DNA of 64,000 nt. Source: Rhizophagus irregularis (lineage: Eukaryota; Glomeromycota; Glomeromycetes; Glomerales; Glomeraceae). Positions 1 to 64,000 of the stretch are shown piece after piece (the stretch's first letter is position 1; every line of letters begins with the position of its first letter). A program made the position numbers and the translations under genes. The notes below the pieces were generated by a model. The model ran no database searches. It had not been told where the DNA came from and saw only the letters and a program-made list of their open reading frames with translations. The stretch is from assembly GCF_026210795.1 (NCBI RefSeq), contig NC_089450.1, forward strand, positions 1,488,001 through 1,552,000. Reading direction: 5' to 3'.

Positions 1-758
1 TGTTTATTTAGAGATTTATTTAAGAAAAATGATTTTGAACGAAATTTTAAAGAGAAAATTGAAAAAAAAATGAATGATCTTAATATTCATTTTGAGTTTT
101 ATCATGGTGGTTCTGCTCGAGATAATTGGAACTGGACATCACTTATGGGACCTGATAAAAAAAAAATGCTACAACATTTTTCTGTAAGTGAATTTATACC
201 TGAAATACGTGGAGTGGATATTGAAATTTTATGGCGTAAATTTTATCAATTGTATGAAGTTTTAAAAAAACCATCTCATACTGAAGAAGAAATTTCAAAA
301 TTTGAGGAAGATGTTAAAAATTGGGTAAGAACTTTCTGCCGGCCTACTATAGGCCAAATGAATTCTGCAACATCAATTCCAGGACTTTATAGAAAAGAAG
401 ATGTTACACCTTACATGCACATGCTTACAATGCATGTTCCTTATTGTATGCATCAATTAAAAGAAAAGGGACTTTCACTTAGATTATTTTCAACAAGTAG
501 TATTGAAAAAAAAAATCATAATCAGGTATTTGATTTTATTAATTTTATAATTTTATATGAATATTATTCATTCTCACTAATTTTATTATTCATTTATTAC
601 TTATTAGGTTAAATTGTTTTTTAGAGGAACTACTATGGGAGGAGGTAAAAAAAAACTTCCTGTTTGTTTATGATATATTAGTATTTGAAAATCGCCAAAT
701 TTTTTATTTGATTAATAATATTCCCAATGAAATAACATATAAAAACATTACTATATAG
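1..758 (+). pseudogene. 3' part of a multicopy, probably transposon-linked gene, frameshifted
   Basis: An open frame runs in from the left edge (codons begin at base 1) to a GT splice donor after base 525. The motif order is TPYMHMLTMHVPYCM, then LRLFSTSSIEKKNHNQ. A second exon starts after the AG at 608 (VKLFFRGTTMGGGKKK) and reaches a stop near 672. The conserved sequence resumes in another frame (DILVFENRQIFYLINNIP) up to the stop at 756-758, so there is a frameshift around 655-672. The motif order (H..HV, EKKNHNQ, TTMGG) recalls a large repeated protein family of Glomeromycotina thought to be linked to transposable elements. I recall the family style but cannot name a domain. The N-terminal part is outside the window. 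Probably non-functional. Confidence 0.6.
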
Positions 759-792
759 TAATAAAAGCATTTTATTTATTTTATTTAAAAAT

Positions 793-1624
793 TTATATAA
801 TTGGAGGGCGAGGTAAAATATATCTATAGCGTGATTTAGTAATAGTTGTTGGCTCAATATTTATTGATGAAATTGTATTATTTGATTGAGAAAAATTAGG
901 ATGAGAAGAAGACACATTACAGGAATTATTATATATCGTATGCAAATTATGTTTACTATCAAAGGTTGGTTCATAAAGAGGTGGCGCAATATTTTCTTGA
1001 TCTTGGCTGTAAATAATAAAATAAATTTAATATTTGAACAAAAACTTTTAAAATTATACAGTATACTTACTAATTTACAAACTCGCCAGAATTGGTAATA
1101 AAATTAATTAACATAGCTCCAGTTAAAAAAAGTTCATTGTTTTCCTTCCACTCCTTCTGTTTCCAACTAAATGTTGCTTTGTATTGACTATCATTATCCT
1201 CAAATAATATATACCCTCGGGTTGAAGTATTTATATTTTCACGAAATATAATTTCATTATATTTGAATATACTTTTAAGTTTTTCTGCACCCATACTACC
1301 CTCAAAAATGCATTGATATTTTCGTTGACTTGATATATACTTGAAATTATCTTCATTTTCAAATAAAAACAAAAATACACTTTCTGGAAACGCATCTATT
1401 GTTATGTGTTTCTTTCCAATTGCATGTCTATTGAACCCAAGGCTATTTTTCAGGCGAATTATTATTGTATCTCGATAAAATGACAATGTTTCATCAGAAG
1501 GTTGACAAAGCATGTGACGGTGTGGAATCAGTTTATTGTTTTTATGTTTGCTTCGTTCATGATTTTAGAGTTTTTTTCTTGTATCATAAATTTTAGAACA
1601 TAAAAGACAAGAAAAAGTACACAT
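793..1624 (-). pseudogene. C2H2 zinc-finger family protein with in-frame stop in the finger
   Basis: Two exons on the minus strand: 1624-1071 and 1006-793, with a 64-bp GTAAGT...CAG intron. From the ATG at 1624 the protein begins MCTFSCLLCSKIYDTRKKL, hits a TAA at 1567-1565, then continues in the same frame with NHERSKHKNN. Cys-x2-Cys followed by His-x4-His is a C2H2 finger, so the stop lies inside the finger. About 150 residues of unrecognised sequence follow (FYRDTIIIRLKNSLGFNRHA, later FSWKQKEWKE), then a polar tail ending RYRYILPRPPII before the TAA at 795-793. A shorter product could start at the ATG at 1513. Without the stop the protein would be about 255 residues. The intron joins in phase, which suggests recent decay, a sequencing error, or use of the internal start. 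The gene is convergent with the broken gene at 1-758. Confidence 0.65.
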
Positions 1625-1787
1625 GGCAGTTATTTTTTGCTGGTATCAGAGCCGCGTATTGTTAAACAGATCAAATTAAATTGATTGGTTATAAATGTGA
1701 TGTGTGATTAAACAAATTAGTAATGATCGACCATTGATCATTTTTGCAGGTGATATAATCAAAGTGAGCCAAATCAGCCCATATGAC

Positions 1788-1960
1788 CTTTAGTATAGTA
1801 AAGAAGCTGTTCTGCACCTCAAATTTGTTATAGTAAGTTAATGAAGAATTTGAAGAATTTGATTGGTTACTTTGTTATAGCGAGAGAAAATTAACATATT
1901 CTATTGGCTAAGCGTTACATGATTTATTATATCAAAATTTGCTATAGAAAGAGTAAACTG
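1788..1960. mobile_element. Degraded pogo-like MITE
   Basis: The right end (GCTATAGAAAGAGTAAACTG, then TA) matches the ends of intact copies at 19679-19853. The internal segments TTGTTATAGT and GATTGGTTACTTTGTTATAG resemble the copy at 42834-43005. The left terminus has decayed, so the start is approximate. Confidence 0.45.
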
Positions 1961-2309
1961 TATACTTCTAGTTTATTAGTTTTTTATATAGGAATTAGTT
2001 AAAGTTTATATAATATAGTAAATGGAATAATTATTTATAATTACTTACTAATCTTAGTTTTTATATAAAATAAGATCTACAACAAATGACTACCAAAATC
2101 AACTTGCCAGCTAAAATTAAAACTTAAAATAAAAGGAACTGTCAAAAAATAAATTAATAGTTTTGTATTTTGTAAAATTTCAAATTTACTTACCTTTTAT
2201 TATGGTAAATAGTTATTGTATACCAATAATGAAAAATTGTATAAAGAAGAAGATTATTACAGTTTATCATAAAATTAGATACAAAATAATTTGAGACTAT
2301 TACAAATAA

Positions 2310-2560
2310 TGAAACTGCTTGCCAAAATCTCAAATCAAGTCTAAAATTTTGGCAATAGTTTAAGATTTTGGTAGATTGAAATCAAAATTACTGAAATTTC
2401 AATTATTGCTGAAATTTCAAATCATTGTTAAAATACTAAAATCTATTGACTATATATATATGGCAAAGATATTTTAGTTTTAAAATATATAAATATATTA
2501 GTTGTCAAAATCTCAAATTCTTTGCCAAAGTCCAAAATTATTGCCAAAATTTCAACCTAT
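2310..2560. repeat. Degenerate TTGCCAAAATTTC-type repeat
   Basis: Many imperfect copies of 'TTGCCAAAATTTCAAAT' and its reverse complement lie close together. A similar composition recurs at 22265-22500 and 39690-39785. No period is regular enough to define a unit. Confidence 0.35.
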
Positions 2561-3689
2561 TATAATTGGGATCTTAAACAAACAGTTTCAGCATTTGCAA
2601 TGGCTGAAACGTTTTGGTGCCTAAATTTAGTTCACTGAACCAAAAACATTTCTGAGGAAAAATTTTTAGAAACCAAATTTTCTTAGCAAAATATCATTAA
2701 TGGATCCAAAGTCCTTTGCTTCAAGAAACCAGTTTTCCCCTTAAAAATACTAAATACCAGAAACTGAAAAGTAAGTTAAAGAATTATGGGAAAAAGTATT
2801 AGAATTATTTGAATGGTAAACTCCATATTAGAAATTTTTTAAATTTTTTTTATTTGATTTTAAGGATATTATTAGGCTTCAGAAGGTTATTATATTCCTT
2901 TTTTTTTACTTGGCTGAAATGCCCATGGCTTACCTACCGAACACAATGAAGAAATTGCTTTGAATCAAAAGATCTCTATTTTTTTCTCACGTGATATTAA
3001 CCATTTGATATGTGCGTCACGTTTCGATAGCCATAAATAATTTTTTTTATTTTCTTTATTTTGTCAGTTCATCTTTTTTTCTTTTTTTCTTTTACAGTCA
3101 ATTGTTTGTTTAACTAGTTAACATTAGCAAAAAATTTTGTATTATGATTTGAATACTTTGATCCTTATTATTTCATAACAATATAACCACGGATGACAAA
3201 TCACAAAGCTTGCATCCCATTGGTAGATAAAATTTAGCTAACATAGCAAAGACGAACTATTAAATTATTCGTCACAATCAGAAAATTTATTTCCCTTAAG
3301 AAGTTTTAGGTTCCTCTTCAATCTAAAAAAAAAAATCTTTTTTTTATAAATATAGTTAGCGTAAGGAACCATAAAAAATAAAATAAAATAAAATAATTTT
3401 CTTACCTATTGTTAATGATGATTTGGGCACTATCATTTGGTCCAGTTGGTTTGATTCCAATAAAATCAAAAAAGAAAGGTATTGTACTAAACACAAATAA
3501 GTTGAATAAGTTGTCTTTTAAGCATTTTAATTAACTGCCAACTAATCATAGTATTAATCATGCGCTTCATTCAATCTAATTATAAATAAAATTAAAAAGC
3601 TACCAATAAATGAAATTTTACTCTCCAAATTAATTGAAAAGTTAGTGCGCTTCTTAATTAATACTGTATACGTCACACACACTCTCTCA

Positions 3690-4080
3690 TCAATGTTAAG
3701 TCCGGCTTCATCAAAGAGTCCGAGTCCGGCGTCCCTATAAAAAGAAGAAAGAACGTTAGAAACGTTCTTTGATTAACGTACAACCACCTCACCTCTACTA
3801 CCTATCCGTTCGTCCAAGTCCGACGTCTCTACAAAAAAAGCAGTTAGGTGTCCAATCATCCAAATGGTAGAACCATCCGCATGGATGTCATTTGTGATAT
3901 CCCTGCGGCTAGGAAACATATATCTGCAAATATGGCCTGTCACCTAAAACCGGTTCGTCCTGTTCGTCCTAGAAGTTTAGTAATCTAAAGTAATTGAAGG
4001 AACGTTAGTGCCGTTCCTAAAAAGAAACTCCCAAACTTACCATTCGAAGCTCACTTACCATTCGCAAGAGTCGGCTCTAA
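3690..4080. other. Structured, locally GC-richer non-coding segment
   Basis: No coding frame. There are two perfect or near-perfect hairpins: AAAGAACGTT/AACGTTCTTT (3748-3757 with 3761-3770) and AGGAACG/CGTTCCT (3998-4004 with 4012-4018). Both contain GAACGTTAG at the start and CGTTC at the end. Two direct copies, AGTCCGGCGTCCCTATAAAA (3723) and AGTCCGACGTCTCTACAAAA (3817), lie 94 bp apart. TTAGGTG (3844-3850) can pair with CACCTAA (3941-3947), enclosing about 90 nt that contain a further ATGG/CCAT hairpin. It could be a structured RNA or the end of an unknown transposable element. Confidence 0.45.
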
Positions 4081-5164
4081 CCAAGTGTAATATAAATTCT
4101 TCTGAAACATTGATAGGACAATATTATATATTTATATTACCACAAGGAAGCTCCTAATTTTTTTTATATTATAAATAGAAAAAACTATAATTTACAAAAA
4201 TTGGTGTTCGAAGGAGAGGAAATCAAGATTATCAACTGATCAGTAAATTCGATACTGAAATTTTTGGGAAGTCATATGATCTATAACGAAATAACTAACC
4301 TGCAACCACAGATTTCACATGATTTATCAATTTTGCTTACGTCAGTAATGCACCAATAAAAGTTTTTACAATGCGTATAGATATTGTACAATAGGATTAT
4401 ATTGAACCATTTGGAAAAGAATTAGAAATTAGAATTGGAAAGGAATGACAAGGTTCAATCTCAATGAAAAGATATTGGAAGATTCCAAGAACATCATCGA
4501 TTTACGTGATATGCCAAGTAATATATTGTAACAAATTTAAATTAAATGCTTATATGTATTAAAAGAATAAAAATAGATATTTAATAACACAATCGGGGGT
4601 TTTTTTTTTCAAACAATGAATTTTTTTATCTCATTTTCATTTTCATTTTTATTTTTATTTTTGGACGTAATGGAGTTTTTTTATTTTTAAGATGAAATTT
4701 TGAAAAGAACAAAGATTCATTTCTGATAATCATCCTTGATATGTAGGTAATTTTAAAAAAAGAATTATATTTACTAATTAATTAATTGATTCTCAAGTTT
4801 ATTTAAACTTAATTCAGTAATATATTATTATTATTTTTTAGTATTCATAATCTATTTAAGTCAAAAATTTCCAAGATGATATAATTTAGATGATTACAGT
4901 CGAGGTTACATAATAAAGTAATAAATAAAACTTGTTTAATTACAATTTGATTCAACTAATACGATAATTGGTGAATAATTGTTCCTTTTTTTTGAAATAT
5001 AATTATTTAACTTTTAAAAACATTTAATGAACCAATTATAAAATAAAGATTATGAGATTATTTTAATTTATAACTATTTTTAATGAATAATTGTTGATAG
5101 ATTCGGAAATGACATTGTTCCATTCGATAAAAAAAATCATTAATTTAATTTTAGAAAAAATAAA

Positions 5165-5430
5165 TAAAAATAAAATAAATAAAATAAATAAATTAGAATT
5201 AAAAATTATAAATAAAAAAAATATATATATATATTAAAATAAAATATATTGACGTTATTTTTATTATTTTAACTAAGATTAGTAAGATTAGTTGGTTAAT
5301 AATAAATAAATGAATATATTTGATATATAATTAATCTTAATCAAATTAGGATTCAATAGACAAATAATTATGACCTTTTTTATATTATTATTATATTATT
5401 ATTATATTATTATTATATTATTTATTTTGA
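5165..5430. repeat. A/T simple-sequence cluster
   Basis: (AAATA)n, (AT)n and an ATATTATT array near 5380-5420. No other content is seen. Confidence 0.7.
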
Positions 5431-6199
5431 ATTATATATTTTTATTTGTTTATACGATTTTTTTTTATTCTAAATAAGGAGTAAAGGATTAATAATAATA
5501 AATAATATAAAAAGGGGGAAACGATTTAAGAATGATGAATTTTCCCCATTATCGATAAATTGGGATCATTTTTTTTTTTTTGATTTTATTTAATTAACCA
5601 TATAAAATAAATATTTTCATGTTTTTGCATATTTGTTATTCATTCATTTACAATACAGATTTTTTTTTTTTCTTTGAGGTATGAACACAATAAACAAACA
5701 AAATTAACAAATTTCAACTTTGCATATTCATATTTTTTTCGCGATTATAATTTTTTATTGTAAAACTTAAAAAAAAAAAATAAAATAAAATAAAAAAAAA
5801 TTATAACATAAATTTTACTTTAAACCATAAAAAAAAAATAAATTTTCTTTCTTTTTTTTTTTGATGTAAAAAAAAGAAAGAAAGAAAGAAAAGGTATTTT
5901 ACTTAAAAAGAATTTATAATATTTATAATAATAAATAAATATATGAAAAATCAAAAAATCTTATACAATCTTAAATAGTTCTGTAGATGAAGAACGCGTT
6001 TGAAAAAAAATAAAATAAAATAAATCAAAAATAATTTTTTTTTTAAAAAAAAACATAATGTAATGTAAAAATAAATAAAATGAATGAATGCAATAATATA
6101 TATATATATATTAACAACATGTGACGTGAATAATATAAATAAATAATGAATGACTTGTATGTGAATAAAACGAATATGATTTGATCGATAAAATGAAAT

Positions 6200-8056
6200 C
6201 TAATTTAATAAATTGCAAATTAAATTACAATTGAAACCAGCCGCGAAAAATACTTCTGGTTTATTTCTAGGAAATAATTGACCAGAATATGAAGTATTAT
6301 CCGCTGATTTAGATAATGATGGATAAACTTCTATCATGCTATCATCATTTATCATACGAACTTTATGTTCGTCTTTAGTTAAATGTAATCTAACTTCAAA
6401 AAATGAATAAAGTTGTGGAATGTCTTGAGTATTATTATTATTATTATTATTTATACATAATTTACATCCGAAAACTCGTTTATTATTTAATCCCCCATGA
6501 AGGAATGCACCACAAACTGTATCAATAGGAGCGGGATAATTTTTTAAATATAATGCTTCTTCCCGAAGTTGTGGTATTAAAACACTCATAAGAAAATCAT
6601 CATCCCAAAGAATTCTTGGATCTTTATTCACAAATGGGGGATTCCGAAATGTAGGACACCAAGGTAAATATTTTATCAAAAAATTCTCAAATACGAAATT
6701 ATTATTATTTTTAATTTGATTCCCATTTTCTGAAGGTTCATTATTATCAGAATCTGAAGATGTATTTTGTTGTTGTTGTTGTTGTTGTTGATTTACAGTA
6801 GTATTTGTAACTGTATTAGAAAATTGTCGTTGTTCACCTTCAGGTCGTAATAATTCAAAGATTGTTTTAACGATATCCATTTGACGTGTTTGAATTGCAA
6901 CATCAGGGGATAAATGTCTTTCAGTTTCTTGTCTTTGCATTCTTAAAGATGAGAATAATTGTGTATATTCAGGAATTAATTTATTACGAAATCCAATCCA
7001 TGCACGTTCGGTGAAAGGACTCGTAGAAGTTGACATCATTGCTTTATTATAAGTAGAACATTGTTCAACGATAGACATTTTAAATCTTGGAAATCCGTAT
7101 TCATTCTTTTCCTTTCTAATTAAATAATCAATCATTGAAGCTCTATCATCTCGTTTTTTTGAATTTTCCATTGTTTTAGTCCAATATTCATTTTCATGTT
7201 CAATCTCTCTTTTAACAACTTCTTCCATTTTAATTTTGCCTTCTTCACGTTTTCTTTTAATCCATTCACGTCTTCCATTAACATCTAATTTTATATATTC
7301 AGCATATGTATCATTAACATTTTGTATCCAATATAAATTTGCTGGTCGATGTTTAGGACTTCGATCCCATCCAGATTTATAAAATCCTGTAGTAAAAGTT
7401 AATCCACTAAGAAAATCATCGGGAATCAAATTTGGGGATTGTAAATGATGTCGAATTTGATCTAACCTAAAAGTAAAAAAAAAAATGAATTTATCAATCA
7501 TGTGATTTACGGGAAAAGTTTCGGAACATCCGATTTTGACAATAATTTTCACGCATAAAAAAAAAAATTTTTTTTTTTTTTTATGATTTGAATGGACACT
7601 TTTTTTTTTTTAAAAAAAAAAAATCTACCAAATTAGAAAAATGAAACAATGTATAAAAAGAAAAATTATTTACCTAATTGTTCGATCTTCTAAACATTTT
7701 CTACAACATCTTACAAGAAAAGCCCAATAAACTTTTCTTATTCTGGGTTTTTTACAAAATTGACAACCTCTTTCGGTAACAAGTTTAACATATTGTAATT
7801 CCATCATACCTTCAGGGGGAGGCATTTGAACGAAAGGTAAAAATGTCAAACGTGAATTCTTCCATATTTCTTGAGTTGTAGTTGAATTTGTTGAACACAA
7901 GTATGAATAAAATTTTTTACAAACTCTAGCGAGCGAAAGAAGATCTGTTGGTGGAAGATCCTGACATATATTTATAAAAATTTCCGGTGGAATTTGTGTA
8001 GCTAAACAACGACCTTGAACAGAGTTTAATGACTGATAGGAAAATTCGGTTTCCAT
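6200..8056 (-). CDS. F-box-like protein with Cys cluster and C-terminal C2H2-like finger
   Basis: Two exons: 8056-7674 and 7466-6200, with a 207-bp intron (GTAAAT...TTTTAG), give 549 residues. Residues 21-53 (IPPEIFINICQDLPPTDLLS and on) form an F-box-like helix set. C98, C101, C117, C118 and C121 make a CxxC...CCxxC cluster with KVYWAF between. A charged, probably coiled-coil middle region is followed by a CAA-encoded Gln run, Asn runs, a YLPWCPTFRNPPF motif and a CKLC...HLTKDEH finger-like end. F-box proteins usually recruit substrates to SCF ubiquitin ligases, and that role is inference here. The close paralogue at 36508-38949 has the same domain order and the same phase-2 first intron. 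The 5' side (8060-8180) is GAAGA-repeat rich. Confidence 0.85.
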
Positions 8057-11032
8057 CTTTATTATTGAGAAGATTGAAAAGATTGGAAAGATTGGAAAGA
8101 TTGAGAAGAATGAGAAGTATGAGAAGAATGAGAAGAATGAAGAATGAGAAAAATAAGAAGAATGAAAAAGAAGAAAAATTTTATTTTATGTAAAAAGGAA
8201 AAAAATTTTCTTTAGAAAAAAAAAAAAAATTTTTTTTTAAAAAAAGAAAAAGAAAAAGAAAAAGAAAAAATTTAAAATAAAAAAAAAAATGAAAGGATTG
8301 TGGGTTAATTTATATAAGTCTGTCGACTGTCAAAAAAAAGACACAATAACACGAATTATACAAAAAAAAAAAAAAAGATGTGTATTTTATATATATAAAA
8401 AGATAATATAATCGACAAATCTTTTATGGCGCAATAATAATAATAAAAAAAAAATTTTTTCAAGACAAAAACGAGTTATATTTATACATAAAAAAAAATT
8501 ACAAGATATAAAAAAAGACAATATATGATGATATAAATGTCCTATTTGAAGTTACATAATTGTTCGTACGATTTGACAACCTTTCATTTAAAAAAAAAAG
8601 ATCAATCCGAGAAATCGGTTCATTAAAAGAATTTCAGTCCAAATTTGGAAAGTATAAAAAATTATTAAATGCTTACAATGTACATATATAATAAAAAAAA
8701 ATTTTTTTTTTTACACGAGACCTTTAAATGACTTTCATTCAAGGTTGTGAAACAAAAAACTGACTAGAGAAATCACTTAATCTCGTGAAGTCTGATCCGA
8801 TCTACAATTACAATAGAAAGATTTTTATTCAATTGTCAAGCGAATATATAAGTTTATTGAATAGATTTAACTTTTTTGATCTTCTTTAAAACCGGTTTTG
8901 AAATAAAGAAACACGCCTTCAACATTTGTTCAATTCAATTTTAATATTGTTTCTCAAGCCATCAGTTTCATTAATTACATAATTTTTTTTAAGGGAAAAA
9001 AAAAATTTTTATTATTTTTTTTTTTATTTGTTTTTTCTTTTTTTATTTTCTTTCAATATTTTTTGGAAATTCATTCTTGGCGCAAAAGTTTATGTTCCTT
9101 GGGATCGGTTTATAAAATATACATAAATAGACCAAATGGAATAAATGGAATGATTATAATAAAATAAATAAAATAGAATCAGTAATTAATTTCTAATTCT
9201 AAAGTAATAAAGTTCAAAATCCCCCGTTGTACTATAAACCTTCTTGGAATTCAATGAAATCTTTTTTTAATCAATTAAATAGCATTTCTCTATAGAAATT
9301 GATTAATGAAGTGGCTTGACGTAATAAACATGTATATGTATTAAATTACATGAATGGCTGTGCAGTTAAATACACATAATACACACTAATGTGTTTCATA
9401 AAAAGGAACAAAGGATGAAAAAAAAAAAAATTTTTTTGGTTTAACCCTTTTTGAAATTCTGTCACATTAAATTTATCCTAACTTTCGGTAACCATGGTCC
9501 AAGAACCAATTTAACCAATTTATTGTCTTTTATATCTTTTGTCCTCCTCCGAAATAATTTTTTTTTTTTTTGAGCAAAGCCACACTCAACGTAAAGCCAC
9601 AAAATTAACAATATTAAGGATAAAATTTTTAAATATTGTACGTGATTACATGTTTTATATATTGTATATATTTTTAAAGTTGAAAATCATTATAATATTT
9701 TTGTAACATGTAAATTAACAGACTTGGTAATTATTTACAAATACCCGGTTTTAAAGTTGTAAAAGAATGGCTTGGCTCAATCGGATTACCCAGTTTAATC
9801 AATCATTAATTTATGATGATCTTATTACTTAATAATCCTAAATATAAATCTTAAAACATGTTAATTGAGATTATTAATAGATTTTGATCTTTGTATCTTT
9901 GTTCTGGTTCTGTTAAATTTGTTTAATTGAAATGGTAAAGAAAACGCGAGGCGTAGTATTGTGATATATTATGTTTTTACATTAACACCACTTTTTAGGT
10001 GAATTTTTAATGTTGTGTCACATTAAATATGAATTTCTTTCCAAGTTCGTGTAATATTGAATTACTATAAATAAAATTCTTTGACAATAGACATTTTTTT
10101 CTTTTATATGAAACTTTTTTCGTAAATTATTATAAAAATATTTATGATAATTAAAATTGGTGATCAGAGAACAAATTCATATTGGTTTATGATGTACCAT
10201 TAATTTATTTTTATGATTTTTTTCTTACTCCGATTGAACTTGCTGCATTTTAAATTGGTTCAAATGTTTTTTTTTTTATTTTTTATATATAAAATTTCTC
10301 CCCAAATGAGGTATACAAAGATTAATTAATTTCTTTCCTTTAATTATATTTAATATATAAAATAATCTTATATATCCATTAAACAGTTTTTTTCCCTTAA
10401 TTATGCATTTATAATCATACAACATATTTTTAAGCTACAATGGAATAATAATTATACATATAAATGCAATTTACGCAATTTACGCAGATAAAAGGCGCTT
10501 TTTTTCTTTATTGATGTTACCTCATAAAAAAAAAAAAAATCAGGTTTGGATAATGTCTCTTATGGTTATCTAGAACCTGTTGTGGATCTTCATGAATAAT
10601 ATAGCAAAAGAAAGGGATACCTAATTTGGATTCATGATATAATCTCAATCTGCTGATATTTATAGTTTTAGGTAAAGTGTGTCTGATATCTGTGATCCGT
10701 AAAATCCATATAAATCTTTATGTTTTACGTTGCCATCTATTTTGGCTGAATCTTTGAATTATGATTCGTCTTTTAATAAACTGCGGAAAAGTATTCTATT
10801 GGCTATCATGTATTACATTTATTACATTTATTACATGTTACTTCACATGTCAATGTCAATTTTGATTCATTAAAAAAATGATCGGTGTTAAGGTTCACTA
10901 AATCCGGTATTTTTATTTTGAATCAAATCAGTTTACTAATTTAACCTTTCCTTTCCGCCTTTTTTTAAACAACCTTTTTTGACACTTTTTTTTGCTCCTT
11001 TTTTGATCTTATTCTTACTATTTAATGAGAAA
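8057..11032. other. Intergenic region
   Basis: Divergent promoter region between the F-box-like gene (-) and the membrane-protein gene (+). It contains GAGAAGAAT-type repeats (8064-8180), many A and T runs, and one solitary element end (AATTTTTAATGTTGTGTCAC at 10001-10020) matching the inverted repeat of the element at 21528-21736. No exon chain is seen. Confidence 0.65.
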
Positions 11033-11874
11033 ATGCCTACATTAGCTGCTTATTCTTTAATATCTTTATTGTTCACAGTTTCTTGTGCTTTTAATTTATC
11101 AGCTTTGTTATTACCAAATTGGTAAGTTTTCAGTTAATTTGTTTGTAATGATGATTCATGGTTTTTTTTTTTCTAAAATGTATGTATATTTTTAGGATCT
11201 ATGTAACTTTGCCACCAGTTCATATGCATCAAAATTTTGGTTTATTTAGAGTAAGTACAAAAATTTTATTGGTTTTATCGGTTTTTACCGGATTTATCGG
11301 TTTTTATCGGCTTTTTTTTTTTGTACGGATATTTAATTTTTTTAATTATATTTTTATTCATAGTTATGCTCTTATTCATTCTTTAATGATGATTGTCGGC
11401 CTTTTCCATCACAATCAGATGATGACTGTAAAGAAGAATATTTTTGTGAAGAATGGGGTTTAGCTGCATTAACAATGATATTAGCTACAATTATAGGAGG
11501 TTTAGTATGGTTTGATTTAATTGGAGTTCTAATAGGAGGAAGATTAAAAAGAGAAAGATCATGGCAAAGAATTTCTTCAATGTTTATACTTCATGGTAAT
11601 TATCTTTTTTATATATTTGATAAAATTTATTTTATTTTTTTAACATTTATTAAATTATTTTATTTATTTATTATAACAAACAGCTTTATTACAATTTACA
11701 TCAATATTTTTAATTGCTCATCTTTTTACTATGTCATCAAAATTTTATTATGGGGCAAAATATGATATTAGTTTTATATTTGCAAATGTTTCAGCATGTT
11801 TTAGTTTTATTTTAGCTATTTTATTATTTTCAAATGGATTATTTTCTCCACCTGAATATGCCTACATGCGTTAA
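11033..11874 (+). CDS. Four-TM membrane protein with Cys-rich first outer loop
   Basis: Four exons (11033-11121, 11196-11250, 11364-11595, 11684-11874), all with GT-AG introns, give 188 residues in one frame. Hydrophobic segments lie at about residues 4-27 (LAAYSLISLLFTVSCAFNLS), 80-104, 125-143 and 155-176. The loop after the first holds C50, C59, C70 and C76. After the second segment comes the basic GGRLKRERSWQR turn. The layout is that of claudin/PMP22/SUR7-like tetraspan proteins, which organise membrane domains or cell-cell contacts. I cannot place it in one family, so the function is unassigned. The start has the first ATG after a T-rich leader, and the signal-anchor-like first helix supports it. 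Confidence 0.8.
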
Positions 11875-12483
11875 ATATAATAATTTTATTATTAATTTAT
11901 ATGAATTGAAACAATTGAAACTTTTTATAATTTATATAATTTATATTTATATAATTTACAATAAAAATTATACAAATCATAATATTATTCTTGTATTATT
12001 TGGGGGTTCTTTTTTTTAAAAAAATATATAAAAAGATTTTCTTTTTAAATTAGATGAATATATGAGATATGAACTTTACGGACAATTAAAGATTTATCGA
12101 ATAAGAGATTTACCGATTGGCATTTTTGATTATCAAAGGTTTATGTATTGTTTTGAGGGGGTTTTTTTTCAGGTATAATTTGCTACATGAGAAATGATTC
12201 AGTCATGATAACGACCTTACTGACGATTACAGATTTACCATCAAAGGTTAATTATACACTTATATGAGTTCAATTGACACGGTGAGGACCGATTGGTATT
12301 TCATTTATTTATACTTTTATAACAAATTTGGGGATACGATTATCGATTATTTATACTCTTATTGAATTCAAATGTATAACATTTTGGGGGCTATGATTTT
12401 CGATTATTTATACCCCTATGTATAATACTTTGGGGGCATTATCGACGTTTACCAAAAATTGTTCATAAGCTTTTAACATTAAG

Positions 12484-12635
12484 GTACATTGGGTCTTCAT
12501 TAGTCTTCATTGCGTACACTGGGTATTCATTAGGTCTTCATTGGGTACATTGAGTCTTCATTGGTCCTCATTGCGTACATTGAGTCTTCATTGATCTTCA
12601 TTGCGTACATTGAGTATTCATTGGGTCTTCATTGC
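12484..12635. repeat. Minisatellite, five 30-31 bp copies
   Basis: Five head-to-tail copies of lengths 30, 31, 30, 30 and 31, each beginning GTACAYTGRGT and ending CTTCATTGC/G. Copies differ by single substitutions. Confidence 0.85.
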
Positions 12636-13018
12636 GTATTGTTGGGTTTTCTGTTATAATTTGCTATATATGATGATTCATCATTGCGAGATACGACCTC
12701 GCGAACGATCATGAGTATAGAATAAGTGGTTGGCGAATATAGTATATTTCTCTTACCAAAGGTTGCTATAACGCATTGGGGTTGTTATATACTTAAATCT
12801 TGATCAGCCGTTTTTGTAGCGTCGTTTTTTAGCGCTATATATTTATTCCGACATCAGTCGTAAAATAGATTAGTCCATCATCATCATCATTGAGAACGAT
12901 TACGGGATATCGAACTGAGTGTTCAAAAAAATGATTGTTCTTTATTCTAAAGTTTTTCTCTTACTTTGGATTTATACTTATTTGACATCTTTTGACACGA
13001 TTGTTTATTGTTATTAGG

Positions 13019-13096
13019 TCATTTGATTCAAAAGATCAACTATTGAGATTTGAGCCTCGTTATTCAATTTATTTACATTTTCTTGGAATTATAAAG
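13019..13096 (+). other. Orphan exon-like segment
   Basis: After a pyrimidine-rich TTATTGTTATTAG comes an open stretch reading SFDSKDQLLRFEPRYSIYLH followed by FLGIIK, and then a strong GTATGT donor. An upstream ATG (12931) starts a hydrophobic MIVLYSKVFLLLWIYTYL that does not join it in frame without an unseen intron. There is no downstream exon before the opposite-strand gene. Probably a gene remnant. Confidence 0.25.
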
Positions 13097-13139
13097 TATG
13101 TAATCAAAAATTTAAATCATTTATTTATTACTGATTTAA

Positions 13140-13315
13140 TATATACATGATTTATATATTTACTATCTAACATATTTACTAATATATTTTACTATTTATA
13201 ATATTTACTATTTATCATATTTACTATCTAACATATTTACTATTTATCAAATTTACTATCTAACACATTTACTATTTATCATATTTACTATTTATCATAT
13301 TTATCATATTTACGA
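13140..13315. repeat. CATATTTACTATTTAT minisatellite
   Basis: About ten imperfect copies of a 13-16 bp unit (CATATTTACTATTTAT / CATATTTACTATCTAA). Confidence 0.75.
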
Positions 13316-13420
13316 ATTGAAAGTCAAAAAAGAAAAAAAAAATACTCATATATAGTGTATATATATATATATATCTCTAACATATTTATCTTTAATCTAT
13401 CTACTATATATATATCATTA

Positions 13421-14605
13421 TTAATTAATCGAATTTTCTTGTTCTTTAGTTTTATAGATAATTTCACCAGATTGATCAACATAAATAGAAGAACCATCTT
13501 CCCTCTTAGAATAGAAACTACCATTACTTAAATTATGATAATGATAAACATTCTTCTTTTTTTTACAATAAAGATTACCTTGAGAATTCGTTCTCGTTTT
13601 ATGATCTTTTTTACATTTTATCAATAATTTATTTAATTGACGTGGTGAAATTATATTTGTTGATGTAATTTTACCTTCTATACGAATTTGAATCTCATAC
13701 CTTTCTAATGATGATAATGTATAAGGAAAAGTATTTAGATTAAAATTATATGATGATGATGATGAATTTGAATTGAAATTATACGAGGATGATGAATTTA
13801 GATTGGAATTATACGAGGATGATGATGAATTTAGGTTGAAATTATACGAGGATGATGATGAATTTAGTTTGATATTAAGAGGGGATGGTATGGGAAAAGA
13901 ATTTAGATTAAAATTAGATGAGGATATATTGAAATTAAGTGAGGATGATGAGTTTAAATTGAGATTAAGTGAGGATGATGGACTTAGATTGAAATTTAAT
14001 GTGGACGATGAAATCCTTGGTGATAATTCTGTGCACGTGTTATGTGAAAAATTGCATCCTTTCCCTTTGATCCCATTATATGATTCATCATCATCATAAA
14101 CAGAAGTAACGTGACTTATACTGCTAGATGTGCTAAATGTACTAAATGTGCTAGATGACCGATAAGCAACAGCTTGACGTGATGATGATCTTGACGAATT
14201 TGATGAATTAGATGAATTAGATGAATTAGATGAATTTGATGAACGCGATTCCACGTTATCATCACCATTTAGGTAATACCTGAAAATATTTGCAAGATTA
14301 TTTATTGATTCTATAGTAAAATTTAAAGGAAAAATTGAATTATCACAAACTACATAAGGAGTATTAATAGGATTTGGAGTATAATATGGATTTTGAGGTG
14401 GTGGTTGTATAGGAAATAATAAAGGAGGAGAAGGTGATGGTGATGGTGAAATTACTTGAGGTATCGATGACGTAGATGTAGAAGAACGAGTAAAATAATA
14501 TGTTATAGCATTCCAATATGGATGAAATGAAGATTCTCTCCTTATGGAATTTGAATTAAGATTACGATCACGATTACGATTTCGATCATTACTTCTTTGG
14601 TTCAT
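13421..14605 (-). CDS. Ser/Asn-repeat protein, function unknown
   Basis: A single exon of 394 residues from the ATG at 14605 (MNQRSNDRNRNRDRNLNSNS). An in-frame ATG lies further upstream at 14800, but that leader is Lys/Phe low-complexity and looks untranslated. Order: Arg/Asn-rich start; Pro/Ser tract (SPSPSPSPP, QPPPQNPYYTPNPINTPY); a short structured piece around FPLNFTIESINNLANIFRYY; (SSN)n; then an array of about 11-residue units NLNSSSSSYNF. The last 90 residues are more complex (EIQIRIEGKITSTNIISPRQ, Lys-rich KKKKNVYHYHN). The DNA under the array is a 33-bp-type tandem repeat. No known domain is recognised. Confidence 0.65.
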   Translation of the reverse strand: MNQRSNDRNRNRDRNLNSNSIRRESSFHPYWNAITYYFTRSSTSTSSIPQVISPSPSPSPPLLFPIQPPPQNPYYTPNPINTPYVVCDNSIFPLNFTIESINNLANIFRYYLNGDDNVESRSSNSSNSSNSSNSSNSSRSSSRQAVAYRSSSTFSTFSTSSSISHVTSVYDDDESYNGIKGKGCNFSHNTCTELSPRISSSTLNFNLSPSSSLNLNLNSSSSLNFNISSSNFNLNSFPIPSPLNIKLNSSSSSYNFNLNSSSSSYNSNLNSSSSYNFNSNSSSSSYNFNLNTFPYTLSSLERYEIQIRIEGKITSTNIISPRQLNKLLIKCKKDHKTRTNSQGNLYCKKKKNVYHYHNLSNGSFYSKREDGSSIYVDQSGEIIYKTKEQENSIN

Positions 14606-15675
14606 GTTTTGAAAGGTGAAGAAAAAAAAAAAACAATTTATAATTTTCGAGTGTTTTCGAGTATTTCGAGTGGTTTTTTTTTTTTTTTGACGAAAAAAAA
14701 ACTTGTTAATGTTTATATAGATTGATAAATAGAGGTATATTGTTGATCCAATTTGTCCAAGTTGAGCAGCTGACTTAAAATACAAACATTTTTCTTTCAT
14801 TGAATAACATTTATATTATGAATTAGGGACGTTCATGTGAATATTTTTTTAAAAAAGCAATTGAGGACTGCTTTCATTTAATTGTTTACTCAATTTAAAC
14901 TAATATAGAACAAAGGAAAAAAAATTTTATTTCAAGGATTAATACAAGAATTTTTTTCAAAACGCATGATTATGTACAAATTATTTTGGAGGAGTAACAC
15001 AATGTTACAGACTTACAGTCGAAAAAAAAACTTTAAAAAAAAAATAAAATAAACAAAGCGATGGGAATTTTGATAAAAAAAAAACAAAATCCCCATTTTA
15101 TTAGAAGTAAAAAAAAAATTTGATTGTATGCGCGAATCATACATAATCTTTCATTAATCCGTGATTTTCAATGCATTTATCTATCTATCTATCTTAGCAT
15201 TATCTAATTATTTTACAATTATTAAGCATGAAATAATTCAATTCTAAAGAAACGGGTTGAAACTGTGCTTTTTTGAGAAATTGACCTCGCATTTAATGTT
15301 AAATCACGTAACAATAAAGAGAAACAATCGGTTACCCGCATTAACTGCAACTCAAAATGATTAATGTAAAATGAGAACGCGTCATTTCATTCTGGCGTTC
15401 ATCAAAAAATTGAGAAAACAATTTAACATTACATAATGTTTATTTTGTACTTGTAAAAATTTACAATATCTTCATAATATAAATAACGTATATATTATAA
15501 ATATATGTATAAATGCACGGGAAAATTGATTCTATCAATCTTGATCTGTTTTTTTTTATTTATTTCGGAATTGATCAATTTTTTTTAAAATTCTTCTCTT
15601 ACAATAATTATATATTTTTCTTATCTGATCAGATTATACGATTAGTCTAATACCTTATGACTTATCTTGCATCAT
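14606..15675. other. Intergenic region
   Basis: A/T-run-rich sequence between the Ser/Asn-repeat gene and the prefoldin gene. It contains a (CTAT)n run near 15180. Nothing else is seen. Confidence 0.6.
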
Positions 15676-16559
15676 TTATTTATTAGCCTCTTCACCTTTT
15701 TCTAGATTTAAAATTTCTGAAATAGCTTCATATACCTGAAATAAATGACTTTAATTAATCTAATGTATAAAATATTTAAAGACCCAATTTTTCCCGCGAA
15801 AACCTTTCGTGACATAAATATTAAAAATTAAACTTTACCACTTTAATATGCGCATTTATTTTCGCAATGTCTTGAGTATATTGATCAGATTTTCTATAAA
15901 AAAAAGAAAAAAAAATTTAAAATAATTTTCTTCATAGTTCTTCACCATTAATCCACCAACACCTTTAGTCTACTCAAGTGTCCAATTAAGTAAAATCAAA
16001 AAAATTAATTTACTTTTGTAATAAAATTTCCTTTTTATTAATAAATTCGATGGCTTCATCTAATGTAAATTGAACATGAAATCCGAATCCTATATTTACG
16101 TAAATATATGTTGTATCAGGTCTACATATATATAAAAAAAAAATTATGTATGTATGATTTTCTTTTTTTTAAAAAAAAAAAATCAAAGGAAAAGAAAGAA
16201 TATTTTTTTGTTAATTTACATTTACATTTTAGCCTGACAATAAAAATTTGATCCCAAATCAACCATCGTCTTTAATTCTTTTAAATTATTTGATTTTATT
16301 AATTCGATATGATTTTTTAATTTAATGCTTTTTTATTTTTATTTTTTTTTAAAAAAAAAACATGGTATGCGTTATATAAATTTATTTGAAATAATAATTT
16401 AAAAAAATAATGTAATAATTAAAAAATTATTATTTACTAATCAGAAATTTCTTCATAAATTTTTTCTCGTAAATCCCAAGTTTGTTTCAAATCTACTTCA
16501 AGTTTATCATGAAGAAATTTTTCATATTGTTCTATCTTTTTGGAAATATCTCTTGACAT
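15676..16559 (-). CDS. UXT/ART-27-type alpha prefoldin-like protein
   Basis: Five exons on the minus strand (16559-16438, 16327-16226, 16121-16014, 15893-15839, 15735-15676) join in frame to give 148 residues, close to the usual UXT length. The N-terminal helix (KKIEQYEKFLHDKLEVDLKQ) and C-terminal helices flank the beta hairpin region VDLGSNFYCQAKIPDTTYIY followed by VNIGFGFHVQFTLDEAIEFI. The VDLG..F, PDT..IYV and G.GF....TL.EA motifs are the family signature. UXT is an alpha-type subunit of the R2TP/prefoldin-like co-chaperone complex and also a transcription cofactor in animals. The fungal role is inferred. The start codon is chosen because the predicted helix begins immediately after MSRD. 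Confidence 0.9.
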
Positions 16560-17621
16560 GTTAGTAGAAATTATCTGAAAAGTAATGAGAGGATGAGAGT
16601 AAAAAAAAAGTGTAGTGTCAAAAGATTGAAAATAATCTGATTGGCATTGAGAATTCACGTGCAAGATTAATTTTATTGGCTGATTGATGCCATAGAAATT
16701 CCGTGGAATTAAGCTCAATATTATCTATCAGGCTATCAGCAAATAAATTAGGGGTTGTTTCCAATTCTATCTATATATCTATACTATTTAAGGGAGAGTA
16801 CTTTAAAGAAGATCTTTTTCGAAAAATAGAAGCATTCTAAATCTACTTACTGTAATCAGTGCTTTAACTGCTATACAAGTAATTAAAGAAAATTTACAGG
16901 ATTTCTTATTCAAGCAACAAGATTTTCTCTTCTTTAATCTTTATCAACATCAATTTTTTATTAACGGAATTGGCGGAAAGATGATCAAAGATTTTTTTTT
17001 TCCGGTTTGCTCCTTATTTAGTATCTTTTTTTTTTCTTGCTTCGTTTATAATTAAATTTTTTTTTTGATTCTCAAAATATTTACAATTAAACGATTGTCT
17101 AAAATCTAGATCAATCCATTGCTTTTCCATCCTTATTATCCCGCGTTTCCATGCATTATCTTCTATTGGTAATAAATCAAATATATTTGATAAGATAATG
17201 ATAAGATTATAACTTGTATCTTTTTTTTTTCGCCGTAATCCCCGCATTCATTCTTTATTATTCGTTAAAAAAGAATTTCTTTTTCGGTTTATATGTTACC
17301 TTAAAAATCTCTGTTTGTTATGCAAATTCACTGATAGACAATGTTTTTCTTATCATACTATAAAAATAATTTTTTTTTTTTACTGTATTATTAATATGGC
17401 GAATCAATACATGTGTTATTGATAACAGAATGTCACAAAAAACTAATGATAAGCATATTGCATCCTATCAAATTATATAATTTAATTACAAATTATTCAA
17501 TGTATGGTTAAGATCCTTTACCTATATAAAAAATGATTTATAAAAAAGGCCGTTTTTTATCCCGTTCAAATTTCCTAAAAATTTTTTTGAATCATAAAAA
17601 AAAAAAATCATTCATACAAAA
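16560..17621. other. Divergent intergenic region
   Basis: Separates the prefoldin gene (-) from the BTB-methyltransferase gene (+). One lysine-rich minus-strand reading frame (17014-17247) is described separately. The rest is T-tract and A-tract DNA. Confidence 0.55.
17014..17247 (-). CDS. Possible small protein, unrecognised
   Basis: 77 codons from ATG to stop with no introns. The start is basic (MRGLRRKKKD), the middle hydrophobic (YNLIIILSNIFDLLPIED), followed by AWKRGIIRMEKQWIDLDFRQ, and the tail is lysine-rich (NEARKKKDTK). The middle looks more protein-like than chance, but there is no family match I can name. It may be real, a lost exon, or chance. Confidence 0.25.
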   Translation of the reverse strand: MRGLRRKKKDTSYNLIIILSNIFDLLPIEDNAWKRGIIRMEKQWIDLDFRQSFNCKYFENQKKNLIINEARKKKDTK

Positions 17622-19004
17622 ATGTCAAATAATAAACTATTATCAAACTTTTCTTTAAGAATCGGTAAACTATTAGATGATGATGATGAATTTAATACGA
17701 CCATTTTTGTTGGGGGTAATAAATCATCATCAATAATAAAAACTTTTAAAGCACATTCTATTTTATTAAAAATTAATTCTTCATATTTTGAGAATGTTTT
17801 GAAGAATGATAATAATAATGAATATACGAAAAAGATTTATTTGGAAAATATTTCCCCTCCTGTATTTGAAGTAATACTAAAGTAGGTTTTAGGTTTTGCA
17901 AAAAAAAAAAAAAAATTTCTCCTTAATCTCATCGTTTATTTTACTGATTTTATCTTTTAATATTTTTTTTTTTTTTTTAGATTTATGTATACTGGAAAAA
18001 TATCTATGGAAAATAGAACTAGGGATGATATAATCGAGCTTCTCGAAGCTGCGGAAGAACTAAAATTGGACGAATTATCGGAATTTTTACAAGACCATCT
18101 CATGCAAAAAAAAGATTGCGTCATCAATGATAACAATGATAACAATGATAACACACAAAATTTGTGTCATGTGACTAATAAGCTGTCGCACAGCAACAAA
18201 CGCGGAAATATCCGACTTGTTGGTGCAGGACCCGGTGATCCAAAATTATTAACACTTTCCGCGTATCAAGCAATTCAAGAAGCTGATTTAATATTATCCG
18301 ATAAACTTGTATCTGAAGAAGTATTAGAATTGATTCCAAAACATACTGAAGTTTTTATTGCTGCAAAGAAATTTTGTGCTAATGTTGAAGCCGCTCAAGC
18401 TGAACTTAATCGTGTTGGTCTTGATGCTTTAAATCTTGGAAAATATGTTGTCAGATTAAAGCAGGGTGGTAAGTAATAATTATAAAAAAAAAATTGTTTT
18501 TTTCTTTTTTATTCTTTCGAAATTTTCTTATGAGTTTTTTTTTTAGATCCATTTTTATTTGGTCGTGGTGGAGAAGAATTTCTCTTTTATCAATCTCATG
18601 GTTATATCCCACAAGTAATTCCTGGTGTTTCATCATGTATGTCTGCTCCATTATTAGCAAATATTCCTGTTACACATCGGGGTGTTGCATCTCAATTCCT
18701 TGTTTGCACGGGAACTGGTAAAAAGAATACCATACCGGAAATTCCAGCTTATAATCCAATACGTACTACTGTATTTTTAATGGCTTGTCATAGAATTAGA
18801 GATATAACCAAAGATTTAATGGAGAAAGGTAATTATCCGTCAGATTGTCCTTGTGTTGTAATAGAAAAAGCGAGTTTTATGGATCAAAGAGAAATAAGAG
18901 GAACTGTGAGTACTATTGCTGATATAATAGATAGAGAAGGTCATACACCACCCGGAACATTTGTTGTTGGACATGCTTGTACTGTTTTATCAAAACAATT
19001 ATAA
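17622..19004 (+). CDS. BTB/POZ domain fused to uroporphyrinogen-III C-methyltransferase
   Basis: Three exons (17622-17881, 17981-18468, 18547-19004), both introns GT-AG with in-frame joins, give 401 residues. Residues 10-130 are a BTB/POZ fold: TTIFVGG, FKAHSILLKINSSYFENVL, YTKKIYLENISPPVFEVILK, FMYTGKI, and helical IIELLEAAEELKLDELSEFL. A (NDN)n linker (135-150) leads to a complete SUMT domain (160-401): GAGPGDP at 168-174, SDKLVSEEVLELIP, RLKQGDPFLFGRGGEE around 245-260, IPGVSS, IPVTHRG, CTGTGKKN, TVFLMACHRI, and a VVGHACTVL end. SUMT adds two methyl groups from SAM to uroporphyrinogen III to make precorrin-2, for siroheme used by sulfite and nitrite reductases. Fungal Met1 proteins normally carry a precorrin-2 dehydrogenase-like part in front of SUMT, not a BTB domain. 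BTB end, linker and SUMT start lie in one uninterrupted exon. Q248 and K in SDKLV differ from the common GGDPF and DRLV forms. Confidence 0.85.
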
Positions 19005-19678
19005 TTTTTTATAGCACAATACTGTAAAATAGACTACTATTGTTATTATTATTTAATTTATTGATTTTTTTCAATCATTACATAAACTATACAGTCTATA
19101 CTGTACTGATATTGATTATCATCAAGAGAAAATTTTGAATAAATTTAAAAAAAGGTGTTCATTATTAAACATAAAATATTTGAGCTTTGAAAATCTAACA
19201 AGTAAAATAGTAAACAAAAAATATTTATAGTTAAAAATAATATATATATTATTATTTATGGTTTTATTAACAGCTGCTTTTCATAACTTTTACTTAATTT
19301 TTTATTTGTTAGAATTTGGATTTTATAAGATGATAAAAAATTTTTTATTATTTAAAAAATTATTGTATCAAATGGTTTAAAAAAATTATAAAGTAATTTA
19401 CCAAATGGCCTGTTTATAAAATTATTGATTAATATACTGATTATATTAATAATTGTACATTCTAATTGTACTTTTTTTGTATAATTTTTTAGTAATAATC
19501 AAGTTTTCTAATTAATGGAAAAAGCTTTTTACCTTTAATAAATAGTTTAAATAGCTATTTTCAGAAAATATAAATTTTTTAGTATTTTAGCAAAGTTTAC
19601 TAAATTTAAAAATCAGGTAATTTGATTCCATTTTATTGGTCTTTTATTTATATAAATATAACTAAATTTATAGTTATA

Positions 19679-19853
19679 CAGTTCACCTTCACTATAGTGA
19701 ATCCTATAGGCTGGAGATTAAAATTTGTTATAGTGAGAAATTCATTATACTAAAAGTCATTTTATTATATATATAAAAAATCTGTACCTGAACTTTTCTT
19801 CATTATAGTAAGTTATTCATTATATAAAAATTCACTATAGAGAGAATAAACTG
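19679..19853. mobile_element. pogo-like MITE, TA target duplication
   Basis: Inverted ends: left CAGTTCACCTTCACTATAGT, right TTCACTATAGAGAGAATAAA followed by CTG, with TA on each side. 175 bp, no coding. The 'CAGT..A...TC.CTATA' ends are those of pogo/Tigger-type Tc1/mariner relatives. Confidence 0.75.
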
Positions 19854-20501
19854 TACTTATTTTTATAATAATTTATTATACTATTCTGATAAAAATACCT
19901 AAAAAATTACTTTAATATATTATATAAACAGTTAAATATAAAGAAAAAAATAGAGTATAATATAACTATAATAAATACAATTAATTTTTTCTATAATTAC
20001 TTTTATTATAATTACATTTTATTATATAATTAATTATATTAATTAAATATTTAAAATACTTTATTATTAAATCTATTTTATATAATTACTCTTTATAATT
20101 ACTATTATTATTACTATTACTGCTACTTTTGCAAGTTTTATTATTACAAATATTTTTACTATTACTATTAACAGTATTTTTTTATTACTATATTCTTTAT
20201 TAATACTTTCTACTTTATTATTTTTTTACTAAAATATTTTTAACATTTTTTTTAATTTAATTTATTATATTTATTTTTAAAAATCTTATATTAAAAAATT
20301 TTATTTGTAATTATGATTATATAAAAAATATGATATTAAATTACTTAATATCTAATAATTATAAAAAATATAATATAACCTATTAAAATTATTTTATTAA
20401 ATTAAATAGTGGTAGTTTTATTCTTTTATAATTATTAATTAATGAGTTATTTAATAAAATATTAAAAATTAGCATTATAATAAAATTGAAAAAATTATAT
20501 A

Positions 20502-20686
20502 CAGTCATCCTCCATATAATCACACCCTTAGCAGTACCAAAAAAATGGTGTGACTATAAAAATTATATATGATGTGATTAAAGGGAAGGTTTTTTTAATA
20601 AGTTTATTAGTAACTTGGGATTAATGTAAATGTGCTTATAAGGGAGTTGTGATTATACAGGGGGTGACTATATGGGAGGACGACTG
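20502..20686. mobile_element. MITE with CAGTCRTCCTCC ends, TA target duplication
   Basis: Left end CAGTCATCCTCCATATAATC, right end GACTATATGGGAGGACGACT followed by G, mutual inverted repeats, TA on both sides, 185 bp. Probably Tc1/mariner-like but a different family from the pogo-like copies. Confidence 0.75.
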
Positions 20687-21527
20687 TATATATAAAGTAC
20701 TAAGATAAATAAAATCAATTATATTTTTCATTTACCAATTCTTTAACTAAAAAAAAACTTAGATTTTTTATCTAAATTTATTTGAACTAAAAATTTTCAG
20801 TTTTAAAGAAGCTATATATTACTAAAAGTATTTTACTATTGTAAAATTTAAGCTTTTACTATATTTCTAAAAGTTATAACAATTATATATTAAATAAATA
20901 CTTGCATTTTGTAAAGTTTTTCTATTAGTTTTCTTATTTTTAAAAATAATAAATCATAAAATTAATATTAAAATTGATTAAACTGTAAATTTAAAAATAA
21001 TTTATATATATAAAAAAATTTATAAATGCAAAATTATAAATAACTTCTGATTTAATGATTAGATTTTAATAAAATTTTTATTATTAAATATATTTTAATA
21101 AATAGTAGTAAAATTATCTCTTTATAATTAATATTATAAAATTGCAATTCAAAAAGAATTTAATAATTAAAATTGATTTAATAATTAGATTTTGATAAAA
21201 TTTATATTATTAGATTTATCTAAATAATATAAATTAAATAATAGCAAAATCATTTTTTTATAATTAATTTAAAATAATTAGATTATGATAAAATTTATAT
21301 CATTAAATTTATAGTAATAAAATAAATTAAATAATAATAAAATCATTTTTTTATAATTAATATTAATGGAATTATAACTTTTAAATTCATTAAATTTATA
21401 TTATAAGAAATATTTATATAATTATATCTCTTTATAATTAATTATTTAATATAAACTATTTTAAATATATAATTATAAAAAGAGTTAATTGTACAACAAT
21501 TTTATAATATAAGAATTTTAGTTATAA

Positions 21528-21736
21528 GGCAGCTCAACATTAAAAAATTGGTTCTTGTTTTATAAATTCAAAATTTTAAGGTCGGCTGTAGTAATTTTAT
21601 TTAAAAATTTTATAGTAAAATGGTAATCCAAAATTAACCTGCTAATTATAAATACTAGCATATAAAATTTTCTCTGTAAAATTTCACAAAACTAGGTTGG
21701 CAGGTATAAGAACCAATTTTTTAATGTTGTGTCGCT
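21528..21736. mobile_element. MITE with CAACATTAAAAAATTGGTTC ends
   Basis: The left CAACATTAAAAAATTGGTTC and the right copy in reverse complement are identical over 20 bp. The outermost bases are looser (GGCAGCT / AGCGACA). TAA flanks both sides, which suggests a PIF/Harbinger-type 3-bp duplication. 209 bp, no coding. Confidence 0.65.
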
Positions 21737-22264
21737 TAATACTTAATTTTAAAAAAATTTATATTATATAAAATAATTAATTTATATATTTTAATATTTT
21801 TTTAAAATGTTAAAAGTTTACTTAATTTGCATATTTATAGAACTTAAATATTAGAAATAATGTATTCACCACACCCTGCATTATAAATTTATATATATTT
21901 TTATGTTTACCATTTGGCATTTTAAGGGAGGTGCAGTGTATAAACTAAAGATTGATATAAATAATTTACAAAAAAGGAAGGATGCTTTGTAATGTAGGAT
22001 GCAGTAAATAAATTCACTCTAAATATTATACTATATTTTTTAAAAATTAAGAATTAGAAAAGTGTTTAATTTTAAAAGTTTTTTTATTAGTATTTTATAT
22101 ATAATTATTTTTAATCCAATTTGATTTTAAGGAATATTTAATTAGAGTTGCAGACATTCCTTATATTAAGGATAATTACCAGTTACATTATATAAATTTT
22201 AGGTAACTATTCAGTTATATCTTGACTTATGTTAGTTTATATTTCAATGTTTACAACCCTATAT

Positions 22265-22500
22265 TAAGGTTGCTTGTCTAAACCTCTCCAAAATTCTACG
22301 ATTAGTTTCTCCAAGATTTTACTATAGTTTTATTATAGTTTCGGCAAGATTTCAGTAATTTCAGCATTTATAATAAGTTTCGTCAGGTTTCACTTTTCTC
22401 CAGAATTTCACCAACTTTTTAATAAGATTTTCATATAGTTTTGGCAAAATTTCACCATTTCAGCATTTCGCCAACTTGCTAAAACCCCTTAGTTTCTCCA
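22265..22500. repeat. Degenerate TTCGCCAAAATTTCA repeat
   Basis: Recurring 'TTTCKSCAARATTTCA' and 'TTTCAGCATTT' words, comparable to 2310-2560. No fixed unit length. Confidence 0.35.
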
Positions 22501-23114
22501 GCAATCTTACCCCATACTTGATATTAGAAAATATAATGTATATATATATATGATAAAATTTATAATTAAAAAATAATTATATTTAACTAAAAAGAAATTA
22601 ACTAATAAGTAGAATTACATAATTTCTGATTAAATTATAAAACTAAATTGTACTAAAATTAATATAATTTTTTTTCAGTTAATTTTTTTTTGATTAGAAT
22701 TAATAATATTTTTAGTTTTTAATAATTTAAAATTTAAAAAATATAAAAAGCATAAAAAATTTCAAGTTGTAATTAAAAATATTTTTAATAATTTAATTAT
22801 TAAAACTTTATTTTCAAATAATTATACTTAAATATTTTTAGTATTATCAAATAAAACTTTAAACTATATTAATTTAATTCATATTATTAAAATTATTATA
22901 ATAAAAAAAATCTAATAGTTATAATAGTTTTTTTACTTTTTAAATATCAGATTATTTAAAATCAATAAATTATTATTTTTCTTTTTAATTAATTTATTAT
23001 AGATGTGATCTTGAAAATTAATAAATTATATAAGAAAAAAATATATATAAATTAATTTTATATTTTAAAATTAAATTACTTTTTATAAAGTATTAAAATT
23101 AAAATCTGTTTAGT

Positions 23115-23614
23115 TTATCGCTATTTTCAAATTAGTACAATTCATATATATTACTTATTTAAGGTAATCAGTATTTATAAATCTGAAAAACCAGAATTTT
23201 TTGGATGACTATATAAAAAAGAGTTGATTATTAGCAATTTTAAATGAATTTATGCAGAAATTTCAATTATTTAAGTAGTTTTTTTTACAAATAAAGGTTA
23301 AAATTTGTGTAATACTACTTTACAGAAACTTCAAGATTGTAGTGAAGGCTTAATGCGTAGTAACTGCATATATGTAATTTCTTTATAATTACATAATGTG
23401 GTCACTATATATTTATAACGCAGTTACTGCGCATTAAGCCTTCACTACGATCTTGAAGTTTCTGTAAAGTACCATATTTTCAAAAGAAATTATTTAAATA
23501 ACTGAAGATTTCTCAAGATTTTAGAAAAAATCTGTATTTTTCAAATTTGTAAATATCAATTTTTTTAAAAAAATAACTAATAAGAAAATTACACTAATTT
23601 GAAAATGGCAATAA
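23115..23614. mobile_element. Long fold-back element (about 500 bp)
   Basis: The core is a near-perfect palindrome: 23317-23367 pairs with 23420-23470 over 51 bp with two mismatches, enclosing a 52-nt AT loop. The similarity continues outward in weaker form to the outer ends TATCGCTATTTTCAAATTAG (left) and, in reverse complement, TATTGCCATTTTCAAATTAG (right). The outer ends resemble those of the element at 41080-41257. Confidence 0.75.
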
Positions 23615-23891
23615 TCAGAAGTTTAATTAATACAAATACTATTCTTTTAATTTAAAGAAAAGTATTTTTTAAAGAATTATTATAAAATTCTATTTTATTA
23701 AAATTAAAAAATTTTAGTAAAAAATATATAAAAAAAATTTACCTAATAAAAAGATATTTAATTTCAAAAGTAAAGGTAAAATTAAATTTTAAATAAATAA
23801 TTTTACTAAATATATATAATAAATAGAAGTTTAATACTGATTTAATCAATTCTAGTATAATTGTTAAACTGTATTTTCTTATAAATAAAAA

Positions 23892-24532
23892 AGGACCCCA
23901 GACATCACATATATAACTCACATTTGAGTTTTAGCAAATTCAATCAAAATTAGGTTAAACTCATAATTTTAGATAAAGCAAATTGATTGAAAATTAATTA
24001 ATAGTCATAATTATGAGTTTTAGCAAATTGTATTGATTTTACAAAGTCATATTTTATATTTGAGCAAATTGGTATTTTTTTTTAAATTTAACTTATCCTT
24101 TTTTTTTAACTTTATAAATAATATTTTTAAAAATATTAGTTTCGGGGTCCGGGTCATATTTTGGCCAAAATTAAGTATAATTCCGGCCAAAATTAAGCAT
24201 AATGCGGGCCAAAAACCATTCGTTTAGTTTCGCACCATTTTATTTTTTAATAATTATTTATTTAATTTATTATTTTTATTAATTATTATTTTATCTATAA
24301 TCTACATATTTTAATTATAAAAATTGGCAGTTTAATTTATATTAATCATTTATTTTTTTATTGATAATAAAAAAAAAGATTATTAACTCATATTTTGAGT
24401 TTTAGCAAATTAGTATAAATTTGAAATGTAATAATTTGATTTTTAGCAAATCAGGTCTATTTTAGCAGGAGCAAAAAGTACTTAAATTTATGCAGATCAG
24501 TTATGAATTATATATGTGATGTCTGGGATCCT
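23892..24532. mobile_element. hAT-like non-autonomous element with 8-bp target duplication
   Basis: Inverted ends AGGACCCCAGACATCACA and AGGATCCCAGACATCACA continue to 29 bp with two mismatches. Perfect 8-bp direct repeats AATAAAAA flank it (23884-23891 and 24533-24540). The interior has at least five copies of GAGTTTTAGCAAATT or close variants, and a triple GGCCAAAATTAAG array (24161-24215). No coding sequence. An 8-bp duplication is typical of hAT elements. Confidence 0.8.
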
Positions 24533-24571
24533 AATAAAAATATAAGTTTAATTTAAAATTTACACTGTATA

Positions 24572-24766
24572 CAGTCAAAGCTCATTATAGTGAACTTTCC
24601 GTTCCACTATGTAATTTTTTCCCTTTTTTTCATTATAACGAGATTTATTAAGAAAATTCACTATATTGAGAGAAATTAATTATAAAGAAAAAAATCAATA
24701 AGTCACTATAATGCGATTTTACTTAATGTTCACTATAATGAGATTCACTATAACGAGCTTTGACTG
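24572..24766. mobile_element. pogo-like MITE, nearly perfect ends
   Basis: Left CAGTCAAAGCTCATTATAGT and right reverse complement CAGTCAAAGCTCGTTATAGT, flanked by TA on both sides, 195 bp. Internal copies of TTCATTATAACGAGA and TTCACTATAATGAGA give a second layer of inverted repeats. It lies only 40 bp from the hAT-like element. Confidence 0.85.
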
Positions 24767-24891
24767 TAGTTACTAATTATATTGAAGTAAAGAAATTAAA
24801 GTAAATTAAACTATATTATAATGAATTAATATATACAATTAAACTGCTTATTTTAATAAAGAATTATAATATTTTAATATTTTTTAAAGTA

Positions 24892-25066
24892 CAGTTCATC
24901 TTTACTATAATGAATTTTTGTATAATAAATAATTTGCTATAATAAAGAAAAGTTTTAATACAAATTTTTTTATAATTAATAATTTTTGATATAGTGAATT
25001 TTATATTAAAATCTTTATACTTTAAGCTATAATGTAGATTTTTACTATAGCTAAAAATGTTAGCTG
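24892..25066. mobile_element. Degenerate pogo-like MITE
   Basis: The left end CAGTTCATCTTTACTATAAT is well kept. The right end (ACTATAGCTAAAAATGTTAG, then CTGTA) is eroded. TA on both sides, 175 bp, the same length as the copy at 19679. Confidence 0.55.
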
Positions 25067-26528
25067 TAATGTTATAATACAAAAATTTTATATATTGTAA
25101 CAGATTGCAACTTATTAAACATATATAGTAATAGGGTTGTAATTAATTAAAATAATTAAGACTAACATCTTTAATTATATAACAAATTTTTAAGAAATTA
25201 TACAGATCATTAATAAAATTTTATTACATGATACTTATTATATGTAAAATTTTTACAATATTAAAATTTATATTTTAATGAATTAGACTTTTATAATTAC
25301 AAAGAAAAATGTCAGGTTTTAATTATATAATATAATAAATTAAAAATTTTATTTTTATTTACTATTTACTATAATGAAATCTATTACTATAATGAATTTT
25401 AATTTCAATTCAAAGGATTCATTATAGTAATAATAAGTTTATAATTCTGTTTTTAAAATTACTATTTGGATTATATCTTGAAAAGAATGTTTTATTTAAA
25501 TGGTTATTTAATAATATCATCTGGAATCCAATAGATATCTTAAATGTAAAGTTTTATATATAATATTTTTATAATAATTAATTTTTTAATAAATTTTAAT
25601 AGACTAATTGAAAAGTTTATAAATTAATAGATATATAAAATTAAAAACAATAATTAACTTCTAATTAAATTAGATACTAATTGGCAGTTCTAATAATTAT
25701 GGTAATCATTTTAAAAAATAAATTTGTATTTTTTCATTAATTTACTGTTTTATAATTACATGTGTAATTATAAGTTGTAAAGGCTTTTAAGTAAAACTTA
25801 ATATCTAAAATAGTAATATAAAAGGATTTCTAAATGTTGTTTAGATTAATTGTAAATTTTACTATATTAAATATTGTTTGTTTGAAATACTTATTATTTA
25901 AACAAATGAAATTATAAAAAATATGTAAATTTAAATATAAATTCAGTTATCAAAAATTATAAATTAGTTATTATTAATAAAATAAGTAACTAATAAATAT
26001 TGTTTATAAATTTTTATTATTAGAAATTACAAGTATTTTTGTTTATTTTTTTTTAAAAAAAAATACTATAAAATTTTTATAAATTAAATGTATTTGATTA
26101 ATAAAATTCATCAAATTATATTTATCAAAAATTTTTGTTAATACCTTTAAGTAGCTGAATTTAACTCAAAAGTTAATCCAATTTATTGTTAAAAAATTGT
26201 AAATATTTAAATTGAAAAAAAAAAATTATAATATGGAAAAATTACAAGTTATTTTAAAATCCTTAATCTGTTAATCACTTTTCTTGTACTTTATTAAATA
26301 ATATTCATAAATAGTTTCATAATAATGCTATAGTGCATATTATGTGAACTTACTGAGACATATATTGTAAAAATGTATTGACAGTTAGTTAACACTTATT
26401 TGTTACGTTCACATCATTCATGTGTCAACCAGTGCGTAGCATTACACAATGGCAGTCGCGTGATATTTTTTATCTAAATTTTTTCATATGAAATGATCAG
26501 CGATTTTTTTTTCCCTACTTTCGTTAAT

Positions 26529-28223
26529 ATGAACTCTGACTGTATAATACAAATAATTAATTATTTAGAAGATGATATCAAATCTATTTTTTGTTGCATG
26601 TTAATAAATAAAGCTTGGTCCTATACAGCAATCCCATTTCTTTGGCGAAACCCATTTGGAATCATATCAAATGGAGACTTCTCTAAAGCACCAAAAATAG
26701 TCCAAACATATATTTTATGTTTATCTGAAAACGACAAATTACATTTAATTTATGAAGGATTTAATATTTCAAAAACTGAATCAGCATTTTTTGATTATCC
26801 AAGTTATATTAGAGAAATTAATTGTAATCTTGTGAACAAGTCTATTTCAACTTGGTTCAAGAAAACTTATTTTGAACATAAATCTATAAATGAAGAAAAA
26901 GAAAATCTATTTGTTGGAAAGATTTATGATATGTTTTTTTCTAGATGTAACAGATTATTTAGTTTTGAAATAGGGTTAAGAAAATATGGAAGTTTTAATT
27001 ATCCGAATTTCTCATCATTTCTTAGACTTCGACAAGCAATCACCGATTTACAACATCTTGGAATTTATTTTCATCCATTAGATAATGAAAAAATAAATGA
27101 ACAAATTAATGAACACATTTCAAAATTCTTTATTAAATTATTGACATTTCGATGTCATAATATTCATTTCATAGATTATAAATCATGTGCGAACAAGGAC
27201 ATTCTAGTTTACCATGATGAGAATAATATAGCTTATTTTAAAATATCGGAATTGATCAAATTACAGCATGGACTTAGATTATTCAGATATTTAGGTGAAA
27301 TATCTATATTAAACTTTGAAGAATCTTCTTCTATATTTGATGCTTTAAAAACCCAAATTAATTCTTTAACTCATTTAGAATTAAGAGGAATAGGGTTTAA
27401 TGGCAAAATAATTCAATGTTTGAAATTATTTAAAAATTTAAGATTTTTAATTATTATTAATTGTTATCAAGATAAATTATTGTCTGAAGATTTATTTCCT
27501 GAACCTGAACAACTTTCAATCACAAAATTTGTATTTTTAAGCAATAGGAATATGAGTGATAATTTACAAGTCGCATTTCTTAAATTACCTAATTATAATT
27601 TAAAATCTCTTACAACTGATTTTATAGATAATCCAAAAATTATAAATAGTTTAAATTATCAATTTCCAAATATAATTTATCTTTCAACAAGAATAGAGAG
27701 AAATGGATTTGTTCATATGAATTGGATCTCAAATTTAACTAAATTAAGTCATCTAGTTTTAGACGTTTCTTTTAATGTATTAGGTTATTTAACATATTCG
27801 CATATTTATCATTTTGGTTTATTATTACCATTATCACTTAAAGTTTTACATATTGATAACGAACATTTTTCTCCTCATATTTTAGGTAATCTATTAAAAG
27901 CTTGTGTTGAAAAAAAGATATCATTAGAAATTTTAGGTTTACATTTTGATTATAGATCTAGAATTAATGAATTATATTTACATACTATCCTTGAGTATAT
28001 ATCAAGATTTCCTGGTGATGATTTAATTGGATTAAAGGAATTAAGGATCGGTGTTGGGTTAAATAAGGAATCTTTGGAAGATATTTTTCCTGACAAGATT
28101 TTAAAAATTGTAAAAGAGAATGTTCCAGTTTTTACTAATAAGAATGAATACGGTTATTGGTATTGGAATTGGATAAGAGATGATTGTAATAAATTTGGCC
28201 AAGATTCTTTAATTGATGTATGA
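26529..28223 (+). CDS. F-box / leucine-rich-repeat protein
   Basis: A single exon of 564 residues from the ATG at 26529 (MNSDCIIQIINYLEDDIKSI). A further in-frame ATG at 26493 would add MISDFFFPTFVN. The first 50 residues hold the compact F-box typical of this fungal lineage, ending WSYTAIPFLWRNPF. The rest is leucine-rich with irregular repeats (LTHLELRGIGFNGKIIQCLK, LRFLIIINCY, LSHLVLDVSF, LKELRIGVGL) that would form an LRR-like solenoid for substrate binding. Such proteins are variable substrate receptors of SCF ubiquitin ligases; the substrate is unknown. It sits alone at the edge of a repeat desert, a common place for the expanded F-box family. Intact frame. Confidence 0.85.
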   Translation: MNSDCIIQIINYLEDDIKSIFCCMLINKAWSYTAIPFLWRNPFGIISNGDFSKAPKIVQTYILCLSENDKLHLIYEGFNISKTESAFFDYPSYIREINCNLVNKSISTWFKKTYFEHKSINEEKENLFVGKIYDMFFSRCNRLFSFEIGLRKYGSFNYPNFSSFLRLRQAITDLQHLGIYFHPLDNEKINEQINEHISKFFIKLLTFRCHNIHFIDYKSCANKDILVYHDENNIAYFKISELIKLQHGLRLFRYLGEISILNFEESSSIFDALKTQINSLTHLELRGIGFNGKIIQCLKLFKNLRFLIIINCYQDKLLSEDLFPEPEQLSITKFVFLSNRNMSDNLQVAFLKLPNYNLKSLTTDFIDNPKIINSLNYQFPNIIYLSTRIERNGFVHMNWISNLTKLSHLVLDVSFNVLGYLTYSHIYHFGLLLPLSLKVLHIDNEHFSPHILGNLLKACVEKKISLEILGLHFDYRSRINELYLHTILEYISRFPGDDLIGLKELRIGVGLNKESLEDIFPDKILKIVKENVPVFTNKNEYGYWYWNWIRDDCNKFGQDSLIDV

Positions 28224-28831
28224 GGTAAAATTAATCTGAAAAATAAAACCTTTAGATTTCTTTGATATTTACAACGTATTACTGTATTAGACGGTTAAAG
28301 TTTTAAAAATTTTAATCTGGGCTTATTATTCCAGCTCAGGTGGTATAGTTAGGGATATTAAAGAGCAAAGGTTATCAAGACACTTCGCTTCATCATAAGA
28401 TGCAGTAATTTTAGCCTGGTATACGAACTACTTACCTTAGAATAAAGACTGTATAATATTATCGGTTAAACGGCCATGAACTTTAAAGGAATTTTATAAT
28501 TGACAATTCTTTGATTGAATATTCAATATAAAATCGTTCAATATTCTCTGTAAAGACTATATTGATTAGATGAAGTTCAATTTGGTAATCTATCTTTACG
28601 TGTATCAAAAGTACTATATGAAATTTGTTTATAAAAGCACGATGATCGTAGTCAAAATCGCTCAGATCAATTAATTGTACACAAAATCTTTCAGCAAAAT
28701 CTGCAAAAAAAGCAAAAAAGGCAAAAAAAACATTATTGCTTCTTTGGACCAAAAATCTGCTCAAATTCTTGAAGGGACATTTTCCAGACCTGAATTTTAT
28801 AGACATATAAGTTACAAAATAAAAAGAATGA
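28224..28831. other. Convergent 3' intergenic region
   Basis: Between the F-box/LRR gene (+) and the chromodomain gene (-). A plus-strand stretch at 28560-28780 reads LDEVQFGNLSLRVSKVLYEI and then hits stops, which could be an old coding fragment. Nothing else is seen. Confidence 0.4.
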
Positions 28832-31800
28832 TCATTCATAAGATATACAAGTATTTACCCCTTGAATGGGCTCATTCACCAATTCTTCTTCTTCGTCGTG
28901 CCGGATTAATATAAAATCTCGTCGTTCAGCGGCATATATGGTATGGATTCTCAACATCGTTCCGTATAAACTAGAAACCATTGGAGGAGGCTCCTCAGGT
29001 ATCTAGTAAAGATTTAATTCTTTTAATAACCAGCCATATTTTTTGTATTAACAAAATTAGAGTACCTTATTGGGCATGAAAATTTCTTCGTTCTTAATGT
29101 ATCTAGCCTTCCTTGTACCAATGGCTGCCATAGCTTCATGCCAAGCTCGAAGTGCACTAAATTTGCAAAATTTAAGAATTAAATTAATTAAAAATAATTT
29201 GAATTAATAATTGACCTACCGTTCATTGTTTTGACTTTGGCTTATATCTGCTAAATTATCTGTAACATTTACGTATAGCAAATAATCCCAAGGAGCATTT
29301 TGTGTTTTTAGTTGCTAATTAATGGATTAATACAATTAGATAAAAAAATAATTTTATGAAGTAATTAACAATTAGTCGGATAAAAAATAATATTACATAA
29401 TCAATAACACTCATGATTCTACTAGAGACTTGTTCTTCTTGTAGAAACGTATACGTAGTAACCGTTAACATTCCTCCTATATAATTGAACACTGCATTAG
29501 AGAAATTCACATACAATATTTTATAAATTTACGTACCTTTCGGTAAGTGTTCCTTAAAACGAATTGGTTCAGGAGATTCTTTCAAATCAGTTCCAAATAT
29601 AAGAAATTTGCAATTCAATAGTCTTTTAAAATCCATAAAATTGCGCATAAAGAGTAATTGTTTCAAAAATAAAAGGTGGACCTAATTAATAAAATAGTTA
29701 GTAATCATGGGAAAGCTAAATATGTATATAATGATATTAGATAAACAATTACAAAAACGAAAGAAATATTTCCGCTATAACTTTCTTCATAAATTGCACC
29801 CAAAACTTTCATAGCTAAGAGCAATTCCTGAACATCGGGAAATTCCTCATTGCCAAAACATGTAAAATGAATTGTTTCTTCACAAGTTCTCAATAATTGT
29901 AGTAATTGAGAATAATATCCGGTTTGCCGGAGGAAAACTTTCGTTTTAACTATTCTTTCCACTGAAAATCTATCATCATTCGGCAATATTAAAGGATCCG
30001 GCTCAAAATTTAACGGTAAAGGATCAAATCTTGGAGGCACAGATATAGAGACCGCAAACAACTTTAACTCCTTTTTATCTGGTAACTTCAAAAGGTTGCA
30101 TATTCTATCGCAATAAGGAAAGATAATCCACGCCGTTTTATATTCTTCGAACCAAATCATTCCAACCTGTGAATAAAGTATTAATAAAATATCATACTAT
30201 AAACAAGTATAAAAAACGATTCAGTCATACAATTTTACTTCGCATCATTATTGTTTTTTCCACCGAAACATTGTGTCTTGATTTTATAGATTGCGACTGT
30301 TTTATTTCGAATACCGAGTATTTAGAACTCTCTTTATCTTTAATTAGATTTAATGCATATGACAGTGGTATAGAATGCTGAATGCAAAGTTCTGGTACTT
30401 TTTCGTTCGCAATTTTTTCTCTACAGTATAAAATTTTTAGTAAAAATATTAAATAAAATAAACAATAATATTAACTTACAGCGTTGCTACATTGCCACAT
30501 CTTCCGGGAAATGGTGTGATATTTACAGAAGCAACAAAAAGAACCAATGACCCTTTAATTATATTACCTGTCCATATTATATTGCTAAAAAAAAAATCAG
30601 TCAAAGTTATTTAAAACAGATAAGAATTCTCAAATAGAAATTTACCTGTTAATTGAAAGATTTCTGCTCAATTCTACAAACAGTATTTAAGTATTATCCG
30701 ATATTAATATGTGAAAAAAATTTTCTTTCATAAATATTTTTCTTACCATTATTTTCAGCAGAATGAGATTGCATGGAAGATGATGTAGTCTCTGATGATG
30801 ATTTATTAAGAGCCGATTTTGGTGAATCTTTACTTTGCAATTGCACTCTTTCAACTCTTGATTGTTGTTGTGGCTGCGCCACAAAAGTTTCAGTTCTTGC
30901 GTCAAGCTTATTTTTTCCTCTTTAAAACAAAATAATAATAATTAAATAACGATAACTTTTTGTGATAAAGGAACCAAAAGAATAAAATTTAATTTACTTC
31001 GCCGATGATGATGATTCAGTGACTGGCGCTTTAGAAGTTACAATATTATTATCTATTTAAGAGTACATATATAAATAAGTGGTGTGGTTTCTTTGTCAAA
31101 TTTAAATGTGAACCTGAAAAAGCTAACTTGGTTCAAGATTATCTTTGTTTTCAGTTATTGCGGCTACTTTAAGAGAAGCTCGACGATTTTTTCCATAACG
31201 TATAGAGTTATTTGTGGTTAGGTTCCCGGCAACTTTGTTTTGCGGCTTTGATTGGGTTCACAAAATTTTGCTTCAATTTGAAATTCATCAATTTAATTAA
31301 ACATGATACTATTTACTTTTATTTACCTTTTGTAAAATCCGATCATCTGAAGATGTAGCAGAATTGTGAGGTTCAACATCTGATCCTGATCGAGAAAACG
31401 ATTCGATATGAGAGTATGGACTAGATTGATCACAAGATTCAATACAAGTTATGGAAGATTGAACATGGGAGTTATACGAGGGCTTTGATTTATCATATTT
31501 GAAATAATCGGAATTTGTTGAACTTTGATAATCATTTTGACTTGTATAATTATTGCCAGTATCAATTTCAATTTTTTTCATCGCATTCTCTCTTATCCAA
31601 TATTCTCGGATAAGTTGTTTACATCCGGAAATATTATTTTCTGGAAGCCATTGTGGTTTTGTCATGTCTATATTAAAGAGGAACAATTTATACAATATAC
31701 CTTGAGGGAAATAAGTTGTAATTATACATTCATTACCTTTAAATCGTATTAAATACCAAACATGTAGTTCTTCGTTTTTATGATCTATGACTTTTTCTGC

Positions 31801-32017
31801 AACTTTATGTCTGCGATTAGGATCTTCTGATGCACGAGGTAAATAAGTTCGTTGAAGACTAATTTTTTTTGAAGAAACATGCAGTTTACATATGTAGATT
31901 TAAACGTAATTGAAAATTATCGTAAATTGACTTTTAAAAAAAAAATATATATTACTGTGTGGTTTTTTTTGGTTTTTTAATTGATGATTTGCCGTTCTGT
32001 TTTTTTAATCTGCCCAT
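28832..32017 (-). CDS. Chp1-like chromodomain protein (heterochromatin/RITS-type)
   Basis: 15 exons on the minus strand: 32017-31956, 31858-31737, 31667-31327, 31245-31128, 31052-30998, 30919-30747, 30673-30646, 30584-30480, 30420-30231, 30166-29753, 29681-29537, 29491-29397, 29314-29220, 29156-29066, 29002-28832. All junctions stay in frame and give 734 residues. Residues 38-85 are a chromodomain (KVAEKVIDHK, WYLIRFK, QWLPENNISGCKQLIREYW). Residues 90-290 are Ser/Gln/Asn-rich and probably disordered. Residues 300-620 (NIIWTGNIIKGSLVLFVASV onward, with WFEEYKTAWIIFPYC) look like a SPOC-type barrel, followed by a folded tail. Chromodomain plus linker plus SPOC-like C-terminus is the plan of S. 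pombe Chp1, which ties H3K9 methylation to the RNAi complex RITS. The family call is from layout, not alignment. Cage residues look substituted (see findings). The exon 4 donor (GTTAGC) is weak. Confidence 0.75.
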
Positions 32018-32296
32018 TTTTGCAACAAATTAAAAAGAAAATTTTATTTTATGGCTCTTTTTTATATAAAAAAAAGCCATATAAAGCTTAAAATTATCAT
32101 TAGACTTTTTATATTATAAATCATAAGTATATCGCTTATTAATTAGTATTTTGTAATTACGTGTAATAATCGCATTTTTTTCTTCTAACGGAATAATAGT
32201 CGAATGACCTGCAATTTGAGATCGACAATACTATTCAGTAACGGAAATGATTTAATAAGTTAATATAATTATATATTAACAATCTATCAACGTATA
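32018..32296. other. Shared 5' region of the chromodomain gene and tRNA-Ser
   Basis: A 279-bp spacer with A/T runs. It must hold the promoter of the minus-strand chromodomain gene. No defined motif is seen. Confidence 0.4.
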
Positions 32297-32378
32297 GTCG
32301 CTTTGGCGGAGTGGTTAACGCGGTGGCCTGCTAAGCCATTTCCCTCTGGGAGCGCAGGTTCGAATCCTGCAGGCGACG
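32297..32378 (+). tRNA. tRNA-Ser (GCT)
   Basis: The acceptor stem GTCGCTT pairs with AGGCGAC, with discriminator G. The D arm is GGCGGAGTGGTTAACGC. The anticodon loop CTGCTAA has anticodon GCT. A long variable arm (CCCTCTGGG region) marks a class II tRNA, and the T arm is GCAGGTTCGAATCCTGC. No intron. Confidence 0.95.
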
Positions 32379-32391
32379 TAAGAATTTATTC

Positions 32392-32396
32392 TTTTT
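32392..32396 (+). terminator. Pol III T-run after tRNA-Ser
   Basis: Five T bases, 14 nt past the tRNA end. Confidence 0.6.
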
Positions 32397-32487
32397 GTTT
32401 ATCAGAAACACATGGTTTGTCCAATTTAAGCGTAAATTATGAAATGATTTTCAATCTAGTTTTTACATCTCTTTCTTATTTTTTGGA

Positions 32488-34586
32488 ATGTTATCTTTAC
32501 ATTTGTATACAAAAATAATACCGGGAGTTAATTCAATTATTCCAAGGACGAGTATAGGACAATCTTTTTTAACTCGTCATCCAATACAAAATGCAATCCA
32601 ATCACCTTTAATTTCATCAAGTTTGATAATTCAACAAAAAAGAACTGGGACTGCGAAACCGAAATGTAAAATTTTTTGGTTTGTCTTCACTTAAATTGGA
32701 GTGTCAATTTAACTTTATTAATTAATATACTTTTTATAGATAAAACACCTAAGGAAAAACAAGTAAAAACTTTAGGATTTAAACAAAAAAAGACTAAAAA
32801 AGAATCTTCGAGAGTAAATTCTTTTGATTATTTATTTTGATTGATCTGAAGGTTTAAATTTTTCATTATTTTAAGTTTTTTTATTTATTGATTTATTAGG
32901 ATGTGGAAATCGCCAGTACAAGTAGTTCTGGACGGGGTGGTGAAGAGTTTTACAAGCCTGCTCCTGATGTTATTTTAAATGATATGTTTCCGGTAAGTCT
33001 ATTTTAATCCGTTTATTTTTTAGATTAGGATGTTATAAATCAATAAACCTTATTTTTTGAGATATAGGAAGTTTTTACCAATGAAAATGTTGGTAAAATT
33101 TATCAAATTCCTAAAGAGGTCATTCCAAAATTTAAAGTATTTAAGTTTCCAATGTCGTTATCCAAAGAGGTAGAATAAAATATGTATTATTTTTTTCAAA
33201 TTGTTACTTTTTTCATATTTAAAAAAAATTTTTTTTTTAAACAGTTTGAACTATTTCACAACTCATCATTAGTCGTTCGTCAATCATCAGTAGAATTGAT
33301 AAAGCTACTTGAGGAAGCATCCACATTACCTAGTACAAAAAATAGACACATTATATGTGAGCAAATTTAAAATTGGATGATTTTTAAGGGTCTTCATCGA
33401 TTTGTTGAATGTTTTAAAAAAATTAGCAGGACCGTTGGGTATCGGTAAAAGCGCGTTACTTATGCAGGCTGTTAATTATGCAATGTGTAAACCATGGATT
33501 GTAATTTATATTCCACATGGTAAGGATTTTATATTTTTTATTTTTTTTATATATAATTATTTAAGTATCCTAATTAATTCACTTGTTATCATGAATTTGA
33601 CAAGCTGTTCAATATGTAAATAGTACTTCTCCATATATGAAGGTGGAATCAACAGGTGAATTTATACAACCTACATTGACTATGTCATTGTTGCAACAAA
33701 TCAAGCTTGTAAATGAGCCTTACCTAAGAAACGTACGCAACATCGGATCTAATTAAAATCGAATCGATCCTCATAATTTATATTTAATCACGCAATATTT
33801 TAATTTTGATAATAGATCAATCTTAGAAGAGGCCATCAAATACATCGTCATGTAATTAAGGATAAAAATACATCTCAATTACTGGAAATAGGAATAAATG
33901 ATCCTCATTCTGCACAGGAAGTTTTTGAGATATTTTTGGAGGAAATTGGAAATAATCAAGAATATCCTGTTCTTCTCGCAGTTGATGAAATCAATGCATT
34001 TTATACTGACTCTAAATATTTTGATGTCGATGATACTTTGTTGGAAGCTAATAGATTATCACTTCCTCGGACAATCTTGGAATATTTTTCTGGAAAAAAA
34101 GATTTCGTAAGAATATCTTCAAAATAATTATTTGAATGTTGTAACTTGCTGACTAAAACTTTCTATATCTTATAGACATATGGGGCAGTGATTGGGGCTT
34201 TATCACAAACTTTTAAACCATTCATTAGTAAACCATTAGAAATTGCACTTGGATTAACTGAAGCATCGCCATGGAAACCTGTTTCTCGTACAATTTTGCA
34301 GTACACGACAGGATTACAAAATTTTGACGTAAAAGGATATTCAAAAGACGAAGCAAAAGCTGTGATAGACTATTATTACGAAATGTCTATATTACCACGT
34401 AAGTTATTTTAAGCATATAACTTTCTTTATAGAGCAAGACCGTAAGATCGTTGTGTTCGCCTTTTAAACGATTTATTGTGATTTTATTATTATTTAGAAC
34501 CAAAGGAACAACTTTTTGTTAAACACTTTTTGGCAACAAATGGAAATCCAAGAAAATTTTATTTAGCATGCTGGAAAGGATTGTAA
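32488..34586 (+). CDS. Mitochondrial small-subunit ribosomal protein mS29 (DAP3-like)
   Basis: Ten exons (32488-32665, 32740-32813, 32900-32992, 33068-33169, 33245-33356, 33427-33519, 33605-33732, 33816-34106, 34176-34398, 34498-34586) join in frame to give 460 residues. The start is basic and Ser-rich (FLTRHPIQNAIQSPLISSSL, then QKRTGTAKPK), as expected for a mitochondrial presequence. A P-loop, SGPLGIGKSALL, is at residues 187-198. A Walker-B-like PVLLAVDEINAFY follows, then IGALSQTFKP, a VKGYSKDEAKAVIDYYYEM helix and the final NGNPRKFYLACWKGL. This is the AAA-like GTP-binding protein mS29/DAP3 of the mitoribosome small subunit. Transcribed divergently from the chromodomain gene, with the tRNA between them. 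Confidence 0.92.
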
Positions 34587-36507
34587 ATAATTTGTTATTT
34601 TGTACTATTCTACAAAAGATCCGATTAAAGTAGATAACCGACAATTAAAAATAAAAAGGGTTAATTATTTTTGATATAAATATGGAAATTACGTAATGAT
34701 TTTTAATACGGGGAAAAGAATTTTTTTTTTTTTCGTTAAAATCGATTTGTAAATCTTTTTCATCCCTTTAAATTGACGGGATTTGTCAATCTATTAAGGA
34801 TAACATTTTGAATACAAATACTTTTTTATGATAAATACCAATTTAGATCCTAAATTAGACGAATATCGGAAATAAATATTATCGTCAATGAATGATTTCT
34901 GGGTTTAATTAAAAAAAAGATTATGAAATTTCATTCTAAAGAGATCATCAGTTTTATTTTCAGAGGTTATTGATAAAGAGATAAATAAATATGGTTTATC
35001 ATTAGAAAGAAAAAATTTTTTTGTATTATTTGTTATTTGAGACACAGAGATATTTTTAGTTTAGTTTTTGATAATATAAAAATAGGAAATCAGTAAAGTC
35101 ATGGGCGTGAGAAGAAAAAAAAAATAATTTACTTGATTTAATTCTTGGATAAAGTACTTTTAATAACACATTGTAATATATAATCAAAGATTAAATTCAC
35201 GAGGAAGAAATGAATATGACGCAGAACTAAATTCGAATTGCGAAAAAAAATTTTAAGGTTTAGAATTCAGAATTCATGGACTATTTGAATATAATTTATT
35301 ATTCACATGTTTATCGAAACAAAGAAATTATAAAAATAATAATAAAAATAAATAAATAAAAGAATCATCTAATATGCCCATACCGCACATATGATTCAAC
35401 GTTGATTGTTGTGGGAGTGTCTCTCATGCAAATGCAAACAAAATGGTTAATTTGAAATTAGTTACTTGTAACTAAGTCTGTTTCCAAAGATTTGGAAATG
35501 TGACGCCTTTCATGAACTTTTCAAATAAATCCGAATAAGGTTCAATTATTTAACAAAGTCAAATATAAATAATAAAGATAATTCCGATTGAGAAAATATT
35601 TTTTTTTAAACAAATTTAGATGGTATCACGTGATTCTTTCTTTCAAGAGTCCTAAATTTGTTTGGGAAAAAGTTGAAAAAAAAAATAGTATTAAAAAAGA
35701 TTATCATGATATTCAGTTGAAATACCTTTAGAGGTTTATATTGATTTCATAAATAGTAAAATGTTTTCAATCATATGACAACTTTGTTTGCATCCAATAA
35801 TACTGCGCCATCACAACGAAATTGTTAGTACGGAGCTAACAACAGTTTAACTAAGTTACATTGTGTTACTGTTTGCTTGCGTTTAACCAATAGATAAAGT
35901 TTGTAATGAATTTAATATTACAACATTGTTTCCGAACTTGGTTTTGTACTTCGTTTGAAGATTAGTTACACTCCGATGACATGATGACAAGCTAAATATT
36001 ATTTTGATCGACGAAATTTTCATCAGGAACGGACTAATTAAAAAAAGTTGAGTTTCGTAGTTTCGTTTCATTCATTTATTCAATAGAACCTTCTATATTG
36101 GTCATTTGACTTTATTTGCTAATACCTCATTTTGTGTATACGTACATATATATACATTTATTTCCTTTTCATGATAAACAAATGAAAAAAGTTTCTCCGT
36201 TTTCTTCCCCCATAATTATTTTTTTTTTTTCCTTTTATCAAAAAAAGTTATATCACCCCTTTGATGAATCAAGAATCTCTGTTGTGTTACGGTTTTACTG
36301 CGCCTGAATCGTACAACGTTGACGGACAGAGCCCTAATTGAGGGATTTTTATTAAAACTTGTTTTAACAGGAATTTTTCTTTTTTATTCCCTTTTGTAAA
36401 ATAAGGAGGATGAAAGTTCATCTCTTTCGAATATTTTTTTCTTTTTGAAAAATTGTTTTATTTATTTCTTAGTAATTGGTTTTTTTTTACAGTGTAAATA
36501 TTATAAT
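34587..36507. other. Intergenic region
   Basis: AT-rich sequence between two plus-strand genes. A possible 5'-UTR intron (splice-like TTTTTTTTTACAG at 36480-36492) precedes the next start codon. No mobile element is recognised. Confidence 0.5.
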
Positions 36508-38949
36508 ATGGGTCGTCAAGGTGGTGGAAAAAAACAGAAGGTAATAGTTGGACGATGTATATTTACTACTATTCCTCCAGAAATGTTTATAAATATATGT
36601 CAAAACCTTCCTCCCGTTGACTTATTATCTTTGGCTCGAGTATGTAAAAGATTTAATGGATTTTTAAGTGCAGAAAATTCAATGACAACTCAAGAAATTT
36701 GGAAAGCATCTAGAGAAAAATTTTTACAATTTTTACAAATACCACCTCCAAATGGTATGACAGAACGTCAATATGTAAGATTGGTGTTGGAAAGAGGATG
36801 TCAATTTTGTGGAAAAACCAAAATTCGGAAAGTTTATTGGGAATTTCTTGTACGTTGTTGTGAAGATTGTTTAAAGGCAAGAACCTTAAGGTATAAGTTA
36901 TTCAATTTTCCCATCAATGTATTTTTAAAATTTTATTCTAATCTTTATAATGGATTTTTTTTTTCTTTTAGACAAGAAGATATTAGACAGGATATTATGC
37001 CAAATGTTTTAAGGGCTGATGATGTACTGTCAGGATTGCCTTTCATTCCATCTTGGCATAGAAGAGCATGGGATAGAGGAACAAAGAATAGACCTTCTAG
37101 TCTTTATTGGACTAAGGATGTTATAACTGCTTATGAAGAATATCGAAAGATTCCTGATTATCCATATGAACTCAAAAATCAGTGGGTTAAAAAAAAGAGA
37201 GAAGAAGGTGCGACTAGAATGAGAGAGGTTATTGAAAGAAAAAAGGAAACTGATAAAGAATTAAGGAATAAGATTCATGAAAATTCAATAAAAAGAAATG
37301 AAAGAGTACTACAAGTTCAATCCAAAATTCAAGAAATGAAATCGGAAAAAAATGAATATGGGATTCTTAAATATGATGAAAATCTAACAGAAACTGCTAC
37401 TTTCAAAAAGGCAATGAATTATATGAGTCGTAAGTCTCCACAACCTTTCACGGATCGTGCTTGGACTTTGTTGAAAAAAAAATTGATAAAGGAATACAAC
37501 GAATTATCTAAAGAAAAGAGACGACAACGCGTTGAAAAAGAAAAATGCTTGCCAAAGGATACTATAATTCAAATGAGACAATTTGATATTTATCAAACAG
37601 CCAAACAATGGATTCCAGATTCTGAAACTGAGAAAAAGATGGATAAAATTGAAATTGATGCGGCTGAATCCGCCTTTACTTCGACATCCACCTTGGAAAC
37701 TTCGTCTAATATAATTCCTGATTCAACAACTTCGACTTCAAGTTCCAATGTTTCGATTATAAATAACGAATCGATAGCTGACAACAATATGACGAATGAT
37801 ACAACTCCAGTTAAGGTAGAGGACACAACTTCGTTGTCCGACTTTGCACCTACCAAAGTTGAAAATACAGCTGATACTAATACTATCAAAGTTGAAGTTG
37901 GAGACACTTCTATGAATATTGACAACGTAACTTTAACTTCTGATAATACTCCTATGAAGATAGATAACTTGATTTCGACGTCAAATACCGTTTCTATGAA
38001 TGTAGATATATCTGATACCACCTCGGCCAATGTTGATGATTTGACTTTAATTTCCCAGGATTATTTGATGTATTATCAGATACCTGATCCTTTTTCTTAT
38101 TCTAATGATAATAATGCATCGTATAGTACAGGTAAGCACAAGAAGTTCTTTGAATAATTAAAAGTATTATTTGATTTAATTTATTATAACTATACCTTTT
38201 ATGTAGACACAAATTCTGTAATGTCAATCGATTCTTTAATATCACACGATACATCGGATTTTTCTTTTAACCTTGGATCGACATCTGCTGCAGCTTCAAA
38301 TTCAACATTAGGGCCTGTCTATACTGATTCAGTATTTTACGATGATCCAATGGATATTGTTGATGTTGATCATTATGATCCATATGCTTGGGATGATTAT
38401 TTTATATGGGATCATCCTTTATTTGTCTCTGCTTCAACCGCAAATTCTAATGTTCAACAAGATGAAAACAGATTTTATGTTGAAAAATATTTACCTTGGT
38501 GTCCATCTTTTAAGAATCCTCCTTTTCATGATGGTAATCCCTATAATTTATGGGATGAAAACTACCTTATGAAGACTTTGATGCCGCAAATTTGGTGTGA
38601 GGCTACACATTTATTAAATAGTTTTAGTCAGGCGACAACTGTACAGGGTGCAGTACTTGGAGGTTATAGAGAGAATAATATGTTTAAATGTAAAGTATGC
38701 GTTACGGAATTTGCAAAAGAACAAAGACTTATCTATGATACCAAAAAATTACGTTCTTATAGAGATGTAAGATTACATTTGATTGAGTTTCATGAAATTA
38801 GGAGTATAAATGATGATGAAATGATTGAATTTGTGCCTGATTTTAATACTAGTATATCTCCTGATCCTGTGTTTAATAATGACATTAAAAGGAAGTTATT
38901 TGCAATTGGATTTAATTTTAATTTATTGGATGATTTAGTCAAATATTAA
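36508..38949 (+). CDS. F-box-like protein with Cys cluster and C-terminal finger (paralogue of 6200-8056)
   Basis: Three exons (36508-36890, 36972-38131, 38207-38949) give 761 residues. The start at MGRQGGGKKQK is chosen because the stretch before it is hydrophobic UTR with a splice-like ACAG. IPPEMFINICQNLPPVDLLS is the F-box-like part. CQFCGK...VYWEFLVRCCEDC is the Cys cluster. There is a basic coiled-coil middle (KRNERVLQVQSKIQEMKSEK), then a Ser/Thr/Asp-rich insert with imperfect repeats of 'TPVKVED', 'APTKVEN' and 'TPMKIDN' type, which makes this copy about 210 residues longer than its relative. The C-terminus repeats the YLPWCPSFKNPPF motif and a CKVC...HLIEFH finger. Exon 1 is 383 nt in both genes, so the first intron position is conserved. 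A ubiquitin-ligase adaptor role is inferred only. Confidence 0.87.
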
Positions 38950-39689
38950 TAAGTTAATTTATTTAAATGACAATTTTGGAAATGAAACGAGTACTTTCAA
39001 AAAGTAAAGTACAAAACAAAAACTTTTTCATTTAGTATTTAAAATGTACGTATTTCTTTACTTTGTATAGAACTTGTATTTACATATGATTATATTTAGG
39101 CAAATTTGAGTTTGAAATTCAAATTGAATAGTGTATTATTTTATTTTATTTATAAGAAATATTTTAGATCAAATATTTTTGTAAATTTTTTATTTGTGTA
39201 AATTCATAATAAAAAAAAATAAAATATTTGTATAGCAACAATATTATTGTTTTTTTATAATTTGGCTTCAGTTATTAAATAGTATAATAATAGTAATAAA
39301 GTATTTAGTATACTAAAGATACCCAATAATATTTATACTGATATTTTATATATAATTAAAGATTTACTATCTTTATTTGTAGTTCAGTAGTTCAATAAGC
39401 AAATAATTGTTATTATAAATTAATTATTAATAGCTTATTTAAATGTTTCAATTTAAGGTATTTTCTGCCATATTTTAGTTTTAAAGAAAATATATTTAAA
39501 TAATAATATAATAACTAAAAAAAAGCTTTAATATATATTTAATAATTACAGTACCAATTACAATTTTTTTAATATTAATTTATTATTATTTTTATTTAAA
39601 TTTGTAAATATATAAAGCAAAATTTTCAATAAATAATCAATTACTTTTTTTTTTAATTATTGTATTTTTAATTTTTTTTTATTTAAAAA

Positions 39690-39785
39690 TACCACTGAAA
39701 TTCAAAATTACAAATTCCAAATCTTAAATCCCAAAAATCTCAAATTTCAAATTCTAAATTTCAAATTCCAAATTAATTTTATTAT
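39690..39785. repeat. CAAATTCCAAAT-type degenerate tandem repeat
   Basis: Nine or so variants of a 12-14 bp word mixing CAAATTYCAAAT and TCTYAAAT. Confidence 0.45.
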
Positions 39786-40574
39786 AATTCAAATTCTTAT
39801 ATTGAATTTTGACAACATGTATAGTATTTATAATTTTATAATTATTATAATAGTTTTAAAATTTAAAATATTTAATTTTTATTATAAAAATATAAATTTA
39901 TTTAAAATATTTTACTTATAAAAATATTATATATAAAAAAATATAATATTATAATAAATATATTTATAACAAGTAGTTTTTCTTATTTAAATATTTTAGG
40001 AATAGATTATATAAATTCATTTATTTATCTATATATTATATTTTAATAATTATATTAAAATGTATATAATATAACTATTTCTAATAAGATTTAATATTAA
40101 ATAAAAGATATAAATTACTTTTAAATATAATAAAAATTATATTATTATTTATTACAATAGTTTTAAAACTGAAATTAAAAAAAAATTGAAAATTTAAAAA
40201 TTTAAATAAAATTTATAAATATTCACTTATATCTTATAAAAATTATTACTTTTCATATTATGGCAAATAATTAATTAAATAGTATATATATATTATTTAT
40301 TGTAAATCTAAAATTGAACAGAAAACAAAGGACAAAACAAAACCAAAAAAGCAGATGAATTTTATCAAGTAAATATAAATTGATTATTATTATTTCTTTA
40401 CAATATATATAATATAATTATTTTTCATAAGATTTAATATTAAATAAAAAGAATAAATTAATTTTAAAAATAACAAAAAATATATAATTAATAATTAAAA
40501 TTAATATTATTATTTATTACAATAATTTTAAAATTAAAATTAAAAAAAACCTGTTTCTTCAACTAACAATAATA

Positions 40575-40690
40575 GTAATAATGTATCAAATACTTACAAT
40601 AACATATTAAACTTTCCTTTTATTCATAACAATATATCAAACTCCCCTTCCACTTATAATAATATATCAAACTCTTCTTTTATTCACACT
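40575..40690. repeat. Imperfect tandem repeat, about 36 bp
   Basis: Three copies of AATAATATATCAAACTCY followed by CTTTTATTCA-like sequence. Confidence 0.5.
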
Positions 40691-41079
40691 AAAAATTTAA
40701 ATAAAATTTATGAATAATTACTTATATTTTAAAAATTATGATATAATTAACTTTAAAGTTGAAATTTTTAAAAAAAACTGAAAATTTAAATAAAATTTAT
40801 AAATAACTACTTATATCTTAAAAATCATATATAAATTAAATAATTAATTAAATAATATATACAGTATATATTTTTAATAATTATATTAAGATATATATAA
40901 TATAGCTATTTCTAAAATTTAATATTATAATTAATTTTAAATATAATAAATAAAATAATAAAATATATAATTAATAATTAAAATTAATAATATTATTTAT
41001 TTATACAATAATTTTAAAACTGAAATTAAAAAAAAAACCAAAAATTTAAATAAAATTTATGAATAACATTACTTTTTAT

Positions 41080-41257
41080 TTATTGCCGTTTTCAAAATAG
41101 TGTACGCAATTTATTTGTGATTGTATATTCAAATACTAATATTCGCCCAGTTTTTGTTCATTTTTGTCCATATTTCGTCCAGTTTTCATCTGGGTTTCAG
41201 TTTTCTTTTTTTTTTATTCAATTTAACTGAATACATCATTTTGAAAACGGCAATAAA
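41080..41257. mobile_element. MITE with TTTATTGCCGTTTTCAAAAT ends
   Basis: Left TTTATTGCCGTTTTCAAAAT, and the right end is its exact reverse complement over 20 bp. 178 bp, no coding. The interior carries CCAGTTTTTGTTCATTTTTG and GTCCAGTTTTCATCTGG repeats. The ends are related to those of the fold-back element at 23115-23614. Confidence 0.8.
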
Positions 41258-42833
41258 ATCCATTTTGTAAATAAATAATTTAATTATAATAAATAAATTT
41301 TTATTTTAAAATTAAATTTAATAACATTAATTATAAAAATAATAATATATCTACAGTTTTAAAAACTAATAACAACTTATCAAAAATTTTATTTCATATA
41401 TATTTGCCTAAATAAGTACAAATATATTTTAAAGAATTTTTTATTTGTAAATAAATTTTAATTTTAAAATTATTTTAATAAATTATATAATAAAAAAAAA
41501 TATTATTTATAACAAAATTTATATTAAAATTATATGTATTTCACAAAAGTAACTATAACTAATATAAATAATTATATTAATTATTAAATTTATGTATTAT
41601 ATAAGTAATATGACTCATAAAAAATTACTTGTTATAAATAGAAATATTATTAAATTTATAGATCAAGTATATGAATAAAAAATAATTATAATTATAATAA
41701 AAAAATTTATTGTTGCAAAATAAAAAAAGAATTATAAAATGATAAAATGAAATAGTTTGATTGCCAGTAGAAATGTCAATGAAATATTAGTATTTATTAT
41801 TTCAGTTTGAAAAAAAAGAAGGTATTTATTTATAAATTAATATAATTTTAAAATATTATAATATTAATTTCAATTATTTTTAATTTATTTAGAAAAAATT
41901 ATTTTATTTTAAATTTTTAAAATATTTTTTTTATAAAGTTATTATAAGTATATTAATATATAATAAAATTATTATGAATTTTTATTAAATTAAAAAAATT
42001 TTATATTAAGTAGAAAAAATTGGAATAAGTATTAGATCAAATCTAAATTGACATATTACATTTAGTTAATTATATTAATAAAAGTAAACCAAATAAAAGT
42101 ATATCCAGCTGATGGATTTTCTCTATCTGGATTGCACAACAATTAATAAAGATGATAATTAAGATATATTAATTGCAAAAATTGAAAATATATTATTTAT
42201 AATATATAAAAAATTTAATTTACTATTTACCAAATCTAATACAGATTTATTAAAATCATATATATAAAAAACAATAATAGATTAAGCCATATGAAATAGT
42301 GATCTTATATAATTCAATAGCTACTATTGAAGGATATAGGTGAATTCTATAAGGTAATAGTAGGATACAGGAGCAATCTTATGAATGGAAAACTGGTTTA
42401 AAGTTTTAATAAATTAGTTATATAACAGATATTTTTATATTCTTATATAATTAATAAATTCACAAATTGCACTATTTTAGTTAAAAAAAAAACAACAATA
42501 GATAAAGTATTTTATAATTATTTATAATTTTATAAAATATATAAATTTCTTATTAAAATAAATATAAACTTTTTAATAAACATTAAAATATAAAAATTAT
42601 TATAATAAATAACAAAAAAATTATAATTACAAAAATTCAATTTTAATAATGAATTAGATAAATTACAAGAAATTATCAATGGATAATGATATTTGTAAAT
42701 AATTGAAAAAAAAATAAATTAAGTAAAAATTAATATCTAAATCTATATAAAAATGTTATTTTATAAAATTTTTAAATAATAGATTAATTTAAAAAATATA
42801 TAAAAGATTATTATTATTGCATTAATTTATATA

Positions 42834-43005
42834 CAGTTAACCCTTGTTATAACAAACCCTAGGATCCAGACTTCAACTTCGCTATAAGGTTATAGTGAAG
42901 ATTTTAAGAGATTTGATTGGTCAATTCATTATAGCGAAGGGAAATTTATTATAGTTGTTTAAAAAATTCATTATATCAAGGGTTCGCTATATCAAAGTTT
43001 GACTG
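42834..43005. mobile_element. pogo-like MITE, TA target duplication
   Basis: Left CAGTTAACCCTTGTTATAAC, right reverse complement CAGTCAAACTTTGATATAGC, TA on both sides, 172 bp. Internal TTCGCTATAAGG and TTCATTATAGCGAAGG show the family's TTATAGCGA words. Confidence 0.8.
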
Positions 43006-45399
43006 TATGATATATTACTTAAATATATTATTATTTTATATTAAAGAATTATTAAAATTGATATTAGAAATAAGAAAATTATTAAAAGTATATGGTTATA
43101 ATAAAGTAATTATTAATAGTTATTTTAATAAGATTTTAATTTGTTTAAATGGTATAATATTTGAAATACTAATGATAATGATTATGATTATGACAATGAT
43201 ATTAGTGGTAATAATGTAGGAAAAGATGAAGATAATAGTTATTGCTATGATTTTTCTAATCAAAAAAAGAAAGATAGTAAAAATTCATAATTCTTACTAT
43301 ATTATAAATTTTTTAAGCAGTACTTTATTTTTCACATAATTAATTTAAATAAATAAAACTAGTAATAATAGTAAAATCCATCTACTATTAAGATATATTA
43401 CTAGTAAAAATTTTACTTTCATATAGAACCTTACTTTAGGATTTGCTTAAATTTTATTAGTTAATTAACTTAAAAAGAAAAAAATCATAATAATATAATA
43501 TAAAATTTTCTTTTATAGTAAGATCTTTAAAGAGTTTTATGTAAATTTTACCTTAAGTCATAAGATAACCTATCTTAATAGTAAGCGGATCCTGTAATAG
43601 CCTATTAATTCCTGTTAGAATACAGAAAATTATTATAATAAATCCAATACTTAAACAATTAAATTATATATTTTATTTTAAAAATTATATTAATTTATAA
43701 TGAAATATAAAAATAAATTTAAATAAAATATAATATTATAATACTAACATCAATATAAAAATACAATATTTATAATGTTATAACAAATAAAATATTAATA
43801 AATTCAAATATATAATATAAAACTATAAATTGTTTACTTATAAATTATAAATTTTTATTAAAATATTTTAAATAAAAAAAAAAATATTGAATTTTATAAA
43901 ATATAATATTTTAAAAAATTTGAAAGTATAATACATTTATATAAATAAATAATATAATTAATATATATTAAAGTAATAATAAAAATTAAAGAAAATAGAT
44001 TATAATTTCCCAAGAAATCTTAATACTTGATACCTTAATAAAATGTTACCTAACTTTTTTCTCAAACTTTTGCAATAACTCCAACTTTTTAATTATTTTT
44101 AAAAATATATAAATCTAAAATAGTTTTTAAAAGTATATAACTGTAAACAACTTTACATTTTATTTAGTAAATATATTAGGATATATTATATAAAGTAATT
44201 GCAAGTCTTGATTTATTACAAAAGGGAAGAAAATCCTTATGCATTTTTAATATTCACTAATAATCCATCTAAAGAAACTTAAGCAGAGAAAGATATAGTA
44301 TATAAATCTTAATATAATATTAGTATTTATAATGAAATTGCAATCTATTAATTTCAAATATTAACAAATTATTAAATTTAATAAAAATGCCTTATACAAA
44401 TTGTTTATAAATTATAATTTACTCCAGAAATCATCCAAAAGATATAGTAAGGATATTCTAGTACATTGCTATATTAGTTATTCACAATATGATTTTATAC
44501 TAGGATATATGTTAACTGAGTGTTTATAAACAAGAGGTATACGTAATATGGGCTATGCAAATATTAATTTTCCCTTTAATCAACAGAATTATAATAGAAT
44601 AATAGATCATAATAATAAAAATCAGATAGAAAATTATCTGGATGGGGCATTTGATGAGATTTATAAGGCTGAGTCGCTGAAATCAATGAAACAATAGAAT
44701 ACATCAAGAACAAACCAAAAATATGTAAAAAATTTATGATTTCAAAAAATGATGAGGTCTGTAATAACTTTAAAATTATCTATATTTGTGGAAGTTCTGG
44801 TAAAGTTAATCATATATGCAAGGTTGATAAATACCCATATATGTGAATTATTTTTTATAATAAGATTAAATTAAAAATATTTGAGCTTTCTTTATTTTCT
44901 AGCAAGTAATGCCTTAAAATCACTTATACAATAAAATAGAATATTATTTGTATTTTTTACATATCTGATGATAATTGTACATAGATGTAATATAGCAATG
45001 TTTAATAGTATACATCAAAAATAATTAAATTTTTAACAGTTTGTAATACACTAATGCTTGATAATTTGTACTATAAAAAGTACTTTAATTACGTCTTAAG
45101 TAATGTTTCACAGTGTATTAGTAAAGATTATATTTTTAAATAATTATTCAGTACAAAGTAAATCAAGTTTGATTGGTTGATTCAGGCTTCACAGAAGCCC
45201 AAAATCAATTGATCAAATTCAATTTCCAATATAACAAGCTACTTTTAGGTAATATTATATTACATGGTAAATAAAATGTATATATTTGTTTTATTTCAAT
45301 TGGATTTAATTTAATAGATTTGCACATAATTTACAGTTACTAATAATTATAGTGTTGCATTTCTTTTAATAGCTACTGTATATATATATATATATAGCA

Positions 45400-46640
45400 A
45401 TTTACTTGCAAAAGTTTGTTTGAAGAAGCGTATTGCTCTTGCTATAGTATCTTCAGATATCGCTGCTTTTCTTTTATTAGGTGGTTGAACAGTATATTTC
45501 TATTTTAAAATACCTCTTAAAATACATAAAGATTTAAAATATGATTCTAATTTAGCTTTACTTTTGCAAGTTAAGCAGCTTATCATTTGGGATGAAACCT
45601 CAATGATTCATTGATATGTATTTGAAACTGTAAATAGAATATTAAGAGATATTATGAAAGTTATAGATTTATTTAGAAAATAAACCATTTGGAAGTAAAA
45701 TAATGGTATTTGAAAGTAATTTTTGCTAGATACTTCCAGTAGTAATAAAGGGAAGTTGTGAAGAAATTGTAGAATTTTGCTTATGATAATCAGCATTATG
45801 AAAATATGTAAAATTAATGACATTAAAAAACTAATATGCATCTTCTTTGTACTGCAAATGAATCAGATGCTATTGAACAAAAAGAATTTGCTAATTGGTT
45901 ATTAAAAATTGGAAAAGGTCAAATTTCTATTATTAATGGATTAGCAAGTAATATTATTCAACTTCCAAATAATATTGTTTTACAATTACAAAATATTAAT
46001 AATCTTATTCAATTAATTTATCTAAATTTATCTATTAATTCAAATCGTAAATATTTAATTGAACAAGTAATACTTGCACTAAAAAATGTAGATGTATATT
46101 TTGTTAATACAATCATTATAGATCAATTTCCTGGTAAAAAAATTGAATATTTTAGTACTGATGCAATAGAAGAACAATCAAATTCAGAATATCAGTATCC
46201 CATTGAGTTTTAAATTTCATAATAATTGGTGGACTTTTATCTTATAAATTAATATTAAAAAAAGGATCTTTAATACTATTATTACAAAATATTAGTCCAT
46301 CAGATGGTTTGTGCAATGGAATAAGATTGGTTTGTTATTCCTTTCAGAAGAATATTATTGAAGCAGAAATTATTACTGAAAAATATACTTGAAAACATGC
46401 TTTTCTTTTACATGTTACTCTGTCTTTTACAAATGTTACTTTACTTTTCACTTTTAAGCATCATCAATTTTCAATACAATCAGCTTTTGTAATAACTATT
46501 AATAAGTTACAAGATCAGACATTAAATTGGGTTGGATTGTATCTTTCAACTATTATGTTTACTTATGAATAATTTTATGTTACCTGTTTAAGGGTAATAA
46601 CAAAAAAAATTTAAAGATCATTACCACTAAAGATGATAAT
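45400..46640 (+). pseudogene. Dead PIF1-type helicase of a Helitron
   Basis: Plus-strand sequence follows the Helitron/PIF1 helicase motif order with stops and frame changes: RIALAIVSSDIAAFLLLGG, then TGA, then FKIPL; QVKQLIIWDETSMIH, then TGA; the longest open part, 45836-46213, is FANWLLKIGKGQ, IIQLPNNIVLQLQNINNLIQ, NVDVYFVNTIIIDQFPGKKI and STDAIEEQ; then LLLQNISPSDGLCNGIRLVC and SAFVITINKLQDQTLNWVGL. These correspond to helicase motifs from the Walker-B DE box through the C-terminal Q-T-L region. The Walker A part is not recognisable and no Rep domain is seen nearby, so this is a fragment. Non-functional. Confidence 0.75.
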
Positions 46641-47000
46641 AGAAATTTAATAAATTGTACTTATAATATTATATATTCAGAAGTTTTTTAATAGTTAAAA
46701 ATTATAGTAATATACTAAAAATTGTAGAAATAAATGTAAATTTATTTCTTATATAGATTTATTTTACATTATAATTATTATTATATATAAAAAGAATAGA
46801 ATGTTAACATAGTCAATAGGTACTACTAGTTTTCTTAATAATAATATACAAATTTTAAAAAACTAAGAAAAATTCTCATCTTTTCAAAATACAAAAATTC
46901 CAATTATTCATTTATATTCAAATTTTATTAATAACTATTTTTAATGAAATTCCTTCAAAAAAAAATGTTATATTGTTATTCTTATTTTCAATTCAAATCT

Positions 47001-47319
47001 CTTAATATCTACTATTATTTACCTTTACATTCTTTTTATATTATATATTTTTCAATATCTATTATTATTTACCTTTACATTCTTTTTATATTACATATTT
47101 CTTAATATCTACCATTATTTATCTTTACATTCTTTTTATATTACATATTTCTCAATATTTACCATTATTTACCTTTACATTCTTACATTCCTTTTATATT
47201 ATATATTTCTCAATATTTACCATTATTTACCTTTACATTATTCTTACATTCTTTTTATATTACATATTTTTCAATATTTACCATTATTTTTACCTTTACA
47301 TTTCTTTTTATATTACATA
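47001..47319. repeat. Minisatellite, six copies of about 50 bp
   Basis: Copies begin at 47001, 47051, 47101, 47151, 47209 and 47270. The first three are exactly 50 bp, the fourth and fifth carry small insertions (TTACATTC). The unit starts YTYAATATYTAYYATTATTT and ends TATATTACATATTT. Confidence 0.88.
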
Positions 47320-48043
47320 AAACTTTTTTACTTAAAGAAATCAAAAAAAATTAATCAATCAAAGCAAATAAAGATTAAAATTATAATTGGCAAAAAAAAA
47401 AAAAAAAAAATTATCCTTTTTATTTAAATTATAAATTCCTCCTCTCAAATTTTTTTTTTTTTGTGAATTTAGGGTGCATACTAATACTAATATAGTACTA
47501 ATACCCTTAAATCTTTATAAAATATAATTTTTTTTTCTTTTTTTAAAAATATTCACATTTAAATGTTTTTTTTTTTTTCTTTTTCTTAGAAATACGGTAT
47601 ATCTTACAAATTGTAATATTTTTTTTTTTAAAAAAAAAAAGGGTACATGAAGAAGTACATATTGGCTATGAAATAAAATAAATTCATAATAAAAAGCTTT
47701 AATAAGCTTAAAAAGATGTGTGTGTATGTGCGTTTTGATTTAATGAATTGAATGAAATAAAAAAAAATAGAGAAAAAAAACATAATTTAATTAAGTTTTT
47801 ATAATAAAAGAGACTTATTATTTGGAAAAATTAAAACTATTTGAAAAACTTGACTACCAACTAGCAGTAGTATTAAAAATGTATTGGTGTGTATGTAAAA
47901 AAATTTACAAATGGAATGATTTAATCACCCATTAATAATAATAATAATTAAAAATGTCTTTGTCTATATATTCACAATATTATATGTTGTATTTCTTCTA
48001 TCTTAAATTCATAAACAGTATAATCAATCATCGAGTATTTCAG

Positions 48044-49874
48044 TCATTTGTTAGGAGAATCTCTTTCAACATCTGAAGCACCAGGAGTTAACATTGATGA
48101 ATTATTATTATTATTATTATCAGGTATAGTGAGATTGGGTGATCTAGATGCTGTTGGTTGCTGCTGCTGTTGTTGTTCAGCTTGTTGCATGACAGATAAA
48201 GCACGCTTCCTTGTAATTTTGGCAAAGTCTAACATATATTAGAGGATAATTTAAAGTTAGAAAAGTTCAGAAGCACGCTAGACGTGAGAAAAAATATTTT
48301 TTACTTACGAAGACCACAAGCATTACAAAGTGTTCTAGCACCATCAGGGCCACGACGCCATTCAGGAGTTTCAGATATATTACAAGAATGACACCTTCCG
48401 GGAGGCGCAGCACGTTTCTGGTTAAAAAAAAAAATAATAATTGACGGATTAAAATAAGCTTAATTAAAAATAAAAATTGCAACCAAACACCTTTTTAAAT
48501 TAAAACTTACACTCCGCTTTCTGTATTTTGTTCGAGTAGATGCACCTAGGGTTCTTTGTTTTCGAATCAGATCGATTTCATCTTGATTTGTCTAAAATAA
48601 AAAAAAATGGGTAAAATTTTCAATTATACAGTTACAGCATAGTTAAATTGGTATAGAATAAGCATCATACCTCAGCTGAAGGTGGTCTAGTTAATTCACT
48701 TTTTAAACTTGATAAAATATTCAACACATCATAAGCTCTGTTTACAATACCCGTTAAATGGGAATCATTAACTTGAGGAACAAGAGAACCATTCCATGAA
48801 TTATAATTCATTCTCATATCACGGTATTGTGAAGCAAAATGTGCGATCTGATTACAATGATCAACAACTTTTCCCATTTTAGCAAGTGATTGTTCGGTAG
48901 TTTGTTGAATATAAGGTGTATCACTATCTTCACCATTAATATTATTTCCACTGGAAGTATAATTAAGTGAAGTAGCATATGGAGGAGGATATTCTGAAGT
49001 CATAGAAGTATTAACGGATGGATGAGAATAATTATTATGTCTTTGCTGCTGTGATTGAGGATTATATGGATATTGTGATTGTTGTGTTGGATGTGGTGGT
49101 TGTGGTTGATAAGATTGACGATAATATGAAGGATATGAAGTAGTAGTAGAAAGTGATGGAGTAGTATCATTTGGCGAATGTGACATAGATGGAGATAGTA
49201 AATATGAAGATGAAGACGTAGATGAAGAAGGACTTGATCTATGTGCCATTGATTGAGAAATTGACTCAGGTGGTTGCAAATAATTTATTCGTAAAGGGGG
49301 ACTTTGAGGAGTTGATGATGATTGATGATATAAATTGTGATTAGCCACAGTATCAGATGATGAATCATGATTTGATTTAGGAGCTATTATTGATGGTGGT
49401 AAGGGATTAGGATTAATCTCATGTAGGGGAGGTACAGGTGAATGTAAAATAGAAGTAATAGGAGGGAGAGGAGATCCCTTTTTCTCATTTACCATATCCA
49501 TCAATCTAGAAAAAAAGGAAAAAGGATCAATAAAAATTCCTTTTAAAGGTAAGACAATTACAATTTAAAAACTGGTTAACGTTAAAATTATAATTTTTAA
49601 GATCCATAATTCATTCATTTAATGATTTGATTTGGAAACCCCCTTCTAATTTGACGATATAAAGTTATAAACCTTCACACTTTGTTAAGACTAACGTTAA
49701 ACAGGAATTTTAAATTGTAACGACCTTTTTAAAAAAAATAAAAAAAAAAATTTAAAATACATACGGAGGAGAAGGCAAACTTTGTTGTGCATGAGATACT
49801 AAAGAAGCAAACTCCGGAATTTTCCTCGGGGCGGTTTGGTTTGGAGGAGAAGAACACATTGACATAACGTCCAT
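48044..49874 (-). CDS. GATA-type zinc-finger transcription factor
   Basis: Five exons on the minus strand (49874-49765, 49505-48671, 48591-48511, 48417-48309, 48228-48044) give 439 residues in one frame. The finger [20 protein letters not shown] followed by [12 protein letters not shown] is C-x2-C-x18-C-x2-C, split by an intron after CGL. A basic tail TRKRA follows. Ahead of it are Pro/Ser/Tyr/Gln-rich activation-like regions and a helical block ([40 protein letters not shown]). The end is poly-Gln and poly-Asn. GATA factors bind (A/T)GATA(A/G). In fungi they control nitrogen use, iron uptake or light response, and which of these applies here cannot be told. The start MDVMSMCSS was chosen as the first ATG of the only exon that splices in phase. 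Confidence 0.9.
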
Positions 49875-52800
49875 ATTTACTGTAAGTTATGACTTTTTCA
49901 AAGGAAGAAATTATAATGTATGTATCTTTTTGTAAAAATATTTTTTTTTTAAAAAAAAACATATATATATATATATATTTCACCGGTTAAATGACTACTA
50001 AAACTAAATATATTTTAAAGAGAAAAATTTCAAAAGATTTGCTTTGAATATATATAAAGTTTGAAGAAGTAAGAAGAGAATAAATAAAATAATATATACA
50101 TATACACTATATACGTATATAATAATATATTTATTTATTGTTATGATTTTTTTTTAAAAAAAAGAAGGAAAAAAAAATTGAGGAAAAAAAGGGAAAAAAG
50201 CGCATATATATAATTTTATATAATATTTTATGTTGTATTGTGTAATGAATAAAGATGCGATTTTTTATTTGATTTCTGTAAGATCTAATAATTTGATTTT
50301 AGATAGTGTAGATTGAGTTTTGGCTTGTTGCATGCAAAGAAAATCATAATATAAAAGAAAAAAAAAGATAAATTAGGGAAAAAGGATACGGAAATTACAT
50401 GTAACACTAAAAAAAAAATGAGGTATTTCCGCTTTTTCAAATATGTAACAGTTGTTCTAGACTCATCTCACAGTACAGTATATGTGTCATCTAATTAATA
50501 TTGTAACGATTGATTATGTTATAATCGAAAAATAAGTATAATTTTCCTATGTTCCTATGATCCACTAATTTTGACATATCATGATCATTTCTTTATTTAA
50601 TCCGAATGAATCACCAGATTAACCAAAAACCGATCGACCATCAAAAGAATCGAAAGTATATGAAATTCTTTAATATTATAAATAATTATAATTTATAAAA
50701 TGATTTATGATAAATTTTTTTAAAATAATTCCAAGATAATAATAATAAAAAAAAAAAATAGTTTGAAACAAGAAATTACAATAGTTTCGATCCAAAAAAA
50801 AAAAAAACCATCAAGTCGCAGATAAGGTCACACCAATATACTAATATTCCACTACATATGACTATAAATGGAATAGATCAGAAATTTTGGTTAAATGAAA
50901 TAGTTTCAAAAATGGGAATTTGAAAACTTTGTTATAGCAGATCTCGAGTCATTTTTGCTACCTGGTATTACTCTACTAATGATATTGCACAAAATACCTT
51001 CTATTCTTATAACAAATTTCTTGGCGTTCAATAAGTAACTCAACCTGTAATACCATATTTATAATTAATTAAGATACCCGTTTTGAAATGGGAGTAAAAA
51101 GAGTTATAAAGGGTTTCATGATTTTTTTTTAAAAAAAACAATGAAATCATTTATTATCCAGTTGGAGTAACAGATTTCAATAAAAGGTAATAATTATTTG
51201 TTAACTTTAAGGCTAATTTCAATGATTTTTCTCAATGATAAATATATAAAACGGATTTACAGCCACAAATATTTTCTGTTTCATTATTATGACTTTATAA
51301 TTATCATTGTTCCTAATAATCATTAAAAAAAAGGTTATTGTTTTTTATATTTATCGATGTAATTACCAGAAATCATAATTGATCATCAATAATAGATTAC
51401 CTTTTCTTTTTAAAAAGATATTAACAGTTTTTAGCACTTATCTTTCTCACAAATATTATTTTTTAAGGGGATGACACCAATCTTTGATACAATCTTGAAC
51501 ACAATCTAATTTTTGTAAGTTTATTGTCAACAAACCAGAAAACTCCGTTTCGTATTACCATATCAGATTTTATGACATGTATCAATATGTATCATTGTAT
51601 TACGATAATACAATATGTTGGTTTAACAGTGTAACATTATATATTCTATCAAAATATAGTTTAATCTACATTAACAATATTGCTTTTTCGATTTTGTTTT
51701 CATTATTTGAGGGCACTGGGATGGGAAAATAAAAAAAAAAACGCCATTGTGCTTTATCATTTCTTTCTTCAGTATATTTAAAGAAATTATTTATTTCCAT
51801 GGAAAGTTTTGCGTTATCAATAATATTTTTTATTCGTTTAGATAGATTGTCTATTCTTTAATTAGAAAATTAATTCTTTTTAAGAAAAAAAAAAAAAAAA
51901 AAAAATTTAAGGTACATGCGCCTGCTCGACTTCTTTCATTGTAAATAAAGTTCTTTTTTTTTTTTTGAAGGAATTATATTTTTTTTATTTCACATTATTT
52001 AAAATGCAATTTTTTATTATTTTTTTTTTTTTTTTGAAAATCATTTTTTTTTTTCTATTTTTTTTTTATTTTTTTCTTTTTTATTTTTTTCGAACAAATA
52101 ATTTTTTGCGCCAATAGAAATCACATTTTCTTTTTAAGAAAAATACTACTTTTTATTGATTTTTTGTACAATGGAAAAGAATTTATAATTTATTTATGAT
52201 AAATATACTTTGATATGCATTTATGTATGACATCTGGGGGGCCCGTCCTCTTTCGCATATGTTTTCGTGGTACTTACTAAATTAGTTGAAATTATTTGGA
52301 TTTCTTTTGATCAAAAAGAAATTTTTAATTTACCATAAATAATAATTTAGGTTTCTTTTCCAAGTTGTGTGATGTTGTGATGTCAAAATAAATACTTGTA
52401 TATATATATATATATATATTTTATTTTTGGGTTATTTTTTTTGGGTGCGTTACAATTACATGCTTAAAGAATTCCCTGGGAAATAAAATTTAATCATTGG
52501 TTTGTTAAACAAAAAAAATAAAAATAAAAAATAAAAAATAAAAATAAAAATATTTGAAAAAAAAAATAAATTAAAAATCAAAAAATAAATTATTATTTTT
52601 TTCAAAACATTTTAGAATCCCATTTACAAAATAATGATCATTCGTTTTTTCAGTGTCCCCGTTATTCGTAATTTTACTCGTGTAATCAATCATCAATCAT
52701 TCATATGTTGTAAATAAAGACAATCTTTAATTCATTCATATTATTTGTCAGTTTAAAAAAGATATCTTATCAAATGGTTTAGTTTTTTAAGGAAACTTCT

Positions 52801-52880
52801 AAAAAAAGTAATTTTTCTTAACATTTATCAAAATTTAATAATTTTGGTACTAGTGTAAAATGTATTATAATTTAACAGTA

Positions 52881-52970
52881 AACAACCGACGACCGACAAC
52901 CGACAACCAACAACCGACACAACCGACAACCGACAGCAACAACAAATAACAAATAACAAATAACAATAAC

Positions 52971-53023
<53 letters not shown>
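52881..53023. repeat. CCGACAA and (TAA)n microsatellites
   Basis: Six CCGACAA-like units, then a short AAATAAC run, then about 17 perfect TAA units. Confidence 0.85.
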
Positions 53024-53024
<1 letters not shown>

Positions 53025-53268
53025 GATTATAACAAAAGGATTACGAATGAAAGAGAAACGAAAGACAAATGCAAAGGTACATAATTTATCACCGTAGTAG
53101 TAGTAACACGAAAAGGTAATTGTTTATTAAAATTTCTTGCATATCAAACAAATAAAAAATATGATAAATTGAATTATAAATTCATTTCACGCGTTTATAC
53201 AAATAGTGATACTTGTAATTTTTTTTGTAGATTCGAGGAAGAGGGAGAGGAGAGAAAATACTTACTTA

Positions 53269-53300
53269 TACGGTATACGGTATACGGTATACGGTATATA
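53269..53300. repeat. GTATACG microsatellite
   Basis: Four 7-bp units of TATACGG; the array is itself palindromic. Confidence 0.8.
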
Positions 53301-55791
53301 TACAATATGTATAATATGTATAATATGTATAACATGTTATAATAACCTATTATATGTATAAATATGTAACAATATATCAATTATATATATTAAAAAATAC
53401 TAATACTAATAAAGTATTTATTATTTTAATTATTATTTATTTATTTATCAAAAAAAAGATTATTATTATAAGACTAAAAAAATTTTATCTGTTTTCTTTT
53501 TTAAGTAAATGGGAATTGAAAACATGAAATTGAGCATGAATTGATTGATTAAATAAAATATCTTTTTTTATTGATTGATTGATTTTCAAATTCTACGCCT
53601 CCTCATTCGTATTTCGTCATATGCTTTATAATTAATACTTCTTTAAAAAAAAAACAAATAAAAAACAAATGACGTACACATACACTATCGATAAAATTGG
53701 CTTTAAAGACTTCTACTATAAGTAGTAATCCTAAGTCCGAAAATTCATCACGTGAGTGAGTAATTTCGGGATATTCCATTGAAAAAAAGAGACGTATTTC
53801 AATGAACTTTATTAGTAATACTTGTTATTACTAATACTTCTTATTATTTAGTTTGAATGCGGTCTTTTATTGGTCGCTTATTTACGTGAATAATTTAAAA
53901 AAGATATGAAAAATTACGTAAAGACGCTTATTGAACTTTATCTTTTTAGCAATTCTATCCCCTTCTAATGCTTATAGAAGGCGTCGGGAATACTATAAGT
54001 AGCAATTCGGGAATTTCGTTAAATGTTGCCCACTTATCACGTGAACAATTCTTTTTAAAAAAAAATAAATAAAGGGAAAACGGATTAAATTATTTCACAA
54101 ACTTTATTTTATTTATTTATTTATTTATTTATTTACTTATTATTATTAATAAGTACGTAATCTTTTCAATCGTACGATAAAAAGACATCCTCTTAAAAAA
54201 TAGATGGTACAATATGTACAATATATCAATAAATTTATCTAAATAATCTCAATGAACAGTTTTAGGTAAGAAATCTTAATGTGATGCGACGCGAAAAATC
54301 GGATGCACTATAATTTTAAATCTATTTTTACTTGAATATCTTGCTTATCTAAATTTCAATTCGAATGGTTTTTCCCCTCTTTCTAATTTGTGTAAAAAAA
54401 ATCTCCCCGTAATTTTTGTAAAAAGGAATTCAAGAAAAAAAAAAAGATGCAAAGATGCAAAGGAACGATCTAGATTAGTTTTTTTAAGGAAAAAAATAAA
54501 TAAATAAAAAATCGAACAATTACAATTCCGTTATCGTCCGTTTTAAATAATCGAAAACGTATTGTACATTACATTTATAGAATTTATAGATAAAAAAGAT
54601 ATCATTAAAAAAAAAAGATATTAATTAATTAAATTACAATTACAATTACATCAAATTACATAACTTTTTCGAAAACTATTATTTGAGATATCAAAAAGTA
54701 TTACTTTTTTACAAGAGAAGAAAAAAGTGTACAAAAAACAAATAATTACGTACATAAAGTCTATGAAAAGATCTAGAACTTCTTAAATATTTATGGTATG
54801 ACTTGCTTTTTATTTTATCACCAAAAAAGATTCCCTGATTTCATCATTGATTTTGATTTGAAAAATAAAAAAAGGTTGTGTTGTGATTATTGACAATGAT
54901 AAATTAATATTAAGGTTTGATGATCGACTCTAGTCCTTAATTTACCTTTTTCATTCATTCCCATTGGTATGAATTTTATTTTTTTATATTATACAAATAT
55001 ATATTTTATTATTTATATATTTATTATATATGTATATAAAATATATTTATATTTATTTTATTACATGTATATCTTTATATATATATTTTTATTTATATTT
55101 ATTCTATTCTAACGTATAATGTATAATGTATAATGTATACATTTTATTTTATCGTATATTTCATATGTATATTTTATTGTATATTTTATATATTTTTATA
55201 TATATTTTTACTTTATTCTCCAATTTTTTTTTTATTTTATTTTATACTTTAAATTTTATTTTAATTTTTTTTTTTATTTTAAATTTTTTTTTTTAATTGT
55301 ATTTTATTTTATTAATCGGTAACGAAACAATTGAAGATCAATTGGGAGAGAGAGAGAGAATTTTTTAAAAAAAAGGGGGTGCGAAAAAAAAAAAGAGGAT
55401 AAACCCGAAAAAAAAAAAAAAAAGAATCTTAATTTTTTTTTTAACAATTATATCGCGATTTGAAATTATTCTTTTTTTTTTTTTATACAATAAAGATTAA
55501 TAAAAAAAGAACCTTATATATATATATATATATAAAAATAATTTAAAAATCGAAGTTTCTATATATCATAATTAATAAAAAGTTAGATCTACAAAAAAAA
55601 AACATTTTTAAGGTTTTTAAAGGATTAATTTATCTTTATTGATTTTTTTTTTTTTTTTTTAAAAAAAAAACCTTCTTTCTTGAAATGGGATATTTTGAAT
55701 TTTTTGGAACAAGGGTGTAAACTTAAATTAGAAAATTTTTTTTTGAAAAAAATATGAAAGAATCAAGTAAATGTTTGGAAGATCCTTTTTT

Positions 55792-55833
<42 letters not shown>

Positions 55834-56004
55834 ATTATAATCGAAACAACAATATGATAAGGTAATACAATATCCTTTTCGTTTTCGATTCTTTTCATAT
55901 GATTTAAAAAAAAAATTATTAAAGTAAAAATACATTAGTGATATAATTTATGATATTTGGATATTTAAAAGAAATACTCGGCAAAATTCTCGAAAAAAAA
56001 AAAA

Positions 56005-56190
56005 ATTAATCAAAAAAAAAAAAAAAAAAAAAAAGTTGATCAAAAAAAAAAAAGGTTAATCAAAAAAAAGTTAATGTTAATCAAATAAGTTAATCAAAAA
56101 GTTTATCAAAAAAAGTTTATCAAAAAAAAATAGTTAAATCAAGTTTAAATCAAGTTAATCAAAAAAGTTAATCAAAAAAAAGTTAATCAG
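56005..56190. repeat. AAAAGTTAATC tandem repeat
   Basis: About a dozen copies of GTTAATCAAAAAAA with variable A-run length. Confidence 0.8.
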
Positions 56191-57290
56191 GTCATTTTAC
56201 TCATTTACTCATTCACTTTCATTACACAATTTCTTTCGCGTCATCAAAAAAAAATCAAATAATGGTTTATCACTCGCGTGTTAATTAATTATAAAAACAT
56301 TAACTCCAAATGGAATTATAAAAGAAATCTAAGGATCAATGAAAAGTAAATAGTAAATAAACAATTCATGATATAAAAATGACACATGTCTAATTTTTTT
56401 TAAATGGATTATTGATGATTATTGATGATATCATATTATCTATCATATTAAATCACATAATTCACATTATCTTTTTTCGATCGAGGGATGAATATCTGGT
56501 TCGATAATGCAAGAATTTTCATTTAAAAAATCATGATTTACTCATTCATTCACTTTTAGACCAATTATTTTAATTGACAGTTATCTATCATATATATACA
56601 TATATATACATATATATATATATTATATATATAGATATGGATATATTGATTATAAATAATTTTTTTTTTTTTTGACATGTGCATATGTGGCTTAGTTTTT
56701 TTTTATATCGTCGATCCATTATAGTCATTCTTTATTCGCGTGGTTTTTTGATATTAATTTAACGAAATTTTTTTTATTAATCAATGTTACTCATTATCGT
56801 TAGACTAATCATATCTTCATTCTCGATATTTTATCGTGATTTAAAAAAAAAAAAAGAATCGCACTGCAGTATTTTCACATGTAAAGAAATTAAATCAGTA
56901 TTTTTAACACGCGTTCTTTTTCTATCTTTTTTATCATGTCGAATTTGTCGATCTCGATAGCCCATGTTCATTTTTCTTTGTTTCAAAAAATTGGTGGGAA
57001 ACCTGGGAGTTTCTTATTATATATTCATTCATTACTATGTATGTATGTATAAATTTTGTGATTCAAGTGATTATTCAATTGGTTATATTTTGATTATGTG
57101 ATTAACATGATTATGTGATTTATGCAATCAAAGGCGGTGATATTCAAAGCTTATATTTTTTGTACAAATTAGTAAATTTTATTTCATATTTTATATATAT
57201 ATATATATACACACATACATATATATTTTTTTTGTACAAATTAATAAATTTGTGAATTAATTATCAACTGTCTATATATTTGATTATCAA

Positions 57291-58714
57291 TCAGTCTTTA
57301 CTATTTGCTACAAATTCAGCCCCTTTAGCGATGTTTTTCTTAAGTTCAGGTAAAGCAGCAGCTAAAAGATCTTTTTCATAAGCACTAAGTTTTCCTAATG
57401 GATGAACTTTACCAACTCCTTCAGCACTTAATTCTACATTGGATGCGAAATATTCAATATTATCGGAATTGAATAAATTTGATTTTACATATGATGGCTC
57501 AATGATACCCTTTTCTCCCTTAACCATAGCACGAAGTAGTGAGTCCACGAAACAAGATGCAGCATAGGCCATAGAAAGAGTCGCTGATCCAGTACCTTAT
57601 TATTAAATTATTAAAATAGAATCAATTAACATCCAATCTAATATTAAATAAAATAAACTAATTTATATAATCACCAGCTTTGGCTTTAACTACTTCATCT
57701 CCACCGAATTGTATTCTATGTGTTAATGTTTTCAATTCTTCATCGGTAAATGTGTGACCTGTTTGTGAAAGAAGTGGAATAATGGTCACACCAGAATGTC
57801 CACCGACAACTGTAACTTTCTCATTACTAGGATCAGTTCCCTTAAGTTCAGAAACAAATCGAGAAGCACGTACAACATCAAGAGTTGTGATCCCCAATAT
57901 TCTGTTTAATTTTTTTGAAATTATGATAAAGAAATAAAAAAAAAATTTTTTTTTCTATATACACAAGATTCTTACCTACGAGGATCATAAATATTATATT
58001 TTTTATAAACTTCTGATATAATTGGTACAGTTGAATTAACAGGATTGGAAATTACAGTCATGATTGCCTTTGGTGCAAATCTTATAATATATATATAAAA
58101 AAAAAATTAATTATTTTTGTTTTACAATCTATAATATAAAATCATCCTTTTTTTTTACTCACTCTGCAGCAGCAACAGCCAATTCTTTTACAATTCCAGC
58201 ATTAGTCTAAATATTTATTAAATAAAAATTAATTATAAATAAAATAAATATCAGATATTTAAAGGGTAAAAAAAAAACCATACATTGAATAAATCATCAC
58301 GAGTCATACCCGGTTTTCGAGGAACACCAGCTGGAATGACAATAACGTCAGAATCGGTAAGAGCTAACTTAAGTCCATCATTTTCACGAACATATCCAGT
58401 AACCTTTTGATAAAAGATAATAATGAATCAAAATAAAAAAAAATAAAAAAAAAAAAATTTTTTTTTCTTCAATTAATAATAACCTTGCTTGCGGTGTTAA
58501 TGTGACTTATATCAGCTGCTACACCAGGTGTATTCACTATATCATAAAGCGATAAATGTGATATTGACTTGTTATGTTTAAGAAGAAGCGAAAGTGGTTG
58601 TCCTATACCACCGGCAGCACCAAGAACTGCCACTTTCACTCCATTAGCAACTGTTGCTGAAGAAGAAAAGGTCCGTTTAGCTACACCAACATTAACCAGT
58701 TTGAAGGCGAACAT
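57291..58714 (-). CDS. Mitochondrial malate dehydrogenase
   Basis: Six exons on the minus strand (58714-58484, 58403-58284, 58206-58163, 58080-57976, 57901-57675, 57595-57291) give 343 residues, the normal length. The first 25 residues ([20 protein letters not shown]) are a mitochondrial presequence. [19 protein letters not shown] is the NAD-binding loop. [18 protein letters not shown] carries the substrate-binding arginines. [26 protein letters not shown] and the catalytic-His motif [11 protein letters not shown] follow in order, then [16 protein letters not shown]. The enzyme interconverts malate and oxaloacetate with NAD in the TCA cycle. All motif residues are present. The second donor is GTTATT-free and standard, and the first intron starts GTTATT, which is unusual but unavoidable for the frame. 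Confidence 0.95.
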
Positions 58715-59082
58715 TATTTGGCTGTCTTCTTAATTAAGAGAGAGGGTTAATTTATAGTGATAAAGGGAGATGTATGTATTTAGGGTATATAAGCCACCAG
58801 CAATTTTTTTTTTTTGGTAAAAAAAAAAAATTTCATATCCAATGATGATCATGCGATCTTTTTTTTTTTTTTTTTTTGATGTCAAAAAAAAAAAGCCCAA
58901 TTAAATTCTTGCTGGCTGTGTAAAATCGAATATGCATATATTAGATATTTACAGATATATAACAGATAACCTTTAGTAAATTGGAAGTATAGCATATAAC
59001 AGATAATCTTTAGTAAATTGGTAAAAAAAAAAAATTGGTAAAAAATTGAATAGGGTGACGCAACAATATTTAATATTGAATA
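58715..59082. other. MDH promoter region with a 28-bp direct repeat
   Basis: Two copies of ATATAACAGATAAYCTTTAG followed by TAAATTGG (58957-58984 and 58994-59021) differ at one base. A/T runs surround them. Confidence 0.6.
59037..59042 (-). terminator. Pol III T-run after tRNA-Gln
   Basis: On the minus strand a run of T residues (A run on plus, around 59037-59045) lies about 40 nt past the tRNA 3' end. Confidence 0.4.
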
Positions 59083-59154
59083 AGGTCGCGCCGAGATTCG
59101 AACTCGGATCACAAGATTCAGAGTCTTGGGTGCTAACCATTACACCACGCAACC
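59083..59154 (-). tRNA. tRNA-Gln (CTG)
   Basis: The minus-strand acceptor GGTTGCG pairs with CGCGACC (one G-T pair). The D arm is GTGTAATGGTTAGCAC. The anticodon stem CAAGA/TCTTG encloses CTCTGAA with anticodon CTG. The T arm is CCGAGTTCGAATCTCGG. Discriminator T. No intron. Confidence 0.95.
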
Positions 59155-62100
59155 GTATTAACGGTATCACAGGGATAATGTTTTATAAGAAATTATTTCA
59201 CAAAATTATTAAAGATAAGTTTTATCTTGTATTACATATTACATATTATTTGCTGCAGAAAGAATAAATAAATAAATGAATGATCTTTAACATTTATTAA
59301 TATCTATTTATTAAATATTACGAAATTTTGTTTATTATTCAATTGGTTACAACCTTTTTTTTCTTAACTTTCTATCCGTAATCCCGCGTTTTAGAAAAAA
59401 TTATTATTTTAATAACCTTCCTAATTGGTAAATTTCACGTAATTAATATTTCTGAAAATAAATAAATAAATAAAAAATATTTCAAATCCACAAAAAAAGA
59501 AAAAAATCTCGAACAAACAATAAACAAATAATTTCATCATTAAAATTTTTTTTTTTTTTTCTATGATGAAAATTTTATCATTGAAATGATTTAATATGTC
59601 AATATATGCAAAAATTTTATACGAAAAGAAAAAGAAAGAACTTTAATAAACAATATTATATTTATAATTTTATCGTATGATACATGCATAAATATTTTAA
59701 AAAAGATTAGAAAGATAGGTTCATTTAAAATTTCTTTTTTTAAATAAATAAAAAGTGTAATTAAAAAAGATGATGTATTTTAAAAGAAAATTATTAATTG
59801 TACTTAAAAAGGTTAAATCAAGATTAAATCTTTTTAAGATAACCTAACCAAATTAAAAAATTAAATTACGATCGAACGTTCACGTGATTACAAAAGATGA
59901 AATTAATAATTCATTTATTTTTAATATTGAGGTCACTGGCCGGATAAAATAAGTAAACAAAATCATAATGTACGTGGAAGCTCAAGATTGTGTTTCTAAA
60001 CAAAAATAACAAGGAACAGGAAAGTTAACAATGTTTCAATGTGCTTATCATGATCTTAGATACAATTCAGATAATCTCTTTTTTTTTTTTTTTTTTTTTA
60101 ATACAATAGAATCTGCATACACACGCATTTTACTGTATTTAAAATTTCTTCAAAAGATTGGATATAAAAAAAAAACTTCAGCCGTAACTTACGGCTTTTG
60201 ATGTTGTGAGGCAAGATTTACTGTCAAAGCATTCTCGCATAAATTCCCACTCTTATTCTTTATCTAGGTTGACATAATCTTTCTCAATTGTATCTTCTTA
60301 TTGTCTTTATAATTTCACCCATTAAAGGCTAACACATTTTTTTTTCCGTTGGATTGTACCTCAATCTCATACCAAGTTTATATCTTATTTAAGAATTTCT
60401 TTCGGAAATTTACGGGTAAATATTTACAAAAGATATGGTCGGATTGATCTGGCCGGTATATTAATATTTTATTTTTTTTATTGGGAATTTTGATTTTTTA
60501 TGATATAATAAAAATTCTTAAAAGTCACAAAAAATATATTATAATATCACCTATTAATCATCAAACAGTGATCAGCGAAATCAACGATGAAACGATGGAT
60601 ACGATCGAGTTTTTTGTGGGATGTTAGGATCGAAATTTTCGTTGTTTGTCAGTCTGCAAAGTCACACACATGGTATTAATTAGGGTGATGCTGTAAGATC
60701 AAAATACTGATTCAGCATTGATTAAAGATTCTACTTTAGATTGAGAGATTTTGGTTAGTCTAATTTTTCTAATAACTTCATTCATGCAATGAAAATCTTT
60801 GTGTAAAAGATATATATATATATACATATACATATATATATATTATATATGCATACATATATATATAATAAAAATATATAATTTTTTAATTTAATAATAA
60901 AATTCTCGATAACCGCATAGTTCCGTACTTTCCGTTGTTATGCATCAAATATTTTTTTTTTTTCAATGGAAAGGATTTCTGGGGGGCTAAAGCTTAAAAA
61001 AGATAATATTTATTACTTATTATATAACTGATAAGGTCTCAATGAACATTCATAGAAGTTTGATGAACAGTAAAGAGTTGCACATGTACAATGCAGAATT
61101 GGGAAATGATTAAGCATGAGAAATGCATTTATTATCGAGTCAAAGGGAAAAATGCATGTATTCTAAATTGTACTAATTTTATATATTTCCAATTTCTCGT
61201 AATGATTATTGTAAATATTTATGTCTGTGCTATAAAAATTATGCAAGTCTAATGTTCAAATTAAATAGGATTCACGCATCTTCTTTCATCTTACCTTTTT
61301 ATTAACAAATAGATTCCGTGGGCGTAAAAAAAAAAAATATTAAAAAAGAAAATCTTGGCTTCCATTTTGAATTGAAAAGATTTTCATTTTTACAATACTC
61401 TCTATTCTATTCAAACGCATAATTTTTTAATATCAAGATATAAATAAGATGAAAGTTTCATTTTCTTTGTTTTATTTTTCCTTTAGGCGAAAAATGTGCA
61501 TTTATATTTAAATAATTAAATAATTTTAAAAGGAGTTCAAAAAAAAAAAGATTCAACCACTAATATTCAATTATTTCATAACGTTGATAGTGATAGGGAA
61601 ATCGAAAAAAAAATAAATTTTTGTGTAAAATAAAGGGAACAAGTTAAGAAACCAGATTTTGTATAAAATTAAAAAATCTCGATCAAAAGTAACAGTTTAA
61701 ACTTTATAAACCAAAGATTGTACGCCCATTCTTTATGAAGAATTTTTATCACATATATTTTAACTAAAATTAATCTCCCGGCAAAAAAACTTTTTATATA
61801 CACATTTATATATGTATATAAATGTATATAAATAAATAAAATAAAATAAAATAAAAAATTAATGTAGAGTTTATTATATATATATATATATATATATTAC
61901 ACATATATATATATATAATATAATATACAACACAACACAACACATTTGAGTAATTGTTTATTTTTTTAAATAAATATAAAAAAAAATTTTTTTATTCGTG
62001 TTTATTTCAAAATAATATCTTTTTTTACTAATTAATTAATTAATCCTTTTCTGTATATTTTTTTTTATTAGTTTTTTTTTTTGGTTTGTTGTTTACACAT

Positions 62101-63382
62101 TTTATTTGTAATTTATTTATCAGATTTGTTTATCAATCAAATATATATATATATATATCAGATATATATATATATATATATATATTATTATTTCTCACGG
62201 AATATAACGTATATCTATCATTTTTCTGCCAATGTAATTGATTGCGTGATATTTAACTATTTTAACTTGTAAAAGTAAAAAAAAGTCAATCATCAAAATA
62301 AATTATAAATACAAGCTCCCTTAAAAATCAAACCAGGAAATCGCGATTTTATTTTTGTTTGTTTTAGTTATTATTTAAACTCGCGTCAGAATTATTATTA
62401 TTCTTCTATTCTTCTTTTTCCCCCTGATTTAATTCTTCTCTTTCCATAAATTATTATTATTATTAATTATTTTTAATCCTTTTTTTTTTTTTTAATATAT
62501 ATATAAAAAGAAACAAAACAATTCCAAAAAAGGACTATTTAGAATGCAAATTTTATTCCTTAACAAAATCGCGTGATAATTATTTCAACCAACGAAGACA
62601 TTGAAGAACAAAAAAAAAATCCCTTTTTTTTTTCTATCGTTGAAACAAATTGGGAATTTATTTTTATCGAATTTTTTTTTATTTTATTTTCGTGTAAGTG
62701 TTATTAAGTGTGCAAAAATGCTTGTACAACATTGCACCATTGCCATTTGTCTACCAACGAAAGGGTTTACTAAATAGTTGGAATATACCCCATGTACGCG
62801 ATAGAATAAGGGTTTTTCTTCTATTTTGTTTCTTTGTTTTGTTATGTTGTTTATTTGCTGTCAGTTGGCGGAATCTTTGACCAAAACAATCTAGGCACTC
62901 ACCCTCAGCCAAAAAAAACTATAACCGATTAATATGATTTCTTTTGGAAACTCTTGTTATAATAAATTTATACTCTCAAAACAGATTGGGGATCTCATTG
63001 CTTTTACGAACTTGGGAATTGTTTGATAAGATAAGGGAAGAATGCGACACTCATTAGCACATTGTGATACCATGTGATACTTTGCATTTCTTCTGCAGGA
63101 ACAGAAAAAAAAAAAAAAAATCTTTTGGGCGCAAGGCATGAAGCAAAAAAATCCTTTAAATGAAGCGTAGATCTCTGTTTTTGCATTGTTGCGATGATGC
63201 TCTCTCAAATAGACAAACCAAGCACTTTTTAGATTGTGTACATAGAACTTTCCTATATAAAATTAACGAATTTCATTATATTTTTTTTTAGTCTCTGTCT
63301 GCTGTAAATTTTCTTCTGGCTCCCCCTATTATTTTTTTTTTTTATATTTTTTATATTTTATATTTTATATATATACATATAC

Positions 63383-63415
<33 letters not shown>

Positions 63416-63472
63416 ATTTTTGGTTTGTCCCTTTTATCGAAATTTTTAAAGAAAAATAAACGACATAAAACG
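59155..63472. other. Intergenic region
   Basis: 4.3 kb of A/T-rich sequence with (AT)n and TATACA runs (60810-60870, 61800-61920, 62140-62190, 63355-63415) and a CACAA microsatellite (61924-61943). The region from about 62500 is probably the 5' leader of the next gene. Small frames there have no protein-like features. Confidence 0.55.
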
Positions 63473-64000
63473 ATGGATATCGTATGCTCTTTACCATCGA
63501 TCGATCACATGACTGGCTCAAAATCAACTGTCATGACGTCATCTATAAACAGGCAACCTATTCCGTAAGTTTTCTTTTATTTTCTTTTTCTTTTCCTTTT
63601 CCTTTCTTTTTTCTTTTTTTTTCCTTTTTTTTTTTTTTATTTGTTATTAATAAAAATAATTCAATTTTATAGAGTTCACAAGACGACATCTGAATCAAAA
63701 GGAGTACTCCCTCCATTATCAGTATTATTACGTCCTACCCCTCAGCATAATTTATCAGAAATTCAAGGAGAAAATTCAAATTCTGTGAATGGTCATAACT
63801 CTCCATTGATATCTAATAATAATAATAATAATACTTTAATCATACATGATAGTGTGGGCCACGAAGAACATAAACAGCAACAACATTTATCAAGAACTGC
63901 CTCTCCCTTGTTTCCTGCTCCTCACAATCATATATCAGGGCAATTGAATTCTCCTGACCATCATCCGCATCAAAATAACGTTGGGCATTCTTCACAACGT
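63473..64000 (+). CDS. Start of a Ser/Asn/His/Gln-rich protein, cut by the window end
   Basis: Exon 1 is 63473-63564 (MDIVCSLPSIDHMTGSKSTV and on) and ends in a GTAAGT donor. Exon 2 opens at 63673 after TTTTATAG and stays in frame to the window end, giving about 140 residues so far. The composition (LPPLSVLLRPTPQHNLSEIQ; poly-Asn; EHKQQQHLSRTASPLFPAPH; HHPHQNN) is that of the disordered region of a fungal transcription factor or signalling protein. No domain is visible yet. The (T/C) tract and long (AT)n leader upstream resemble the leaders of the other regulatory genes here. Confidence 0.7.

What the first reader, a model, noticed from the sequence alone, without database searches (positions are those of the whole stretch)
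17622..19004. BTB/POZ domain fused to a complete siroheme uroporphyrinogen-III methyltransferase
One gene model encodes a full BTB domain, an Asn/Asp linker and a full SUMT domain. The 488-nt middle exon contains the end of BTB, the linker and the start of SUMT without a break, so the fusion is in the DNA and not in how exons were joined. Known fungal Met1 enzymes have a precorrin-2 dehydrogenase-like N-terminus. A BTB domain would instead allow self-association or coupling to a Cul3 ubiquitin ligase, which would put siroheme synthesis, and so sulfite or nitrite reduction, under protein turnover control. I do not know of this pairing being described. Caution: a branch-like TGACTAAT and a CACAG acceptor at 18172-18193 could let the SUMT part also be spliced from elsewhere.
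Basis: partly seen in the sequence, partly recalled or inferred. Interest (0 to 1): 0.88.

Follow-up and report, generated by a model that had tools for sequence, protein, structure and literature searches.

The report
BTB domain fused to siroheme-pathway methyltransferase
In several arbuscular mycorrhizal fungi, an enzyme predicted to start the making of the cofactor siroheme carries a protein-pairing BTB domain that the relatives seen outside this group lack; the fusion is real and old, no description of it was found, and what the added domain does is not yet known.

Summary
The gene is real: three exons (17622-17881, 17981-18468, 18547-19004) encode 401 residues, with an N-terminal BTB/POZ domain, a poorly conserved linker and a SUMT with its known active-site motifs. 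It is no annotation accident: of 307 proteins listed in three searches, 10 (8 species, all Glomeromycotina) carry the same BTB plus SUMT, and BTB (46-60%) and SUMT (65-83%) are conserved on either side of the linker. The fused BTBs group together, so one capture is likely. They resemble the fungus's own BTB-BACK-TLD genes and share an intron with them (same codon, same phase). In Paraglomus occultum the same SUMT lineage has a different BTB type (T1/KCTD-like), if its gene model is right. Best reading: a Met1-lineage SUMT that lost its dehydrogenase-like half and gained a self-associating module. No paper on the fusion was found in the searches made. New variant of a known kind.

The parts
17622..17881 (+). 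exon 1: residues 1-87 in part (N-terminus and first part of the BTB domain)
   Evidence: splice model; matches the N-termini of orthologs
17882..17980 (+). intron 1, phase 2, inside the BTB domain; same codon and phase as the intron in BTB genes of the same genome
17981..18468 (+). exon 2: end of BTB, linker, start of SUMT
18111..18194 (+). Asn/Asp-rich linker, residues 131-158; 3.7-21% identity in 9 of the 10 orthologs compared, 46% over 13 residues in P0007
   Evidence: residues 138-164 of the ortholog model P0002 have pLDDT under 50
18195..18468 (+). first part of the SUMT domain (from residue 159) with GAGPGD, D194, K216, Q226, R245, K247
18469..18546 (+). intron 2, phase 1, inside the SUMT domain
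18547..19004 (+). exon 3: rest of SUMT (GRGGEE, THRG, VFLMA motifs) and stop codon

Best explanation
A Glomeromycotina isozyme of uroporphyrinogen-III methyltransferase. It belongs to the Met1-type fungal lineage (called clade A here), lacks the dehydrogenase/chelatase-like N-terminal half, and in its place has the BTB module of the fungus's own expanded BTB-BACK-TLD gene family (with that family's intron). Shown: the fusion, its conservation, grouping of the fused BTBs, presence of known SUMT active-site residues, a second enzyme with all siroheme-synthase domains in the genome. Inferred: the SUMT half still makes precorrin-2 for siroheme; the BTB pairs or clusters the enzyme, standing in for the dimerising module that was lost (in CysG both halves are homodimers); the C31 enzyme completes siroheme. 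A role of the BTB in recruiting Cul3 is possible but secondary.
Against: No transcript, protein or activity data; enzyme activity and BTB pairing are inferred. Single departures in orthologs: D173 is N in P0008, K216 is R in P0008 and N in P0011, H293 is F in P0011. NirE H161 seems to be T here (by spacing). The N-terminal 24 residues of the model, where the first BTB helix lies, have pLDDT under 50. One R. irregularis record (P0010, 236 aa) reads out of frame within SUMT, an error or a broken allele. Two of 13 Glomeromycotina records (P0007, P0012) have no BTB called; P0012 begins inside the last BTB helix, so its model looks cut, P0007 cannot be judged. The BTB tree sampled few of the paralogs, from this genome only, and is unrooted. 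Cul3-like genes are present, which leaves the Cul3 rival open.
Confidence: 0.57

Rival explanations
1. Cul3-coupled enzyme: the BTB binds Cul3 so that the SUMT itself, or a partner in siroheme synthesis, is ubiquitinated and its level set by turnover.
For: Cul3-like genes are present: three neighbouring cullin loci on C8; the first coding piece of one matches human-type Cullin-3 chains at E 6e-28 against E 9e-8 for Cullin-4. BTB/Cul3 complexes are inferred as ancestral in eukaryotes and reported in S. pombe (PMC2785787, passages). PDB matches of the BTB include SPOP and KEAP1 (their role as Cul3 adaptors is recalled). T1/KCTD proteins, the Paraglomus type, also include Cul3 binders (recalled).
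Against: No BACK after the BTB (present in the two relatives tested), and a poorly conserved, probably flexible linker follows directly. The phi-x-E motif (recalled) is not evident at its expected place in the window protein (by eye). The C31 enzyme carries no BTB.
Confidence: 0.25
2. The SUMT half is no longer chiefly an enzyme but a receptor for SAM or a tetrapyrrole, and the BTB passes the signal on, for example as an E3 adaptor or scaffold for sulfite/nitrite reductase.
For: A second enzyme with all siroheme-synthase domains makes the enzyme role redundant on paper.
Against: The NirE-based residues checked are kept in the window protein (H161 apart), and SUMT is the best-conserved part; two SUMT genes also occur in Mucoromycotina where the clade-A enzyme keeps its full form.
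Confidence: 0.1
3. Gene-model artefact or transcript alternative: SUMT is mostly made without the BTB, from an internal start (near M128) or by splicing to 18194.
For: In-frame alternative acceptor, the only such match in the CDS; two public models without a called BTB (P0007, P0012).
Against: Same order in 8 species, with record names that suggest more than one annotation project; BTB conserved between fused proteins; acceptor weak; P0012 starts within the BTB.
Confidence: 0.08

Closest known systems
Fungal Met1 / siroheme synthase of clade A (e.g. Aspergillus, Candida, Mucoromycotina, Basidiobolus)
   Same: SUMT half is of this lineage; these rows are 39-45% identical to the ortholog P0002 in the alignment
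   Different: NAD_binding_7 / Sirohm_synth half is missing and a BTB domain stands in its place
Stand-alone SUMT of Mortierella and kin (about 260-360 aa)
   Same: clade-A SUMT without dehydrogenase half
   Different: no BTB; whether it and the Glomeromycotina form share one loss of that half is open (not together in the best tree; held together p-AU 0.191)
C31 siroheme synthase of the same genome (CysG-like, clade B)
   Same: has a SUMT domain
   Different: has the dehydrogenase/chelatase domains too, no BTB, other clade
BTB-BACK-TLD proteins of the same genome
   Same: BTB 33-42% identical in the ten best non-self matches, with the same phase-2 intron in the intron-bearing copies
   Different: followed by BACK and TLD instead of SUMT in the two tested
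T1/KCTD-like BTB fused to the same SUMT in Paraglomus occultum (P0011)
   Same: SUMT half 64% identical, same order
   Different: BTB_2 (PF02214) type; 31-52% identical in its best piece to 7 of 8 T1 loci of the window's genome; a weak direct match to the window BTB also exists (29%, E 1.8e-4 for one subject sequence). Swap, separate fusion or strong divergence; gene model not checked in DNA

Membership tests
uroporphyrinogen-III C-methyltransferase (SUMT) | match to curated family model above cut-off | tested here: met
   cobA_cysG_Cterm 207.1 vs 185 bits
uroporphyrinogen-III C-methyltransferase (SUMT) | active-site motifs (GAGPGD, D, RxK, GRGGEE) | tested here: met
   window protein; positions after passages of PMC4731766, mapped by spacing
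uroporphyrinogen-III C-methyltransferase (SUMT) | methylation of uroporphyrinogen III to precorrin-2 | not testable with these tools
   needs enzyme assay or complementation
fungal Met1 with dehydrogenase-like N-terminus | NAD_binding_7 / Sirohm_synth domains N-terminal to SUMT | tested here: not met
   absent from the 401 aa; present in C31 enzyme
fungal Met1 lineage (SUMT phylogeny) | SUMT groups with clade-A fungal enzymes | tested here: met
   clade-A side 95/78 (not starred), inner A fork 98/94 (starred)
BTB/POZ domain | Pfam BTB above cut-off | tested here: met
   64.5 vs 20.5 bits
BTB/POZ domain | BTB fold | tested here: inconclusive
   model folded; fold searches were filled by SUMT structures
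BTB/POZ domain | self-association | not testable with these tools
   single-chain model only
Cul3 substrate adaptor | BACK domain after the BTB | tested here: not met
   no BACK; two relatives have it. Some Cul3 adaptors lack BACK (recalled)
Cul3 substrate adaptor | phi-x-E motif / 3-box (recalled) | tested here: inconclusive
   by eye on the alignment only
Cul3 substrate adaptor | Cul3 present in the genome | tested here: met
   cullin matches on C8, C28, C31, C32, C3; a C8 piece is Cullin-3-like, C32 Cullin-4-like, C28 Cullin-1-like; C31 and C3 not typed
Cul3 substrate adaptor | binding to Cul3 | not testable with these tools
   needs pull-down

The most novel reading that the evidence does not exclude
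Glomeromycotina put one of their two SUMTs under a BTB-based assembly or Cul3 ubiquitin-ligase system, and did so with two different BTB classes (POZ in most lineages seen, T1/KCTD in Paraglomus): the SUMT works as an enzyme and as a SAM/tetrapyrrole-sensing receptor, tuning siroheme and so sulfite and nitrite reduction during symbiosis.
Probability: 0.16. Interest if true: 0.8.

Novelty: new variant of a known kind. Interest (0 to 1): 0.6.

Why it matters
It is a conserved, apparently unreported change to a housekeeping cofactor enzyme in major plant symbionts. It suggests that the expanded BTB family of these fungi has donated its module to metabolism, gives a clean test of what a bare BTB does on an enzyme (dimer, chain or E3 link), and the Paraglomus form, if confirmed, offers a natural domain swap. 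Siroheme is needed for sulfate and nitrate assimilation (shown in Aspergillus fumigatus, PMC6240589, title and passages), which matters for what these fungi deliver to plants.

Tried and rejected
Artefact of exon joining or assembly: rejected, because records from other genera have the same order and BTB and SUMT are conserved while the linker mostly is not. Alternative splicing to 18194: weak acceptor, common pattern in the window; not excluded without transcripts. Several independent captures of the POZ-type BTB: not supported, fused BTBs are one side of a branch (16 sampled paralogs of one genome, unrooted). Shared loss of the dehydrogenase half with Mortierella: neither shown nor rejected. 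Fold searches were filled by SUMT structures, so the BTB half was not tested by fold; BTB rests on sequence. Paper searches: searches returned 0 papers; some searches returned listings in which I saw no mention of the fusion (one search lists papers on BTB expansion in these fungi). Of the listed papers I read passages only, in PMC7018833, PMC4731766, PMC6240589, PMC9453076, PMC2785787, PMC7550596. Glomeromycotina not listed with a clade-A protein (Acaulospora, Funneliformis, Ambispora, Geosiphon, P. brasilianum, R. clarus): lists stop at 120 rows and go by length, so absence is not claimed. One search is not exhaustive: a diphthine synthase, also TP_methylase and expected in any eukaryote (recalled), is not among its three matches.

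Rows dropped or chosen: one search kept 16 of 21 own-genome BTB loci (those giving at least 95 residues) and 8 fused rows (second records of the same species left out); one search used 86 hand-picked rows, with 9 of the 14 Glomeromycotina clade-A sequences (13 records plus the window protein). The 11 loci were picked because their match or 37 broke at the intron place; the donor lies at the same codon and phase in 12 of 12 copies, a fitting acceptor was found in 10 of 12 (not for the second copy in L020, nor L028). An earlier script used a looser pattern and hit wrong places in L028 and L030; one search replaces it. Ten other BTB loci (L006-L011, L031-L034) have no intron there.

Full report
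What the window is. It lies at G000:C22:1488001-1552000 of a 146.7 Mb assembly in 32 contigs. The best protein match is a Rhizophagus irregularis record, 97% identical over the full length, so I read it as that fungus or a very close one.

One search tests the splice sites: exons 17622-17881, 17981-18468 and 18547-19004 give one 401-aa frame (three other combinations at intron 2 also stay open, 400-405 aa). Pfam finds BTB at 40-130 and TP_methylase at 166-373, both far over cut-off; NCBIfam names the second half uroporphyrinogen-III C-methyltransferase above the curated cut-off. Sequence matches in the PDB are SUMT/CysG and related methyltransferases for the second half and BTB proteins (NACC1, SPOP, PATZ1, KEAP1 and others) for the first.

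It is conserved. Among the 120 rows listed (of 7452 matches), 13 are Glomeromycotina records of this type from 11 species. Ten records (8 species: R. irregularis, Diversispora eburnea, D. epigaea, Cetraspora, Dentiscutata, Scutellospora, Entrophospora, Racocetra) carry PF00651 plus PF00590. One (Paraglomus occultum P0011) carries PF02214 plus PF00590. Two (Glomus cerebriforme P0007, Gigaspora rosea P0012) have no BTB called; P0012 starts inside the BTB's last helix. Re-scanning all 307 proteins listed by the three searches with the window BTB and the Paraglomus T1 domain finds these 10 and 1, nothing else at E 0.01. Identity to the window protein: N-term+BTB 46-60% in the seven records with much of a POZ BTB, 26% in P0011; linker 3.7-21% in nine rows and 46% over 13 aligned residues in P0007; SUMT 64-83%. 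A chance BTB would not be kept like this beside a mostly unconserved linker.

Origin of the two halves. In a tree of 86 SUMT domains the fungal enzymes split into a side with the window protein, Ascomycota, Mucoromycotina, Basidiobolus, Mortierella stand-alone SUMTs and some others (clade A, 95/78, with an inner fork 98/94), and a side with the C31 enzyme (clade B, 95/91). The letters A and B are mine. Some chytrid and Coemansia/Kickxella/Smittium proteins found with the C31 query fall on the A side. Glomeromycotina A, Paraglomus first, are one side of a branch (94/89; not starred). Mortierella A is one side of a branch too; holding it together with Glomeromycotina A is neither preferred nor rejected (p-AU 0.191). 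So the dehydrogenase-like half was probably lost in the Glomeromycotina line, perhaps together with Mortierella, perhaps apart.

The BTB search of the whole genome gives 160 matches, exons counted apart and this gene's own two included, with only 150 of 1789 candidates scored. Two sampled relatives continue into BACK and TLD (L007, L025). In 11 of 11 intron-bearing loci checked the intron sits at the same codon and in the same phase (2) as intron 1 of this gene; ten other sampled loci lack it. The fused BTBs of eight records are one side of a branch against 16 sampled paralogs (99/97). This fits one capture of a BTB exon pair, intron included, from the BTB-TLD family. Paraglomus has a T1/KCTD-like domain instead, 31-52% identical in its best piece to 7 of 8 T1 loci in the window's genome: a replacement or a second fusion, if its gene model is right, which I could not check in DNA.

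What the BTB does. In CysG both halves are homodimers (PMC7018833, passages). Replacing a dimerising N-terminal half by BTB, a homodimerisation domain (so called in PMC9453076, passage), suggests assembly of the enzyme; with SUMT itself dimeric, closed dimers or chains are both possible. Cul3 recruitment is possible: BTB-Cul3 complexes are old (PMC2785787, passages), and the genome has three neighbouring cullin loci on C8, of which one was typed as Cullin-3-like, beside a Cullin-4-like gene on C32 and a Cullin-1-like gene on C28. Against it, no BACK domain follows.

Novelty. BTB expansion in these fungi is known (PMC7550596, PMC9453076, passages). Five searches for BTB with siroheme, uroporphyrin(ogen) or tetrapyrrole methylase, or siroheme with Glomeromycotina, returned no paper in an open-licence library; subscription papers are mostly not covered. 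I rate it a new variant of a known kind.

Noticed in passing
P0011 (Paraglomus occultum): Same SUMT lineage fused to a T1/KCTD-type BTB (PF02214) rather than the POZ type, a natural domain swap or second fusion if the gene model is right.
   Followed up: partly
G000:C31:2531597-2532232 (L001): Single open frame with all CysG-type domains, the only other TP_methylase gene that one search found in this genome (the search is not exhaustive).
   Followed up: yes
G000:C8:2628369-2641458 (L039, L040, L043): Three neighbouring cullin loci; one typed as Cullin-3-like, the other two look alike by eye. A tandem Cul3 set beside a large BTB family would be worth a study of its own.
   Followed up: partly
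window 7673-8185 (-) and 36400-38154 (+): Two open frames with F-box domains, another ubiquitin-ligase adaptor family near this gene.
   Followed up: no
G000:C3 about 3.4-5.6 Mb, C8 586-594 kb, C16 3.02-3.14 Mb: Dense arrays of BTB matches; in the loci checked the break near residue 88 is an intron.
   Followed up: partly
P0010 (R. irregularis record): Its reading frame changes within SUMT right after GDPFL, so this record is truncated; assembly error or a real broken allele, not resolved.
   Followed up: no
window 31312-31899 (-): Weak chromo-domain match below cut-off, perhaps a retroelement remnant.
   Followed up: no
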